From the NCBI RefSeq assembly GCF_000768065.1, contig NZ_JRKM01000001.1, forward strand, positions 3,268,001 through 3,332,000: DNA of 64,000 bases, written 5' to 3'. This document shows positions 1-64,000 of the stretch, in pieces; within the stretch, counting starts at the first letter, position 1; every line of letters starts with the position of its first letter. Source of the DNA: Aquabacterium sp. NJ1. Lineage in GTDB: Bacteria > Pseudomonadota > Gammaproteobacteria > Burkholderiales > Burkholderiaceae_C. The notes under the pieces were generated by a model. It was given only the letters and a program-made list of their open reading frames with translations, was not told where the DNA came from and searched no databases. The position numbers and the translations under genes are program-made.

Positions 1-321
1 TCCATCGAAGGTCAGATCTGATGCGGCTTTGGGCGCTTGCTCATTACGCAGGCGTTCCTCAAAAGCTGTGCGTTGCGATGGTAATGCCCTTTACCAGGGA
101 AAAACAGCCCGCCCCCACCTTTGTGGCCCTCGAACATCAAGATTTTTTGCGTTGAAACAGGGCTTGTACCGTCTTGGGGCATGTTTGGGCCTGTTGGTGC
201 ACACCGCCAGGGCCTGATTGGGCGGTGTCGCCGTTCTTCCGAAACCTGTCGTGAATGTTCTCTGCAGGCTTGGCCCAATTGGTGTTCAATCTGGGCTTTC
301 GCTGATTCTCCGGAGTAATTG
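1..321. other. Left window edge, no gene recognised
   Basis: I see no convincing gene here. Short open frames exist on both strands, but none has a recognisable domain or a good ribosome binding site. The stretch probably holds the end of an upstream transcription unit and the promoter of the flavin oxidoreductase gene that follows. No clear terminator hairpin is visible. Confidence 0.5.
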
Positions 322-1584
322 ATGACGCCTCAGGCTGTGCTGGCTCAACCGTTCACCCTGCCCAATGGGCAAGTGATCAAGAACCGTTTGTTCAAGTCTG
401 CGATGAGCGAGGCCTTGAGCGACCGCACTTGTGTGGCCACGCCGGAACTGGCCCGCTTGTATGGCGCCTGGGCGGACGGCGGCATCGGCTTGTGCGTCAC
501 CGGCAACGTGATGATCGACAAGCGCGCCCTGGGTGAGCCCGGCAATGTGGTCATCGAAGACGACTCGCATCTGCCGGCACTCAAGGCCTGGGCACAAGCA
601 GCCACACGCAACGGCACGCAATGCTGGGTGCAACTCAATCACCCGGGCAAGCAATCGCCCAAAGGCCTGAACAAGGAAACCGTGTCGCCCTCGGCCGTGC
701 CCTTCAGGCCCGAGATGAAGATGATGTTCGCCACGCCACGTGAACTCACGGAAGCCGAGATCCACGGCCTGATCCAGCGTTTTGCCAATGCCGCCGCCAT
801 CGTCAAGAAGGCGGGCTTCACGGGTGTGCAGATCCACGGTGCGCACGGCTACCTGGTCAGCCAGTTCCTGTCACCACACCACAACCGCCGCAACGATGCA
901 TGGGGTGGCACACCCGAGAAGCGCCGCCGCTTTGTGCTGGAGGTCTACCGCGCCATGCGTGAACAGGTGGGGCCGGACTTCGCCATCGGCATCAAGCTGA
1001 ACTCGGCGGATTTCCAGCGTGGTGGCTTCACTGAAGAAGAGTCGCTGGACACCATCCGCGCCCTGGCCGATGCCGGCATCGACCTGGTCGAGATCTCGGG
1101 TGGCACGTATGAAGCACCCGCCATGACCGGTGTGAAGGCCAGCAAGGAGCCCGTCAAGGAAAGCACGCGTCAGCGTGAAGCCTATTTCCTGGCCTTCGCT
1201 GAAAAGGCCCGCAAGGCCGTGAAGACGCCGCTGGTGGTCACGGGCGGCTTCCGTTCGGTGCGCGGCATGGCGGACGCCATCTCCTCGGGCGCGGTGGATT
1301 TTGTGGGCCTGGCGCGTGCGCTGGCCATCGAGCCCGATGTGCCCAAGCGCCTGTTGGCCGGGCAGGAGCCGCGCGAGCAGGTGCGCCCGCTCAAGACCGG
1401 CATCTCCTTCGTCGACAAGACCGGCTTGATGGAGGTGTCCTGGTACACCGGCCAGCTCAAGCGCATCGGCCGGGGTCAGGCGCCCAAGCCGCGTGAATCG
1501 GCCCTGTGGGTCTTCGTCAAGATCATGGCCCAGCAGGCGGGCCTGGGGCGCAAGAAGGCGCCCAAGCGGTTGCGCGCGACCTGA
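322..1584 (+). CDS. NADH:flavin oxidoreductase, old yellow enzyme family
   Basis: This 420-residue protein is an FMN-dependent ene-reductase of the old yellow enzyme class, predicted to be cytoplasmic and to use NAD(P)H to reduce activated C=C bonds. It is a TIM barrel. The family signature HGAHGYLVSQFLSPHHN followed by RxDxWGG lies near residues 172-196, and the late phosphate-binding segment VVTGGFRS is present. I chose ATG 322 because cggag lies 6 bases upstream; an in-frame TTG directly precedes it. The physiological substrate cannot be read from the sequence. The gene is followed by about 150 bases carrying a Fur box for the next operon, so it is probably a separate unit. Confidence 0.9.
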   Translation: MTPQAVLAQPFTLPNGQVIKNRLFKSAMSEALSDRTCVATPELARLYGAWADGGIGLCVTGNVMIDKRALGEPGNVVIEDDSHLPALKAWAQAATRNGTQCWVQLNHPGKQSPKGLNKETVSPSAVPFRPEMKMMFATPRELTEAEIHGLIQRFANAAAIVKKAGFTGVQIHGAHGYLVSQFLSPHHNRRNDAWGGTPEKRRRFVLEVYRAMREQVGPDFAIGIKLNSADFQRGGFTEEESLDTIRALADAGIDLVEISGGTYEAPAMTGVKASKEPVKESTRQREAYFLAFAEKARKAVKTPLVVTGGFRSVRGMADAISSGAVDFVGLARALAIEPDVPKRLLAGQEPREQVRPLKTGISFVDKTGLMEVSWYTGQLKRIGRGQAPKPRESALWVFVKIMAQQAGLGRKKAPKRLRAT

Positions 1585-1702
1585 GCCTTGGCCGCGATCG
1601 AGCTCGCGGTACCCCGTTTGATTTGAGCGTCAACCGCCCCTGTTCGCGGGGGTAGTTGACTGGCTTGCTGCGCCAGATCAAGGCAGGCGAATCAATAAAC
1701 AT

Positions 1703-1721
1703 GATAATGCGAACCATTGTC
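1703..1721 (+). promoter_or_regulatory. Fur box upstream of the peroxidase-porin-flavoprotein operon
   Basis: The 19-base sequence GATAATGCGAACCATTGTC matches the classical Fur box GATAATGATAATCATTATC at 15 of 19 positions and keeps both half-sites. It lies 18 bases before the ATG at 1740, where bound Fe-Fur would block transcription. A fur gene is present in the same window at 15530-15976. Iron repression of the operon is inferred, not shown. Confidence 0.8.
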
Positions 1722-1739
1722 ATTTAGATTCGCTTGAGC

Positions 1740-3035
1740 ATGACCCCCGCCTTGTACCCGCCCTCGCTGAGGGCAAGCTGGCGCCTGATCCTGGCGGCCG
1801 GCGCCAGCCTGATCCTGAGTGCCTGTGGTGGTGGCGGCGGTGGTGCGCCCTCGGGCAGTTCGTCGTCGACATCGCAGTCGGTGGGTTTGACGGCCACGGC
1901 GGCGCTGGGCGAGAAAATCTTCAAGGATCCCAGCCTGTCGCTCAACGGCAACCAGTCCTGCGCCAGTTGTCATGTGGCCGATCGCGGGCACGCCGGGCCG
2001 TTTTCGGCCGACCCTGCCCATGCCACTGAAACCGGGTCTGACGGGGTTTCGCTGGGCGGGCGTGTGGCGCCGTCCATCCGCTATCTTGTTTTCAACAACG
2101 TGCCTTTCGGTATTGACTCGGAGGGCACGGCCGCGGGTGGCTTCTTCTGGGATGGGCGTGCGGCGACGCTGGCCGAGCAGGGCAAAGGCCCCTTCCTGAA
2201 CCCCAAGGAAATGGCCAATGCCGATGTGGCCACGGTCATTGCCAAGCTGGCTGCCGCGACGTACGCCAACGAGTTCAAGGCTTTGTACGGGCAGGCTGTC
2301 TTCAATGATCCTCAAGCCGCTTTCGAAAAGGTCGCACTGGCCTTGCAGGCCTATCAAAAAGAGTCACCCGAGTTCACGCCGTTCAGCAGCAAGTACGACG
2401 CTTTCCTGCGTGGACAGGCCAGCCTGAGCGCCAGCGAATTGCGGGGGCTGGCCCTATTCAACACAAGAGACAGCGAAACGGACCCGAGCAAGAACAAGGG
2501 CAATTGCGTAGCCTGCCACCCCAGTGCCATTGGCAAGGACGGCAGCTTCCCCTTGTTCACCGATTTCTCCTACGACGCGCTGGGCGTGCCCCGGAACTGG
2601 AAGGTGGCCACCAACCCTGCTCAGTTCGATCTGGGGTTGTGCGACAACGGCACGGACACCATCAATGCCTTGAACGCATCAACCAAAGCCGCGTTGTGCG
2701 GCAAGTTCAAGGTGCCTTCGCTGCGCAATGTCGGCTTGCGCAAGGCCTTCTTTCACAACGGGCGCTTCACATCCTTGACCGATGTGGTGACCTTCTACGT
2801 GCAGCGCGATATCAACCCGGATCAGTTCTACCTGGATGCCCACAACCAGCCTGACGTCAAGTTCAATGACTTGCCCCCGGCCTACCGCGGCAACGTCAAT
2901 ACCACGGAGGGGCCCTATAACCGCGGCCCTGGTGACAACCCGGCACTCAGCCCTGCAGAGATCGCCGACGTGGTCAGTTTCCTGTGCACGCTGACAGACG
3001 GCTGGGCCGGCTCGGACCTGGCCTGCCAGCGTTGA
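1740..3035 (+). CDS. MauG-like di-haem cytochrome c peroxidase family lipoprotein
   Basis: This 431-residue protein belongs to the di-haem cytochrome c peroxidase/MauG family. An N-terminal hydrophobic segment ends in the lipobox LSAC, followed by a Gly/Ser-rich linker, so it is probably a lipoprotein facing the periplasm or outer membrane. Two c-type haem motifs are visible: CASCH with its first Cys near residue 74 and CVACH near residue 256. The family uses two haems to reduce peroxide or to oxidise partner proteins; which applies here is unknown. ATG 1740 was chosen because the signal peptide begins there; an in-frame TTG at 1734 is an alternative. It is the first gene of a five-gene run with tight spacing downstream. 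Confidence 0.88.
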   Translation: MTPALYPPSLRASWRLILAAGASLILSACGGGGGGAPSGSSSSTSQSVGLTATAALGEKIFKDPSLSLNGNQSCASCHVADRGHAGPFSADPAHATETGSDGVSLGGRVAPSIRYLVFNNVPFGIDSEGTAAGGFFWDGRAATLAEQGKGPFLNPKEMANADVATVIAKLAAATYANEFKALYGQAVFNDPQAAFEKVALALQAYQKESPEFTPFSSKYDAFLRGQASLSASELRGLALFNTRDSETDPSKNKGNCVACHPSAIGKDGSFPLFTDFSYDALGVPRNWKVATNPAQFDLGLCDNGTDTINALNASTKAALCGKFKVPSLRNVGLRKAFFHNGRFTSLTDVVTFYVQRDINPDQFYLDAHNQPDVKFNDLPPAYRGNVNTTEGPYNRGPGDNPALSPAEIADVVSFLCTLTDGWAGSDLACQR

Positions 3036-3100
3036 TGGCGCTCACCGCGCCACGACTTGCGCTTCCATTCAAACCCATCGAGCTAAACGGAACTTTTGTC

Positions 3101-4561
3101 ATGAACCAAGTGCATCGTCTTACCTTGCTGGCCGGCGCCTGCCTGAGCCTGTGTTCGGCTGCAGGCGCTGAGACCGCCGCCAGGCCATCCCACAAGGCCG
3201 CTATCAAGACGGCGGCAGCCGTGGCCGTGGCGCAGCCCTCTGCGCGCGAAGCCGAGTTGATGCAGCGCCTGGACAAGCTCGCTGCTGAAGTCGAGCAGCT
3301 GAAGTCGCAACTGGCCGAGGTCAAGCAACAGCAGGTTCAGCAAGCGGCTGCACCGCAGCCCGCAGCGCTTGCAGCGGCGCCGCTTGCCGCCACACCTGCA
3401 GCACCTGCTGCCGCGACCAACGGTGCGGTCAATGGCGCGATCAATGGCGCGATCAATGGTGTGGACAGCGTGGCGGGTGCGCCCACCGCCGAGCCTGCCA
3501 CCGTGCTGACCGGTTATGGCGAGATCAACTACAACCGCTACAAGGACGCCTCGCGCAACCAGGCCGATGTGCGCCGTGCGGTGCTGGGCGTGCAGCATCG
3601 ACTGGATGCCAAGACCAAAATCGTGACCGAACTGGAAGTCGAGCACGCGGTGAGTTCGGCCGACGACAAGGGTGAGGTGGAGATCGAACAGGCTTATGCC
3701 GAGCGCCAGCTCAATGACCGTTGGGCCTTGCGTGCAGGCCTGTTCCTGATGCCCTCGGGCTTGCTCAACGAGAACCACGAGCCCACGGCGTATTACGGTG
3801 TCGAGCGCAACTTTGTGGAAACCGCCATCATCCCCAGCACCTGGCGTGAAGGCGGCCTGCAACTGGTGGGCAACTTCGACAACGGCCTGACGCTGCAAGC
3901 CGGCTTGAGCACGAGCTTTGATGTGTCCAAGTGGCAAACAACCGGTGACGAGGCGCCTGAAACCGCCGAGTCCCCCCTGGGTTCGGTGCACCAGGAACTG
4001 TCGCAAGCCCATGCCAAGGATCCGGCCGTGTTCGTGGCCCTGAACTGGCGCGGTGTGCCTGGCCTGCAGCTGGGCGGTTCCTGGTTCTCGGGCAACGGTG
4101 GCCAGGGCCAGGCCGCGGCCGTGGGCAACAGCCTGCGCGTGACGCTTTGGGATCTGCATGCCCGCTACACCCTGGGCGCACTGGATCTGTCGTCCGTGTA
4201 TGCACGCGGCACGATCTCGGGCACGGCGGCTTTCAACACGATCAACATCGGCAGCGGCCCGGACTGGTTCCCCATCCCCAAGAGCTTCGATGGCGCCTAT
4301 GTGCAGGCGGCCTACAAGCTCTGGTCATGGGATGACCTGATCCTGTCACCCTTCGTGCGTGCCGAGCGCTTCAACACACGCAAGTCCTATGCTGACATCG
4401 GCCAGGGCCTGACGGCAGATGCCGCACCCACCGAGCGCGTCTACACCCTGGGTGCCAACCTGAACGTGGGCCAGGGCCTGGTCTTCAAGGCCGACATCCA
4501 GCGCTTCCAGCAGAACAAGGACAATAACCGTTTCGACCTGGGCCTGGGCTGGAGCTTCTGA
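3101..4561 (+). CDS. Outer-membrane porin-like beta-barrel with N-terminal coiled coil
   Basis: This 486-residue protein has a signal peptide (about residues 1-23), a charged heptad-like coiled coil near residues 48-78, an Ala/Pro-rich spacer containing NGAVNGAINGAINGV, and then an amphipathic barrel starting at LTGYGEINYNRY and ending in an aromatic C-terminus (LGLGWSF), as outer-membrane proteins do. The barrel resembles phosphate-selective porin O/P-like proteins. The coiled coil may trimerise it or reach the peptidoglycan. It lies 65 bases after the di-haem peroxidase gene and 2 bases before the flavoprotein gene, so it is probably cotranscribed. The substrate is unknown; an iron- or electron-transfer-related role is inferred from the Fur box and neighbours. 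Confidence 0.8.
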   Translation: MNQVHRLTLLAGACLSLCSAAGAETAARPSHKAAIKTAAAVAVAQPSAREAELMQRLDKLAAEVEQLKSQLAEVKQQQVQQAAAPQPAALAAAPLAATPAAPAAATNGAVNGAINGAINGVDSVAGAPTAEPATVLTGYGEINYNRYKDASRNQADVRRAVLGVQHRLDAKTKIVTELEVEHAVSSADDKGEVEIEQAYAERQLNDRWALRAGLFLMPSGLLNENHEPTAYYGVERNFVETAIIPSTWREGGLQLVGNFDNGLTLQAGLSTSFDVSKWQTTGDEAPETAESPLGSVHQELSQAHAKDPAVFVALNWRGVPGLQLGGSWFSGNGGQGQAAAVGNSLRVTLWDLHARYTLGALDLSSVYARGTISGTAAFNTINIGSGPDWFPIPKSFDGAYVQAAYKLWSWDDLILSPFVRAERFNTRKSYADIGQGLTADAAPTERVYTLGANLNVGQGLVFKADIQRFQQNKDNNRFDLGLGWSF

Positions 4562-4563
4562 AC

Positions 4564-5142
4564 ATGCGCTTCAAACTGATCGATGGGGCAAGTGCCTTGC
4601 CTGGTGTGGCTTTGGCGGCGGCTGCCTTGCCGGTGACGGCCTACGCCGTGGACTACATGACGCCCCAGCAGGCGCAGCAGGCCTTGTTCCCGCAAGCTGA
4701 TCGGTTCGAGCTGCGCGAGGTCAAGTTGTCTGCCACGCAGATGCAGGACATGGCCACACGCCTGGGGGTGCCCGCACGCTCGGCCCAATGGAAGCTGCTG
4801 GAGGCCACGCAGGCCGGCAAGCGCCTGGGCTGGGCGGTGGTCGACAACGTGGTGGGCAAGTTCGAACTGATCACGTATGCGGTGGGCATCTCGGCTGACG
4901 GCGGCATCAAGCAGGTGGAGATCCTGTCCTACCGTGAAAGCCATGGTGGTGAAGTGCGCCTGCCGGCCTGGCGCCAGCAGTTTGTGGGCAAGACCGTGCA
5001 GTCGCCCATCAAGGTGGGCAACGACATCGCCAACATCAGCGGGGCCACCTTGTCGTGTACGCACCTGACCGAAGGCATCAAGCGCATCGCCGCGGTGATC
5101 GACCTGGCCCGAAGCAGTGGCCAGCTTGGAGCCGGTGCGTGA
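4564..5142 (+). CDS. Secreted FMN-binding domain protein (covalently flavinylated)
   Basis: This 192-residue protein begins with a hydrophobic signal segment ending near AYA and carries one FMN-binding domain like those of NqrC and RnfG. The flavinylation motif SGAT is at residues 159-162, so Thr162 should receive FMN by a phosphoester bond. The next gene, overlapping by 4 bases, encodes the ApbE enzyme that performs this reaction, which strongly supports the assignment. It probably shuttles electrons between the small membrane protein encoded downstream and periplasmic acceptors. Start ATG 4564 lies 2 bases after the porin stop codon. Confidence 0.87.
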   Translation: MRFKLIDGASALPGVALAAAALPVTAYAVDYMTPQQAQQALFPQADRFELREVKLSATQMQDMATRLGVPARSAQWKLLEATQAGKRLGWAVVDNVVGKFELITYAVGISADGGIKQVEILSYRESHGGEVRLPAWRQQFVGKTVQSPIKVGNDIANISGATLSCTHLTEGIKRIAAVIDLARSSGQLGAGA

Positions 5143-5933
5143 GCATGTTTGCCGTGCCCCCGCTTGACGGGCACGGCTGGTTGAGGCGCGCCCGGCCCAT
5201 GCTGGGCACCTTGGTGGACATCGGCGTGCCGGCGGGCGCGGAGCAAGCCCTGCACGAGGCCTTCAGCGCCATCTGGCAGGTGCAGCAAACCATGTCGGTG
5301 TTCGAGCCGGGCAGTGACCTGTCACGCAGCCATGCGGCTGGCGTGGGCGAGCCGGTGCGCCTGCACCCCTGGACGGCCCAGGTGCTGCAACTGGCCCAGA
5401 CCTTGTCTGCTCAGACCGACGGCCTGTTCGATGTGGCCCTGGGCTCTGGCGCCTGGCAGTTGCAGGAAGATGGCGAACACACCGACCTGCTGCGCCTGAG
5501 CCCGGCCACCCGCCTTGACTTGGGCGGCCTGGCCAAAGGCTGGGCCGTGGACCGCGCGGTGGAGGCTGCGCTTGATCAGGGCGCCGAGGCCGTGTGGGTC
5601 AATGCCGGTGGCGACCTGCGCGTGCAAGGCCTGACGTTGCCCGTCGTCTTGCGTGACGAGTTGACGGGCGGCGTGCGCCCCTGGGCCGAGCTGGCAGACG
5701 GCGCCATGGCCACCAGCGATTTCAGGGCCGGGGCGCGTTCGGCATTGAGCGGCACGGTGCAGGCTGGCCACCTCAGCGTGGTGGCGCCCCAATGCGCCTG
5801 GGCCGATGCGCTGACCAAGGTGCTGGCGCAACAGGCGCCACAACTGCATGGGGCACAAGGCCTGGCGCACGATTTGCTGCAACACTATCAGGCTCAAGTC
5901 TGGGTTCACGACACGTCCACAAGCTCGCCATGA
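5139..5933 (+). CDS. apbE: FAD:protein FMN transferase, ApbE family
   Basis: This protein transfers FMN from FAD to a Thr/Ser of a client protein, here most likely the preceding FMN-binding protein. Family motifs visible in order are PMLGTLV near the N-terminus, DLGGLAKGWAVDRAVE, NAGGDLRV and the C-terminal WADALTKVL (equivalent of ADALST). At 264 residues it is shorter than typical ApbE (about 320-350) and shows no obvious signal peptide, so it may act before export or be a compact variant. I start it at GTG 5139, which overlaps the upstream stop in GTGA and has ttggag 7 bases before; ATG 5145 is an alternative. It overlaps the next gene by 4 bases. Confidence 0.88.
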   Translation: MSMFAVPPLDGHGWLRRARPMLGTLVDIGVPAGAEQALHEAFSAIWQVQQTMSVFEPGSDLSRSHAAGVGEPVRLHPWTAQVLQLAQTLSAQTDGLFDVALGSGAWQLQEDGEHTDLLRLSPATRLDLGGLAKGWAVDRAVEAALDQGAEAVWVNAGGDLRVQGLTLPVVLRDELTGGVRPWAELADGAMATSDFRAGARSALSGTVQAGHLSVVAPQCAWADALTKVLAQQAPQLHGAQGLAHDLLQHYQAQVWVHDTSTSSP

Positions 5934-6370
5934 AGCAACGCAACCGTCTCTCCCGCGCACAACGCCGCATGCTGTATGCCAGCACGGCGGCCCTGGTGTT
6001 GACCGGCTTGATGTGGCTGAGCGTGCACCAGCTGGCCTGGCCCGTGATGTCGCGTGCCAGCATGGAAGGCCTGCCCAGCCCTTGGGAGCCCTGGCTGATG
6101 AAGCTGCATGGTGCGGCCATGATGGTGATGCTGTTCATGGTCGGGCGCATCTCGTCCACCCATGTGATGCGGGGCCTGCGCCTGCACTGGCGCGTGCGTG
6201 ATGGCATCGGCCTGCTGGTGGGGGGCGCCTTGCTGGCCTTGACCGGCTACAGCCTCTACTACCTGATCCCCGATGACTGGCGTGATGCGAATGGCTGGGT
6301 GCACGCCGCCATCGGCACCCTGTGGGCGGCGACGCTGCTGTGGCACCGCCGCCGCCCGCCGGGCCGTTGA
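5930..6370 (+). CDS. Small four-helix membrane protein, DUF4405/cytochrome b-like
   Basis: This 146-residue protein has four predicted membrane helices (about residues 14-34, 55-77, 92-113 and 122-139) and histidines at 33, 60, 78, 86, 125 and 139, some placed in or at the edges of helices as b-haem ligands would be. It resembles small DUF4405-type membrane proteins found beside ApbE and FMN-binding proteins. The likely role is to pass electrons from the quinone pool or a dehydrogenase to the flavoprotein. Its ATG overlaps the apbE stop in ATGA, indicating translational coupling. Haem binding is inferred only. Its stop codon directly abuts that of the convergent terC gene. Confidence 0.65.
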   Translation: MKQRNRLSRAQRRMLYASTAALVLTGLMWLSVHQLAWPVMSRASMEGLPSPWEPWLMKLHGAAMMVMLFMVGRISSTHVMRGLRLHWRVRDGIGLLVGGALLALTGYSLYYLIPDDWRDANGWVHAAIGTLWAATLLWHRRRPPGR

Positions 6371-7339
6371 TCAACCCGCTGTCTTGCTGGGGCCGATGGC
6401 CGGTGCGGTCTTCACGCTCCAGATCATGGTGATGGCCAGGATGCCCATCACCACACCCAGCGAGGCCAGCACGGGGATCTTCACGATGTCGATCAGCATC
6501 ATCTTGCTGCCGATGAACACCAGGATCACGGCCAGGCCATAACTCAGCAGGTGGAATTTGGCTGCCATCGCCGCCAGCAGGAAGTACATCGCACGCAGGC
6601 CCAGGATGGCAAAGATGTTGGACGTCAGCACGATGAACGGGTCGGCCGTGATGGCGTAGATCGCGGGGATCGAGTCCACCGCAAAGATCACGTCCGTGAA
6701 GCCGACCAGGGCCACGACCAGCAGCAGCGGGGTAGCAATGCGCACGCCGTTCTGCCTTGTCCACAAGCGTTCACCGTCAAAGTGCTTGCTCACGGGCAGG
6801 ATGCGGCGCAGCAGCTTGAGCGCCGGGTTGTCTTCCAGGTTGGGCTCCTTGTCTGCAGCCCACCACATCTTGATGCCGGTGAGCAGCAGGAAGGCGCCAA
6901 ACACATACAGCACCCAGTGGAACTGCGCGATCAGCCAGCCACCGACCAGGATCATCGCCGTGCGCAGCACGATGGCCCCGATGATGCCCATCATCAGCAC
7001 GCGCTTCTGGTAGGCCGGCGGCACCGAGAAGTAGGTGAAGATCATCAGGAAGACAAAGATGTTGTCGACCGCCAGGGACTTTTCGATCAGGTAGCCGGTG
7101 AGGAACTCAAGTGCCTTGGTTTGGGCGATGACGTTGCCTTGCTCTTGCGCAAAGGCCCACCACAACAGGCCATTGAAGGCCAGGCTGAGCGCCACCCAGA
7201 TGGCCGACCAGCGTATGGCCTCCGGCACGCTCACTTCATGGGCGCCTTGTTTGCGCAGGACGACAAAGTCCACGAACAAGGCGGCGAGTACGAACAAGAC
7301 GAAAACGATCCAGAGCCAGAGTGGCGCCAGGGTTTGCAT
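6371..7339 (-). CDS. TerC/Alx family integral membrane protein (Mn2+ export type)
   Basis: This 322-residue polytopic membrane protein belongs to the TerC family (E. coli Alx, B. subtilis YkoY/MeeF), whose members export manganese or metallate exoenzymes. The two inverted-repeat motifs with membrane-embedded acidic residues are clear: KSLAVDNIFVF in the first half and FTDVIFAVDSIPAI in the second. The start ATG 7339 follows ggag by 7 bases. A yybP-ykoY riboswitch lies immediately upstream, consistent with induction by manganese. The gene is convergent with the flavoprotein operon with no bases between the stop codons. Confidence 0.9.
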   Translation of the reverse strand: MQTLAPLWLWIVFVLFVLAALFVDFVVLRKQGAHEVSVPEAIRWSAIWVALSLAFNGLLWWAFAQEQGNVIAQTKALEFLTGYLIEKSLAVDNIFVFLMIFTYFSVPPAYQKRVLMMGIIGAIVLRTAMILVGGWLIAQFHWVLYVFGAFLLLTGIKMWWAADKEPNLEDNPALKLLRRILPVSKHFDGERLWTRQNGVRIATPLLLVVALVGFTDVIFAVDSIPAIYAITADPFIVLTSNIFAILGLRAMYFLLAAMAAKFHLLSYGLAVILVFIGSKMMLIDIVKIPVLASLGVVMGILAITMIWSVKTAPAIGPSKTAG

Positions 7340-7394
7340 GGTGGTTCTCCAAAAGGAACATTCATGGCGAAGCCGACATGGCTTCGCACCTCAA

Positions 7395-7530
7395 GCGCCG
7401 AAAAATCTTGCTGGACAGACGGGCGTCTGCTGTGAACCCCGGAAGAGCCTGCATTGCACAGGCCTTCGTGTTGACGGGGTGACACCGCAACCCTGACGGG
7501 CTGCGCGCTACTCCTCTTTCGGACAGACGG
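7395..7530 (-). promoter_or_regulatory. yybP-ykoY manganese riboswitch upstream of terC
   Basis: On the minus strand this leader carries the hallmark GAGGAGTAGC loop (7506-7517), a central CCCGTCAACA segment and the downstream TCTTCCGGGG segment that define the yybP-ykoY motif. The 10-mer CCGTCTGTCC occurs twice, at 7521-7530 and 7413-7422. Both copies can pair with the intervening GCAGACGC (7423-7430), which gives an obvious switch between the closing stem of the aptamer and a downstream hairpin. A further 8-bp hairpin (7367-7387) sits just before the ribosome binding site. Boundaries are approximate. Confidence 0.85.
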
Positions 7531-7600
7531 ATTCTAGCCGGGGTGGGCTTTGCCCCCGTGCGGTGTAAGGATTTGAGGCGAGCCTGCTGGCCGGGCGGCT

Positions 7601-9247
7601 TCAGCTGCCGCCGTTTTCCTCGCGCATGTCTTCGCGCTGCTGGCGCTGCCAGGTCTTGAGGCGCGACTCCATCACGCTCAACTCGACCACATCGGCCGCA
7701 TTCGGCTGGCGGAAGCGCTTTTGTGCGCCCTGGATGCGGTCGATGGCACCGGGCAGGTCGCCCAGGGCGGCGGCGGCTTCGGCCTCGGCCCGCACGGCGC
7801 GCAGCGGCTCGCCCAGGCGTTGCCACAACTCGCCCAGCACGGCCCAGGCTGCGGCATCGTGCGGGTGCACGCTGACATGGGTCTGCAGCCGCGCGGCCGC
7901 ATCGGCCCAGGCCGATTGCTGTGCGCGCCCTTCAGGCAGGGACAGCGCAATGTGCGCGGCCAGCAGCAACTCGGGACGTGCATCCGCATGCGCCGCGACG
8001 CGGTTGTCGGCCAGTTCGCGGTTGAGCGTGGCCGCGGCTTCAGTAGGTTGGTGCGCAATGAGCTGGTTGTCCACCACCGCCAGCGACAGCACACGTTCCG
8101 CCATGGCCTGCTGGCCCGTGGGCAAGCCCCGCGCCGACTGACGCGCCTGGTTGAGCAGGGCCAGGCCTCGTGTGGCGTCACCACTGCGCTGGGCGGCCAG
8201 GCCGGCGGTGTAGTAGGCGGCCACGGCCTGCAGCGGCGTGGCACCCTTCTTGATATCGGGGTTGGCCAGGTTTTGCAGCGACACGCTGCGGGTGTCCATC
8301 AGCACCTTGGCACGCGCCGCCATCAGCGTGTGCTGGGCCCAGATGGCCGAGTCATGCCCGGGGCTTTGCTCGGTGGCCACGCGCCAGCCGCCCGGGCCCA
8401 GGCGGGCATGCGCCTCGCCAATGCGCTCGGTGGTCAGTGGGTGGGTGCGCAGGTAGGGGTAGCTGCCGTCATCGTTCAGGCGCGAGGCCTGCTGCAGGTG
8501 CTCAAACATCTCGGCCATGCCGGCCTGATCAAAGCCTGCTTCGCCCAGCACGCCAAAGCCCACGCGGTCGGCTTCGCGTTCCATGTCGCGCGAGAAGTTC
8601 AACTGGCCTTGCACCGCCACGGCCTGGCCACCATAGATCATGGCCTGGGCGGCTTGCGGGTTGCGGCTGGCCGCCAGGATGCCCAGCACCATCGAGGCCA
8701 GGCTCACCCACGACTGTTTCGATTGCTGCCCGATCATGCGGGCGATGTGCCGCTGCGTCACGTGGGACAACTCGTGCGCCAGCACCGAGGCCAGCTCATC
8801 GGGCGTGCTGGTCATGGCCAGCAGGCCCAGGTGCACACCGATGTAGCCGCCAGGCAGCGCAAAGGCGTTCACCGTGCGGTCGCGCACCAGGAAGGGCTCC
8901 CAGGCGTGCGAGGCCTCCAGCTCGGGGCCGATCTCGCCGCGCTGCTTGGCGCCGGCGATCAGCCTTGCCCAGACCTGGCCGATGTACTCCAGCACCAGCG
9001 GGTCGTCCACCACATCCGGGTCGCGCAGGATGGAGCGCATGATGCGGTCACCCAGGCGGCGCTCGGCCATCGGCGACAGTTCTTGCGAGGCCGCATCACC
9101 CAGGGCCGGCAAGGGCGACGAGCTGCTGGGCGCGGGGGCGTCCTGCGCATGCACCGACAAGCCCAGGGGCCAGCCCAGCAGGATCAAGGCCGCAATGCGC
9201 CAGCGCGACAGCGTGGCACCGGAGGGTTGTCGAAGGGTCAAGGGCAT
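7601..9247 (-). CDS. Periplasmic M48 zinc metalloprotease with TPR domain (BepA-like)
   Basis: This 548-residue protein resembles BepA/YfgC, which controls the quality of outer-membrane proteins in the periplasm. It has a signal peptide (residues about 1-33 ending VHAQ), an M48 protease domain with the zinc motif HELSH at residues 158-162 and the downstream EADRVGFGVL glutamate, and an Ala-rich helical C-terminal half consistent with TPR repeats. I start it at ATG 9247, where the signal peptide begins; longer in-frame openings reach 9364 but add no signal sequence. It is divergent from moaC. Confidence 0.9.
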   Translation of the reverse strand: MPLTLRQPSGATLSRWRIAALILLGWPLGLSVHAQDAPAPSSSSPLPALGDAASQELSPMAERRLGDRIMRSILRDPDVVDDPLVLEYIGQVWARLIAGAKQRGEIGPELEASHAWEPFLVRDRTVNAFALPGGYIGVHLGLLAMTSTPDELASVLAHELSHVTQRHIARMIGQQSKQSWVSLASMVLGILAASRNPQAAQAMIYGGQAVAVQGQLNFSRDMEREADRVGFGVLGEAGFDQAGMAEMFEHLQQASRLNDDGSYPYLRTHPLTTERIGEAHARLGPGGWRVATEQSPGHDSAIWAQHTLMAARAKVLMDTRSVSLQNLANPDIKKGATPLQAVAAYYTAGLAAQRSGDATRGLALLNQARQSARGLPTGQQAMAERVLSLAVVDNQLIAHQPTEAAATLNRELADNRVAAHADARPELLLAAHIALSLPEGRAQQSAWADAAARLQTHVSVHPHDAAAWAVLGELWQRLGEPLRAVRAEAEAAAALGDLPGAIDRIQGAQKRFRQPNAADVVELSVMESRLKTWQRQQREDMREENGGS

Positions 9248-9378
9248 GAACACAAACCGGGTGAACTGAGTGCGCAGTATGCTGCGAACCATGCGTGCTT
9301 GGACGGCGGAATCACCCACAGGTTCAGGCACTTGAATTTCTTTACCCGCCCTAGCTGGGGGCACATTGGCGATTTTCC

Positions 9379-9858
9379 ATGAGCGAGCTCACCCATTTTG
9401 ATCAACAGGGCCAGGCCCACATGGTGGACGTGTCCGACAAGGCCGCCACGACGCGCGTGGCCGTGGCTCAAGGGCGCATCGTCATGTTGCCCGCGACCTT
9501 GGCCTTGATCGCCGAAGGGCGTGCGGGCAAGGGCGATGTGCTGGGTGTGGCGCGCATCGCGGCCATCCAGGGCGCCAAGCGCACGGCGGACCTGATCCCC
9601 CTGTGCCACCCGCTGGCGCTGTCCAAGGTGGCCGTCGAGTTCGAGCTGGATGAGGCGGCGTCGGCCGTGATCTGCCGCGTGACGGTGCAGACCGTGGGCC
9701 CCACCGGGGTCGAGATGGAGGCCCTGACCGCCGTGCAGGTGGGCCTGCTCACCATCTACGACATGTGCAAGGCCGCTGACCGCGGCATGGTCATGACCGA
9801 TGTTGGCTTGCTGGAGAAGGTGGGCGGCAAGTCCGGGCATTGGGTGCGCCAGCCTTGA
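9379..9858 (+). CDS. moaC: Cyclic pyranopterin monophosphate synthase MoaC
   Basis: This 159-residue enzyme completes the first step of molybdenum-cofactor synthesis, converting the MoaA product to cyclic pyranopterin monophosphate. The family segments [32 protein letters not shown] and the catalytic [10 protein letters not shown] block are present and the length is typical. It stands alone here, with no other moa gene nearby. The start codon ATG 9379 overlaps the divergent upstream region of the M48 protease. It converges with the ligase gene, whose stop lies 13 bases away. Confidence 0.96.
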
Positions 9859-9871
9859 TCCCGGTCCGAGC

Positions 9872-11671
9872 TCAAGGCAACAGTTGCTTCCAGGTGTAGC
9901 TCTGCTGCGGCGGTTCGCACTGGAAGGGGGGCTCTTCACCCGGTTCCGGTTGGGTCTTGCACACGGACAGGAACTCGTCACCCAAGGGGTTGCGGAACTC
10001 CTTGAGGCGCTGCACCACATAGCGCCCCTTGTCCACCTGGCCATGCTCGGCCAGTGAGCGGGCATAGGCGGTCATCAGTCGGGCATCCAGCAGGTTGTGC
10101 AGCGTGCGCTTGAAGGCCTCGGGCGGCTTGCTGGGGTCTTCGTCTTCCAGGCTGGTCACGTCCGCGTAGTCGGCCTGGTAGCCCCACCAGGGCATCTTCT
10201 TGCCGAATTCGATGCGCTGGTCCAGCGGGCCGGCGCCGGCTCGGGGTGCGTAGATGTTGACGGCAGCCTGGTAGTCGGCTGCACACCAGACGGCCAGCAA
10301 GGCCATGATCACGCCGCCCGCCAGCATCGACGGGCTGGTGCGGCCAGAGGCGGCGGCTGCCGGCTCACTGCGGGTACCCGATTGCGCGGCCAGCCCGGCA
10401 CCCCATGCAAACGCCGTGGGCAGCAGGAAGTAGCTGTACCAGAGTGGGTACTCCAGCAGGCTGTGCAGGGCCGCGATGGCGACGATCACCGCGCACGCGC
10501 CCACCGTCGAGCGCGTGGGTTGCCCCTGGGCATCGAACTCGTCACGCAGCAGGCCGCTGAACAAGGCCTTGAGGGCCAGCAGGCACAAGGCCAGCAGCAG
10601 CACCGTCAGGGGGATGCCGAACTCCACGGCCCATTGCAGGGGCAGGTTGTGGGTGTGGTCGAAGAAGGCGATCGGACGGGTCGGGAAGGGCGTCAGCGTC
10701 CAGGCCACATTGAACTCGCCATAACCCACGCCCAGCCAGGGGTTGGCCTTGATCATGTCCAGCACATTGGCCCAGATCTTGAAACGCGAGCTGGAGATGT
10801 CGCTCTTGTCATGCAGGCGCGCCTCGGCGGCGAACGTCACGTTCTTGTCTGCGTGCGCCAGGAGCCACATGCCGCCCCAGAACAGCAGGTAGATCAGCGG
10901 GGCGCCCACCAGGGTGATGCGCAGCAGGCGGGGCAGGCGCCGGTCGAGCACGCCCCACAGGGTCAGGAAGGCCATGCCGATCATGCCGGTGCGCGAGGCC
11001 GTCAGTACGATGCCCCAGATGAACAGGGTGATCAGGCCGGAGGCCACCCAGGCCGGCAGCCGCTGGCGTGCGCCCAGCCAGGCCGCGCCACAGCACGAGA
11101 ACACCAGCAGGGTGCTGAAGTGATTGGGTTGGCGCAGGTTGCCCACCGCGCGGCCCGGCATGGTGGGCTCGGCAATCAACAGGCCATCGGCCCAGGCTGG
11201 GTGGAAGGCTTGCACCAGAGCCAGCACCATGCCGACGCAACCGGCTGCCGTCAGGGCGCCAAAAAAGGCCTCCAGGACGGCATCCTGGTCCTGGCTGCTG
11301 GCGCTGCGCCAGCCTGCCCAGAGCACCAGCAGGGCCGCCAGGCTCATGCCGCTGCCCATCATGCCCAGCCCGGCGGGCAGTTGCCCCCACACAAAAGCAG
11401 ACCCCAGCGCCTCTGCGGCCAGGATGAGCAGCACGGCGCTCAGGCAGCGCAGGGCCATGCCGGCAGAGCCCTGTGCACCCGCCCGGGGCAGCCCGGCCAG
11501 CACGGCGACAAACAGCCCCCAGCCCAGCACGGCCAGGGCCTGGTTGTAGAACGTCACAGAGGGCGGCTCGTGGACCGCCAGCAGGGTCGGGGCCAGCACG
11601 GCCAGCAGGCCGAATGACCACCACAGCGGGCGATGGCGAACAGCGGAATCTTCAGAGGCGGGCGTGATCAT
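9872..11671 (-). CDS. PglL/Wzy-type O-oligosaccharyltransferase or O-antigen ligase
   Basis: This roughly 599-residue polytopic membrane protein has about 12 hydrophobic helices, the N-terminal segment HEPPSVTFYNQALAVLGW typical of PglL_A-type pilin glycosylation ligases, a periplasmic loop near WLGVGYGEFNVAW and HTHNLPLQWAVEFG (ligase histidine), and a C-terminal soluble Wzy_C_2-like part. Such enzymes transfer undecaprenyl-linked glycans to pilin or other proteins. The start is uncertain: ATG 11671 fits the first helix, and ATG 11719 is possible. No other glycan-synthesis genes are adjacent, so the acceptor cannot be named. Confidence 0.8.
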   Translation of the reverse strand: MITPASEDSAVRHRPLWWSFGLLAVLAPTLLAVHEPPSVTFYNQALAVLGWGLFVAVLAGLPRAGAQGSAGMALRCLSAVLLILAAEALGSAFVWGQLPAGLGMMGSGMSLAALLVLWAGWRSASSQDQDAVLEAFFGALTAAGCVGMVLALVQAFHPAWADGLLIAEPTMPGRAVGNLRQPNHFSTLLVFSCCGAAWLGARQRLPAWVASGLITLFIWGIVLTASRTGMIGMAFLTLWGVLDRRLPRLLRITLVGAPLIYLLFWGGMWLLAHADKNVTFAAEARLHDKSDISSSRFKIWANVLDMIKANPWLGVGYGEFNVAWTLTPFPTRPIAFFDHTHNLPLQWAVEFGIPLTVLLLALCLLALKALFSGLLRDEFDAQGQPTRSTVGACAVIVAIAALHSLLEYPLWYSYFLLPTAFAWGAGLAAQSGTRSEPAAAASGRTSPSMLAGGVIMALLAVWCAADYQAAVNIYAPRAGAGPLDQRIEFGKKMPWWGYQADYADVTSLEDEDPSKPPEAFKRTLHNLLDARLMTAYARSLAEHGQVDKGRYVVQRLKEFRNPLGDEFLSVCKTQPEPGEEPPFQCEPPQQSYTWKQLLP

Positions 11672-11836
11672 GGCCGCTATTGTCGCGGCAGATCGGGCTG
11701 ACGCCGGCGAGGCGCTCATCCCAAGCTCGCCACAGATGGCCACAGGTCGCCACAATAGGCCCGCCGCAACAAGGTTGAACAAAAGCGTCGACACTGTCGG
11801 GCCGCGTCACCATCTGCCCTCCATCCTGACATCGCC

Positions 11837-13087
11837 ATGAGCTCCAGCGCTTCGACGGCCACCTCCGTGCCCTCCACCCTGATGGTGCGTGAGCGCCTGC
11901 TCCTGTGGAGCCTGGCCGCCGTCAACTTCACGCACATCGTCGACTTCATGGTGATGATGCCCTTGGGCCCGCAACTCACGAAGCTCTTTCATGTGAGCGA
12001 TGCCGAGTTCGGCTTGCTGGTCTCGGCTTACTCGCTGGCCGCCGGCCTGTCGGGCCTGATGGTGTCCATGGTGATCGACCGCTTCGAGCGCAAGCGTGCG
12101 CTGCTGCTGGTGTACGCAGGCTTTGCCGTGGCCACGCTGGCCTGCGGTCTGGCGCCGACTTATGGCGCCTTGTTGGCAGCACGCGTGGCCGCTGGTGTGT
12201 TTGGTGGCGTGCTGGGTGCGCTGGTGCAGACCATCGTGGGTGATGCCGTGCCTTTCGAGCGGCGCGGCCAGGCCATGGGGTTGGTGATGTCGGCGTTTTC
12301 GATGTCCACGGTGGCCGGCGTGCCCCTGTCGCTGTGGCTGGCCAGCCGCTGGGGCTGGCACATGCCGTTTTTTGCCATCGCGGCCGCCTCGGTCGTGGTC
12401 TGGCTGACGGCCTGGCGCTCGGTGCCCTTGCTGCGCAGTCACATGACGGGCGTGTCGGCCCAGCCGCCCATCACGCAACTCAAGCGCGTGCTGGCCGAAC
12501 CCAACCACTGGCGGGCCTTTGCCTTGTCCATGCTGATGCTCTCGGGCAGCTTCAGCATCATCCCTTACATCACGATCTACACGACGGCCAACGTGGGCTT
12601 GAGCCAGGCGCAGGTGCCCTATGTGTACTTTGCAGGCGGCGTGGCCACGCTGTTCACGGCCCGCCTGTGGGGGCGCCTCACCGACCGCTGGGGCAAGGTC
12701 TTCATGTTCCGTGTGATCAGCGTGCTGGCCGTGTTGCCCATGCTGGCCTTGACCCATCTGCCCGTTGTCGCCCTGCCGGTTTTGCTGGTCGTCACCACGG
12801 CATTCTTCGTGTTTGTCTCGGGCCGCATGGTGCCGGGCATGGCCTTGCTGACCGCGGCGCCCGAACCCTCGGTGCGCGGCTCGTTCATGAGCGTCAACGG
12901 GGCCTTGCAATCGGCCGCCATGGGCGTGTCGGCGTGGGTCGGCGGGCTGATGATCTCGCGCACCCCGGATGGCCTGGTGCAAGGCTATGGCCGGGCCGGC
13001 TGGCTGGCGCTGGTGACCACGCTGATCATGGTCTGGTGGGTGGGCCGCCTGCGCCTGCATACACAGCCTGCGGCGGCTCGTGGGTGA
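11837..13087 (+). CDS. Major facilitator superfamily transporter
   Basis: This 416-residue protein has about 12 predicted membrane helices. The MFS loop motif between helices 2 and 3 appears as IDRFERKRALLL (variant of GxxxDRxGRR), and RLTDRWGKVFMF is its counterpart in the second half. It resembles drug:proton antiporter or sugar-efflux-like members with the N-terminus FTHIVDFMVMMPLGPQL. The substrate is not predictable. It is divergent from the ligase gene and is followed by 239 bases containing the hpf upstream region. Confidence 0.88.
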   Translation: MSSSASTATSVPSTLMVRERLLLWSLAAVNFTHIVDFMVMMPLGPQLTKLFHVSDAEFGLLVSAYSLAAGLSGLMVSMVIDRFERKRALLLVYAGFAVATLACGLAPTYGALLAARVAAGVFGGVLGALVQTIVGDAVPFERRGQAMGLVMSAFSMSTVAGVPLSLWLASRWGWHMPFFAIAAASVVVWLTAWRSVPLLRSHMTGVSAQPPITQLKRVLAEPNHWRAFALSMLMLSGSFSIIPYITIYTTANVGLSQAQVPYVYFAGGVATLFTARLWGRLTDRWGKVFMFRVISVLAVLPMLALTHLPVVALPVLLVVTTAFFVFVSGRMVPGMALLTAAPEPSVRGSFMSVNGALQSAAMGVSAWVGGLMISRTPDGLVQGYGRAGWLALVTTLIMVWWVGRLRLHTQPAAARG

Positions 13088-13326
13088 GGGTTTGACAGGG
13101 GTTTTGACCTGTCGCAAGCGATAGCGGGTTTTCTTCACGGCCCCGCCGACCTCCATACAAATACTGAGGCGATGCACTTGTCAGGCCGCGCTGACAGGCG
13201 CACACTGGTCTTCCGGTCGACGGTTTTCAGCAATGAAATCGGTAGTGAAGCCGTACCCAAAAATGGCTTTGCTGCCGGCTCGCCAGCCGGGTGTCTTCAA
13301 CGCTTCTGCTCTCGAAAGGAGGCAGT

Positions 13327-13677
13327 ATGAATTTGACGATCAGTGGCCACCATCTGGAAGTTACCCCTTCGCTACGTGAGTACGTACTCACCAAGTTGGA
13401 TCGAGTGACCCGTCATTTCGATCAAGTCGTGGACGTCAATGTCTTGCTAACCGTTGAAAAGCAAAAGGAAAAGGATCGCCGTCAAAAGGCCGAAGTTACC
13501 GTGCATGTGAAGGGCAAGGACATATTCGTCGAGACATCTCACGAAGATCTGTACGCCGCCATTGATCAACTCATGGACAAACTGGATCGCCAGGTCTGCC
13601 GCCACAAGGATCGCGTGCAGGACCACCATCACGCATCCCACAAGCGCCAGGATTCGTCCTGGGACGCTATTCAATAA
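13327..13677 (+). CDS. hpf: Ribosome hibernation-promoting factor, short HPF
   Basis: This 116-residue protein binds the 30S subunit in stationary phase and promotes 100S ribosome dimers. The family beta-alpha fold ends in the signature [19 protein letters not shown]. The short length and absence of a long-HPF C-terminal domain make it the gammaproteobacterial type. ATG 13327 is preceded by a near-perfect aaaggagg at 13316-13323. It heads the hpf-ptsN-hprK block; in many relatives rpoN precedes it, but an MFS gene occupies that place here. A strong terminator follows at 13759. Confidence 0.95.
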
Positions 13678-14013
13678 GCACGCGCTGCCGCCGCAAGCCT
13701 CAAACAGCGTGCTTGGTGTGCCTGATTGCGGGTCGCCAGCGCAGGTAGACACCAAGTTAACGGCCCTTCGGGGCCGTTTTTCATGGGCTGATGCGGGCCG
13801 ATCGGGCTAGAGTCGATTTCACCTGGTCATTGGGGTGTTCCGGGGCGTTTTGGGGAATTTGCCTCTTGCTGCGGTGCAGCAAAGGGTGCAGAATCCCTCA
13901 AATCGAGGGTCCATGTGATAAGTCATCACCGTCACACGCTCCCTATAATCCGCCCCTCATCCGTCCCGGGAGCCGGGGTCAAGGTGCTTGCCGTCACCCC
14001 TGCTTGAATCAAG
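13678..14013 (+). promoter_or_regulatory. hpf-ptsN intergenic region with likely ptsN promoter
   Basis: Apart from the hpf terminator, this 336-base gap holds a consensus -10 hexamer TATAAT at 13944-13949, 65 bases before the ptsN start, with no clear -35 element. Nothing else is recognisable; no credible small ORF is seen. Confidence 0.5.
13759..13783 (+). terminator. Rho-independent terminator after hpf
   Basis: An 8-bp GC-rich stem, AACGGCCC/GGGCCGTT, closes a TTCG tetraloop and is followed by a run of T. It lies 80 bases after the hpf stop codon and separates hpf from ptsN. Confidence 0.92.
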
Positions 14014-14484
14014 ATGAATCGACTATCAGCCATCCTTCCCTCCAGCCAGGTGCTGGTGGACGTGGACGCCAGCAGCAAGAAGCGGGTCTTCGAGCATGCT
14101 GGGCTGCTGTTCGAGAATCAGCACGCCATCGCCCGCGCCATCGTGACGGACAACCTGTTTGCCCGAGAGCGCCTGGGCTCGACCGGCCTGGGGCACGGCG
14201 TGGCCATCCCGCACGGCCGCATCAAGGGCTTGAAGAATCCGCTGGCCGCTGTCATCCGACTGAGCCAGCCCATCCCCTTTGACGCGCCGGACGACGAGCC
14301 CGTCAACCTGCTGATCTTCCTGCTGGTGCCCGAAGCGGCCACCCAGCGCCACCTGGAAATCCTGTCCGAAATTGCCGAATTGCTGTCGGACCGGGAGTTG
14401 CGCGAACGCCTCAAAACCGAGGGGGATGCGGCTCAGGTGCACGATTTGATCGAACGTTGGCAGCCCCTGAAGTCTGTAGCCTAG
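14014..14484 (+). CDS. ptsN: PTS IIA-like nitrogen-regulatory protein PtsN
   Basis: This 156-residue EIIA-Ntr protein is the terminal phosphate acceptor of the nitrogen PTS and a regulator of potassium and nitrogen physiology. The phosphorylation site His67 lies in GVAIPHGR, as in the family. The domain spans almost the whole protein. It is followed 58 bases later by hprK, and the two are likely linked in function through HPr. No sugar-transport PTS genes are nearby, consistent with a regulatory role. Confidence 0.95.
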   Translation: MNRLSAILPSSQVLVDVDASSKKRVFEHAGLLFENQHAIARAIVTDNLFARERLGSTGLGHGVAIPHGRIKGLKNPLAAVIRLSQPIPFDAPDDEPVNLLIFLLVPEAATQRHLEILSEIAELLSDRELRERLKTEGDAAQVHDLIERWQPLKSVA

Positions 14485-14542
14485 TCTTTTCGGGCTGGGC
14501 TGGGGCATCATGAGATCCTGTCGTTAACCAAACAGATCACTC

Positions 14543-15505
14543 GTGAGCGTCAAAGATCTCGCCATCATCAGTGCCGAAGCGCTTTTCGAAGCCAACCGCG
14601 GGGCTTTGCGCTGGGAGTGGATCGCCGGGCACGCACACCCTGAACGTCGGTTCGACGAAGAAGCCGTTCAAACCGCGCAGTCCGCCGCCGACCTGGTGGG
14701 CTACCTCAACTACATCCATCCTTACCGCGTCCAGATCGTGGGCCGGCGTGAGGCCGCCTATTTTTCGGGCTCGACGCCGGAGGACCAGGAGCGCCGCATC
14801 CAGCGCATCGTGACGCTGGAGCCGCCCGTGGTGGTGGTGGCCGACGCCCAGGCGCCGTCCGACAAGCTGGTGGCCATGTGCGGCCGCGCCGGCATCCCGC
14901 TGTTTGTGACACAAGAGCCCGCCGGCCACGTCATCGACGTGCTGCGCAGCTACCTGACCCAGCATTTCGCCGAGCGCATCACGCGTCACGGCGTGTTCAT
15001 GGACATCCTCGGCCTGGGCGTGCTGCTGACGGGCGAGTCCGGCCTGGGCAAGAGCGAACTGGGGCTGGAGTTGATTTCACGCGGCCATGGCCTGGTGGCC
15101 GATGATGCCGTGGACCTGTTCCGTGTGTCGCGCACGGCCATCGAAGGCCGTTGCCCCGAGTTGCTGCTCAACCTGCTGGAAGTGCGTGGCATTGGCCTGC
15201 TGGACATCAAGGCCATCTTTGGTGAAACAGCCGTGCGCCGCAAGATGCGCCTCAAGCTCATCGTGCACCTGGTCCGCAAGGAAACCATGGAGCGTGAGTT
15301 CGAGCGCTTGCCCTATGAGCCCCTGTTCGAAGAGGTGATGGGGGTGCCCATCCGCAAGGCGGTGATCGCGGTGGACGCCGGCCGAAACCTGGCCGTGCTG
15401 GTGGAAGCCGCTGTGCGCAACACCGTGCTGCAACTGCGGGGCATCGACACCTACAAGGAATTCATCGACCGCCACCAGCGTGCGATGGAGCGCGGCGGCA
15501 ACTGA
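14543..15505 (+). CDS. hprK: HPr kinase/phosphorylase
   Basis: This 320-residue enzyme phosphorylates HPr on Ser46 and also removes that phosphate. The N-terminal HPrK domain is followed by a kinase domain with Walker A GESGLGKS at residues 164-171 and the family signature [16 protein letters not shown]. The start is GTG 14543. The usual downstream partner rapZ is absent; instead the convergent fur gene ends 24 bases away. Confidence 0.96.
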
Positions 15506-15529
15506 GCGTGGCTCGCCGCAGGGCGCCGT

Positions 15530-15976
15530 TCAGCGGCCGGCGGCCTTGCCTGCGCAGCCGTCGCGCTCGCAGATCACGTACAGCGCCAGGGCGTGGTCCT
15601 GCAGCTTGTAGCCACGTTCCTTGGCGATCTCCTGCTGACGGCGCTCGATTTCCGCGTCGTAAAACTCTTCCACCCGGCCGCAGTTCACGCAGACCAGGTG
15701 GTCGTGGTGCTTGCCCTCGTTGAGCTCGAACACGGCCTTGCCGGCCTCATTGCCCGCCTCGAAATGGTTGCGCGACAGGATGCCTGCCTGCTCGAACTGC
15801 ATCAACACACGGTAAACCGTGGCCAGGCCGATGTCGGACCCCTCGTTCAACAGGACCTTGTAGACGTCTTCCGCCGTCATGTGGCGTTGGGCGGCCTGCT
15901 GGAAAACTTCCAGGATCTTGATGCGCGGCAGGGTGGCTTTGAGCCCGCTGCTCTTGAGTTCTTCTGCGTGGGTCAT
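15530..15976 (-). CDS. fur: Ferric uptake regulator Fur
   Basis: This 148-residue metal-responsive repressor has an N-terminal winged helix ([17 protein letters not shown] and [18 protein letters not shown]), the regulatory metal ligands in [11 protein letters not shown] and a second cysteine pair in CERDGC. It should repress iron-acquisition genes when Fe(II) is plentiful, including the 1740-6370 operon that carries a clear Fur box. It is divergent from bamE, a common pairing in Burkholderiales, with 177 bases of shared promoter region. Confidence 0.97.
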
Positions 15977-16153
15977 GGGTGAGGGCTCCGGCTGCGGAGC
16001 AACCTTGACTGGCCCCCGCTAGAATGCCCAATGATATCGACATGGGCGCGACCTGTGAAATGGCCGGGCCTTGTCGCTGCGTGGCATTCCTGCCGTGCGG
16101 GCCGATTTCCGATTTTCGTCTGCTGACCCGGACACCAACCAAGCTGCTCATCC

Positions 16154-16690
16154 ATGACGCTGAAACCCCTTCGCCGCACTGTGTTCTGGCTGGCCCCTGT
16201 GGCCATGCTGTCGGCCTGCAGCAATTTCTCGCTGAGCAAGCCCGAGACACTCTTCGGCCTGCTGGAGCCCTACAAGGTGGACGTGGTGCAGGGCAATGTG
16301 GTCACGCAGGAAATCATGGCGCAGATCCAGCCGGGCCTGGGCCGCATGCAGGTCAAGGAAATCCTGGGCACGCCCTTGCTGGCCGACCCCTTCCACACGG
16401 ACCGCTGGGACTACGTCTTCACCATCCGCCGCCAGGGTGTGGCCGACCAGCAGCGCCGTGTCAGCGTGTTCTTCAAGAACGACGCGGTGGAGCGTTTTGA
16501 CACCGAACCCCTGCCCAGCGAGCGTGACTTCGTGGCCTCCATCGACAAGCCTGTCAAAGGCAAGGACGTCCAGAACCTGACGCCCGAGCAGATCGCAGCC
16601 CTGCCTGTGCCACCCAAGAGCGAGGTGGTCAAGACGGTGCCCCAAGGTGCCGTGCGCAGCTACCCGCCCCTGGAAGCCGGCAAGCGCTGA
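16154..16690 (+). CDS. bamE: Outer-membrane assembly lipoprotein BamE (SmpA/OmlA)
   Basis: This 178-residue lipoprotein is a subunit of the BAM complex that inserts beta-barrel proteins in the outer membrane. The signal peptide ends in the lipobox LSAC. The SmpA/OmlA domain is visible with [33 protein letters not shown] and [13 protein letters not shown]. The C-terminal extension is Pro/Lys-rich, typical of betaproteobacterial forms. It is divergent from fur and 47 bases upstream of dapB. Confidence 0.95.
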
Positions 16691-16737
16691 GCTGCGTCCC
16701 ACCGGAAGATTCAACCTGTTTACCGAGATTTGACTGC

Positions 16738-17565
16738 ATGAGCACCGCCGCCAACGCCAGCCCCGTTCACCAGATTGCCATTGCCGGCGCCTCCGGCCGC
16801 ATGGGCCGCATGCTGATCGAGGCAGTGCACAACGCCGCCGACGCCCAGCTCGCAGGTGCACTGGACATCGCGGCCAGCCCCGCCATCGGCGCCGACGCCT
16901 CGGCCTTTCTGGGCGCCAACAGCGGCGTGACCATCACCTCTGATTTGCGTGCCGGCCTGAAGAACGCGCGCTACCTGATCGACTTCACCCGCCCCGAAGG
17001 CACGATGGAACACCTGCGCGTGTGCCGTGAACTGGGCGTCAAGATGATCATCGGCACCACCGGTTTCACCGATGCCCAGAAGGCCGAGATCGAGGACGCG
17101 GCACGTGACATCGGCATCATGATGTCGCCTAATATGGCCGTGGGCGTGAACGTGGTCTTCAAGCTGCTGGAGCAGGCCGCCAGGGCGCTCAAGGAAGGCT
17201 ATGACATCGAGATCATCGAAGCCCACCACCGCCACAAGGTGGACGCGCCCAGCGGCACCGCGCTGAAGATGGGCGAGATCGTGGCCGAAGGCGTGGGCCG
17301 CAACCTGCAGGAATGCGCCATCTACGGCCGCGAAGGCGTGACCGGCGAGCGTGCCCCCAGCACCATCGGCTTCGCGACGGTTCGTGGCGGCGACATCGTG
17401 GGTGACCACACCGTGCTGTTTGCCGGCATCGGCGAGCGCATCGAGATCACGCACAAATCCTCCAGCCGCGCCACGTATGCGCAGGGCAGCTTGCGCGCCG
17501 TGCGTTTCCTCGCGAACCAGCCCCATGGCCTGTTCGGCATGGACGACGTGCTGGGCCTGAAGTAA
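16738..17565 (+). CDS. dapB: 4-hydroxy-tetrahydrodipicolinate reductase
   Basis: This 275-residue NAD(P)H-dependent enzyme acts in lysine/diaminopimelate synthesis. The N-terminal dinucleotide-binding motif GASGRMGR and the catalytic signature [15 protein letters not shown] are both present, and the length is typical. It sits between bamE and exbB, an arrangement common in Burkholderiales, and is probably cotranscribed with the exbBD pair that begins 27 bases later. Confidence 0.97.
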
Positions 17566-17592
17566 TCCACGGTCATTCAACAAGGGCTCGGC

Positions 17593-18249
17593 ATGGGTGG
17601 CTTGACGCAGTATTGGGAACAGGGCGACGCGATCGGGCGTGCGGTGGCCATCATGCTGCTGCTGATGTCGATCGGCGCCTGGGTGGTGATCTTCTGGAAG
17701 GGCTGGCTGCTCAAGCGTGCCCGCCGCGACCTCACGCTGGGCGTGCAGGCCTTCTGGCGTTCGCCGGACATGGTCTCGGCCCGCCAGGCCCTGCAGGGGT
17801 TGGATCGCGAAGGCGTGCTGCTGCCCCTGGTGGACGCCGTGAGCGAGCCTGCCGTTGCCGGTACGCTGGAAGCCCAGGCCCTGCCCGAAGCCCAGTTGAC
17901 CCGCCGCCTGCGCGACAGCCTGCATGGCGTGCTGGCCCGCCTGCAAGTGGGCCAGGTGCTGCTGGCCTCGGTGGGGGCCGTGTCGCCCTTCGTGGGCCTG
18001 TTTGGCACCGTCTGGGGCATCTACCACGCCATGATGGGCATCGCCACCGAAGGTTCGGTCAGCCTGGACAAGGTGGCCGGCCCGGTGGGCGAGGCGCTGA
18101 TCATGACGGCGGCCGGCCTGGCCGTGGCCATCCCGGCCGTGCTGGCCTACAACATCTTCGGCAAGTTCGTGTCCGCCTGCGAGGCCGACCTGGAAGGCTT
18201 TGCCCATGACTTGCGCGAAGCCCTGCTGGGTGCGCAAGCCCGCGACTGA
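17593..18249 (+). CDS. exbB: MotA/TolQ/ExbB proton channel family protein
   Basis: This 218-residue inner-membrane protein has three predicted helices (about residues 14-36, 120-145 and 160-185) and the conserved GLFGTVWGIYHAM and GPVGEALIMTAAGLAVAIPAVLAYN segments of the ExbB/TolQ proton channel. With the ExbD partner encoded 29 bases downstream it forms the proton-driven motor that energises TonB or Tol. Placement next to dapB rather than tolAB suggests the ExbB branch, but TolQ-like function cannot be excluded. Confidence 0.88.
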   Translation: MGGLTQYWEQGDAIGRAVAIMLLLMSIGAWVVIFWKGWLLKRARRDLTLGVQAFWRSPDMVSARQALQGLDREGVLLPLVDAVSEPAVAGTLEAQALPEAQLTRRLRDSLHGVLARLQVGQVLLASVGAVSPFVGLFGTVWGIYHAMMGIATEGSVSLDKVAGPVGEALIMTAAGLAVAIPAVLAYNIFGKFVSACEADLEGFAHDLREALLGAQARD

Positions 18250-18278
18250 GCAAGCAAGCTGGAAGGTAAGGAACAGCC

Positions 18279-18731
18279 ATGGCATTCGGGCGTCTGGAGC
18301 GACCACAGGGCAGCCAGCCCATGAGCGACATCAACATGACACCGCTGATCGACGTCATGCTGGTGCTGCTGGTCATCTTCATGCTGACGGCGCCCTTGAT
18401 GACCTCCAAGCTCAAGCTGGACCTGCCCAAGGCGGATGCCCCGCCCGCACCGCAGACCGACCAGCCTGTGCTGGCCGTGGCCCTGACGGGTGATGGCGCC
18501 ATCCACCTGGATGACCAGGCCAGTACGCTGGAGGTGGTGGCTGCTCAAGCCGCCGACCTGGCCAAACGCCGTCGGGACACCGAGGTGCAACTGCGTGCCG
18601 ACAAGGGCGTGCCTTATGGCCGCGTGGCCGAGTTGATCGGCGTGCTGCAGAAGGCGGGGCTCAACCGCATCGCCTTCGTGACCGAGGCGCCGGATGCCGC
18701 TGGTGCAGCCGCCGCTGCTGCGTCGAAATAA
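18279..18731 (+). CDS. exbD: ExbD/TolR family biopolymer transport protein
   Basis: This 150-residue protein has a short cytoplasmic N-terminus, the single helix MTPLIDVMLVLLVIFMLTAPL with the proton-conducting Asp in PLIDVMLVL, and a periplasmic domain. It is the partner of the preceding ExbB-like channel. The C-terminus ends in an Ala-rich tail. A gap of about 190 bases separates it from amn. Confidence 0.9.
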   Translation: MAFGRLERPQGSQPMSDINMTPLIDVMLVLLVIFMLTAPLMTSKLKLDLPKADAPPAPQTDQPVLAVALTGDGAIHLDDQASTLEVVAAQAADLAKRRRDTEVQLRADKGVPYGRVAELIGVLQKAGLNRIAFVTEAPDAAGAAAAAASK

Positions 18732-18921
18732 CAAGCCATTTTAAGGCGCGCCAGCGCATGCCGAGGCATCGGCCCGCCTGTGCATGGGGCTGATATGGGG
18801 CGATGTGGGGGCGGATGTCGGCCGCGAACGACAAGGGGCCACAAGCCGTGCATTTCGCCGGGCCGGGCCCGACAGCCGCGCGCACAATGGTCTGCAAGTT
18901 GACTGTTGGTCAGGACCCCAG

Positions 18922-20421
18922 ATGGCTGCCCCCAAGTTCCCCACCCAGCGATTCGACAACGCGCAGGCCGCGCTGGATCAGGTCACCCGCCTGTACGACT
19001 CGCAGATCGCCTACCTGCGTGACGCGCTGCAGCGCTTCGTGGCCGGTGACAAGCTCAAGGGCCATGTACGCGCCAAGTACCCCTTCGTGCGCATCCACAC
19101 CGACACGGTGGCCCGTGCGGACTCCCGCCTGTCGTACGGCTTTGTGGCCGGGCCGGGCACCTACGAGACCACGCTGACACGCCCCGATCTGTTTGCCGAC
19201 TACTACCGCGAGCAGTTCGATCTGCTGCTGGCCAACCACGGCGTGTCCATCGAGGTGGGCCTGGGGGCCGATCCGATCCCGGTGCACTTCAGCCTGGCCG
19301 AGCACCAGCACCTGGAAGGCAGCATGTCGCCCGAGCGCCGCTTGTTGCTGCGCGACCGCTTCGACCTGCCCGACCTGGCCTCGATGGACGATGGCATCGC
19401 CAACGGCACGTACGAGACGCGTGGTGGCGCGCCGCGGCCACTGTCGCTGTTCACGGCACCGCGTGTGGACTACTCGCTGCACCGCCTGCGCCACTACACG
19501 GGCACCTCGCCCGAGCACTTCCAGAACTTCGTGCTGTTCACGAACTACCAGTTCTACATCGACGAGTTCGTGCGCATGGGCCATGAGCTGATGCGCCGTG
19601 CCCCCGACCCCAAGAACCCGCGTGACGACGACGACTGCATCGCCTTTGTCGAGCCGGGTAATGTGATCACGCGGCGCGTGGGCCAATCCATCGAGGTGTC
19701 GGACGCCTTGGGCTCGGTGCCACCGCGTTTGCCGCAAATGCCCGCCTACCACCTGATCCGCAAGGACCGCAGTGGCATCACCATGGTCAACATCGGGGTG
19801 GGGCCGGCCAATGCCAAGACGGCGACCGACCACATCGCGGTCTTGCGTCCGCACGCGTGGATCATGCTGGGGCACTGCGCCGGCCTGCGCAACTCGCAGC
19901 AGTTGGGTGACTATGTGCTGGCCCACGGTTATGTCCGCGAGGACCATGTGCTGGACGAGGATCTGCCCTTGTGGGTGCCCATCCCGCCACTGGCCGAAAT
20001 CCAGCTGGCGCTGGAAGGCGCGGTGGCCGATGTGACCCAGCTGCACGGCTACGAGCTCAAGCGCATCATGCGCACGGGCACGGTAGCGTCCACCGACAAC
20101 CGCAACTGGGAGTTGCTGCCGCAACGCGAACCCGAGCGTCGTTTCAGCCAGAGCCGTGCCGTGGCGCTGGACATGGAAAGCGCGACCATCGCGGCCAATG
20201 GCTTCCGATTCCGGGTGCCATATGGGACGCTGCTGTGCGTGAGCGACAAACCGCTGCACGGCGAGCTGAAGCTGCCGGGCATGGCCAACCAGTTCTACCG
20301 CGAGCGGGTAGACCAGCATTTGCGCATCGGTTTGCGCGCCATTGAGCGTTTAAGGGCCAATATGGCTGGTCAACTGCACAGCCGCAAGCTGCGCAGCTTC
20401 GCCGAGGTGGCGTTCCAGTGA
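18922..20421 (+). CDS. amn: AMP nucleosidase
   Basis: This 499-residue enzyme hydrolyses AMP to adenine and ribose 5-phosphate and so regulates the adenylate pool. The N-terminal AMP-nucleosidase domain (with DSRLSYGFVAGPGTYETT and the FVLFTNYQFY segment) precedes a nucleoside-phosphorylase-like domain with GITMVNIGVGPANAKT and LDMESATIAANGFRFRVPYG. Length fits the E. coli enzyme. I chose ATG 18922 because family similarity begins there; the open frame extends upstream without conserved sequence. Confidence 0.95.
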   Translation: MAAPKFPTQRFDNAQAALDQVTRLYDSQIAYLRDALQRFVAGDKLKGHVRAKYPFVRIHTDTVARADSRLSYGFVAGPGTYETTLTRPDLFADYYREQFDLLLANHGVSIEVGLGADPIPVHFSLAEHQHLEGSMSPERRLLLRDRFDLPDLASMDDGIANGTYETRGGAPRPLSLFTAPRVDYSLHRLRHYTGTSPEHFQNFVLFTNYQFYIDEFVRMGHELMRRAPDPKNPRDDDDCIAFVEPGNVITRRVGQSIEVSDALGSVPPRLPQMPAYHLIRKDRSGITMVNIGVGPANAKTATDHIAVLRPHAWIMLGHCAGLRNSQQLGDYVLAHGYVREDHVLDEDLPLWVPIPPLAEIQLALEGAVADVTQLHGYELKRIMRTGTVASTDNRNWELLPQREPERRFSQSRAVALDMESATIAANGFRFRVPYGTLLCVSDKPLHGELKLPGMANQFYRERVDQHLRIGLRAIERLRANMAGQLHSRKLRSFAEVAFQ

Positions 20422-20539
20422 GAGGCTAACCAGTTCAGGTGGAACTGGCTGCGCGGTGCTGACCGGTTTGCCCGGTGTCAGGCCGCGCGACAGGCGACAA
20501 GCGGGCTCGATGCGAGCGCTTGCGCCTGTTGGCAGACGT

Positions 20540-20863
20540 TCAGGCCGCAGCCAGAACAGGCTTTTCTGGAGGGGCGGGCACAGGGGCCACTTCGCGGCGG
20601 ATCTGTTCGCCGGCCAACTCTTCGGCCACGCGCAGGTCGTAGGCCGTCTGCAGGTCCATCCAGTACTGGGGCGTGGTGCCAAAGAAGCGGGCCAGGCGCA
20701 GGGCCGAATCAGGGCTGATACCGCGGCGTTCGCGCACGATGTCGTTCACACGGGGAGCCGGGACGTGCAGGCGAATGGCCAGACCGCTGGCCGACAGGCC
20801 GTGTTGTTCCATGAACTTGGCGCGCAGGATGGCGCCGGGATGCACAGCTTGTGAGTTGCTCAT
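20540..20863 (-). CDS. HigA-family (XRE) antitoxin-like regulator without an adjacent HigB toxin
   Basis: This 107-residue protein is a HigA-type addiction-module antidote: an XRE helix-turn-helix spans residues about 8-65 with GLSASGLAIRLHVPAPRVNDIV, and PDSALRLARFFGTTPQYWMDLQ is the family signature. HigB toxin genes normally sit directly upstream of such genes, but none is visible between 20864 and 21012 or on the downstream side. It could be a solitary regulator or the remnant of a toxin-antitoxin pair. Two small inverted repeats in the upstream gap are candidate operators. Confidence 0.88.
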   Translation of the reverse strand: MSNSQAVHPGAILRAKFMEQHGLSASGLAIRLHVPAPRVNDIVRERRGISPDSALRLARFFGTTPQYWMDLQTAYDLRVAEELAGEQIRREVAPVPAPPEKPVLAAA

Positions 20864-20901
20864 AGGACTAAGGGTTTTTCATAGATACTGGTCTGATCGT
20901 A

Positions 20902-20941
20902 TGAGGTTTGTCTCATTAACATTGTCAAAACTTGGACAATT
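20902..20941. promoter_or_regulatory. Two inverted repeats between higA-like and crp-like genes
   Basis: Dyad 1 is ATGAG-N5-CTCAT (20902-20916) and dyad 2 is ATTGTC-N8-GACAAT (20922-20941). Both are in the AT-rich gap between two divergent regulator genes and could be operators for either product. Binding is inferred only. Confidence 0.45.
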
Positions 20942-21012
20942 ACACGCAATTCATCTAACCATTTCGGGGTATTGCGGGAAAACACTTAGAACATTTACCG
21001 TTTGACGAAAAC

Positions 21013-21780
21013 ATGGCGCGCCGAACCGAATCCACTCCGCTGACTTTGTTGCCCGCGCTCAAATCCCATCTTTGGTTTGCCGGTTGCCCGCCTGCTTTTC
21101 AGCAGGCCCTGGTCGAGCGCTCGCGCCTGTGGCACATCGGGCCGGGCGAGATCCTGTTCTCACGCGGCGAGGCGCAAGACAGCCTGTGCTGCGTGGTGGC
21201 GGGGGCCCTGAAGCTGGGCTCCATCAACCCCAAGGATGGCTCGCACCATTTGACGATGTACGTGGAGCCTTACCACTGGTTCGGCGAGATCTCGATGCTC
21301 GATGGCTTGCCGCGCAGCCAGGACGCGATCGCCGACACCGACAGCACGGTCATGGTGGTGAGCGGCCCCTTGCTGACGGAGTGGCTGGCCGAGCACCCGG
21401 AAAACTGGCGGGATCTGGCGCGCCTGGCCTGCGCCAAGCTGCGGCTGATCCTCACGGCGATCGAGGACAACGCGTCCTTGTCCATCGAGCAGCAGGTGGC
21501 GCGGCGGCTGCTGTTTTCGGCCACGAACTTCGGGCAGTCGACCAACCCGAGCGTGCGCCGGCGCGTGCGGCTGCCGCAGGAGTACCTGGCGCGCATGCTG
21601 GGCGTGTCGCGTCAGACGATCAACAAGTCCTTGCGTGCGCTGGAGCGCGAGCGTGTGCTGGCCTTGCACTATGCCGAGATCGAGATCGTCGACATGGCCG
21701 CGCTGGTCACCAAGGCCGGGGCGATCTACCCCGGCTTGCCCTACCCGATGCCAGGCCCCGACGCGGACATCACGGGCTGA
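21013..21780 (+). CDS. Crp/Fnr family transcriptional regulator
   Basis: This 255-residue regulator has an N-terminal cyclic-nucleotide-binding-like beta-roll (residues about 20-140, with ILFSRGEAQDSLCCVVAGALKL and WFGEISMLDGLPRSQDA) and a C-terminal winged helix with recognition helix VSRQTINKSLRALERERVL. The FNR cysteine cluster is absent, so it is not an oxygen-sensing FNR proper. The effector is unknown. It is divergent from the HigA-like gene and shares its AT-rich promoter region. Confidence 0.9.
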   Translation: MARRTESTPLTLLPALKSHLWFAGCPPAFQQALVERSRLWHIGPGEILFSRGEAQDSLCCVVAGALKLGSINPKDGSHHLTMYVEPYHWFGEISMLDGLPRSQDAIADTDSTVMVVSGPLLTEWLAEHPENWRDLARLACAKLRLILTAIEDNASLSIEQQVARRLLFSATNFGQSTNPSVRRRVRLPQEYLARMLGVSRQTINKSLRALERERVLALHYAEIEIVDMAALVTKAGAIYPGLPYPMPGPDADITG

Positions 21781-21810
21781 CTGCGCTGGTGTGCGAGCCA
21801 GCGCTGTATC

Positions 21811-23043
21811 TCAGCGCACAGCGCGCGGCTTGACCTTGGCGGCGGCCGTGCGGGCCTTCTGGCGGGCGGCGTCCACCGTGGTGTCGGTGGCCAGGGCCAC
21901 ACCCATGCGGCGTTTGACGAAGCTCTCAGGCTTGCCGAACAGGCGCAGGTCGGTGCCGGGCTCACTCAATGCCTCGGCCACGCCGTCGAACACCACCTCT
22001 TGCGCGTCCACCCCGCCGTAGATCACGGCCGAGGCGCCGGGCGCGCGCAGGCTGGTGTCCACGGGCAGGCCCAGGATGGCGCGGGCATGCAGTTCGAACT
22101 CGCTTTGCACTTGCGTGGACAGCGTGACCAGGCCGGTGTCATGCGGGCGCGGGCTCACTTCGCTGAACCAGACCTGGTCGCCCTTGACGAACAACTCCAC
22201 CCCGAAGATGCCCTGGCCGCCGAGGTTGTTGGTCACGGCTCTGGCGATCTCGCGGGCCTTGCGCAAGGCTTCCGGGCTCATGGGGTGGGGCTGCCAGCTC
22301 TCGACGTAATCGCCGCTGACTTGCAGGTGGCCGATGGGCTCGCAGAAGTGCGTGGCGATCTGGCCTTGCGCCGCGCCGTGCCCGGCTGCGCGCACAGTCA
22401 GCAAGGTGATCTCGTAGTCGAAGTCGATGAAGCCTTCGACGATGATGCGGCCGTGACTCACGCGGCCGCCGGCCATGGCGTAGTCCCAGGCCTTTTCCAC
22501 ATCGGCCGGGCCATCGATCTTGCTCTGGCCTTTGCCTGATGAGCTCATCACCGGCTTGACGATGCAGGGGTAGCCGATGCCGTCATCGATGGCGGCCTGC
22601 AACTCGGCCAGCGAGTCGCAGAAGCGGTAGGGGCTGGTGGGCAGGCCCAGGGTTTCGGCGGCCAGGCGGCGGATGCCTTCACGGTCCATGGTCAGGCGGG
22701 CGGCGCGCGCGGTGGGGATGACGCGCACCACGCCCTGGGCTTCGAGCTCTTCCAGCACGGGCGTGGCAATGGCCTCGATCTCGGGCACGACCAGGTGGGG
22801 GCGCTCGGCTTCGATGAGCGCGCGCAGCTGGGCCGGGTCGCTCATGGTGATGGTGCGGGCGTGGTGGGCCACCTGCTGGCCGGGCGCGTGCTCATAGCGG
22901 TCCACGGCGATGGTCTCGACCCCCAGGCGTTGCAGGGCGATGAGGACTTCCTTGCCCAGCTCGCCCGCGCCCAGCAGCATGACCCGTGCGGCGGAGGGAG
23001 ACAGGGGGGTGCCAAGAGGCAGCGTCTGGACGGGCTGGGTCAT
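21811..23043 (-). CDS. purT: Formate-dependent phosphoribosylglycinamide formyltransferase 2
   Basis: This 410-residue ATP-grasp enzyme makes formyl-GAR from GAR, formate and ATP in purine synthesis. The N-terminal domain ([21 protein letters not shown]), the ATP-grasp stretch [16 protein letters not shown] and the metal site [21 protein letters not shown] are all present; length is typical. It is transcribed away from the Crp-like gene and lies 39 bases downstream of the histidine-kinase gene, with which it may share a transcript. Confidence 0.97.
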
Positions 23044-23082
23044 GGTGGACTGGCTTGCGGTGGTTGGATGAGGCCTTGATTG

Positions 23083-24360
23083 TCAGGCACGCAGCGGCAG
23101 GTCGACCGCGAAGCAACTGCCTTGGCCAGCCTCGCTGCGCAGGCTCACTTCGCCGCCAAGGCGTTCGACCAGGCGCTTGACGACCGCCAGGCCCAGCCCC
23201 GAGCCATCCACCTTGCCGATACGTTGGTCATCCAGGCGCACATAGGGTTCGAAGATGCGTTGCTGGTCTTGCTGCGGGATGCCGATGCCGGTGTCGATGA
23301 CCTCGATGAGGACGCTGGCGTCATCCGTGGCGTTCAGGGCGATGCGCACGGTGATGCACCCGCTGACGGTGTACTTGAGCGCGTTGGTGATCAGGTTGGA
23401 CAGGATCTGCCTGACGCGGGCGGCATCCGTCCAGGCATCGTGCAGTGCCTGCGCGTCCTGCGGGGGGCATTCGCAAACGATGTCGAGGCCTCGGCTTTGC
23501 GCTTGCGGTCGGTAGGTGTCGCAGACTTCTTGCGCCAGGGCGGGCAGGTCCACGGCGGCCTTGTGCAATTGCCAGGCGGGGTTTTCCAGCCGCGTGTACT
23601 CGGTGACGTCGCGCAAGTGGGTGTCGAGCTGGGCGGCGGCCGTGCGGAGGCGGTCAATGGCGCGCCGCTCCGGCGGCGTCTGGGCCTTGAGCGCCAGCAG
23701 GTCGATGGAGCCCAGCATGGCCTGCAGCGGGCTGCGGATCTCGTGCGAGAGCATGGCCAGGAAGCGTTCCTTGCTTTGATGCGACGCGAGCTCCGTGGCG
23801 CGCAGCCGCCCTTTGAGCGCGGTGATGTAGTGCAGGGCCACGATGCAGGCGGGGTGCGCAACCAGCAGCACCAGCAGGACGTGCGCGTTCATGGCCGCTT
23901 GTGATGACAGGCTGTGTTGCAGTGTCGGGCCGTACTGAAAGAGGTAGATGCTCAGCAAGCCCAGGTAATGCAGCCAGCAGATCAGGTTCGCGCCACGCTG
24001 CAGGGCCACGAAGGCCTCGATGTAGAACACCACCATGAACTGGGAGTCCGAGGCCAGCTTGAACAAACCGGTCACGGTGTGGTCCTGCGCGGCCATGTAC
24101 ACACAGCCTTGCATGTAGAAGCTGGTGGGCACGAGTGCGGTGAACATGATGGTGTTCATGCGCGCAGGAAACCGCCACAGGCAAAAGGCGGTCACACCAT
24201 ACAGGGCGGACATGAGCGGCACACCGATGCGGTCCCAGCTGCTGATTAAACCACTGTAGGTGATGTAGGCAGCCCCCAGGCTCACCAAGGTGCACAACCA
24301 GAAGACGATGCGCGTGTCTTTTCGCTCGGGAGGCGGCGATGGCAAGGGTGCGTCAGTCAT
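23083..24360 (-). CDS. Membrane-bound sensor histidine kinase
   Basis: This 425-residue kinase has an N-terminal membrane domain of about six helices (residues about 20-190), a HisKA domain with the phosphoacceptor in AMLSHEIRSPLQAML, and a HATPase domain with the N box NLITNALKYT, G1 box DTGIGIPQQD and G2 box GSGLGLAVVKRL. The input domain resembles no sensor I can name. The ATG 24360 overlaps the stop of the upstream response-regulator gene by 8 bases, indicating translational coupling and a dedicated pair. Confidence 0.92.
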   Translation of the reverse strand: MTDAPLPSPPPERKDTRIVFWLCTLVSLGAAYITYSGLISSWDRIGVPLMSALYGVTAFCLWRFPARMNTIMFTALVPTSFYMQGCVYMAAQDHTVTGLFKLASDSQFMVVFYIEAFVALQRGANLICWLHYLGLLSIYLFQYGPTLQHSLSSQAAMNAHVLLVLLVAHPACIVALHYITALKGRLRATELASHQSKERFLAMLSHEIRSPLQAMLGSIDLLALKAQTPPERRAIDRLRTAAAQLDTHLRDVTEYTRLENPAWQLHKAAVDLPALAQEVCDTYRPQAQSRGLDIVCECPPQDAQALHDAWTDAARVRQILSNLITNALKYTVSGCITVRIALNATDDASVLIEVIDTGIGIPQQDQQRIFEPYVRLDDQRIGKVDGSGLGLAVVKRLVERLGGEVSLRSEAGQGSCFAVDLPLRA

Positions 24361-25282
24361 GCTGGTGGCGCAGCCGGTCCAGGCCACTCTGGATGGCGGC
24401 AGTCAGTACCGCGGGGCGCACCGGTTTTTCAAAGAAGGTGACGCCCTGGGTGCGCAAGATGGTGGCCAGCGTGGCCTCCGAGGCGGCGCCGCCTCGCAAC
24501 TGCCCCGTGAGCAGGACGATGGGGGCGTCGGGTTGTTCGCGGCGGATGCGCTCGACCAGGGCCTGCGAGGTCTGGCCGCCTGCCAGGATCAGGTCCACGA
24601 CAAAGGCATCGTGGTGGGCCAGGGGCAGCGCCAGCAGGTCCTCGGGGCGGGTGTAGGCCTGGGCGTCGTAGCCCACTTCGTTGAACCAGTCGGTCAGCGC
24701 GTCAGCCGAGCCGACGTCGTCGTCCAGCACGGCGATGCGCGCGCGCGTCTGCTCGCCCTGGTTGCGCCATTGCAGTTGCGCGACGGCATAACATGCCCCG
24801 GTGGCGGCCTCTTTTTGCCACCGGGCCTGGACGGTCACCAGCCAGCCTTCCTGCGGATGATGGTAGGCCACCAGACTCGGGCAGGACGAGGCGGTGTCTG
24901 TCGTGCACAGGGCGCCGAGTTCGATGTCGCAAGGCAGGCGCTGCCCGTCCATCAACAAGGTGGCGGGGTAGGTGCTGACGGGCCGGGCATGGCTGCTGAC
25001 AGCGGGGGCGCGACCTGCTGGTGTGCCGGCCGCCAGCACCGCGTCGATGCTCTCCCCGAAGTACTGGCAGATGGCCTGGACTTCATCGAACAGCCAGACC
25101 GCGCCGCGCAGTTTGCGACGTGCCTGGCTGACCGAAATCGCGCAAATATGCGCGATTTCGGTGGCCTGATGCCGGATCGCCACACCATGGCGATCCAGCA
25201 GGGCAGACAGGCAGGCACTGACCCGCGCGTCGCGCTCATCCTGGGGATGACCCTGGTGATCTTTGTCAAAGTCAGCGTCCAT
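24353..25282 (-). CDS. Response regulator with N-terminal BetR-like helix-turn-helix and C-terminal receiver
   Basis: This roughly 309-residue protein has an unusual order. An N-terminal helix-turn-helix of the BetR type (residues about 15-70, HQATEIAHICAISVSQARRKL) is followed by a middle domain of unknown function and a C-terminal receiver with the acidic pocket VLDDD, phosphoacceptor FVVDLILAGG and conserved Lys in FFEKPVRP. BetR domains are known from betaproteobacterial regulators. ATG 25282 is my choice; TTG 25306 is possible. It is translated into the downstream kinase gene. Targets are unknown. Confidence 0.82.
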   Translation of the reverse strand: MDADFDKDHQGHPQDERDARVSACLSALLDRHGVAIRHQATEIAHICAISVSQARRKLRGAVWLFDEVQAICQYFGESIDAVLAAGTPAGRAPAVSSHARPVSTYPATLLMDGQRLPCDIELGALCTTDTASSCPSLVAYHHPQEGWLVTVQARWQKEAATGACYAVAQLQWRNQGEQTRARIAVLDDDVGSADALTDWFNEVGYDAQAYTRPEDLLALPLAHHDAFVVDLILAGGQTSQALVERIRREQPDAPIVLLTGQLRGGAASEATLATILRTQGVTFFEKPVRPAVLTAAIQSGLDRLRHQHD

Positions 25283-25376
25283 GGTGCTCAGGTGGGGGGG
25301 GGGCAATCAGGCGGGTTCGATGGATAAAAACACCACTTTTGCGCGAAAGCGTCAAATATGCTCGATACAATGCATT

Positions 25377-25537
25377 GTGCGCTGAAAACACAACACGATT
25401 CATGGCGCCGCTCAGGGAATTTTCATGATTTCGACGCTGGTGACAGCATCGAACAGCCGGATGCTCAATGGCTTGTCCATTGAGGCTTCTGGCTGGTGCC
25501 TTCGGGCCTTCCAAACCACCTCTCGAGGTGGTTTTTT
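25377..25537 (+). ncRNA. Candidate small RNA or attenuated leader upstream of mtnN
   Basis: A -10-like TACAAT (25368-25373) is followed by a structured stretch: hairpin 1 at 25430-25453 (8 of 9 pairs, loop GGTGAC), hairpin 2 at 25464-25484 (8 perfect pairs, loop CTTGT) and a strong intrinsic terminator at 25514-25537. No annotated gene ends here, so the terminator must serve a short transcript. It could be an independent small RNA or an attenuator for mtnN. A 54-codon frame from ATG 25425 runs through the structures and could be a leader peptide, but it lacks a run of regulatory codons. Confidence 0.5.
25514..25537 (+). terminator. Intrinsic terminator with no upstream protein gene
   Basis: An 8-bp stem AACCACCT/AGGTGGTT closes a CTCG tetraloop and is followed by TTTT. 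It is the 3' end of the candidate small RNA and lies 104 bases before the mtnN start. Confidence 0.9.
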
Positions 25538-25640
25538 CATGGCCGCACGGCAGCGGGCGGCGAGGCGCTGCCGAATGCGTGGATGATGGGCGCCTGGCCC
25601 CGTCCTGTTCCCTCCCACCTCCCACCTCCTGCCTGCGCAT

Positions 25641-26417
25641 ATGAACAAGCCCGCTGGTCGCATCGGCATCATGGCCGCCATGCCCGAAGAACTGCAAGCC
25701 TTGCTGGACGTCATGCCCGACGAAAGCCTGGAGCGCCGTGCCGGGCGCGAGTTCTGGGTCGGCCACCTGCATGGGCGCGAGGTGGTGGTGGTGCTGTCGC
25801 GCATTGGCAAGGTCGCCGCAGCCACGACCACCACGGTGCTGCTGAGTTGTTATGGGGTGGACCAGATCATCTTCACCGGGGTGGCTGGTGGCCTGGGCGC
25901 GGGCGTGCGGGTGGGTGATGTGGTGGTGGCCGATGCCCTGATCCAGCACGATATGGATGCCTCGCCGCTGTTCCCGCGCTTTGAGTTACCCGGTCAAGGC
26001 GTGAGCGCCCTGGCGCCTCCTGCTGCGCTGACCACGTCCGTGCGCGACACGGTCGAGCAGGTGCTCAGCCCGGCTGCGTTGGCGGCGGGTGGCGCCTTGG
26101 CCGACGTGCACCTGGATGCACTGGGCCTGTCGCAGCCGCGTGTGCACCAGGGCCTCATCATCAGTGGCGACCAGTTCATCCATTCGGCTCAGGCTTGCCG
26201 CGACTTGACGCAGGCCTTGCCCGCGGCGCTGGCCGTGGAGATGGAGGGCGCCGCCGTGGCCCAGGTCTGCCATGACTTTGGCGTGCCGTATGCCGTGATC
26301 CGCACGATCTCGGACCGGGCCGATGACGACGCCCACATCGATTTCCCGCGCTTCATCGAGGCGGTGGCCCGGCACTATTCGCTGGCCATCGTGGAAGCCT
26401 TGTTGAAAAGGGGCTGA
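25641..26417 (+). CDS. mtnN: 5'-methylthioadenosine/S-adenosylhomocysteine nucleosidase
   Basis: This 258-residue enzyme cleaves MTA and SAH, removing inhibitory products of SAM use and feeding methionine salvage and autoinducer-2 chemistry. The family elements GIMAAMPEELQALL at the start, FTGVAGGL, VEMEGAAVAQVC and the catalytic Asp segment IRTISDRADDDAHIDF are present. ATG 25641 fits the family N-terminus but has no clear Shine-Dalgarno, which with the upstream terminator suggests control in the leader. Confidence 0.95.
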   Translation: MNKPAGRIGIMAAMPEELQALLDVMPDESLERRAGREFWVGHLHGREVVVVLSRIGKVAAATTTTVLLSCYGVDQIIFTGVAGGLGAGVRVGDVVVADALIQHDMDASPLFPRFELPGQGVSALAPPAALTTSVRDTVEQVLSPAALAAGGALADVHLDALGLSQPRVHQGLIISGDQFIHSAQACRDLTQALPAALAVEMEGAAVAQVCHDFGVPYAVIRTISDRADDDAHIDFPRFIEAVARHYSLAIVEALLKRG

Positions 26418-26491
26418 TCAGCCTTGATTTCGATCAGGCCCGGCGCTTAAGCTGGCGCCTGCACTTTCCCAACATGACCTGGAGACACGAT

Positions 26492-26794
26492 ATGGCGCGC
26501 TATGCATCTTTCAGCGCCTTCTATCCCTTCTACCTCTCGCAGCATCAGGACCGCACCTGCCGGCGCCTGCATGTGGCCGGGTCGACGCTGGTGCTGTCGG
26601 TGCTGATCTGGGCATTGTTCACCCAGACGTGGTCCGCCTTGTGGCTGCTGCCGGTGCTGGGTTACGGCTTTGCATGGGTGGGCCACTTCCGCTTCGAGCG
26701 CAACAAGCCGGCCACCTTCACCTACCCGCTCTACAGCCTGATGGGCGACTGGGTGATGTGGTGGCAGACGCTGACGGGCAAGCTGCCACTGTGA
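26492..26794 (+). CDS. DUF962/Mpo1-like small membrane protein
   Basis: This 100-residue protein belongs to the DUF962 family, related to yeast Mpo1, a dioxygenase acting on 2-hydroxy fatty acids. The family N-terminus SFSAFYPFYLSQHQDRTCRRLH and the motif WVGHFRFERNKPATF, whose histidines would bind iron, are present, with two hydrophobic hairpins. ATG 26492 has ggag 7 bases upstream, better than the in-frame ATG at 26474. Function in bacteria is not established. Confidence 0.85.
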   Translation: MARYASFSAFYPFYLSQHQDRTCRRLHVAGSTLVLSVLIWALFTQTWSALWLLPVLGYGFAWVGHFRFERNKPATFTYPLYSLMGDWVMWWQTLTGKLPL

Positions 26795-26823
26795 TGCCGC
26801 GGTGATGCTGCGGTGAGCGGCCC

Positions 26824-28098
26824 TCACAAGGACAGCGACACCACCTGGTTGCGCCCTGCCTGCTTGGCCTTGTAGAGCGCGGAGTCGGCGGCGGCGATCA
26901 GGTCCTGCTCCTGCACGCCCTCGCGCGCGCGGCAGCTGACCACACCGATGCTGGCCGTGACCATCGCGGCCGTGGCCGAGGCCTCGTGCACGATGCCCTG
27001 CTTGATGATGGCTTCGCGGATGCGCTCGGCTGCCTGGTGGGCGGTGTCCTTGTCGGCGCCGGGCAGCACGGCGATGAACTCTTCGCCGCCGTAGCGGGCC
27101 ACGAGGTCACCGGGGCGGCGCAGGCTGTCCTGCATGGCGTGGGCGACCTGCATCAGGCACTGGTCGCCCACGGGGTGGCCATAGCGGTCGTTGTATTGCT
27201 TGAAGTGGTCCACGTCCAGCATGAGCACGGCCACGGGTGTCTGGTCGTACTGGGCACGCTGCCAGGTTTGTTCCAGGTATTGCTGGAAGTGCCGGCGGTT
27301 GAACAGGCCGGTGAGGGTGTCCATGCGCGAGAGTTGCTGCAGGCGTTGCTGCACCTCGCCCAGATCCTGCAGCAGGTGCTTGCGGCGCAGCGACAGCAGG
27401 TACTGGCGCCGCTCGTCGCGCTCCAGCGCGTAGTTGGCCATCAGCGTGAAGACCATGGTGGCGCCAATGAGCAGGGCAATCGGCAGGATCAGCCTGGGGT
27501 TGAAGGCCGGCACCATCATCACGCCGCCGATGTGGATGGCGTACACCGTCAGCGAAAAGGCGACCGCGAACCAGAAGCGCAGGCGCTGCACCACGTTGCC
27601 GTACATGATCACCACCATCAGCCCCACGTGGTAGTACTGGCTGGTGGCGGCGCGGCTGTTGGTCAGGAGGTAGGCCAGGCAGGCGGCGGCGAGCGCGCCG
27701 CTGATCACCACCAGACACTCCCCCACCAGGGTCGGGATCTGCGTGACCATCTTGTCGCGCAAGAGCCAGACGCTCACCAGGGCGATGATCGCAAAGGGGG
27801 TGAACATGCCCAGCCGGATTTTCACGGCCAGCCAGAACACGTCGGGCACCATGAGGTAGTCCACCAGCAGGAAGCCGTTGAACACGAACAAGGACAGCAG
27901 GCTGCTGAGCACAAAGTAGCGCAGCCTGCGTGGTGCGCAGTCGTTGACGAACTGGTGCTCCAGTGCCGCGGGAAAGCGCAGCCTGGACCAGGACTTGTTG
28001 AATTGCTCGGTGGCGGTGGCCACCTCGTCGCGGCTGGCAGGGCCCGTGGGTTGGACGGTGCGCTGTGCGGGCGGCAGGGCGCGGCTGTAGGTGCTCAC
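26824..28098 (-). CDS. Membrane diguanylate cyclase with intact inhibitory site (GGEEF)
   Basis: This 424-residue protein has about six membrane helices (residues about 60-225), a short coiled coil and a C-terminal GGDEF domain with active site GGEEF at residues 337-341. RPGD lies five residues before it, an intact RxxD I-site for feedback inhibition by cyclic di-GMP. It should make cyclic di-GMP from two GTP. The start is GTG 28098, overlapping the stop of the paralogous upstream gene in GTGA, so the pair is translationally coupled. The membrane domain is not one I recognise. Confidence 0.9.
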   Translation of the reverse strand: MSTYSRALPPAQRTVQPTGPASRDEVATATEQFNKSWSRLRFPAALEHQFVNDCAPRRLRYFVLSSLLSLFVFNGFLLVDYLMVPDVFWLAVKIRLGMFTPFAIIALVSVWLLRDKMVTQIPTLVGECLVVISGALAAACLAYLLTNSRAATSQYYHVGLMVVIMYGNVVQRLRFWFAVAFSLTVYAIHIGGVMMVPAFNPRLILPIALLIGATMVFTLMANYALERDERRQYLLSLRRKHLLQDLGEVQQRLQQLSRMDTLTGLFNRRHFQQYLEQTWQRAQYDQTPVAVLMLDVDHFKQYNDRYGHPVGDQCLMQVAHAMQDSLRRPGDLVARYGGEEFIAVLPGADKDTAHQAAERIREAIIKQGIVHEASATAAMVTASIGVVSCRAREGVQEQDLIAAADSALYKAKQAGRNQVVSLSL

Positions 28099-29366
28099 GT
28101 GTGGCCGGCCTCCTGCAGGGTGCAGGCCTGGTTGCGGCCCATTGATTTGGCTTTGTAGAGCGCTTCGTCGGCTTGCGCGAGCAAAGCCGGGACGCTGGCT
28201 TGCTCGGCGTTGGCGCGCAGGCAGGCCACGCCGATGCTCACGGTGACCCAGGGCTGCACGGGCGAGGCCTCATGCGGGCGCTGCAGGCGCCACACCGCTT
28301 CGCGCACACGCTCGGCCGCCGCCATGGCTTCGGGCAGCGAGGTCCGGCTCAGCACGGCGATGAACTCCTCACCCCCGAAGCGCGCGACCAGGTCCCCCGG
28401 TTTGCGCAGATGGCGGCTCATGGTGGCCGCGACTTCCTTGAGGCAGGCATCGCCCACCGGGTGGCCATAGTGGTCGTTGTAGAGCTTGAAGTGGTCGATG
28501 TCGATCATGAGCAGCGCCACCTCTTGCCCATCCTGGCGGGCCCGCGCCCAGACCTGCGCGAGGAACTCATCAAAGTGGCGGCGGTTGGCGATCTCGGTCA
28601 GCGGGTCGAAGCGGGTGAGCTGGTCGAGGCGCTTGTTGCCTGCTTCCAGCTTGTCAAGCAGCAGGTGCTCGTGCTGCAGCATCAGCCAGTTGGTGCGCTC
28701 TTCGTACTCCAGCCAGTAGCTGCCGTACAGCGTGAACAGGATCGTGGAGACCATCACCAGCGCCGTGCCCACCATCACGGCAAAGTTGGCGTGGGGGATG
28801 CTCAGGGCTGCGAAGGCAAACAGAGCCAGCACGATCAAGTCGATCAACAGGGCGGGCCAGAAACGCAAGCGCTCCAGCCCGCCGTTGAACAGCGGGATCA
28901 GGCTCAGGCTGACCAGATAGGGCGCGGCCAGCTCGTCGGTGCTGCTCATGCACAGGTAGACGATGATGCCGGCCCCCAGCACACCTCTGAGCGCGCCGAC
29001 CCATTCACGCCAGGCGGGCCTGATCAGTGGCAGCAGGCTGACGCCCAGCATCAGCAGCGGCACGAAGACCAGCAGGCGCAGGGTGAGGGCGGCCAGGAAG
29101 CGGTCCGGCACCATGATCCAGTCGGGCACCAGCAGGATGCTGGTCAGCAGGATAGACATGCCCGCGCCGGTGCGCATCTGTGCCATCCGCTCGGGGGCCT
29201 TGTCAGCCTGGAAATGGGCCTCCACCGAGGGGGGAAAGCGCAGCTGGGGGAAGCCCTGCTGCTGCACGATCTCGAACGTGCTGGCCGACATGGGCTCCGC
29301 CGCGTCCTGCCCTTGCGGGGACGGTGCGGGGGGCGCCAGCGGTGTCCATGAAGCCAGATTGATCAT
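28095..29366 (-). CDS. Membrane diguanylate cyclase, paralogue with altered I-site
   Basis: This roughly 423-residue protein has the same plan as its downstream neighbour: a short N-terminal region, about six membrane helices, a linker and a GGDEF domain with GGEEF. The position of the I-site arginine is a lysine (KPGD instead of RPGD), so feedback inhibition may be weakened. The two genes look like a tandem duplication. The start is uncertain: ATG 29366 or ATG 29291; the first is used here. Confidence 0.88.
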   Translation of the reverse strand: MINLASWTPLAPPAPSPQGQDAAEPMSASTFEIVQQQGFPQLRFPPSVEAHFQADKAPERMAQMRTGAGMSILLTSILLVPDWIMVPDRFLAALTLRLLVFVPLLMLGVSLLPLIRPAWREWVGALRGVLGAGIIVYLCMSSTDELAAPYLVSLSLIPLFNGGLERLRFWPALLIDLIVLALFAFAALSIPHANFAVMVGTALVMVSTILFTLYGSYWLEYEERTNWLMLQHEHLLLDKLEAGNKRLDQLTRFDPLTEIANRRHFDEFLAQVWARARQDGQEVALLMIDIDHFKLYNDHYGHPVGDACLKEVAATMSRHLRKPGDLVARFGGEEFIAVLSRTSLPEAMAAAERVREAVWRLQRPHEASPVQPWVTVSIGVACLRANAEQASVPALLAQADEALYKAKSMGRNQACTLQEAGHT

Positions 29367-29713
29367 GCCAATGCCATGCGAGTGCTTTTTGCACATGCGG
29401 TCTGTCTATTTTCGGCCTCATCCGCAGGAGCTTGACGCAATGCGTTCCGTGGGGAGGCTCCTGCCGCGTGATGCAATGCACGACCCCGCCTGGGCTGGTC
29501 GGTGGCTTGACAGGAAAAAACCCCTGATCTGACCGGGCCTCTGCCCGGGCGCTCGCACAGCGCGTAGAGCGCTGGGGCCGCAATGAGCGCGCGCTATGGG
29601 CGTCTGTTTGCCGAATCGCCCCCTGTTTGGCTTGCCTAGGATTTGCGAACAAGCAAATGAGACCTCGTGTTGTGTGAGGTCTTATCCCATTCACGCTACA
29701 CGGGGAGTGCCCT
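29367..29713. promoter_or_regulatory. Structured intergenic region upstream of the NHL-repeat gene
   Basis: This gap between divergent genes holds four short perfect hairpins: 29533-29548 (CCGGGC/GCCCGG), 29558-29574 (CAGCGC/GCGCTG), 29641-29658 (ATTTGC/GCAAAT) and 29660-29682 (AGACCTC/GAGGTCT). None has a T-run, so they are not ordinary terminators. They may be parts of a 5' leader of the downstream gene or operators. No coding gene is credible. Confidence 0.4.
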
Positions 29714-31576
29714 TTGCGATCCTTCAAAGTCTTTTGGCGCGTCGCCGCGCTGTGCTCGGTCTTCCTGTTCCATGGTTGCGACAACGGCGGTGCCGCGCTG
29801 TATGACTGCGGCAACATCACGGTGACCACCTTGGCCGGCTCGGGCCAGACGGGCACCGCCGATGGCAGTGCCACATTGGCGACGTTCAGCAGCCCGCAAG
29901 GTGTCGCGACAGATGGCGTCAACCTGTATGTGGCGGATCGAAACAACAACAAGATTCGCAAGGTGGTGATCGCCACAGGCGCGGTGAGCACGCTGGCTGG
30001 TTCTGGCGCGGCGGGTGCCGACGAAGGCATCGGCGCTGCGGCAACATTCAATCAGCCCCTGGGGGTGGCCACGGATGGCACCAACTTGTATGTCGCGGAT
30101 ACCGGCAACAACAAGATTCGCCAGATTGTGATCGCCACGGGCGCAGTCAGCACGCTGGCCGGCTCGGGCGTGGCTGGTGCCGATGAGGGGACGGGGGTGG
30201 CCGCCACCTTCAATCAGCCGATCGGCATCGCCTTCCATGGTGGCAACCTGTATATCGCGGACACCAACAACATCAAGATCAGAAAGCTGGTGATTGCCAC
30301 TGGTGTGGTCAGCACCTTGGCCGGCTCCGGAAGTGTGGGTTCCACTGACGGCAATGGTGCGTCGGCAAGTTTTACGATTCTGGGCGGCATTGCCACCGAT
30401 GGCACCAATGTGTATGTCACAGATGAGATTGCGGAACGGATTCGCAAGGTTGTGATTGCCACGGGTGAGGTTTCGACGTTGGCTGGGTCGGGCGCGGATG
30501 GCTCTCAGGACGGCACGGGCTCAGCGGCCACATTCTTTTTCCCGACAGGCGTAGCCACGGATGGCACCAACCTGTATGTCTCAGATTCACAAAATCGCAA
30601 GATCCGCAAGGTGGTGATTGCTTCGGGTGCCGTCACAACCCTGGCGGGAAGCGGTGCTTACGGGAGCCAGGATGGCAACGGCCAGACAGCTCAATTCCGT
30701 TCGCCCATCGGGATCGTGACGTCAGGCGCCAGCCCTGATGGCGTCAACCTGTATGTGGTGGACAGCAGTGACAACAAGGTTCGCAAGATCAACTACGTCC
30801 CGGGGGTTTGTGCCAGCGCGAATGGCTACCTTGTCGGTGGCGAGGTCAGTGGCCTGTCGGGCACGCTGGTGCTGGCCAATAACGGCGGGAACAACAAGAC
30901 ACTGACCGCCAACGGCGTGTTCAGCTTCTCCAGCTCGGTGGGATCTGGTCAAGGCTACAACGTCACGGTGTTGACCCCGCCTGCCGGGCAGACCTGTACG
31001 GTGGCCAATGGCAGCGGCACGGCGACCGGGCGGGTCAGCAACGTGGCTGTCACCTGCGTCAACAACGGCCCCTACACCGTGGGAGGCTCGGTGAGCGGCT
31101 TGTCCGGCTCCCTGGTGCTGCAGAACAATGGCGTGGATAACCTGACGCGCAATGCCAACGGCAGCTTTACCTTTGCCACAGCCGTGAATTCAGGCAGCGC
31201 CTATGCGGTGACCGTGCAGACGCAACCCGCCGGGCAGTTTTGCACAGTCAGCAATGGCAGCGGCACGGCCAGCGGCAATGTCAGCAATGTGGCGGTCACG
31301 TGCAGCACCAACGTCTACAGCATCAGCGGCATCGTCAATGGCCTGAGCTTCCCTGGCCTGGTGTTGCAAAACAATGGGGGCGACGATCTCTCTGTGTTCC
31401 CCGGTATGCCTGGTGCCCCGTATGAGCCGTTCACGTTCGCGACATCGGTCAACCATGGCAGTGCATACGGGGTCACCATCCTGACGCAGCCAGCTGGCCA
31501 GACTTGCAGCGTGACCAGCGGCGGCAGTGGTACGGCCACCGCCAATGTCACTGACGTGGTGATTGACTGCATCTGA
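29714..31576 (+). CDS. NHL-repeat beta-propeller lipoprotein with three C-terminal repeat modules
   Basis: This 620-residue exported protein starts with a signal peptide ending LFHGC, a lipobox-like site of imperfect consensus. Residues about 33-365 form six NHL-type propeller blades of about 55 residues, each containing a VSTLAGSG-like strand and a GVATDGTNLYVADxxNNKIRKV core. Residues about 370-620 contain three 78-85-residue repeats, each with VSGLSGxLVLxNNG at the start and QPAGQxCTV followed by NVAVTC at the end, probably beta-sandwich adhesin-like modules. The TTG start is supported by ggggag 6 bases upstream. Ligand and role are unknown; surface binding is inferred. Confidence 0.8.
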   Translation: MRSFKVFWRVAALCSVFLFHGCDNGGAALYDCGNITVTTLAGSGQTGTADGSATLATFSSPQGVATDGVNLYVADRNNNKIRKVVIATGAVSTLAGSGAAGADEGIGAAATFNQPLGVATDGTNLYVADTGNNKIRQIVIATGAVSTLAGSGVAGADEGTGVAATFNQPIGIAFHGGNLYIADTNNIKIRKLVIATGVVSTLAGSGSVGSTDGNGASASFTILGGIATDGTNVYVTDEIAERIRKVVIATGEVSTLAGSGADGSQDGTGSAATFFFPTGVATDGTNLYVSDSQNRKIRKVVIASGAVTTLAGSGAYGSQDGNGQTAQFRSPIGIVTSGASPDGVNLYVVDSSDNKVRKINYVPGVCASANGYLVGGEVSGLSGTLVLANNGGNNKTLTANGVFSFSSSVGSGQGYNVTVLTPPAGQTCTVANGSGTATGRVSNVAVTCVNNGPYTVGGSVSGLSGSLVLQNNGVDNLTRNANGSFTFATAVNSGSAYAVTVQTQPAGQFCTVSNGSGTASGNVSNVAVTCSTNVYSISGIVNGLSFPGLVLQNNGGDDLSVFPGMPGAPYEPFTFATSVNHGSAYGVTILTQPAGQTCSVTSGGSGTATANVTDVVIDCI

Positions 31577-31601
31577 TTTCAAGCCGATTTGGTGCTCAAT
31601 G

Positions 31602-31637
31602 CAAAAGGCCCGCAGCATCACGCTGCGGGCCTTTTTT
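31602..31637. terminator. Bidirectional terminator between NHL-repeat gene and ssb
   Basis: A 14-bp stem (31603-31616 with 31622-31635) closes the loop ATCAC, with A residues on the left and a T-run on the right, so it can end both the NHL-repeat gene on the plus strand and ssb on the minus strand. Confidence 0.93.
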
Positions 31638-31660
31638 GCTGACAACCGGGAATGCCGTTG

Positions 31661-32185
31661 TCAGAACGGGATGTCGTCATCCATGTCGTCAAAGCCGGTG
31701 GACGACTTGGGCGCGGGGGCCGGCGCCGGGCGTTGTGCCGCAGCCGGACGTGCAGCCGGACGGCTCGGTGCGGACGGGGCTTCCTGATTGAAGTCATCGC
31801 CACCACCCTGGTTGCCACCGCCGTAGCCGCCGCCACCACCACCGCCGCCTTCACGGCCGCCCAGCAGTTGCATCTGCTCGGCCACGATTTCGGTGGTGTA
31901 GTTGTCCTTGCCGTCCTTGTCCTGCCACTTGCGGGTCTTCAGGCGGCCTTCCACGTACACGGGGCGGCCCTTTTTCAGGTATTCACCGGCGATTTCGGCC
32001 AGACGGTCGTAGAACACCACACGGTGCCATTCGGTTTCCTCAACCTTGTCGCCGCTGTTCTTGTCCTTCCAGTTGCGCGTGGTGGCAACGGAGACATTAC
32101 AGACGGCGGCGCCATTGGGGGTGTAGCGCACTTCGGGGTCGCGACCCAGGTTGCCGATGAGGATGACTTTGTTGATGGAGGCCAT
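31661..32185 (-). CDS. ssb: Single-stranded DNA-binding protein
   Basis: This 174-residue protein has an N-terminal OB fold starting [18 protein letters not shown], a Gly-rich then Pro/Ala-rich linker (residues about 112-162) and the conserved acidic tip DDDIPF that recruits replication and repair enzymes. Length is typical of proteobacterial SSB. No uvrA is adjacent, unlike in many gammaproteobacteria, and I see no clear LexA box upstream. Confidence 0.97.
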
Positions 32186-32582
32186 GGCCTGATTCCTGAA
32201 AGCTGATGGTTGGTTAATTCGGCAACGTGGTGTTGCCTTGCGTGCCGTTAGTTAGCGGCGCAATTATCACCGTTCTCAGGATCAGGCCTTTCCCTCGGGG
32301 GAGGGCGCACCGTCGGGGGTGACACATGGTGGGATGCGGGCGGTGATAAATCCGCGGCCAGTACGGCCTTATTGCACGTCAGCACGCTGGCAGGTCCTCA
32401 ACCATCATGGCGTCCGGCCGAAAAAATGTTGCACTTCGTCAATCTCAAAAACAGGGCCGTTCCCCGGTGTGTGAGCATGGCATCCAATGCCCTCGATGGA
32501 TCTCTCCTTGCAGACGCTGCCTGCTCATCCGGCCCTCATGAATCGCACATGCTGATGTCGCGCGGTAACCTGACTGCTGTCC
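32186..32582. other. ssb-cheD intergenic region, nothing recognised
   Basis: This 397-base gap between divergent genes must hold the ssb and cheD promoters, but I see no strong consensus promoter, operator, terminator or RNA motif. Small open frames in it show no domain similarity and no good ribosome binding site. Confidence 0.4.
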
Positions 32583-33110
32583 ATGCTGGAACATGATGAT
32601 GAGGCATTTGGCCGACGCCAACCCACTCCAAGCCATCAGGTATTCCTGCTGCCGGGCCAATGGTACTTTGGCCATGCAGGTGAGATTGTCAAGACTGTGC
32701 TCGGTTCATGCGTCGCCATCACCTTGTGGCACCCGCAACGGCGGATAGGGGGCATGTGCCACTTTCTGCTGCCCAACAGGCGACGCAGGTCAGACGGCAG
32801 GCTGGATGGCCGCTTCGGTGATGAGGCCATGGCCTTGCTGGTACGAGAAATCGAGGCGGCAGGCACGCATACCGATGATTACGAAGCCCATGTCTACGGT
32901 GGGGCAGACACCATGCCCGATCAGCTCAAGGACAAGCTCAATATTGGTGAGCGCAATGTGGAGAAGGCCTGGACGCTCATCGACGAGTACGGTTTTCAGT
33001 TGCAATCGGTCGATGTCGGTGGCAATGAGCCACGCAGCCTGGTGATGGATCTGGGCCATGGCGAGGTGGTGCTCAAGCGCGGCCTGCTTTCCCAGGTCAA
33101 GAGAGGGTGA
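32583..33110 (+). CDS. cheD: Chemoreceptor glutamine deamidase CheD
   Basis: This 175-residue enzyme converts specific glutamines of chemoreceptors to glutamate. The catalytic Cys lies in KTVLGSCVAITLW and the His in GGMCHFLLP, both family hallmarks; HVYGGADTM and NIGERNVEKAW follow. The neighbouring cheB begins 4 bases after its stop, so they form a two-gene unit. No cheA, cheW or cheY is nearby, so the core array is encoded elsewhere in the genome. Confidence 0.93.
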   Translation: MLEHDDEAFGRRQPTPSHQVFLLPGQWYFGHAGEIVKTVLGSCVAITLWHPQRRIGGMCHFLLPNRRRRSDGRLDGRFGDEAMALLVREIEAAGTHTDDYEAHVYGGADTMPDQLKDKLNIGERNVEKAWTLIDEYGFQLQSVDVGGNEPRSLVMDLGHGEVVLKRGLLSQVKRG

Positions 33111-33114
33111 TCTC

Positions 33115-34209
33115 ATGAACGAGATCAATGTGATGATCGTGGACGATTCGGCGGTGGTGCGCAGGTACCTCTCCGAGCTCCTGACCCGAGCGGGCTTCAC
33201 AGTCATCGGCGCGGCAGCGGACCCCCTGTTTGCCATGCAGCGCATGAAGCGCAATTGGCCTGATGTGCTGGTGCTGGATGTCGAGATGCCTCGCATGAAC
33301 GGCATCGCCTTTCTCAAGCAACTCATGGCTGAGCGGCCCACACCCGTGCTCATGTGTTCCACGCTGACTGAGCAAGGCGGGCAGATCACGATGCAGGCCA
33401 TGTCAGCCGGCGCGGTGGGTTTTGTGACCAAGCCCAAGGTCGGCCTCAAGGAATTCCTGGAAGACGACCGCAACGGCATCGTCGCTGCTGTACGTGCTGC
33501 GGCCAAGGCCGATATGTCGGCCTTGCGGCGTACCAGCCCAGGCGCGCCCAGACCCGCCGCCCATGTTCATGCCCACGCCCGATCGCCGTTGGCGCCTGGG
33601 GCGCAGGACGCCACGGCGGTGGCCTCTGATCGGGTGATCGCCGTGGCCATCTCCACGGGCGGCGTCCAGACGATCGAGTCCGTGCTCACCCGTTTGCCTC
33701 GCACGGCGCCGGGGATGGTCATCGTGCAGCACATGCCACCGAATTTCACGGCCAGCCTGGCAGAGCGCCTCAACGGGCTTTGCGAGCTGGAAGTGCTGGA
33801 AGCCAAGAACGGGGACCGCGTCGTCAACGGTCGCGTGCTGTTTGCGCCGGGCGGGCGTCACATGCGACTCAAGCGCAGCGGTGCACAGTATGTGGTCGAG
33901 GTGTTCGATGGCCCGCTGGTCAACCACCATCGCCCGAATGCCGACGTGCTGTTCAAGTCGGTTGCGCAATGTGCCGGGCGCCATGCCATTGGCGTGGTGA
34001 TGACGGGCATGGGCGACGACGGTGCCTGTGGCTTGAAGGACATGGCCAATGCTGGTGCGAAGACCGCCGCGCAGGATGAGGCCAGCTGCGTGGTGTTTGG
34101 CATGCCCAGAGAAGCCATCCGGCAGGGCGGTGCCCAGCAGGTCGTGAGCCTGGATGAGTTGCCGTCCTGGCTGATGGCCGCTGCGCGTTCGTCTGACGCC
34201 GATGCCTGA
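33115..34209 (+). CDS. cheB: Chemotaxis methylesterase CheB
   Basis: This 364-residue protein has an N-terminal receiver domain (acidic pair VDDS, phosphoacceptor VLDVEMPRM, conserved Lys in FVTKPK) and a C-terminal CheB methylesterase domain with the catalytic Ser in AISTGGV, His in VIVQHMP and Asp in MTGMGDDGA. It removes methyl groups from chemoreceptors when phosphorylated. ATG 33115 directly follows cheD. The catalytic Ser motif reads AISTGG where most family members have GASTGG, a mild variant. Confidence 0.95.
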   Translation: MNEINVMIVDDSAVVRRYLSELLTRAGFTVIGAAADPLFAMQRMKRNWPDVLVLDVEMPRMNGIAFLKQLMAERPTPVLMCSTLTEQGGQITMQAMSAGAVGFVTKPKVGLKEFLEDDRNGIVAAVRAAAKADMSALRRTSPGAPRPAAHVHAHARSPLAPGAQDATAVASDRVIAVAISTGGVQTIESVLTRLPRTAPGMVIVQHMPPNFTASLAERLNGLCELEVLEAKNGDRVVNGRVLFAPGGRHMRLKRSGAQYVVEVFDGPLVNHHRPNADVLFKSVAQCAGRHAIGVVMTGMGDDGACGLKDMANAGAKTAAQDEASCVVFGMPREAIRQGGAQQVVSLDELPSWLMAAARSSDADA

Positions 34210-34305
34210 ATCTGCTGATGGTGCCATGGCCTGCAGGCGCGTTGGGGGGCTAACATGCCAAATCTGCTTATGCCTTGATGCGTTTTTCCCCAGGAGTGCC
34301 TCACC

Positions 34306-35064
34306 ATGTGCCAGTTGCTGGGCATGAACTGCAACACCCCCACCGACATCGTTTTCAGCTTCTCGGGTTTTGCCACCCGGGCCTGTGAGCACGCCGATGG
34401 TTTCGGCATCGCCTTTTTCGAGGGGCGCGGCCTGCGCCTGCTCGTGGACCACCAGGCGGCCAGCGTGTCGCCCGTGTCCGAGCTGATCAAGCGCTATCCG
34501 ATCAAAAGCCGCAACGTGATCGCCCACATCCGCAAGGCCACGCAAGGGCGCGTGGCGCTGGAGAACTGCCACCCCTTCGTGCGCGAACTGTGGGGCCACT
34601 ACTGGGCCTTTGCGCACAACGGCAACCTGCTGGATTTCCAACCCAAGCTGCACGCGGCCTTCCGCCCGGTGGGTGATACCGACAGCGAGCGGGCCTTCTG
34701 CTGGTTGATGCAGGAGCTGGCCAAGAGCCACGCCAGCATGCCCAGCGTGACCGAACTGACGACCACCCTGCGTGAGCTGGTGCCCCAGGTGGCGCGGCAC
34801 GGCACCTTCAACTTCATGCTCAGCCAGGGTGAAGCCTTGTGGGCGCACTGCTCGACCAAGCTGCATTACCTGGTGCGCCAGCACCCCTTTGGCATGGCCC
34901 GCCTGCAGGACCAGGACATCGCCGTCAACTTCGCCGACATGGCCCAGGAAGGCGACCGCGTGGCGGTGATCGCCACCGAGCCCTTGACGCTCAACGAGCC
35001 CTGGCAGGCCATGGGCCCGGGCGAGCTCAAGGCCTTTGTGGACGGCTTACCGCTGGGGGCCTGA
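34306..35064 (+). CDS. Class II glutamine amidotransferase (YafJ type)
   Basis: This 252-residue protein is a stand-alone glutamine amidotransferase of the Ntn class. Cys2 in MCQLLGMN would be the nucleophile after Met removal; AHIRKAT and FAHNGNL are the other family motifs. It resembles YafJ/EgtC-like hydrolases whose natural substrate is usually a gamma-glutamyl compound, but no ergothioneine genes are adjacent. Its last 18 bases overlap the end of the convergent TetR gene. Confidence 0.88.
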   Translation: MCQLLGMNCNTPTDIVFSFSGFATRACEHADGFGIAFFEGRGLRLLVDHQAASVSPVSELIKRYPIKSRNVIAHIRKATQGRVALENCHPFVRELWGHYWAFAHNGNLLDFQPKLHAAFRPVGDTDSERAFCWLMQELAKSHASMPSVTELTTTLRELVPQVARHGTFNFMLSQGEALWAHCSTKLHYLVRQHPFGMARLQDQDIAVNFADMAQEGDRVAVIATEPLTLNEPWQAMGPGELKAFVDGLPLGA

Positions 35065-35655
35065 TGTAGCCGCTGTGGCAGAGGCGTACAGCCCCAGCAC
35101 CTGCTCGATGAGGGCGTCGGTCTGCTCGTCCAGAAACGCGAGTTGCCCGTCCAGGATCAGGTGGCTCAGGCCGTGCACCATGCTCCAGCGCGCGATGGCC
35201 TGGCGCAGGGCCTCGGGGCTGTGGGGCTCGGTGCCGGTTTCCTGGGCCGACCAGGCCAGCAGCCCGTCGAACGAGGCTTTGGCGGTCTGCAGCAGGTCCG
35301 GGTCCTGGCTGGCATGCAGGAAGTGGCTGAACATCAGCCTGAAAAGGGCAGGGTGCTGGCGCGCAAACCCGATGTAGGCGCGGCCCGCGGTCAACCGCGC
35401 GTCGCCTGTGTCGCGGGCACCAGCCAGGGCCTCGGCCTGGGCCTGGGTGAAGCGCCGGAAGCCCTCGGCGGCCAGGGCACTCAACAGCGCCTGCTTGTCT
35501 GCAAAGTGGCGGTAGGCCGCATTGGCCGACACGCCCACATCCCGCGCGATGGCGCGCAGGCTCAAGGGGCCGTCTTCGCCTTTTTCCAGCGCCGCCAGAC
35601 CCGCTTCGATGAGCGCGGCGCGCAGGTTGCCATGGTGGTAGCTTCGCTCTGTCAT
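35047..35655 (-). CDS. TetR family transcriptional regulator
   Basis: This 202-residue repressor has an N-terminal TetR helix-turn-helix (GPLSLRAIARDVGVSANAAYRHF) and a C-terminal TetR_C_33-like ligand domain. I start it at ATG 35655 (MTERSYHHGNLR), the usual family N-terminus. It is divergent from the creatininase-like gene, whose promoter region it probably controls, and its 3' end overlaps the convergent amidotransferase gene. Confidence 0.9.
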   Translation of the reverse strand: MTERSYHHGNLRAALIEAGLAALEKGEDGPLSLRAIARDVGVSANAAYRHFADKQALLSALAAEGFRRFTQAQAEALAGARDTGDARLTAGRAYIGFARQHPALFRLMFSHFLHASQDPDLLQTAKASFDGLLAWSAQETGTEPHSPEALRQAIARWSMVHGLSHLILDGQLAFLDEQTDALIEQVLGLYASATAATSGPQR

Positions 35656-35765
35656 GCGGGCATTGTCTCCGCATCGCGCTGGCCCCGGTTTGCCGAGGTG
35701 CACCGCTGTTGTAAACCTGGTCTTTTTCAGCCATCCCCGGGTGGCTTCCGTTTTAGGATGCGCGC

Positions 35766-36584
35766 ATGAAGACGCGAACCCACTGGCTGACCGGCCCGCT
35801 GACGCTGCTGCTCGGCCTGGCCCTGAGCGCCCAGGCGCTGGCCGCCACCAGCCCCTACATCGAAGAGATGACCTCGCCCGAGTTGGCGGCGCGTGTCGCC
35901 GCCGGCACCACCACCGTGCTGGTGCCCATTGGCGGGACGGAGCAAAGCGGCCCCCACCTGGTGCTGGGCAAACACAATGTGCGCGCCCGCACCCTGGCTG
36001 GCCAGATTGCCCAGCGCCTGGGCAATGCCGTGGTCGCCCCGGTGATCGCCTACGTGCCCGAGGGCAGCATCGAGCCCCCCGTGGCGCACATGCGCTTTGC
36101 CGGCACCATCTCCATCCCCGAGGCCGCCTTCGAGGCCATGCTGGAGGGCACCGCGCGCAGTTTCAAGCAGCACGGTTTTCGCGACGTGGTCTTCCTGGGG
36201 GACCATGGCGGTTACCAGAAGAGTGAAGAGCGCGTGGCGGCCAAACTCAACAAGGCCTGGGCCAAAGACCCGGCCTGCCACGTGACGGCCTTGAGCGCCT
36301 ACTACCGCGTCACACAGACCGACTTCGTGGCCGAACTCAAGCGGCGCGGGTACAGCGAAGCCGAGATCGGCACGCACGCTGGCCTGGCCGACACCGCCCT
36401 GAGCCTGGCGATCGACCCCCACCTCGTGCGGACCGAGCTCATGGCGCAGGGCTTCAAGCCGGGGGCGCACAATGGCGTCACCGGCGACCCACGCCGTGCC
36501 AGCGCTGATCTGGGTCAGATCGGTGTGCAGCAGATTGTGGAATCATCCGTCGCGGCGATCCGTGCGGCGCAGCGCGCGCGTTGA
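35766..36584 (+). CDS. Secreted creatininase family protein with variant metal site
   Basis: This 272-residue protein has a signal peptide (residues about 1-27) and the creatininase amidohydrolase fold. The usual metal motif EQHGPHLPLGTD is changed to EQSGPHLVLGKH, GNHGGN to GDHGGY, and HAGExETS to HAGLADTALS, so several ligands differ from cytoplasmic creatininases. It may hydrolyse a different amide or be non-catalytic. It stands 25 bases before a YncE-like beta-propeller gene and is likely cotranscribed with it. Confidence 0.83.
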   Translation: MKTRTHWLTGPLTLLLGLALSAQALAATSPYIEEMTSPELAARVAAGTTTVLVPIGGTEQSGPHLVLGKHNVRARTLAGQIAQRLGNAVVAPVIAYVPEGSIEPPVAHMRFAGTISIPEAAFEAMLEGTARSFKQHGFRDVVFLGDHGGYQKSEERVAAKLNKAWAKDPACHVTALSAYYRVTQTDFVAELKRRGYSEAEIGTHAGLADTALSLAIDPHLVRTELMAQGFKPGAHNGVTGDPRRASADLGQIGVQQIVESSVAAIRAAQRAR

Positions 36585-36609
36585 TCCCTTATTCGTCCCT
36601 GGAGAGCGC

Positions 36610-37893
36610 ATGTCCTCGAACAACAAGATGCTGGCTGGTGGCCTGACCCTGGCCGCCACCGCCGCTGCCGTGTCAGCCTTGCTGGCTTACCGCACCGTTT
36701 CGGCCCAACAACCGGCCGCCCCCATTGCTTCGGCCACCCCGGCGGCCATTACCACCGTGCCGGGCATGCCGCCGGTGGTTGATGCGCGCAACCTCTACAG
36801 CGAAACCAGCGGCCCGGCCAAGATGCTGCCCGCCGTGCGCGAGGATCTGGAGCGCATCTACGTGCCCAATCTGCGTTCGCACGATGTCTACGTGATCGAC
36901 CCGGCCAAGATGAAAGTGGTCGACAAGTTCAAGGTGGGCGACGCGCCGCAACACGTCATCCCCTCATGGGACCTGCGCACCCTGTGGGTGGCCAACAATG
37001 CCGAACGCAAGCTCACCGGCAGCCTCACCCCGGTGGACCCGCGCACCGGCAAGCCCGGCAAAAACGTGGCCGTGGACGACCCCTACAACATGTACTTCTC
37101 GCCCGATGGCAAGTCCGCCATCGTGGTGGCCGAGGCCCGCCATCGCCTGGACTTCCGTGATCCGCACACCATGGCCATGCAGTACGCGATCGAGGTGCCG
37201 CAATGCGGTGGCATCAACCACGCGGACTTCTCCATCGACGGCCGCTACGCCCTCTTCACCTGCGAGTTTGAGGGCAGCGTGGCCAAGGTCGACCTGGTCA
37301 AGCGCGAGGTGATGGGCTACCTCAAGCTCAAGATGCCCGCCACCCGCCTGAAGGACAAGCCCGTGCCCCAGGGCTTGCCCGACACCGAAATCTGCACCTC
37401 CAAGAAGGGCATGCCGCAGGACATCCGCATCTCGCCGGACGGCAAGCGCTTCTACGTGGCCGACATGGAGGCCGATGGCGTGCACATCCTTGATGGCGAC
37501 GCGCTCAAGGAGATCGGCTTCATCACCACCGGCGTGGCCGCGCACGGCCTGTACCCCAGCCGTGACGGCAAGAGCCTGTATGTGGCCAACCGCGGCTCGC
37601 ACAAGATCCATGGTGGCCGCAACGGCCCCGGCGGCGTGACCGTCATCGACTTCGCCACCGACAAGATCATCGCCCGCTGGCCCGTGCCCGGTGGCGGTAG
37701 CCCCGATATGGGCAACGTGAGCGCCGACGGCAAATGGCTGTGGTTGTCAGGCCGGTTTGACGATGTGGTCTACCGCTTCGATACCGCCAACGGCAACGTC
37801 CAGCAGATCAAGGTGGGCGCCGAGCCGCACGGGCTGGTGGTGTGGCCGCAGCCGGGGCGGTATTGCCTGGGGCATACGGGTAATTTGCGTTGA
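36610..37893 (+). CDS. Exported YncE-like beta-propeller protein
   Basis: This 427-residue protein has an N-terminal hydrophobic segment followed by an Ala/Pro linker and a seven-bladed propeller of the YVTN/cytochrome d1-like type. Typical blades read RIYVPNLRSHDVYVIDP, DGKRFYVADMEADGVHILDG and DGKSLYVANRGSHKI. ATG 36610 has ggag 5 bases upstream. Haem-binding motifs are absent, so it is a binding or scaffold propeller. A degraded 3' fragment of a homologous gene lies in the PEP-CTERM region at 39876-39977. Confidence 0.85.
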   Translation: MSSNNKMLAGGLTLAATAAAVSALLAYRTVSAQQPAAPIASATPAAITTVPGMPPVVDARNLYSETSGPAKMLPAVREDLERIYVPNLRSHDVYVIDPAKMKVVDKFKVGDAPQHVIPSWDLRTLWVANNAERKLTGSLTPVDPRTGKPGKNVAVDDPYNMYFSPDGKSAIVVAEARHRLDFRDPHTMAMQYAIEVPQCGGINHADFSIDGRYALFTCEFEGSVAKVDLVKREVMGYLKLKMPATRLKDKPVPQGLPDTEICTSKKGMPQDIRISPDGKRFYVADMEADGVHILDGDALKEIGFITTGVAAHGLYPSRDGKSLYVANRGSHKIHGGRNGPGGVTVIDFATDKIIARWPVPGGGSPDMGNVSADGKWLWLSGRFDDVVYRFDTANGNVQQIKVGAEPHGLVVWPQPGRYCLGHTGNLR

Positions 37894-37911
37894 TGGCCTG
37901 AACGGCCCCCA

Positions 37912-37962
37912 TTCAATCGAGGGGGCTTGTGCACGACTGAAAGCCCCCTCAGGCGGGGCTGA
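37912..37962 (+). terminator. Weak GC-rich hairpins after the beta-propeller gene
   Basis: Two C-tract/G-tract hairpins follow the stop codon, including AGCCCC/GGGGCT near 37941-37961. Neither has a good T-run, so termination here is uncertain. Confidence 0.35.
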
Positions 37963-38034
37963 ACTGCTATGCTTTTTGCACCCGGTCGATGACCGGCTGT
38001 CTGCACAAATCCAATCAACCTGAGGGAGTCAAGT

Positions 38035-38886
38035 ATGTGGATGCGTACTTGTTTGGCCGCTGCCGTTCTGGCAGCCAGCACGTTCACCGCACAAGCCAGC
38101 ACCGTGGAAATGGTGGTGGATGTCATGGCAACCAACCTGCAACAGTCGCACCTGGAACAAGGCGGCGTGGTCACCACCAATGACCCGTCTTTCGTGCCTG
38201 CGCAGTTCCAGTGGTTGATCCGTTTCGACCTGGATCAGCCTACCGTCTACCCGGTTCAGTCCACCAACGGGACGGGTGGCGAGCAGCTGACGACCAGCAC
38301 CTTTTTCCAGGGCGGCGAAACCTCGCTGACACCGTATTCGGCCACGCTGATCGGCCTGGTGCCCCCTGGTGCGCCGGTGCTGTCGCCCGGCACGACGCAG
38401 GTGTATGCCGAGTCGTCCACCAGGGACCTGTCGTTCTTCCCCATGGCGGGTGCGCAGGCGGTGAACATCCAGACCGGCTTCGCGGGCGGCGGCGCCTGGC
38501 AAGCGGTGGCTGATGGGCTGGCCACGACGATCGCCTATGGTCGCAGTTTCAATTTCGCCGGCGCTGCTGCGCCCGTGCCGAACAGCCAGTTCCAGCCCAT
38601 GAGCTCGCAGGAGTTCGTCAGCTATCTGCAGTCCAAGGTGGGGCAGACGCAGGTGGGCGCGTTCAACGAATCGATCACGAAGTGGGTGCAAAAAACGAAC
38701 CCGCCAGGCGATGTGATCCTGATCTCTGACGCCCCCGATGCCCTGGTTGCACAGGATGGCATCTGGATCAGCGGCGATGTGTCGATCCGCTCGGTGGCCG
38801 TGGTGCCGGAGCCTTCGACTTACCTGCTGATGGGCCTGGGCCTGTCTTCTGTGGCGCTGGTGCGTCGCCGCCGTCAGGCTGCCTGA
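38035..38886 (+). CDS. PEP-CTERM sorting domain protein, array copy 1
   Basis: This 283-residue exported protein has a signal peptide (about residues 1-21), a central domain with no named family, and a C-terminal PEP-CTERM tail: VPEPSTYLLMGLGL, a hydrophobic helix and the basic end RRRRQAA. Such tails are cut by exosortase (XrtA/EpsH) and mark surface or matrix proteins. The central domain is shared with the next three genes: FVPxxF near the start, SxF..A in the middle, and EFxxxLQSxVGQ..GA..ES and GDVxIRSVAV before the tail. No exosortase gene lies in the window. Confidence 0.9.
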   Translation: MWMRTCLAAAVLAASTFTAQASTVEMVVDVMATNLQQSHLEQGGVVTTNDPSFVPAQFQWLIRFDLDQPTVYPVQSTNGTGGEQLTTSTFFQGGETSLTPYSATLIGLVPPGAPVLSPGTTQVYAESSTRDLSFFPMAGAQAVNIQTGFAGGGAWQAVADGLATTIAYGRSFNFAGAAAPVPNSQFQPMSSQEFVSYLQSKVGQTQVGAFNESITKWVQKTNPPGDVILISDAPDALVAQDGIWISGDVSIRSVAVVPEPSTYLLMGLGLSSVALVRRRRQAA

Positions 38887-38919
38887 GCCGGCCAGCAAAA
38901 AGTCCAAAGGGAGACCTTC

Positions 38920-39720
38920 ATGTCATGGAAGACAACGCTGGCTGCTGCCGCCGTGCTGTGTATGGCACAGGCGCAAGCCGCGACCCTGGAGCTGGTGGCC
39001 GATGTGGCGGCCAACGTGTACCAGGCCGGGCGTGTGGAGCAAGGTGCCGTGATCTACGACAGCGTTGCGGGTTTTGTGCCGCAACACTTCGAATTCACGG
39101 TGCGCATCGATCTGGATCACCCGTTCACCGAGGAAGGGGCGCTGACGGTCAACCCTTTGCTGCGCAACGCCACATCGACCTTCATCGACAGCCCTGCCAA
39201 CTGGGTCTCTCAGAGCCCGTTTTCTGCAGCCATGATGGCGCTGCTGCCTGATCCGGCAGGTGCCGTGACACCGGCCAGAGCTTTCGCCTACATCGAGCAA
39301 TCCACGCCTGTCGTTGATGTGCCCACGGAGCCTGTGCATATCCTGGGTAGCGTCGGGACGGGGCAAGTCTGGCTGTCCAGTGGCGCGCCGGGCACGGCCT
39401 CGGTGGCCTACCGGCGTGGATTTGATTTCAGCGCGCTGGGTGAGATCATGCCCAGCGACGCGCTGCATGCGATGACAGGCGGGCAGTTCGCCAGCTTCTT
39501 GCAATCGAAGGTTGGGCAGGCCGGATTTGGTCGGTACGAGGAGTCGGTGGGCTTGTTGTATGCCGGCGGCGAACCGGTGATCTCCATGGACGCGCTGCGC
39601 GTGCTGGGGGATGTCACGATCCGTTCGGTGGCCGTGGTGCCTGAGCCTTCCACTTACCTGTTGATGGGCCTGGGCCTGTCCTTGGTGGCGGTGGTGCGCC
39701 GCCGCAAGCAAACAGCCTGA
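38920..39720 (+). CDS. PEP-CTERM sorting domain protein, array copy 2
   Basis: This 266-residue paralogue of copy 1 begins 33 bases after it. It has a signal peptide, the shared central domain (FVPQHFEFTVRIDLDH, SPFSAAMMALLP, GGQFASFLQSKVGQ) and the tail VPEPSTYLLMGLGLSLVAVVRRRKQ. A strong terminator (39752-39780) and then a scar made of ivd and beta-propeller fragments follow it. The role of the family is unknown; matrix or cell-surface function is inferred from the sorting signal. Confidence 0.9.
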   Translation: MSWKTTLAAAAVLCMAQAQAATLELVADVAANVYQAGRVEQGAVIYDSVAGFVPQHFEFTVRIDLDHPFTEEGALTVNPLLRNATSTFIDSPANWVSQSPFSAAMMALLPDPAGAVTPARAFAYIEQSTPVVDVPTEPVHILGSVGTGQVWLSSGAPGTASVAYRRGFDFSALGEIMPSDALHAMTGGQFASFLQSKVGQAGFGRYEESVGLLYAGGEPVISMDALRVLGDVTIRSVAVVPEPSTYLLMGLGLSLVAVVRRRKQTA

Positions 39721-39751
39721 TCGCCCACAAGCGTGGGGCGAGAGGCCACCC

Positions 39752-39780
39752 AAAAGCCGGTCCTGGTGACCGGCTTTTTC
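39752..39780 (+). terminator. Terminator after PEP-CTERM copy 2
   Basis: An 11-bp stem AAAAGCCGGTC/GACCGGCTTTT with loop CTGGT and a trailing T-run. A degenerate relative of the same sequence follows copy 3 near 40858-40890, showing that the two units share their 3' flank. Confidence 0.93.
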
Positions 39781-39810
39781 TTTATTGCAGCGCAGTGTGC
39801 CGCGCCCGCC

Positions 39811-39870
39811 TCACATCGTCTCGGCAAACAGCTCCCGCCCGATCAGCATGCGACGGATCTCGCTGGTGCC
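39811..39870 (-). pseudogene. Duplicated 3' end of ivd (60-bp scar)
   Basis: These 60 bases match the last 60 bases of the ivd gene (41877-41936) at 58 of 60 positions, in the same orientation relative to the preceding PEP-CTERM gene. On the minus strand they encode [19 protein letters not shown] and the stop codon, identical in protein to the real ivd terminus; both differences are synonymous. No further ivd sequence follows, so this is a recombination remnant rather than a gene. Confidence 0.92.
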
Positions 39871-39875
39871 AGGTG

Positions 39876-39977
39876 GGCCGGTTTGACGACCTGGCCTACC
39901 GACCGGATAACTGCAACGGCGACATCACGCAGATGAGGGGGCAAGCATCGCCCCACGGCTGGCATCTGAACTGGTAA
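39876..39977 (+). pseudogene. Remnant 3' end of a YncE-like beta-propeller gene
   Basis: On the plus strand this stretch encodes GRFDDLAYRPDNCNGDITQ and on to a stop. It aligns without gaps to GRFDDVVYRFDTANGNVQQ near the end of the intact propeller protein (positions 37752 onward), and a later APxHG-like match, ASPHG versus AEPHG, keeps the same spacing. By eye about 47 of 63 bases are identical. It is fused directly to the ivd scar and is the tail of a lost propeller gene. Confidence 0.75.
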
Positions 39978-40018
39978 GCTGCCCCGGCACATGTAGTACA
40001 GAGGCAGGGGGGCACAGG

Positions 40019-40828
40019 ATGAACATGCGTCCAGTTTGGATTGCTTTGGTCGTGGCGTTGGCGAACCAGTGCGTCCATGCTCAATCCGTGATGGTGACCA
40101 TGGACGTGATGGCCAAGTCGCGCGCCGTGGGGCACGTTGTCAATGGCACGTACACCGTCACCGATGATGCTGGCTTTGTGCCGGAAACGTTCAGCTACTC
40201 GGAGAGCTTTGGCCTGAGAAGGGACGGTGCCCTGTTTGCCCCGTCTTTGAGCGCGAGTAACGTCGTTCAGTCGGGGCTTTTCTACGGCGCTGTGACCACG
40301 CCATCACCTTTTGCTGCCTCTTTGGTGGCGACGGCACCTTGGAATGTGTCAGTCCTAATCAATAACGGCTATGCGGGCTACCTGCTGTTCGTGCCTAAAA
40401 CTGCGACTGTGGTGGCACCTGCGGCCGTGTCTCAACGGGCATTCCTGAGCGTGGGGCTGTCCTGGTCAAGTGAGGCCGGATATGAGCAGTATGGCCGTAG
40501 CGTATCGTGGGAAACCCAGGGCACACCCATTGCCGCCTCAAGCTTGAAGCCATGGTCTCCCGATGAGTTCGTGGCGCACTGGCAGTCGCTGGTCGGGCAG
40601 ACACTCGTGGGCGCCTATAAGGAGTCGTATGACCTCAGCTCCCAGTCACCCTACGCACTGTTGGGTGGGGTGACGCCGCCGCCACCCACCCTGCATGACA
40701 ATGTGTCCATATATGGGGATGTGGTGATTCGCTCTGTGGTGGTCGTGCCCGAGCCTGCCACCTACCTGTTGATGGGGCTTGGCTTGTCTCTGGTGGCCGC
40801 GGTGCGTCGTCGTCAACAGACTGCCTGA
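40019..40828 (+). CDS. PEP-CTERM sorting domain protein, array copy 3
   Basis: This 269-residue paralogue has the signal peptide, FVPETFSYSESFGL, SPFAASLVATAP, the EFVAHWQSLVGQTLVGAYKES segment and the tail VPEPATYLLMGLGLSLVAAVRRRQQ. It is the most divergent in composition, with more A/T-rich codons than copy 2. Its start ATG 40019 follows ggggggcacagg. The 3' flank resembles that of copy 2 and ends with a short match to the ivd terminus at 40902. Confidence 0.88.
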   Translation: MNMRPVWIALVVALANQCVHAQSVMVTMDVMAKSRAVGHVVNGTYTVTDDAGFVPETFSYSESFGLRRDGALFAPSLSASNVVQSGLFYGAVTTPSPFAASLVATAPWNVSVLINNGYAGYLLFVPKTATVVAPAAVSQRAFLSVGLSWSSEAGYEQYGRSVSWETQGTPIAASSLKPWSPDEFVAHWQSLVGQTLVGAYKESYDLSSQSPYALLGGVTPPPPTLHDNVSIYGDVVIRSVVVVPEPATYLLMGLGLSLVAAVRRRQQTA

Positions 40829-40901
40829 TCACCTGCAAGCTCGCGCCGAGAGGCCACAAGAAAGGCAGGTTTGCATGGCCGGCTTTTTCTTGGAGATCAA
40901 C

Positions 40902-40938
40902 TCACATCGTCTCGGTAGCCATGAGGATCAGGGTGGCA
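40902..40938. pseudogene. Short second ivd-like scar
   Basis: TCACATCGTCTCGG (40902-40915) is identical to the first 14 bases of the ivd end at 41877. It is followed by GCCATGAGGATCAGGGTGGC (40918-40937), which matches ivd at 42058-42077 in 18 of 20 bases. Two pieces of ivd in the right order would be a deleted copy of its 3' region. The match is short, so this is tentative. Confidence 0.45.
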
Positions 40939-41093
40939 GGGGCAAGTCCCTCAAGTCAAGGGATGCGCCGGCCAACGATCTACCTGCATTGCACCGCCAA
41001 TGTTAGGCTCTTGGTCATCAACAGAGCGATGACTGGGCGCGGATGGCCCATGTGTCCGCCTGTCAATGTCTTGAATAAAAAGGGGAGCGTTTG

Positions 41094-41861
41094 ATGCGTT
41101 ATCGCGGCATGCTGGCCATGGTGGCCCTGTCCTTGACAAGCCTGGCGGCGCAGGCCGAGGCATACGACCTCACATTCGATGTGACTGCCACGTCACGGAT
41201 CGTCGTAGGGACCCAGGATGGGGCGTACGTCGAAAGTCGGGATCAGCTGTTCCAGTCGCAGCGCTTCAGCTATGTGGTGCACTTCGAGCTGGGCGAGGCA
41301 ATCCAGCCCCCGGCCTTCTCGGAATTGCAGGGCATGAAGCTGTTCGGTGCTGTTTATGCCAGCGGCCCTTCCTCGACCTCGCCGTTTACCGAACAAGTCA
41401 GAGGTGCCCTGTCCAACCTGGGCGAGCCCATGTCGAGCTACAACATGGCCTATTACGACCTGTACACGCCGGCTTCTGGCGGGGCTCCCTCGTACATGGT
41501 TGCGGGCACGCAACTGACCCTGAGCACAGACTCGGAGTGGCTTTCGACCGATGGCAATGCGTCGTACATGCGAGGCATCTGGTTGACCGAACCTGGTGAG
41601 CCGGCCAAATGGGATGCTTGGACCAATGCTGACTTCATGGCTTTCCTGCAGGCGCGGGTCGGCCAGTTGCATCAGGGCGCGTACATGGAGCAAGGCCGCA
41701 GTGTGATTGGCGCCGGTGCCGGCGCCATCGTGAATGACGTCAAGATATATGGCGATGCAACGTTGGTGTCCATCACGGCAGTCCCGGAGCCCGCCACCTT
41801 CGCCTTGATGGGCTTGGGCCTGGTCGGCATCGCCGCTGCAGCCCGTCGCCGCCAGGCTTGA
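41094..41861 (+). CDS. PEP-CTERM sorting domain protein, array copy 4
   Basis: This roughly 255-residue paralogue has a signal peptide ending SLAAQAEA, RFSYVVHFELGEA, TSPFTEQVRGAL, DFMAFLQARVGQLHQGAYMEQ and the tail VPEPATFALMGLGLVGIAAAARRRQA. It starts at ATG 41094 or the TTG 41091 just before, with ggggag upstream. Its stop lies 15 bases from the stop of the convergent ivd gene. That is the arrangement the scars behind copies 2 and 3 imply for the ancestral unit. Confidence 0.88.
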   Translation: MRYRGMLAMVALSLTSLAAQAEAYDLTFDVTATSRIVVGTQDGAYVESRDQLFQSQRFSYVVHFELGEAIQPPAFSELQGMKLFGAVYASGPSSTSPFTEQVRGALSNLGEPMSSYNMAYYDLYTPASGGAPSYMVAGTQLTLSTDSEWLSTDGNASYMRGIWLTEPGEPAKWDAWTNADFMAFLQARVGQLHQGAYMEQGRSVIGAGAGAIVNDVKIYGDATLVSITAVPEPATFALMGLGLVGIAAAARRRQA

Positions 41862-41876
41862 TCCGATCTTGCCGGA

Positions 41877-43055
41877 TCACATCGTCTCGGCAAACAGCTC
41901 CCGCCCGATCAGCATGCGGCGGATCTCACTGGTGCCGGCGCCGATCTCGTACAGCTTGGCGTCGCGCCACAGGCGACCCAGTGGGTAGTCGTTGATGTAG
42001 CCGTTGCCACCGAAGATCTGGATGCCTTCGCCGGCCATCCAGGTGGCCTTCTCGGCGGCCATCAGGATCAGGGCGGCGCAGTCCTTGCGCACATGGCGGG
42101 CGTGCTGTTTGCCCAGTGCGTCCAGGTTCTTGGCCACGGTGTAGGCAAACGATTTGACGGCCTGCTGCATGGTGTACATGTCGGCCACCTTGCCTTGCAG
42201 GAGCTGGAACTCGCCGATGGCCTGGCCAAACTGCTTGCGCTCGTGGATGTAGGGCACGATGTTGTCCATCACGGCCTGCATGATGCCCAGCGGGCCGCCT
42301 GAGAGCACGGCGCGTTCGTAGTCCAGGCCGCTCATCAGCACCTTGGCGCCGTTGCCCACGCCACCCAGCACGTTTTCAAAGGGCACCTCGCAGTCCTCAA
42401 AGAACAGCGGATAGGTGTTGGAGCCACGCATGCCCAGCTTGTCGAGCTTGTTGCCCTTGCTGAAGCCCTTGAAGCCCTTTTCGATGATGAAAGCCGTCAT
42501 GCCCTTGGCGCCCATTTCGGGTTCGGTCTTGGCGTAGACCACCAGCGTGTCGGCATCACCGCCGTTGGTGATCCACATCTTGCTGCCGTTTAGCACGTAG
42601 CGGTCGCCCTTGGCATCGGCGCGCAGCTTCATGCTCACCACGTCCGAGCCGGCATTGGGCTCGCTCATTGCCAGCGCACCCACGTGCTCACCGCTGATCA
42701 GCTTGGGCAGGTAGGTGCGCTTCTGTGCTTCGCTGCCGTTGCGGAAGATCTGGTTGACGCACAGATTGGAGTGCGCGCCATAGCTCAGGGCCACGGCCGA
42801 GCTGCCCCGGCTGACTTCTTCCATGGCCACCATGTGCGCGAGGTAGCCCAGGTTGGTGCCGCCGTATTCCTCGGTCACCGTGAGGCCGTGCAGGCCCAGG
42901 TCACCCAGCTTCTTCCAGATGGGGGTGGGGAAGGCGTTCTCGCGCTCGACATCGGCGGCGATGGGGGCCAGCTCCTTGGCCACGAAAGTGCGCACGGCGT
43001 CGCGCAGGGCATCGATGTCTTCACCCAGGTGGTGATTGAGGCCTGGCAGGTTCAT
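41877..43055 (-). CDS. ivd: Isovaleryl-CoA dehydrogenase
   Basis: This 392-residue flavoenzyme oxidises isovaleryl-CoA to 3-methylcrotonyl-CoA in leucine breakdown. The FAD/substrate signatures [19 protein letters not shown] and the C-terminal acyl-CoA dehydrogenase motif are present, and the catalytic glutamate specific to isovaleryl-CoA dehydrogenases is in [15 protein letters not shown] 43055 has gaggag upstream. It is the last gene of the liu operon. Its final 60 bases are copied elsewhere in the PEP-CTERM array. Confidence 0.96.
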
Positions 43056-43101
43056 GTGGGGGTCTCCTCGGTCGCTTGTGTGTTCGGGTGAATGTGAAAG
43101 A

Positions 43102-44031
43102 TCAATGCGTGGGGTGGGCGCGCTTGGCCAGCAAGGCATTGCTGACGCGGGAGACGGGCTTGCGGCCCAGCACGCCCGAGATGAAGTCGGCGGCGTCCAC
43201 CAGTTTTTCCAGCTTGATGCCGGTGTGGATGCCCAGGCCATGCAGCAGGTAGACCACGTCCTCGGTGGCCACGTTGCCGGTGGCGCCCTTGGCGTAAGGG
43301 CAGCCGCCCAGGCCGGCCACGCTGGTGTCGAAGGTGTGGATGCCCAGCTCCAGGCAGCCGTAGATGTTGGTCAGCGCCTGGCCATAGGTGTCGTGGAAGT
43401 GGCCGCTGAGTTCGGCCAATGGCACATGTTTGAGCGCGCGTTCCATCACGGCCTTCACGCGGCCGGCCGTGCCCACGCCGATGGTGTCGGCAATGCCGAT
43501 GTGGTCGCTGCCGATGTCCAGCAGGCGCTTGACCACGTCTTCCACGGCTTCCACCGTCACCTCGCCTTGATAAGGGCAGCCCAGCGCGCACGATACGGCG
43601 GCACGCACGCGCTTGCCCGTGGCCTTGGCCGCGTCCACCACGGGGCGGAAGCGCTCGATGGATTCGGCAATCGAGCAGTTGATGTTGCGTTGGCTGAAGG
43701 CCTCGCTGGCCGCCGCGAAGATCACGACCTCGTCGGCACCCGCTGCCAGCGCGCCTTCAAAGCCCTTCATATTGGGTGTGAGCACCGAGTAGCGCACGCC
43801 CTCCATCCGCTGGATGCCTGCCATCACCTCGGCGTTGTCGGCCATCTGTGGCACCCACTTTGGGCTCACGAAGCTGGTGACCTCGATCTGGCGCAAGCCC
43901 GCGTCCTGCAGGCGGTGCACCAGGGCGATCTTGTCGGCGGCGTCCACGGGGCGGCCCTCGTTTTGCAGGCCATCGCGCGGGCCCACATCAACCAGCGTGA
44001 CGTGCGAGGGGAAGTTGGATGGCTTGTACAT
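43102..44031 (-). CDS. mvaB: Hydroxymethylglutaryl-CoA lyase
   Basis: This 309-residue enzyme splits HMG-CoA to acetoacetate and acetyl-CoA, the last step of leucine catabolism. Metal and catalytic motifs are clear: [12 protein letters not shown] at the start, [13 protein letters not shown] and the glycine-rich cysteine loop [14 protein letters not shown]. It lies 9 bases after liuD and 46 bases before ivd. Confidence 0.96.
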
Positions 44032-44040
44032 GATGGCACC

Positions 44041-46041
44041 TCAGTCTTCGATGCGCAGCAGCTCGACGCCCTCGGCCACCTGGTCGCCCACGGCGCACAG
44101 GATGGCAGAGACGGTGCCCGCTTGCGGCGCGGTCAGCGTGTGTTCCATTTTCATGGCTTCGGTCACGGCCAGGGGCTCGCCTTGCTTGACGACCTGGCCT
44201 TCCTTCACGAGCAAGGCCACGACCTTGCCGGGCATCAAGGCGGTGAGGCGGCCGGTGCCATGGTGGCCCTGGTCGACCTGGGTCAGCGGGTTCACGTCCT
44301 GCAGGTGCACGGCGCCTTGAGGCGTGAACACGTGGATGTCGTCACCATGGCGGTACACCGACACGCGCAGGCGCTGGGTATGCGCGCCGGTGGCCAGGCT
44401 GATGTCCAGCGTGTCAGCGTGCGCACCGTGCAGCGTCAGCATGACGCTGTGCTCGCCGAATTCGAGCTGGTATTGCGTGGGGCCCAAGCGGGTGCTGGTC
44501 ACCGTGACGGGCTGGCCCTCGTGCAGCAGCACCTCGCGGTGGCGAGGGGCACCATGCAGGCGCCAGCCATCCGGTGTGGACCAGGGGTCACGTGGGCTGG
44601 CTGTGTGGGCTGGTTCGGTGGGCAGCAGGCTGGCCATGGCCGCACCAATGGCCACGTCCGTGCCCACGCCGGGCGCCTGGAACAGGGCCGCATGCTCGCG
44701 CTCGATCAGGGCCGTGTCCAGCTTCGCTTGCGAGAACGATGGCGTGTGGATCACGCGGCGCACGAAGCCCACATTGGTGTGCAGGCCGGTGATGTGCAGG
44801 TCGCGCAGGGCGGCATCCAGGCGGCTCAGGGCGGCGGTGCGGTCCTCGCCCCACACGATGAGCTTGGCGATCATCGAGTCGTAGTAAGGCGAGATCACAT
44901 CGCCTTCGCGCACGCCGCTGTCAATGCGAACGGGGGATACCTCGAATGATGAAGCCGGTGGCGTGCGCATGACCTGCAGCGCGCCGGTGGCCGGCAGGAA
45001 CTGCTGCGCTGGGTTCTCGGCGCAGATGCGGGCTTCGATGGCGTGGCCCTTGATCTGCAGTTGGTCCTGCTGCAGAGGCAGGGGCTCGCCCGCGGCCACG
45101 CGCAGTTGCCACTCGACCAGGTCCAGGCCGGTGATGGCTTCGGTGACCGGGTGCTCGACCTGCAGGCGGGTGTTCATCTCCATGAAGTAGAAGCGGCCGT
45201 CCTGCTCACAGATGAACTCGACGGTGCCCGCGCCCACATAACCCACGCTGCGTGCGGCGGCGATGGCGGCTTCACCCATCTGGCGGCGGCGCTCGGGCGT
45301 CATGCCGGGTGCCGGGGCTTCTTCCAGCACCTTCTGGTGGCGGCGTTGCACCGAGCAATCACGCTCGAACAGGTGCACGTAGTGGCCGTGCGTGTCGCCA
45401 AAGACCTGGATCTCGATGTGCCGCGGTTGCTGCACATAGCGTTCAACCAGAACATGGGCGCTGCCAAAGCTGGCCTGGGCTTCGCGCTGGCAGGATGCGA
45501 GCGCGGCTTCAAGGTCCGCCGCTTGCTGGACGGCGCGCATGCCCTTGCCACCCCCACCGGCACTGGCCTTGATCAACACGGGGTAGCCCATGATGCCGGC
45601 CTGCTCCTTGAGGAAAGCCGGGTCTTGCTGGTCGCCGTGGTAACCGGGCACCAGCGGCACGCCGGCCTTTTCCATCAAGGCCTTGGCGGCGGATTTGCTG
45701 CCCATGGCCGCAATGGCCGAGGCGGGTGGGCCGATGAAGGCAATGCCGGCGGCCTCGCAGGCCTGGGCGAAGTCTTCGTTTTCGCTCAGGAAGCCGTAGC
45801 CGGGGTGCACGGCTTGGGCGCCGGTGGCCTTGGCCGCTTCGAGGATACGGTCGGCGCGCAGGTAGCTTTCACGCGGGCTGGCCGGGCCGATGTGCACGGC
45901 CTCGTCGCAAGCCTGCACGTGCAGGGCGTGGGCGTCGGCATCCGAGTAGACGGCCACGGTGCGGATGCCCATGCGGCGTGCGGTGGCAGCCACTCGGCAG
46001 GCGATTTCACCGCGGTTGGCAATCAATATCTTCTGGAACAT
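44041..46041 (-). CDS. liuD: Methylcrotonyl-CoA carboxylase biotin-containing alpha subunit
   Basis: This 666-residue protein joins a biotin carboxylase (N-terminal MFQKILIANRGEIACRV, ATP-grasp Gly-loop KASAGGGGKGMRAV, EMNTRLQVEHPVTE) to a C-terminal biotin-carrier domain whose biotin lysine is Lys631 in EAMKMEH. With LiuB it carboxylates 3-methylcrotonyl-CoA. I use ATG 46041; GTG 46044 is in frame. The ATG overlaps the stop codon of a 38-codon ORF in TGATG. Confidence 0.95.
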   Translation of the reverse strand: MFQKILIANRGEIACRVAATARRMGIRTVAVYSDADAHALHVQACDEAVHIGPASPRESYLRADRILEAAKATGAQAVHPGYGFLSENEDFAQACEAAGIAFIGPPASAIAAMGSKSAAKALMEKAGVPLVPGYHGDQQDPAFLKEQAGIMGYPVLIKASAGGGGKGMRAVQQAADLEAALASCQREAQASFGSAHVLVERYVQQPRHIEIQVFGDTHGHYVHLFERDCSVQRRHQKVLEEAPAPGMTPERRRQMGEAAIAAARSVGYVGAGTVEFICEQDGRFYFMEMNTRLQVEHPVTEAITGLDLVEWQLRVAAGEPLPLQQDQLQIKGHAIEARICAENPAQQFLPATGALQVMRTPPASSFEVSPVRIDSGVREGDVISPYYDSMIAKLIVWGEDRTAALSRLDAALRDLHITGLHTNVGFVRRVIHTPSFSQAKLDTALIEREHAALFQAPGVGTDVAIGAAMASLLPTEPAHTASPRDPWSTPDGWRLHGAPRHREVLLHEGQPVTVTSTRLGPTQYQLEFGEHSVMLTLHGAHADTLDISLATGAHTQRLRVSVYRHGDDIHVFTPQGAVHLQDVNPLTQVDQGHHGTGRLTALMPGKVVALLVKEGQVVKQGEPLAVTEAMKMEHTLTAPQAGTVSAILCAVGDQVAEGVELLRIED

Positions 46042-46157
46042 CACAGCTCCCGCGGTGAACTCGCCTGCGACACGCTGTGCGTGTCCATGCGATTTGGCTG
46101 CGCCGCAAGGCCGATGGCCTTGTCACCGCGGTTGGCGGTCAGGATCTTGTTGAACAT
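46041..46157 (-). CDS. Small 38-codon ORF mimicking the biotin carboxylase N-terminus
   Basis: This short frame lies in the only gap of the liu operon, between liuC and liuD. Its product begins MFNKILTANRGD, nearly the same as the liuD start MFQKILIANRGE, and about 29 of the first 35 bases match liuD. It then diverges and stops, with the stop overlapping the liuD start codon in TGATG. It could be a translationally coupled leader peptide that sets LiuD output, or the relic of a partial gene duplication. No Shine-Dalgarno is obvious. Confidence 0.5.
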   Translation of the reverse strand: MFNKILTANRGDKAIGLAAQPNRMDTHSVSQASSPREL

Positions 46158-46178
46158 GTTGAAGTGATCCCGTCGTGT

Positions 46179-46976
46179 TCAGTCTTTAGGCTTGGCATCA
46201 AGCTGCCAGGCCGGAGTGCGTTTATTCAGGAAGGCCTGCACGCCCTCGCGGCCTTCGTCGCTGGCGCGGATGTCGGCAATGCGGCGTGCGGTCAGGTCGC
46301 GCAGGTCGGTGCTCAGGGGCATCTTGCCGATGTCCTTGACCAGCTGCTTGCAGGCGCGCACGGCCACCGGGCCGTTGTGCACGATGCTGTGCACCACCTG
46401 CTGCGTGGTCTCGTGCAGCGTGTCGGCATCGCACACCTCGTGCACCAGGCCGATCAGCTGCGCGCGCTCGGCGCTGAAGCGCTCGGCCGTCACGAAGTAG
46501 CGGCGCGCGGCACGTTCACCAATGGCATCGATCACATACGGGCTGATGGTTGCGGGGATCAGGCCCAGCTTGGCTTCCGACAGGCAGAAGCCCGCCTGGC
46601 GAGATGCCACCACCACGTCGCAGCAGGCCACCAGGCCTACGCCGCCACCATAACAATCGCCTTGCACCTTGGCGATCACCGGCACCGGGCTGCTGGCAAT
46701 GGTCCACAGCATGTTGGCCAGGCGTGCGCCGTCGGTGTGGTTCTCGGCCCAGGAAAAATCGGCCATGGCGCGCATCCAGTTCAGGTCGGCGCCTGCGCAG
46801 AAGGCCTTGCCATGCGCGCCCAGCACGATGGCGCGCAGCGTCGGGTCTGCCGCCAGCTCCGTGAAGGTGTGCGTCAGCTCGGCAATGGTCTCGGCATCAA
46901 ACGCGTTGCGCAGTTCGGGCCGGTTCAGGTAGACATGGGCTACGTGGCCTTCATGCTGGATATCCAGTCGGGACAT
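46179..46976 (-). CDS. liuC: Methylglutaconyl-CoA hydratase
   Basis: This 265-residue crotonase-fold protein hydrates 3-methylglutaconyl-CoA to HMG-CoA. The oxyanion-hole segments GKAFCAGADLNWM and GDCYGGGVGLVACCD, and the catalytic region AKLGLIPATISPYV, are present. I start it at ATG 46976, just 11 bases after liuB ends. The operon position is what favours this substrate over other enoyl-CoA esters. Confidence 0.92.
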   Translation of the reverse strand: MSRLDIQHEGHVAHVYLNRPELRNAFDAETIAELTHTFTELAADPTLRAIVLGAHGKAFCAGADLNWMRAMADFSWAENHTDGARLANMLWTIASSPVPVIAKVQGDCYGGGVGLVACCDVVVASRQAGFCLSEAKLGLIPATISPYVIDAIGERAARRYFVTAERFSAERAQLIGLVHEVCDADTLHETTQQVVHSIVHNGPVAVRACKQLVKDIGKMPLSTDLRDLTARRIADIRASDEGREGVQAFLNKRTPAWQLDAKPKD

Positions 46977-46987
46977 GCGTGCGCTCC

Positions 46988-48610
46988 TTACATGCGGAAC
47001 ACGCCGTAGCGTGTGTCGCCAATCGGTGCGTTGAGGCTGGCACTCATGGCCAGGGCCAGCACGCGGCGGGTGTCGGTGGGGCGGATCACGCCGTCGTCCC
47101 ACAGGCGGGCAGAGGCGTAATACGGGTGGCCCTGTGCCTCGTACTGTTCGCGGATCGGTGCCTTGAAGGCCTCCTCGTCATCGGCGCTCCAGGCGGCTTC
47201 GCCCTTGAGGCCCGTCTTGGCCTCGATGCCATCGCGCTTGACCGTGGCCAGTACGCTGGCGGCCTGCTCGCCACCCATCACGCTGATGCGCGCGTTCGGC
47301 CACATCCACAGGAAACGCGGGTTGTAGGCGCGGCCGCACATGCCATAGTTGCCGGCACCGAACGAGCCGCCGATGATCACGGTGAACTTGGGTACCTGTG
47401 CGCACGACACGGCGGTGACCATCTTGGCGCCGGCGCGTGCAATGCCTTCGTTCTCGTACTTGCGGCCCACCATGAAGCCGGTGATGTTCTGCAGGAAGAG
47501 CAGGGGGATCTTGCGCTGGCAACACAGCTCGATGAAGTGCGCGCCCTTGTTGGCGCTCTCCGAGAACAGGATGCCGTTGTTGGCCACGATGCCCACGGGC
47601 ATGCCTTCGATGTGGGCAAAGCCGCAGACCAGGGTGCTGCCGTAGCGCGCCTTGAACTCGTCGAACTCCGAGCCGTCCACCAGGCGGGCGATCACCTCGC
47701 GCACATCGAAGGGCTTGCGCGTGTCGGTGGGGATGATGCCGTTGAGTTCGGCCTGGTCGTACAAGGGCGCACGTGGCTCGATCAGGGCGATGTCAGCTGT
47801 CTTGCGCCAGTTCAGACGGGCCACGCATTGGCGGGCCAGGGCCAGCGCATGGGCGTCATCGCGCGCCAGGTGGTCGGCCACGCCGGACAGGCGCGTGTGC
47901 ACGTCACCACCGCCCAGGTCTTCCACGCTCACCACTTCGCCCGTGGCGGCCTTCACCAGCGGCGGGCCACCCAGGAAGATGGTGCCCTGGTTCTGCACGA
48001 TGATGGTCTCGTCGCTCATGGCGGGCACATAGGCGCCGCCGGCCGTGCACGAGCCCATCACCACAGCGATCTGCGGGATGCCGACAGCACTCATGTTGGC
48101 CTGGTTGTAGAAGATGCGGCCGAAGTGGTCGCGGTCCGGGAAGACCTCGTCCTGGTTGGGCAGGTTGGCGCCGCCCGAGTCCACCAGGTAGATGCAGGGC
48201 AGGCGGTTCTGCGCGGCGATCTCCTGGGCACGCAGGTGCTTCTTGACCGAGATGGGGTAGTAGGTGCCGCCTTTGACGGTCGCGTCGTTGCACACGATCA
48301 TGCACTCGACGCCCGCTACACGGCCCACCCCGGCGATCACACCGGCGCTGGGCGCGGCGTTGTCATACATGTTGAGCGCGGCCAGCGGCGCCACTTCCAG
48401 AAACGGCGAGCCCGCATCCAGCAGTTGTTCCACGCGGTCACGCGGCAGCAGCTTGCCGCGGGCCAGGTGCTTGGCGCGCGGCGCTTCGCCACCACCCAGT
48501 GCGATGCGGCCCAGTTGGGCTTCCAGGTCGTCCACCAGGGCCTGCATGGCCTGGGCATTGGCCTTGAAGGTATCCGAGCGTGGGTTGAGTTGGGTCTCGA
48601 TGACGGGCAT
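46988..48610 (-). CDS. liuB: Methylcrotonyl-CoA carboxylase beta subunit (carboxyltransferase)
   Basis: This 540-residue carboxyltransferase receives CO2 from the biotin of LiuD and places it on 3-methylcrotonyl-CoA. Typical segments are [35 protein letters not shown] and [19 protein letters not shown] 48610 was chosen because the conserved sequence begins there. It is the first catabolic gene, 7 bases behind the TetR gene. Confidence 0.96.
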
Positions 48611-48617
48611 GGCGGGT

Positions 48618-49310
48618 TCAGTCTTTCGGGTGGATGTGGCGCAGCGCCTCGCTGACTTCATCCTTGAAGCGGCTCAAGGCCGCCAGGGACGCGTCACGCG
48701 GCATCAGCGCGCTCCAGATCAGTTCGGTCAGTTGCTCGGCCGTGGTGTCGATGCGCGGGCGCTTCATCGTGGTGATGGCGTCCCACAGCACATGCTCCAT
48801 CGAGCCATACACCAGGTCGCGAAGCAGGCGCAGCGGCATGTCGGCGCGGACCTGGCCTTGCGCTTGTGCCTCGGCTAGGCAGTCCATTAAGGGCGCGGTG
48901 TAGCGGCGTTTGCAGTCGGCAATGACCTTGGCCAGTTCGGGCTCGGCTGCGCGGCCCTCGCCGAGCACCAGGGCGCACATGCCCGAGCCATCGGCCAGCA
49001 GGGTGACCAGGTGGGCGCGCACCACGTGGCTGAGCTTGGCGTGCACGCCGTGCAGGCGGGGCACGTCACGCTCCAGCTCGCTGCTGATCTCGTCGTACCA
49101 ATCCTTGATGACCTGGATGCACAGCTCGCGCTTGCCCGGGAAGTAGGTGAACACCGTGGCCTCGGACACGCCCGCCGCTTCGGCAATCTGGGCGGTGGTG
49201 GCACGCTGGTAGCCGTGCTGCGAAAACACCTGCCGAGCCGCACTCAGCAAAGTCTGAATGCGCTCCAGGGATTTGGCGCGGCGAGGGGTGGTGCGTTGCA
49301 GGCTGGGCAC
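48618..49310 (-). CDS. TetR family regulator of the liu operon
   Basis: This 230-residue regulator has the TetR DNA-binding region ([27 protein letters not shown]) and a ligand domain. It is cotranscribed with liuB, which starts 8 bases after it, so it most likely represses the liu genes until isovaleryl-CoA or another intermediate binds; this is inferred from position. The promoter is expected between 49311 and 49442. Confidence 0.9.
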
Positions 49311-49442
49311 GGAGAAAATTGAGTGACACTCAAGAATGCCGAGATCATGCCATGTGCAGCGCCAACTGTGCCCGGCTATTTGTCAGGGTTCCTACTGATT
49401 TTTCGTTTGCAAGCATGCCGGCCAAGTTACCTTGAGCACGAC

Positions 49443-50231
49443 TCAGCCAGCAGCCAGGCGAAGCCCACCGTCCAGCCTGATCACCTCGCCATTGAGGTAT
49501 TCGTTTTCCACGATGTGGCGCACCAGGGCCGCGTACTCGGCGGGTGCCCCCAGGCGTGCAGGGCAGGGCACGTTGGCAGCCAGCACCGCGCGGGTTTCCG
49601 GTGGCAAGCCGGCGGTCAGTGGTGTGCTGAAAGCCCCCGGCGCAATGGCCATGACACGGATGCGCTCACGCGCCAGATCACGCGCGGCTGGCAAGGTCAT
49701 GGCGGCCACCCCACCTTTGGAGGCGGCAAATGCCACTTGCCCCATCTGCCCTTCAAAGGCGGCCACGGACGCCGTGTTGATGATCACGCCCCGGCAGGCG
49801 CCCGCAGCCTCATCGGCGCGCGGCGGCGAAGCCATCATCACTGGCACGGCCAGCCGCATCATGTTGAAGCTGCCCAGCAGGTTGACCTCCATCACCTTGC
49901 GGAAGGTGGACAACTGGTGCGGGCCCTCGCGGCCGTGCAGGCATTCGGCGAAGGCCACGCCGGCGGCATTGACCAGCACGTCCACACGCCCGAAGCGATC
50001 CTGCGCCATGTAGACGGCGGCCGAGCCCTGGGTGTCGTCGCTGACATCGGTGTCTTGCCAGCACCAGCGCTCCTGATGCGGGTCAAGCTGGGCCAAGGGG
50101 TGCGTTGAAGCGGGCGCGCTGCGGTCCGCCAGCAGCACACGGGCACCGGCCTCCCAGGCCATCTGGCTGGTCGCGGCACCCAGCCCCGAACAGCCGCCGG
50201 TGACGATGAACACGCACTTCGACAGGTTCAT
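49443..50231 (-). CDS. Short-chain dehydrogenase (HSD10-like) lacking the catalytic tyrosine
   Basis: This 262-residue SDR resembles type II 3-hydroxyacyl-CoA dehydrogenase (HSD17B10). The nucleotide-binding motif TGGCSGLG, the NAAG motif and the VNTASVAAF-type Ser region are present. The active site reads FAASKGG in place of YSASKGG: codon 168 (49728-49730) is TTT, so Tyr is Phe while the partner Lys172 is kept. Without the tyrosine it should have little oxidoreductase activity. The neighbouring liu genes suggest branched-chain or fatty acid metabolism. Confidence 0.85.
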   Translation of the reverse strand: MNLSKCVFIVTGGCSGLGAATSQMAWEAGARVLLADRSAPASTHPLAQLDPHQERWCWQDTDVSDDTQGSAAVYMAQDRFGRVDVLVNAAGVAFAECLHGREGPHQLSTFRKVMEVNLLGSFNMMRLAVPVMMASPPRADEAAGACRGVIINTASVAAFEGQMGQVAFAASKGGVAAMTLPAARDLARERIRVMAIAPGAFSTPLTAGLPPETRAVLAANVPCPARLGAPAEYAALVRHIVENEYLNGEVIRLDGGLRLAAG

Positions 50232-50289
50232 GGCAGGACTCCCAGGGCCGAAATGGCATCATTGCGCCAATCCGGATCAAACGCAAGCC

Positions 50290-50736
50290 ATGACAGCCAT
50301 CCAATGGGATCACCCCCATCCCCACCTCTTGAATGTGACCGTGCAGGATCAGCATATCGACCTGATGCGCCACACGAACAACGTCGTGTACCTGCAGTGG
50401 CTGGAGGACGTGGCCTGGGCTCATTCCATCGCGCTGGGCCTGGGGCCGGCTCAGTACGAGGCGCTGGGCCATGGCATGGTGGTGCGCCAGCATGAGCTGA
50501 CCTACATCCAGGCCACCCGCCTGGGCGACGAGCTGGTGCTGGCCACCTGGTTGACGCATGCCGACAAGCTCACGCTGCAGCGCCACTACCAGTTTGTCCG
50601 CCAGGCAGATGGCGCGACCGTTTTCCGCGGCAAAACGCATTTTGTGTGCGTGGACATCGCCCAGGGCAAGGTCCGGCGCATGCCCGAGGCGTTTTTCTCG
50701 GCTTACTCAGCGGCCGTGATCCCTCAAGTCAGCTGA
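50290..50736 (+). CDS. Acyl-CoA thioesterase, 4HBT/FadM-like hot-dog fold
   Basis: This 148-residue protein is a single hot-dog domain of the YbgC/FadM group. The family loop HIDLMRHTNNVVYLQWLEDVAW, with the Asp that activates water, and the strand HELTYIQATRLGDEL are visible. It hydrolyses acyl-CoA thioesters of unknown chain length. ATG 50290 is used because conserved sequence starts there; it is divergent from the SDR gene. Confidence 0.88.
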   Translation: MTAIQWDHPHPHLLNVTVQDQHIDLMRHTNNVVYLQWLEDVAWAHSIALGLGPAQYEALGHGMVVRQHELTYIQATRLGDELVLATWLTHADKLTLQRHYQFVRQADGATVFRGKTHFVCVDIAQGKVRRMPEAFFSAYSAAVIPQVS

Positions 50737-50873
50737 GATCCAACCGATAAAGCGGTTTACTTCAGCCGGAGAAGTTGCACGCTGGGTCGCATCGCATCAA
50801 GGCGCGAACCAGCCACCGGCTATTCGCCAACGGGCTGGCGATGCCAAACAGCCCGTATGAACCAGGGGCGGTG

Positions 50874-52442
50874 ATGAACTTCGGACAACTGAAGATTGGT
50901 ACGCGTGTCGCCGTGCTGGGCGGCGTCATGAGCATGGCGCTGCTGGCCGTTGGCGGCACGGCCTTGTGGGCACTCAAGGCTGACGAGGCCCAGTTCGAGG
51001 CCTGCGCACAAAAAGCACAAAACTTCGAAAACGCCATTGACCTGGCTCGGGGTGCGCAGGTGGCCTTCAAGATCCAGATCCAGGAGTGGAAGAACACCCT
51101 GCTGCGCGGTGGCGATCCGGCCTCGTTCGACAAATACAGCAAGGCCTTTGTCAAAGAAGGCGAGGTGTCGGTGGCCAAGCTTCATGACTTGAAGCGCGTG
51201 ATGGCTCAGCTGGACCTGCCCACCTCCGACATCGACGAGGCGCAGGCCGCCTTGATCGATCTCAAGACCAAATACCTGGACGCCCTGACGCACTACGATC
51301 AGGCTGACCCGGACAAGGGCGCACATGCCGTGGACAAACTGGTCAAAGGCATGGACCGCCCACCCACCACCAAGATCGACGGCATCGTCGCGGGTGTGAT
51401 GTCATCAGCCAAGACCATGCAGGCGCAAGCCGTGGATGTGGCCAAGGCCCGCATGCAGTCGGCCATCTGGGGCATGTTGGGCCTGGTCGTGCTGGCCTTG
51501 GGTGCCGGGGCCACAGCGGCCTGGCTGATCCTGCGCAGCATCACCGACCCGCTGCATCAAGCCGTGTCAGCGGCGACCGAGGTGGCCAGCGGCAACCTGC
51601 GCGTGGCCATCCACGCTGAAGGCGAAGACGAGGTCAGCCAGTTGCGCGCCGCCATGGGCAAGATGAACGACAGCCTGGTGCGTGTCGTCAGCCAGGTGCG
51701 CGATGCCGCCGACATGGTCTCGCATGCCTCCAGCGAAATCGCGTCGGGCAACATGGACCTGTCTGCGCGCACGGAAGCCCAGGCCTCCAACCTGCAGGAA
51801 ACCGTGGCCACCATCGGCCAGCTGAGCACCGGCGTGCAGCACAGCGCCGACCACGCCGCCCAGGCGCAGGATCTGGCCACCCGAGCCAGTGAAGTGGCCG
51901 AGCGCGGTGGCGCCGTCGTCAATGACGTGGTGCAGACCATGAACGACATCAACACCAGCTCGCGCAAGATCTCCGAAATCATCGGCGTGATCGACGGCAT
52001 CGCCTTCCAGACCAACATCCTGGCCCTGAACGCGGCTGTGGAAGCAGCACGCGCTGGCGAACAGGGTCGGGGCTTCGCCGTGGTGGCGTCCGAGGTGCGG
52101 GCCCTGGCCCAGCGCAGCGCCAACGCCGCCCGCGAGATCAAGTCGCTCATCAACGCCAGCGTGGAATGTGTGGACCGCGGTGGCAACCTGGTGGGCGAAG
52201 CGGGCAACACGATTGCCGAAGCCGTGCAGGCCGTGCGCCAGGTGCGCGAGGTGATCTCCGAGATCACGGTGGCCGCGCGCGAGCAGGCGTCCGGTATCAG
52301 CCAGGTCAGCCAGGCCATTGGCGCCATCGACAACACCATGCAGCAAAACGCCGCATTGGTGGAACAGGCCGCAGCCGCCGCCTCCTCGCTGCAGCAGCAG
52401 GCGCAAGCCTTGCAAGGCTCGGTCAGCTTCTTCCGTACCTGA
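50874..52442 (+). CDS. Methyl-accepting chemotaxis protein
   Basis: This 522-residue chemoreceptor has an N-terminal helix (residues about 12-33), a periplasmic four-helix-bundle-like domain with [11 protein letters not shown] (Tar-like CHASE/4HB), a second helix near residues 200-222, a HAMP domain and a signalling hairpin with [38 protein letters not shown]. It ends without a CheR-tethering pentapeptide, so it depends on other receptors for adaptation. CheD and CheB are encoded 18 kb away. The ligand is unknown. Confidence 0.93.
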
Positions 52443-52600
52443 CGTCAAGCACACCTTTGGGCGCCCTCCGAAAGGGGGCGGGTGCCGCGAGGCGATTTCA
52501 CCGGGGCGACTCCGGCGACAATACGCGCTGTGCGCCCCCCGGATTTGTGCGATGTGTTTCATGATGTGGGCGCTGACCATTGCCGTCACCCCCACCATCT

Positions 52601-54577
52601 GTGTCCGCCCTGCCTGCCGCCGATGCCCTTGAGGCATTGCCCACCCAGCCCTTGACGATCCTGCAGGAGGTCTTCGGCTATGCCGCTTTCCGAGGGCAGC
52701 AACAGGCCATCGTCGACCACGTCACGGCGGGCCACGATGCCCTGGTGCTGATGCCCACCGGCGGCGGCAAGAGCTTGTGCTACCAGATCCCGGCCATTGC
52801 GCGCCACCGTGGCGGCAAGGGTGTCACCGTGGTGGTTTCGCCCCTGATCGCCCTGATGCACGACCAGGTCGGCGCGCTAGAAGAAGTCGGCGTGCACGCG
52901 GCCTTCCTGAACAGCACGCTGAGCCTCGAAGACACCCAGCGCATCGAGCGCGAGATGATGGCCGGCCGCATGGTGATGCTGTATGCGGCGCCCGAGCGCG
53001 TGACCAACCTGCGCTTTCAGGCGCAACTGGCCAGCCTGCACGAGCGCGGCCTGCTCAGCCTGTTTGCCATCGACGAGGCGCACTGCGTCAGCCAGTGGGG
53101 CCACGACTTCCGCGAAGACTACCTGCAGCTCAGCCTGCTGCACGAGCGCTTCCCCGACGTGCCCCGCCTGGCGCTGACCGCCACCGCCGACGACCAGACC
53201 CGCGCCGACATGATCGAGCGCCTGCAGCTGCAGGACGCGCGCGTTTTCATCAGCAGCTTCGACCGGCCCAATATCCGCTACGCCCTGGTCGAAAAAGACG
53301 AACCCCGCAAGCAACTGCTGCGCTTCATCCAGGACGAGCACGACGGCGACGCGGGCATCGTCTACTGCCAGAGCCGCAAGAAGGTGGAAGAAACCGCCGC
53401 CTGGCTCAACGAGCAGGGCATCAGCGCACTGCCGTATCACGCCGGGCTGGACGCGGCCCTGCGCAAGAAACACCAAGACCGCTTCCTGCGCGAAGATGGC
53501 CTGGTCATGGTGGCCACGATTGCGTTCGGCATGGGCATCGACAAGCCCGACGTGCGCTTCGTGGCCCACCTGGACCTGCCCAAGAACATCGAGGCCTATT
53601 ACCAGGAGACGGGCCGCGCCGGTCGCGATGGCCAGCCTGCCGACGCCTGGCTGACCTACGGCCTGGCCGACGTGGTCAACCAGCGCCGCATGATCGACGA
53701 GAGCCCGGCCAACGACGACTTCAAGCGCGTGCAGCGCGGCAAGCTCGATGCCCTGCTGGCGATGGCCGAAGCCCATGACTGCCGTCGCGTGCGGCTGCTG
53801 GCTTACTTCGGTGAGAACTATGGAAGCGAGCCGCCCGCCGCCGGGCCGCCCCAAGGCGGGCAGCGCCCCCTTGGGGGGCAGCGAGACCCGGATGGGGTGA
53901 GCTTGGGGGCCCGTTGCGGCAACTGCGACAACTGCCTGAACCCACCTGCCACCTGGGATGGGACCGAGGCCGCCCGCAAGCTGCTCAGTTGCATCTACCG
54001 CTTCTGGCAGCACGGCCAGCAACGCTTTGGCGCGGGGCACCTCATCGACGTGCTGCGTGGCAAGCAGACCGACAAGGTGCAGCAATACGGGCACCAGACC
54101 TTGAGCACTTTCGGTGTTGGCGCCGATTTGTCGGAGAACCAGTGGCGCGCCGTCTTGCGCCAATTGGTGGCCCTGGGCCATGTGGTGGCGGAAGGCGAGT
54201 ACAACACCCTGGCGCTCACCGACAGCGCCCGCGCGGTGCTCAAGGGCGAGATCAAGCTGACCTTGCGAGAGGCCGTCGAGGTACCCCGCAAGGGTCGCAC
54301 GGGCAAGACCGGCAAACCGGGAGCCGGCAAGCCCGCCTCGGCGCCTGCCGACCTCACCGGGGACGCCCTGGCCCGTTTCGCCGACCTGCGTGCCTGGCGC
54401 GCCGGCGTCGCGCGCGAGCACAACCTGCCGGCTTACATCGTGTTCAACGATGCCACCCTGGCCGACATGGCCCGCATTGCCCCCCAGACATTGGGCGAGC
54501 TGGCCGGCATCAGTGGCGTCGGTGCCAAAAAACTGCAGGCTTACGGCGACCAGATCCTGTCCGTTCTGAACCCCTGA
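52601..54577 (+). CDS. recQ: ATP-dependent DNA helicase RecQ with an in-frame insertion
   Basis: This 658-residue 3'-5' helicase acts in recombination and fork repair. Walker A TGGGKSLC, the DEAH box [15 protein letters not shown], motif [12 protein letters not shown], a zinc domain, an RQC winged helix and a C-terminal HRDC domain are visible in order. Between the first zinc Cys ([16 protein letters not shown]) and the trio RCGNCDNC lie 27 extra residues (411-437), encoded by an 81-base GC-rich palindromic stretch. Start GTG 52601 is favoured over TTG 52580. Confidence 0.95.
53831..53911 (+). repeat. GC-rich palindromic repeat inserted in frame in recQ
   Basis: The 81 bases hold two tight hairpins, CCGCC-CCAA-GGCGG and GCCCCC-TT-GGGGGC, followed by a G-rich stretch ending in GGGGGCCC. 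This resembles the dispersed intergenic repeats common in Burkholderiales genomes. The length is a multiple of three and the frame has no stop codon, so recQ stays open. Copy number cannot be tested in this window, where no second clear copy is seen. Confidence 0.65.
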
Positions 54578-54926
54578 AACGGCACGGCGCGCGCCCCATT
54601 CAGGGGATAAATGTCCGAATAGAAATGATGGGCCAACACGCTTCGCACCATTGTTGTGCGTCTGTGTTGTTGATTGCCTGGGCAATTAATTTCGAACTCA
54701 AATCGAGTGATTTGCCTGCAAAATGTCCTGAAAACGTATGTGTAAATTGCATTTTGTAGCCTGTTGACAACGAAAATGGGCCAAAACCAGGGACTAAAGC
54801 TGTCACGATTCTTGCTTATCGAATCTCCGGCGGACTTTCCGTCCCACAATGAACTTCACGGTTGGGAGCCTGTTTGGGCACCCTCCTTGTTCAAATTTCT
54901 GTTCATCTCATTGCTAGGAGAACTCA
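54578..54926 (+). promoter_or_regulatory. AT-rich upstream region of the porin gene
   Basis: This 349-base gap is clearly more AT-rich than the surroundings and should hold the promoter and a long 5' leader of the porin. A consensus TTGACA at 54764 has no good -10 partner at the usual spacing. The ribosome binding site aggag is at 54916-54920. I see no terminator for recQ and no credible ORF. Confidence 0.5.
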
Positions 54927-56003
54927 ATGTTTGCAAAGAAGAACCTGGTGGCTGTGGCCGCCTTGCTGGCTATGGCTGGCGCTGCCCAAGCCCAATCGAG
55001 CGTCAAGCTGTACGGCTACCTGGAAATGGACGCTGGTTCTTATGAAACGGCTCACGCCAAGGGTACGTCCTCTCGCGTGACCAAGGTTCAAAGCGGCGAC
55101 ATGATGACCAGCTTCGTTGGTCTGGCCGGTTCTGAAGATCTGGGTGGTGGCCTGAAGGCTGAATTCACGCTGGAATCCTTCCTGGGTGTCGATACGGGCG
55201 AAGCGGCCGGTAACTACGCCAACAAGGCTGGTGGCTTCTGGAGCCGTGCTTCCAACGTCGCGCTGAGCGGCGGTTTCGGTAAGGTCGCACTGGGTCAATA
55301 CGACAACCCCCTGTTCACCTCGGCCTACACCTACAACCCCTTCGGCAGCTCGATGACGTTCTCGCCGACGATGCGTCACCTGAACTACCTGACGCCGGCT
55401 GTGCAAACCAGCATCCCCAACTCCGGCGTCAAGTTCGACACCGGCTGGGTGAACTCGGTGACCTATGAGTCGCCCGTGTTCTCTGGCTTCCAGGCCATCG
55501 GTCAGTACGCTGCCAAGGAAACCTCCACGCCCGACACCACGAACAGCTACGCGCTGGCTGGTTCTTACAACGCTGGCCCGTTCAGCGCCATGCTGACCTA
55601 TGTGAAGGGCGGCCTGACCGACAAGCCCAATGCCACGACCTACTACGCCAAGTCCAAAGTGACGGACCTGGGTGCCAGCTACGATTTCGGTGTGCTCAAG
55701 GCCTTTGCCCAGTACACCTACATCAAGGACGACACCAACGATCTGAAGGACAAGATCTATCAACTGGGCGTGAGCGTGCCGGTGACCGAGAAGGCCTCGG
55801 TGATGGCTTCGTTCGGCAACCTGAACCACAAGGTCGCAGGCCAGGCATCCAACAAGGATGACGTGTTCTCGATCGGCTACAACTATGACCTGTCCAAGCG
55901 CACCAGCGTGTTTGGCGCGTTCATGAACAACCGCCAGAGCGCCAACACGGGCAATGACTCCTCTGGTCAATCCTACGCCGTTGGTATCAAGCACAACTTC
56001 TGA
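54927..56003 (+). CDS. Gram-negative trimeric porin, Burkholderiales type
   Basis: This 358-residue outer-membrane protein has a signal peptide (residues about 1-22, ending AQAQ), the Neisseria/Burkholderia porin start SSVKLYGYLEMDAG, the barrel segments GSEDLGGGLKAEFTLES and SNVALSGGFGKVALGQYDNP, and the final aromatic residue IKHNF needed for assembly. Codon use is that of a highly expressed gene. It is monocistronic, with a strong terminator 30 bases downstream. It is probably a general diffusion porin. Confidence 0.95.
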   Translation: MFAKKNLVAVAALLAMAGAAQAQSSVKLYGYLEMDAGSYETAHAKGTSSRVTKVQSGDMMTSFVGLAGSEDLGGGLKAEFTLESFLGVDTGEAAGNYANKAGGFWSRASNVALSGGFGKVALGQYDNPLFTSAYTYNPFGSSMTFSPTMRHLNYLTPAVQTSIPNSGVKFDTGWVNSVTYESPVFSGFQAIGQYAAKETSTPDTTNSYALAGSYNAGPFSAMLTYVKGGLTDKPNATTYYAKSKVTDLGASYDFGVLKAFAQYTYIKDDTNDLKDKIYQLGVSVPVTEKASVMASFGNLNHKVAGQASNKDDVFSIGYNYDLSKRTSVFGAFMNNRQSANTGNDSSGQSYAVGIKHNF

Positions 56004-56032
56004 TCGACCCCAGTCGATTTGAAGCACCCATG

Positions 56033-56062
56033 AAAAACGCCCCGCGAGGGGCGTTTTTCTTT
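56033..56062 (+). terminator. Terminator after the porin gene
   Basis: An 11-bp perfect stem AAAAACGCCCC/GGGGCGTTTTT closes the GNRA-type tetraloop GCGA. A and T runs on both sides make it potentially bidirectional, so it may also end the convergent metXW transcript. Confidence 0.95.
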
Positions 56063-56105
56063 TGGGGCAACCGTGCGCGCGTTCAGGCCAGCCGGGGCGC
56101 GGCCA

Positions 56106-56708
56106 TCAACCCCGCTCGAACTTGAACACCGCCGTGCTGGCCAGCAGATTGGGCCAGCGGGTGACCACCTCGCCGCCATGCAGGCCGAAGGATTCCAGGA
56201 TGCGCAGCCCGTTCTTGCGCGCCAGCACCTCGAAGTCGGCCAGCGTGGCCACGCGGATGTTGGGCGTGTCGTACCACTGGTAGGGCAGGGTCCTGGTCAC
56301 CGGCATGCGCCCGCGCAGCACGCTCAGGCGGTGCGCCCAGTGCGCGAAGTTGGGGAAGCTCACCAGGCCGATGCGGCCGATGCGTGCCGTCTCGCGCAGC
56401 ATGGCTTCGGTATTGCGCAGGTGTTGCAGCGTGTCGAGCTGCAGCACCACGTCGAAGCTGTTGTCCTCGAACAGGCTCAGGCCTTCTTCCAGGTTGCGCT
56501 GGATGACGTTGACCCCGCGCTTGACGCAGGCGATCACCTTGGTGTCGTCCAGCTCCACCCCGTAGCCGGTGCATTGGCGGTGGTCACGCAAGTAGGCCAG
56601 CAGGGCGCCATCACCGCAGCCCAGGTCCAGCACACGGGAGCCCGGTGGGATGAGGTCGGCGATGATCTGGTGGATGGGGCGGTCGTTGCTCATGCTCTTG
56701 TCCATCAC
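56106..56708 (-). CDS. metW: Methionine biosynthesis protein MetW
   Basis: This roughly 200-residue methyltransferase-fold protein accompanies MetX in proteobacteria and is needed for full homoserine acylation activity. The SAM-binding motif [12 protein letters not shown] and the MetW-specific [17 protein letters not shown] and [17 protein letters not shown] are present. It overlaps metX by 4 bases. The start may be internal (MSNDRPIHQ) because the first five residues are not conserved. Confidence 0.95.
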
Positions 56709-57916
56709 ACGGCCATCTTCACGGCTTGGCCATTGAGCGTGCTCAGCGGGGCCGCCTGCTCATTGAGGCTCAGGGCGATGCGCTCGAAGTAGGCGCGCAC
56801 CACCTCGTGGTAGCGCGGGTCGTCCAGCAGGAAGGCATCGTGGCCGTGCGGCGCGTCGATCTCGGCATAGCTCACGTCGTGGCGGTTGTCCACGAGCGCC
56901 TTGACGATCTCGCGCGAGCGTGCCGGCGAGAAGCGCCAGTCCGTCGTGAAGCTGATGACCAGGAACTTGGCCAGGGCCTTGGCCAGCGCGGCAGACAGCT
57001 TGCCGCCATGGGCGCGGGCCGGGTCGAAATAATCCAGCGCGCGCGTGATCAGCAAATAGGTGTTGGCGTCGAAGTAGTCGCTGAACTTGTCGCCCTGGTA
57101 GCGCAGGTAACTCTCCACCTGGAACTCGATGTTCTGCGTGCTGTAGGCGGGCTCTTCATTGGCCTCGCGCCCGACCATGGCGCGGCCGAACTTCTCGTCC
57201 ATCACGTCGTCGGACAAGTAGGTGATGTGGCCGATCATGCGCGCCACACGCAGGCCGCGGCGAGGCACCACGCCGTGCTCGTAGAAGTGGCCGTGGTGGA
57301 AGTCCGGGTCGGTCACGATGGCGCGGCGGGCCACCTCGTTGAAGGCGATGTTCTGGGCCGACAGGTTCGGCGCGGTGGCCACGGCCACGCAATGGCGCAC
57401 GCGCTCGGGGTATTGCAGCGTCCAGCTCAGCGCCTGCATGCCGCCCAGGCTGCCGCCGAGCACGGCCGCCAGCTTGTCGATGCCCAGGCGATCCAGCACG
57501 CGGGCCTGCGCGTTGACCCAGTCCTCCACCGTCACCACGGGGAAGTCGGCACCATAAATCTTGCCGGTGTCCGGGTTGGTGTGCATCGGGCCCGTCGAGC
57601 CAAAACACGAGCCCGGGTTGTTGATGCCGATGACGAAGAACTTGTCGGTGTCCAGCGGTTTGCCGGGGCCGATCATGTTGTCCCACCAGCCTTGGCTCTT
57701 GGGCAGGGGCTGGCCGTTTTCGTCGGCGTGCAGGCCGGCCACGTGGTGCGAGGCGTTCAGGGCGTGGCACACCAGCACGGCGTTGCTGCGGTCGGCGTTC
57801 AGGCGGCCGTAGGTTTCGTAGACGAGGGTGTAGTCGCGCAGCACCGCGCCGCTTTGCAGCGACAGCGGCGTGCCGAAGTGCATGGAAGCAGGGGTGACGA
57901 CCCCGAGAGTGGACAT
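56705..57916 (-). CDS. metX: Homoserine O-acyltransferase MetX
   Basis: This 403-residue alpha/beta hydrolase acylates L-homoserine, the first committed step of methionine synthesis. The catalytic Ser is in GGSLGGMQ, Asp in FTTDWRFSP and His in DAPHGHDAF. Whether it uses acetyl- or succinyl-CoA cannot be settled by eye; many betaproteobacterial MetX use succinyl-CoA. ATG 57916 fits the family start. A SAM-II riboswitch and terminator control it, and metW follows by overlap. Confidence 0.95.
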
Positions 57917-57940
57917 GACGCTAGCAGATCGAGTGGACAA

Positions 57941-57976
57941 CAAAAAACCGGCCTCGCATGAAAGCAGGGGCCGGTG
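57941..57976 (-). terminator. Intrinsic terminator in the metX leader
   Basis: On the minus strand a 7-bp stem ACCGGCC/GGCCGGT with a 15-base loop is followed by a run of six T. It ends 25 bases before the metX start and just after the SAM-II aptamer, so it looks like the expression platform of transcriptional attenuation. Confidence 0.85.
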
Positions 57977-57981
57977 TGCAG

Positions 57982-58037
57982 CGCCCTCTTTAGCGGAATT
58001 TCTTGAGCGCCCGCAATCCGGACAAATCGGCGCTATA
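57982..58037 (-). promoter_or_regulatory. SAM-II riboswitch upstream of metX
   Basis: The minus strand reads AGCGCCGATTTGTCCGGATT, GCGGGCGCTCAAGAAATTCC, then GCTAAAGAGGGC. This matches the SAM-II (SAM-alpha) consensus: stem P1 AGCGCC/GGCGCT, the GATTT and ATTGC elements and the 3' pseudoknot strand GCTAAAnAGGG. S-adenosylmethionine binding should lower metX expression. A -10-like TACACT with GCGACA 18 bases before it (minus strand, about 58050-58080) would start the transcript at the aptamer. Confidence 0.9.
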
Positions 58038-58234
58038 GGTATCAGTGTAGCGCCATTTGCCGCCGAGTGTCGCGCGGGCATATTTCACAATCTGAGGTCG
58101 TTTTGTCGCGTTGTGCCGGGGACTGGCCTGCGCAGGCGAGACTTAGCATGGTGTCAGGGTGCCCGAAGTGCGCGGGGCCACCGCCGTTGGCGGTGTGTTG
58201 CCGCAGGCGCCCTGGCATCTACAAGGAGACATGC

Positions 58235-59899
58235 ATGCCCAGGTGGTTACTCTGGCTCAACGAGTATGTGCCCGTTCGTTATGGCGCCTGGGCCTTGTCG
58301 GTGTTGGTGGCCGTGGCGGGGGCGGTCGTGTGGACCTTCACGCGCCACGAGTCGGGCGTGTGGATGGCCGGCCTGGGCGCGGGGCTCACCCTGCTGGGCC
58401 TCAACGACATGCGCCAGACCAGCCGTTCGGTGCTGCGCAACTACCCCGTCATGGGGCACCTGCGCTACCTGCTGGAGTTCATCCGGCCCGAGATGCGCCA
58501 GTACTTCATCGAGAGTGACAACGAGGCGGCGCCGTTTTCGCGCCAGCAGCGCTCGCTGGTTTACCAGCGCGCCAAGGGGGAGTCTGACAAGCGGCCTTTC
58601 GGCACCCAGCGGGATGTCGGGGCCACGGGGTATGAATGGATCAGCCATTCCATCGCGCCCAGCGAGGTGCCCTCCCAGGATTTCCGGGTGACGATCGGCG
58701 CGGGTGGCTCCTCCTGCACCCAGCCCTACAGCGCCAGCGTGTTCAACATCTCCGCCATGAGTTTCGGGGCGCTGAGCGCCAATGCCATCCTGGCCTTGAA
58801 CACGGGTGCCAGGAAGGGGCGGTTTGCCCATGACACAGGCGAGGGCTCCATCAGCCAGTACCACCGCGAACCGGGCGGCGACCTGATCTGGGAGATCGGC
58901 TCGGGCTACTTCGGCTGCCGCACGGACGATGGCCGTTTTGATGCGGACAAGTTCATGGCCAATGCGCGCGAGCCTCAGGTCAAGATGATCGAGCTCAAGC
59001 TCAGCCAGGGCGCCAAGCCGGGCCACGGCGGCGTGCTGCCAGGCCCCAAGGTGACGATCGAGATTGCCGCCACACGCGGCGTGCCGGTTGGCAAGGACTG
59101 TGTGTCGCCGGCCATGCACTCGGCCTTCTCGACGCCCATCGAGATGATGCAATTCATCGAGCGCTTGCGCCAGCTGTCGGGCGGCAAGCCGGTGGGTTTC
59201 AAGTTCTGCGTGGGCCACGTGTGGGAGTGGTTCGCGATGGCCAAGGCCATGCGCGAAACCGGCATCTGGCCAGACTTCATCGTGGTGGACGGGGCCGAAG
59301 GTGGCACCGGGGCTGCCCCGCTGGAGTTCACCGACCACGTGGGCGCGCCTTTGCAGGAGGGCTTGCTCCTGGTCCACAACACCCTGGTCGGGCTGGGTGA
59401 GCGCCACCGCGTCAAGATCGGTTGCGCCGGCAAGGTCATCAGCGCGTTCGACATTGCCCGCATGATGGCCCTGGGCGCCGACTGGTGCAATTCAGCACGC
59501 GGCTTTATGTTCGCACTGGGCTGTATCCAGGCGCAGAGCTGCCACACGGGCGAATGTCCCACCGGCGTCACCTCGCAGGACCCCTGGCGACAGCGTGCCC
59601 TGGTCGTGCCGGACAAGGCCGAGCGGGTGTACCGCTTCCATCACAACACCCTGTATGCGCTGCGGGAGCTGGTGCAGGCTGCTGGTTTGCAGCACCCCAA
59701 CGACATCACGGCCGATCACATCCTCAGGCGGGTGTCGGGTTTCGAGGTGGGGCGGCTGGCGAACCTGCTGATCTACTTGCGCCCAGGCGAATTGCTGGCT
59801 GCAGAGCGGGGTGAAGTCGCCTGGCGCACACCAGGCTTCGAGCAGTACTGGCGCCGTGCGCGCGCCGATTCTTTCGAGCCGGCGGACGGCGTGCACTGA
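58235..59899 (+). CDS. FMN-binding glutamate synthase family protein
   Basis: This 554-residue protein has two N-terminal membrane helices (residues about 13-55), then the FMN-binding domain of the glutamate synthase large subunit: SFGALSANAILALNTGARKG, KPGHGGVLPGPKVT, VDGAEGGTGAAPLEF and a C-terminal cysteine cluster CIQAQSCHTGECPTGVTSQD that binds a 3Fe-4S centre. It lacks the amidotransferase domain, so it is not a classical GltB; the electron donor and product are unknown. The start ATG 58235 has aaggag 6 bases upstream. Confidence 0.88.
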   Translation: MPRWLLWLNEYVPVRYGAWALSVLVAVAGAVVWTFTRHESGVWMAGLGAGLTLLGLNDMRQTSRSVLRNYPVMGHLRYLLEFIRPEMRQYFIESDNEAAPFSRQQRSLVYQRAKGESDKRPFGTQRDVGATGYEWISHSIAPSEVPSQDFRVTIGAGGSSCTQPYSASVFNISAMSFGALSANAILALNTGARKGRFAHDTGEGSISQYHREPGGDLIWEIGSGYFGCRTDDGRFDADKFMANAREPQVKMIELKLSQGAKPGHGGVLPGPKVTIEIAATRGVPVGKDCVSPAMHSAFSTPIEMMQFIERLRQLSGGKPVGFKFCVGHVWEWFAMAKAMRETGIWPDFIVVDGAEGGTGAAPLEFTDHVGAPLQEGLLLVHNTLVGLGERHRVKIGCAGKVISAFDIARMMALGADWCNSARGFMFALGCIQAQSCHTGECPTGVTSQDPWRQRALVVPDKAERVYRFHHNTLYALRELVQAAGLQHPNDITADHILRRVSGFEVGRLANLLIYLRPGELLAAERGEVAWRTPGFEQYWRRARADSFEPADGVH

Positions 59900-59925
59900 G
59901 CCTTGAGGGGCCGGCGCTGGAAGGA

Positions 59926-60546
59926 TCAGGCGCTGGGTGGTGCCGTGTCGATGAAGCTCTGGCGTTGCATGAGCTTGTCGTGCAGCTTGCCCAGGTTGGG
60001 GTAGTCGTCGCGCCAGTCGATCTGCGGGAAGCGGAAATCCAGGTAACCCAGGGCACAGCCCACGGCGATGTCGGCCAGGCTGTGGTGGTTGCCATTGCAC
60101 CAGGGGCGGTCACCCAGGCCCTGGCTCATGGCCTTGAGGCTGCCCTTGACCTTGTCGAGCTGGCGGTCTACCCAGGCCTGGCTGCGCTGGGCTTCTGTGC
60201 GGCCCACCCAGGTTTGCTCCAGGCGCGCGAGGATGGCCGCGTCCAGCAGGCCGTCGGCCAGGGCTTCCCAGGTACGCACTTCCACGCGTTCGCGCCCGCT
60301 CAGGGGGATCAGCTTGCCGACCGGGGAGAGCGTGTCCACGTATTCCACGATGACGCGCGAGTCAAAGATGGCCTCGCCACCTTCCATCACCAGACAGGGC
60401 ACCTTGCCCAGCGGGTTGGATTCCGAGATGGTGGAATCAGCCGCCCAGACGTCCTCGATGTCGAATTTGTAGTCGAGTTTTTTCTCGGCCAGCACGACGC
60501 GTACCTTGCGGACGAAAGGGCTGGTCAGGGAACCGATCAGTTTCAT
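59926..60546 (-). CDS. Glutathione S-transferase family protein
   Basis: This 206-residue protein has an N-terminal thioredoxin-like GST domain (MKLIGSLTSPFVRKVRVVLAEK, GKVPCLVMEGG and DSRVIVEYVD) and an all-helical C-terminal domain with SLADIAVGCALGYLDFRFP. It resembles YibF-type bacterial GSTs. The substrate is unknown. It converges with the glutamate-synthase-like gene 26 bases away. Confidence 0.92.
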   Translation of the reverse strand: MKLIGSLTSPFVRKVRVVLAEKKLDYKFDIEDVWAADSTISESNPLGKVPCLVMEGGEAIFDSRVIVEYVDTLSPVGKLIPLSGRERVEVRTWEALADGLLDAAILARLEQTWVGRTEAQRSQAWVDRQLDKVKGSLKAMSQGLGDRPWCNGNHHSLADIAVGCALGYLDFRFPQIDWRDDYPNLGKLHDKLMQRQSFIDTAPPSA

Positions 60547-60690
60547 TCTGTGTGGTGATGTGTGTTTGAACTGATTTTAGCCACCACAGGGCGTCCGCCG
60601 GGGATTGGAGGGTCATCTGTATGACACCCACCCAATCAGGGGGAGCGCCTGCACGCAGGCTCGTTCGATATTGTTACATTTGATGCTGAA

Positions 60691-63494
<2,804 letters not shown>

Positions 63495-63710
63495 GGCGCC
63501 TGTTGAGCCTGGCTTTGCCCAGGCAGCCTGGATGGCCTGCGATCACGTGCCCGCTTGAAGCGGTGCACACGTGATTGGCAGGCCATTTCCGCCATGGGGC
63601 TGGCCCCCTAAGGTGAGCACGCCCTCGCCCCTAGCGCTAGGGATGCGCCATTCGCCGTGCGTTCCTACATTGGCGACTCCTGTTTTACGCATTCGACTAG
63701 GAGTCCCAAC
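63495..63710. promoter_or_regulatory. Palindrome-rich region between purB and the last gene
   Basis: It contains a short hairpin (63507-63524, GCCTGG/CCAGGC), a long imperfect hairpin (63532-63586: 9 bp, a small internal loop, 8 bp and a 5-bp inner stem) and a perfect 14-base palindrome CCCTAGCGCTAGGG (63629-63642). The long hairpin may end purB transcription. The palindrome, 68 bases before the next start codon, is an operator candidate. Confidence 0.55.
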
Positions 63711-64000
63711 ATGCAACACCTTTCGCGCTTCGCCCTGCCTGTCATCACCTTGGGCGTGGGCCTGCTCGCACAGACCGCCGCGCAGGCGGTTGCCCTGACC
63801 GAGCCCGTCTCGCCCGCGCCCTTTGCCGACACGGCCTTGGGCGGCACCACTTCGGCCGCCCGCCCCGAGCTGGCTGGCACCGTGCTGGAAGACGTCATCA
63901 CCCCCTTCAGCTTCAGCGGCGTGAGCGGCACCGTGCAGAACCGCGTGGTGCGCGAAACCGGCACCGGCACGCTGGACTTTTACTGGAAGGTCAATGTCGA
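63711..64000 (+). CDS. N-terminal part of an exported protein (truncated by the window)
   Basis: The first 97 codons of this gene are visible. It has a good ribosome binding site (aggag, 63699-63703) and a signal peptide (about residues 1-26, cleavage near AAQA). The mature part begins VALTEPVSPAPFADTALGGT and continues ITPFSFSGVSGTVQNRVVR, which looks like a beta-rich extracellular domain. This could be another PEP-CTERM protein, but the C-terminus lies outside the window, so this cannot be tested. Confidence 0.7.
   Translation, partial: MQHLSRFALPVITLGVGLLAQTAAQAVALTEPVSPAPFADTALGGTTSAARPELAGTVLEDVITPFSFSGVSGTVQNRVVRETGTGTLDFYWKVNV

Follow-up and report, generated by a model that had tools for sequence, protein, structure and literature searches.

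Gene clusters that combine PepSY-like, DUF2271 and ApbE proteins are reported to be repressed by Fur in Shewanella and Caulobacter, and a role in iron reduction has been proposed for them (PMC8238504). The DUF4405 cytochromes, encoded beside apbE, bind haem b, carry four conserved His residues and have six membrane helices (PMC11334425). In E. coli, the porin OmpC and FeoB form a TonB-free path for ferrous iron (PMC7315122), and BthA of Burkholderia thailandensis, a di-haem protein whose gene adjoins a phosphatase gene, is a good H2O2 peroxidase (PMC6405878). The gene set described here is a variant among these known flavinylation and iron systems. It shares with the PepSY/DUF2271 clusters a putatively flavinylated periplasmic carrier, ApbE and a haem-type membrane protein (PMC8238504), and with the DUF4405 cytochromes a small membrane protein with four conserved, putative haem-ligating His residues and an adjacent apbE (PMC11334425). 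However, a Pfam scan of its five proteins found neither PepSY nor DUF2271, and the operon has its own porin, an FMN_bind carrier, a probable four-helix cytochrome and a putative di-haem peroxidase. Among the matches listed for open-licence papers in PMC, no paper deals with this five-gene set, and the words "porin" and "peroxidase" do not occur in the main text of the flavinylation surveys PMC8238504 and PMC11334425; some members of the family may be among the DUF4405 counts of these surveys (their cut-off, E 0.001).

The five genes lie in tandem on the forward strand, downstream of a Fur box, in the window, a 64-kb stretch of the genome of Aquabacterium sp. NJ1 (Table 1). They are separated by gaps of 65, 2 and 2 bp, and the last pair overlaps by 4 bp; coordinates and Pfam matches thus bear out what had been seen in the letters alone, a Fur box followed by five close-set or overlapping genes. 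The start of the di-haem gene is given as ATG, an alternative in-frame TTG lying at 1734; for the porin, ApbE and the last gene, for which longer in-frame starts are present, the start was chosen by spacing and by comparison with relatives. A scan for promoters and terminators gave signals no better than chance, and an Rfam scan of window positions 1-12000 gave zero matches.

Table 1. Features of the operon and the fur gene in the window (E values of family matches from Pfam).
Feature	Position	Strand	Basis
Candidate Fur box	1703-1721	+	15/19 match to consensus; related motif upstream in relatives
BthA/MauG-type di-haem c lipoprotein	1740-3035	+	CCP_MauG 1.6e-38; BthA (6nx0, nearest solved relative) 5e-69
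CxxCH motifs of the di-haem protein	1959-1973, 2505-2519	+	Two haem-c motifs
Porin	3101-4561	+	Porin_O_P 2.7e-6; structure model; fold search
Exported FMN-binding protein	4564-5142	+	FMN_bind 3.2e-8; alignment; hydrophobic N-terminus
SGAT, predicted flavinylation site, Thr162	5038-5049	+	Gly160-Ala161-Thr162 in 35/35 aligned flavoproteins
ApbE-family flavin transferase without signal peptide	5145-5933	+	ApbE 5.8e-27
Membrane protein with four helices, probably a cytochrome b with two haems	5930-6370	+	His60, 78, 125, 139 in 32/32 homologues
Fur, FUR-family protein	15530-15976	-	Sole FUR-family protein found in the genome

The Fur consensus is GATAATGATAATCATTATC; the predicted box upstream of the first gene, GATAATGCGAACCATTGTC, is the only site on either strand of the window that scores at least 14, the next two scoring 13. 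Elsewhere in the genome we found three box-like sites, two of which lie upstream of bfd and of the gene for the FTR1 permease, so that the operon has its motif in common with known iron genes of the same genome. In relatives, Fur-like sites (at most two mismatches) precede 22 of the 27 testable operons that start with the di-haem gene (control windows, 0/256) and 29 of 51 that start with a gene for a DUF6662 barrel (control windows, 3/468). Where no outer-membrane gene stands at the start of the locus, the sites fall to near background (3/29). The conservation of the sites, the single FUR-family protein and the motif before bfd and FTR1 give computational support to Fur control, and the operon is apparently switched on by iron scarcity.

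Synteny is present in relatives, as judged across 120 loci: the flavoprotein, ApbE and cytochrome b genes are kept together in 99 of them. The start of the locus varies, with the di-haem gene in 28 loci and a DUF6662 barrel in its stead in 52. Of 399 genomes sampled from the order, 60 contain a strong match to the flavoprotein, and these show a link to ferrous iron. FeoB is encoded in 50 of the 60, as compared with 171 of the 339 others (p 1e-6, the genomes being treated irrespective of phylogeny), while KdpA, taken as a control, is evenly spread (20/60 and 106/339; p 0.76). Moreover, for 5 of the 120 loci the stretch fetched includes a FeoB gene; in one case feoA, fur, ferritin and bfd genes come after it. 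Five of the ten strong-match genomes without FeoB come from one family, and FeoB is missing from the di-haem genomes G252 (95% complete), G009 (82%) and G049 (65%).

The earlier note described the fifth protein as His-rich and four-helix, and mentioned DUF4405-like proteins of flavinyl clusters. The invariant His residues and a model with four main helices (pLDDT 88) agree with the description; as to DUF4405, the Pfam scan of the window protein gave one sub-threshold match, to DUF3185, and none to DUF4405, and of six homologues scanned, five match DUF4405 below the cut-off and one just passes that of Ni_hydr_CYTB. A fold search with the model found no match at E 0.001, the best being the cytochrome b of E. 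coli hydrogenase-1 (probability 0.99, E 0.15), a weak though supportive match. With four invariant His residues placed in a modelled four-helix bundle, the protein is probably a two-haem cytochrome b, consistent with the inner-membrane electron carrier postulated before, although the DUF4405 cytochromes have two helices more (PMC11334425). ApbE flavinylates motifs of the [ST]GA[ST] type. The operon holds both an ApbE gene and an exported FMN_bind protein with such a site; SGAT occupies residues 159-162, which confirms the earlier note's numbering of Thr162, the predicted target.

Our preferred reading, to which we assign a probability of about 0.5, is that the operon is a Fur-repressed module for assimilatory Fe(III) reduction, made up of porin, cytochrome b and flavoprotein and working with FeoB. 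When iron drops, Fur would leave the box and the operon would be expressed. Small ferric chelates would enter by diffusion through the operon's own porin, and the four-helix cytochrome b would take electrons from the quinol pool or from a cytoplasmic donor, passing them from its cytoplasmic-side to its periplasmic-side haem and on to FMN, fixed by ApbE to Thr162 of the flavoprotein. The flavoprotein would then reduce Fe(III) to Fe(II), which would be carried inward by FeoB (or by the FTR1 permease). We infer the path and direction of the electrons, the substrate and the role of the haem protein. What leads to this reading is the retention of Fur-like sites, far above controls, in both the di-haem and the DUF6662 versions, the recurrence of the motif ahead of bfd and FTR1 in a genome where one FUR-family protein was found, the togetherness of the three core genes, the invariance of the four His residues and of Thr162, the presence of FeoB near the loci and in the same genomes, and the precedent of E. 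coli, in which porins and FeoB work in one ferrous path (PMC7315122), although the cited text describes no dedicated porin-reductase operon there. Against it stand the expense of a haem-rich operon during iron starvation, the apparent sidedness of ApbE and flavoprotein, the weak fold match of the cytochrome, a FeoB co-occurrence that ignores phylogeny and fails in 10 of 60 genomes, and the near-background Fur sites where no outer-membrane gene leads.

The di-haem protein is, as had been proposed, a MauG-like lipoprotein, with matches to CCP_MauG and BthA. Mapped on BthA (6nx0), the two CxxCH motifs, the Tyr ligand, the Glu and the paired Cys are invariant in 19/19 di-haem homologues, and BthA has all of these, its two Cys forming a disulfide (PMC6405878). 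The protein differs from BthA in being a lipoprotein of a Fur-boxed porin/flavin operon, in having OYE-family and porin genes rather than a phosphatase gene as neighbours, and in a Trp, shared with near relatives, in place of Ser257. The invariant Glu157 is the counterpart of the catalytic Glu of BthA, and the gene heads its operons. These features, together with the peroxidase activity of BthA, speak for a chain in which cytochrome b and flavoprotein feed the di-haem peroxidase and remove peroxide, either as protection during iron starvation or as H2O2 respiration. We regard this as the less probable account, since the core persists with its Fur sites in most loci without the di-haem gene and the FeoB linkage points toward iron. 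The gene was not seen in 92 of the 120 loci (contig ends cut a few), and we therefore reject the view that the haem protein is the central enzyme throughout the family. An earlier proposal that electrons pass to the outer-membrane haem protein is retained for its Fur control, synteny, inner-membrane carrier and link to ferrous iron; its end point is unsupported, the DUF6662 version keeping its Fur sites without that protein. On the best reading the di-haem peroxidase has an accessory part in a single branch, that with di-haem protein and porin, and most likely clears H2O2 near newly formed Fe(II) with electrons that the same flavoprotein would supply.

In two loci (L158 and L160) a TIGR03118-family gene occupies the place of the di-haem gene; its examination gave no functional clue. 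With the profile of the di-haem protein, 25 genomes match at 1e-40 among 100 relatives, and the 14 matches below 1e-175 all fall in flavoprotein genomes, many of which had built the profile; the top match outside them is in genome G066 (1e-157), which has no flavoprotein.

A MauG-like maturation, in which oxidation of a partner protein (the porin, perhaps) by the di-haem enzyme would create a metal-binding or redox site from its residues, seems doubtful. The invariant Tyr axial ligand is that of MauG and BthA, and the porin is present in 28/28 loci with the di-haem gene; yet another 19 loci have the porin without that gene, and the inter-haem Trp of MauG, present in the window protein, is not conserved among its homologues, although BthA also lacks it (PMC6405878). 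Unlike MauG proper, moreover, the protein has no mau-type neighbours among the scanned window genes. The porin has no convincing match in a sequence search against solved structures. Its model (pLDDT 69) consists of a signal peptide, a coiled-coil-type helix at 48-82 that precedes the barrel, as the name coiled-coil porin implied, a linker and a 16-strand barrel, and the nearest folds are ordinary porins of the OmpC and OprP type. MtrCAB-type conduits hold a multihaem cytochrome inside a wide barrel with some 26 strands; with two CxxCH motifs only, an ordinary-porin fold and 16 strands by our own count on a model of moderate confidence, a porin-cytochrome conduit is rejected here.

Equally doubtful is an iron-sparing function, in which the flavoprotein would substitute for iron-containing periplasmic carriers and feed general reductases under iron starvation; this has been proposed generally for flavinylated carriers (PMC8238504), but the operon's own products include a di-haem protein of the c type and what is probably a cytochrome of the b type, the dedicated pore counts against it and the FeoB linkage is left unexplained. 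That the core handles envelope copper redox is very improbable, for while a P-type ATPase and a MerR-family gene stand upstream of the core in Roseateles and multicopper oxidases flank it in Methylocystis, the Fur-like sites and the FeoB association span many families.

To our knowledge, few periplasmic ferric reductases supplying FeoB have been identified, and the family is a compact, Fur-marked candidate for one. Tentatively, ferric reduction by this operon may represent an undescribed TonB-independent route under Fur control. It would have its own outer-membrane pore, a cytochrome b pared down to four helices and two haems, a flavinylated periplasmic reductase feeding FeoB, an ApbE active inside the cell before export of its substrate and, in one lineage, a peroxidase arm. 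The family also offers what is probably a very small cytochrome b associated with flavinylation, suggests a partner function for the DUF6662 barrels and raises the question of where ApbE acts. The ApbEs here differ from the usual exported, lipid-anchored ApbE in having no signal peptide: 101 of 102 show no hydrophobic stretch before the LGT motif, in a comparison without a known leader-bearing ApbE as positive control. It is puzzling that the flavoprotein, their substrate, carries a signal peptide; from their sequences, the two appear to lie on opposite sides of the membrane.

Of 399 genomes sampled from the Burkholderiales, 70 match a profile of the FMN protein at E 1e-15. With HMMs built for this analysis, we classified 120 loci with a flavoprotein match, the window included, some genomes contributing two or three of them; ten known duplicates had been excluded beforehand, and seven order-sample genomes with weaker matches, two contig-end fragments and four enterobacterial loci below the cut-off (L071-L074) lie outside the set. 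The flavoprotein, ApbE and cytochrome b occur together in 99 of the 120 loci; the order DUF6662 barrel-FMN-ApbE-cytochrome b is found in 43, and the order di-haem-porin-FMN-ApbE-cytochrome b in 23. The di-haem gene is present in 28/120 loci and has the porin alongside in 28/28; all five families are present in 25 of these 28, and L083 and L085 each have one gene broken into two frames. The porin is found without the di-haem gene in 19/120 loci, five loci of the set starting near a contig end, where gene absence therefore says little. A DUF6662 protein, of a family with function unknown in Pfam and for which our literature search found no paper, comes first in a Fur-marked flavinylation operon in 52/120 loci (for example, L146). 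In L158 and L160 a TIGR03118-family protein takes the di-haem position, directly 5' of the porin. In L089, L144 and L150 the cytochrome b gene lies 5' of the flavoprotein gene, no outer-membrane gene is recognised, and no Fur-like site with at least 13 matches was found upstream.

Of the 117 flavoproteins placed in a maximum-likelihood tree, 28 come from di-haem loci, and 27 of these belong to one supported group of 31 (support 99/92). The other four members of the group come from porin loci lacking the di-haem gene (in L124 the contig ends at that point); the remaining di-haem locus flavoprotein, from the Nevskiaceae MAG L052, lies outside it. Mapping the di-haem label onto this tree takes five changes, from which we infer that the gene may have joined once, with losses or a transfer thereafter.

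The operon's box is the only site with at least 14 matches to the Fur consensus on either strand of the 64-kb window. A degenerate form of its core, with at most two mismatches, occurs in four places in the whole genome, and the reversed pattern, used as a control, in none: the operon's own box (0 mismatches), a site starting 39 bases 5' of an FTR1-cytochrome c gene (L168), one starting 60 bases 5' of bfd (L169), and L170, whose context gives no clear assignment. Searching the genome gave a single FUR-family protein, encoded in the window, and recognition of the box by Zur, Mur or PerR is therefore unlikely. Among relatives, at least 13 matches to the Fur consensus are found upstream of 19/27 di-haem operons (shuffled expectation 1.0; control windows 12/251) and 33/51 DUF6662 operons (4.0; 25/471), and at least 14 upstream of 16/27 (0.2; 4/251) and 23/51 (0.5; 5/471), respectively, the control windows being random stretches from the same loci, mostly coding. 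The 27 di-haem operons take in the window and the identical pair L047/L157; minus the window, L031, L032 and L157, the counts are 16/23 at 13 or more matches and 13/23 at 14 or more. The degenerate core lies upstream of 22/27 di-haem operons versus 0/256 controls, and of 29/51 DUF6662 operons versus 3/468, a test that is partly circular for close relatives because the pattern derives from the window's own box. Where a locus begins with the porin and has no di-haem gene, at least 13 consensus matches are reached in 5/8 cases and the degenerate core is present in 4/8. A point against the Fur reading is that loci whose first gene is not an outer-membrane gene are near background, at 3/29 in both tests (controls 11/268 and 2/269).

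FeoB is encoded in the sequence retrieved for 5/120 loci (stretches of 3.8-13.7 kb, mean 12.1), versus a chance expectation of 0.3 by rough arithmetic: the di-haem loci L041 and L112, the DUF6662 loci L146 and L134, both of family f44, and the porin-type locus L158, which is followed by feoB, feoA, fur, a ferritin-domain gene and bfd. With kinship ignored, FeoB is present in 50/60 genomes with a strong flavoprotein match versus 171/339 others (p 1e-6), and in 55/70 versus 166/329 at the loose cut-off; the KdpA control gives 20/60 versus 106/339 (p 0.76). Five of the ten strong-match genomes without FeoB come from family f30, and 6/8 loci fetched from these five have no outer-membrane gene. Among di-haem genomes, FeoB is found in 14/16 of the first sample (all but G009, 82% complete, and G049, 65% complete) and in 8/9 of the order sample (all but G252), three genomes being common to both.

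The earlier note proposed a Fur-controlled electron chain. Most likely, ferric chelates would reach the periplasm through the operon's porin, the flavoprotein would reduce them with electrons arriving via cytochrome b, and FeoB would import the resulting Fe(II), a scheme whose electron donor, acceptor and direction of flow are putative. The FMN protein, the only FMN_bind protein found in the genome, keeps Thr162, its predicted flavinylation site, in 35/35 aligned sequences. Four His are invariant in 32/32 aligned sequences of the fifth protein, with helix 52-85 and helix 115-141 of its model (pLDDT 88) carrying two each; the similar depth of the His pairs, together with the positive N-terminus, helix 2-3 loop and C-terminus, suggests one haem near each membrane face. 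The porin model (mean pLDDT 69) has a helix (48-82), a disordered linker and, by our count, 16 strands; among solved structures it most resembles OmpC-like porins in fold, and OprP and OprO appear within the first 23 matches.

The best solved relatives of the di-haem protein are BthA (6nx0, 5e-69) and MauG (4e-50). The lipobox Cys-Gly, both CxxCH motifs, Glu157, Tyr353, Cys301 and Cys320 are invariant in 19/19 aligned sequences, unlike the inter-haem Trp137. As a rule, a Gly following the lipidated Cys goes with sorting to the outer membrane, which suggests that the lipoprotein resides there. Read from the alignment, the BthA counterparts are Glu277, Tyr463, Cys415/Cys430 and, for Trp137, Ser257, in the numbering used in passages of PMC6405878. 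A role as peroxide guard would fit the activity of BthA. Flavinylation, Fur control and iron reduction are already linked in passages of PMC8238504, and DUF4405 cytochromes alongside apbE in passages of PMC11334425; among the matches listed from open-licence PMC papers, none on this gene set was found. The apparently new element is a recurring, Fur-marked gene set that has its own pore, a smaller cytochrome and, in one lineage, a BthA-like peroxidase.

By simple hydropathy, used without a known leader-bearing ApbE as positive control, a hydrophobic stretch before the LGT motif is absent in 101/102 ApbEs; in 44 of the 102 the frame leaves at most 15 residues before the motif. By the same measure such a stretch is present in 113/117 flavoproteins. 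The leaderless ApbE is not peculiar to the operon, since the genome's other two ApbEs also have no hydrophobic stretch before the motif; one of their genes adjoins a PepSY-flavodoxin gene, the other a DUF3570 gene, and no Fur-like site with at least 14 matches was found in either stretch (L182, L183). According to passages of PMC12052999, characterised ApbEs are mostly exported lipoproteins, and a cytosolic ApbE serving soluble fumarate reductase is known.

Features of the window and of other loci, with coordinates within each stretch
Feature	Stretch	Coordinates	Remark
OYE-family gene	window	319-1584	upstream of operon
Fur box	window	1703-1721	then five same-strand genes, last ends 6370
TerC/Alx gene	window	6371-7339	downstream, convergent with operon
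DUF6662 gene	L146	711-1652	
TIGR03118-family gene	L158	3691-5058	Tat-type signal
TIGR03118-family gene	L160	8534-9910	
FTR1 iron permease and cytochrome c domain	L168	4903-6846	fused in one protein; Fur-like site directly upstream
PepSY-flavodoxin reductase gene	L182	4161-6365	followed by apbE; second flavinylation site in the window's genome
DUF3570 with apbE and thioredoxin-like gene	L183	5269-7337	third flavinylation site in the window's genome
P-type ATPase and MerR-family genes	L048 (Roseateles puraquae)	2561-4935	directly 5' of DUF6662-flavoprotein operon
Flavoprotein, ApbE and cytochrome-b-like genes	L174 (Methylocystis heyeri plasmid)	1-9473	flanked by multicopper oxidase and ferritin-like genes

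The window belongs to a genome of 5.0 Mb, and its closest match among named full-locus records is the Aquabacterium MAG L031 (86% in the FMN protein). With the same-genome copies L075-L081 and L100 excluded, the OYE-family gene adjoins the operon elsewhere only in L031 and L032, and the TerC/Alx gene in L031, L032, L035, L037 and L039; since each recurs beside few loci only, neither is a member of the operon. Ideonella dechloratans has a plasmid copy of the operon, preceded by TonB-receptor and two-component genes and with a 12/19 Fur-like site.
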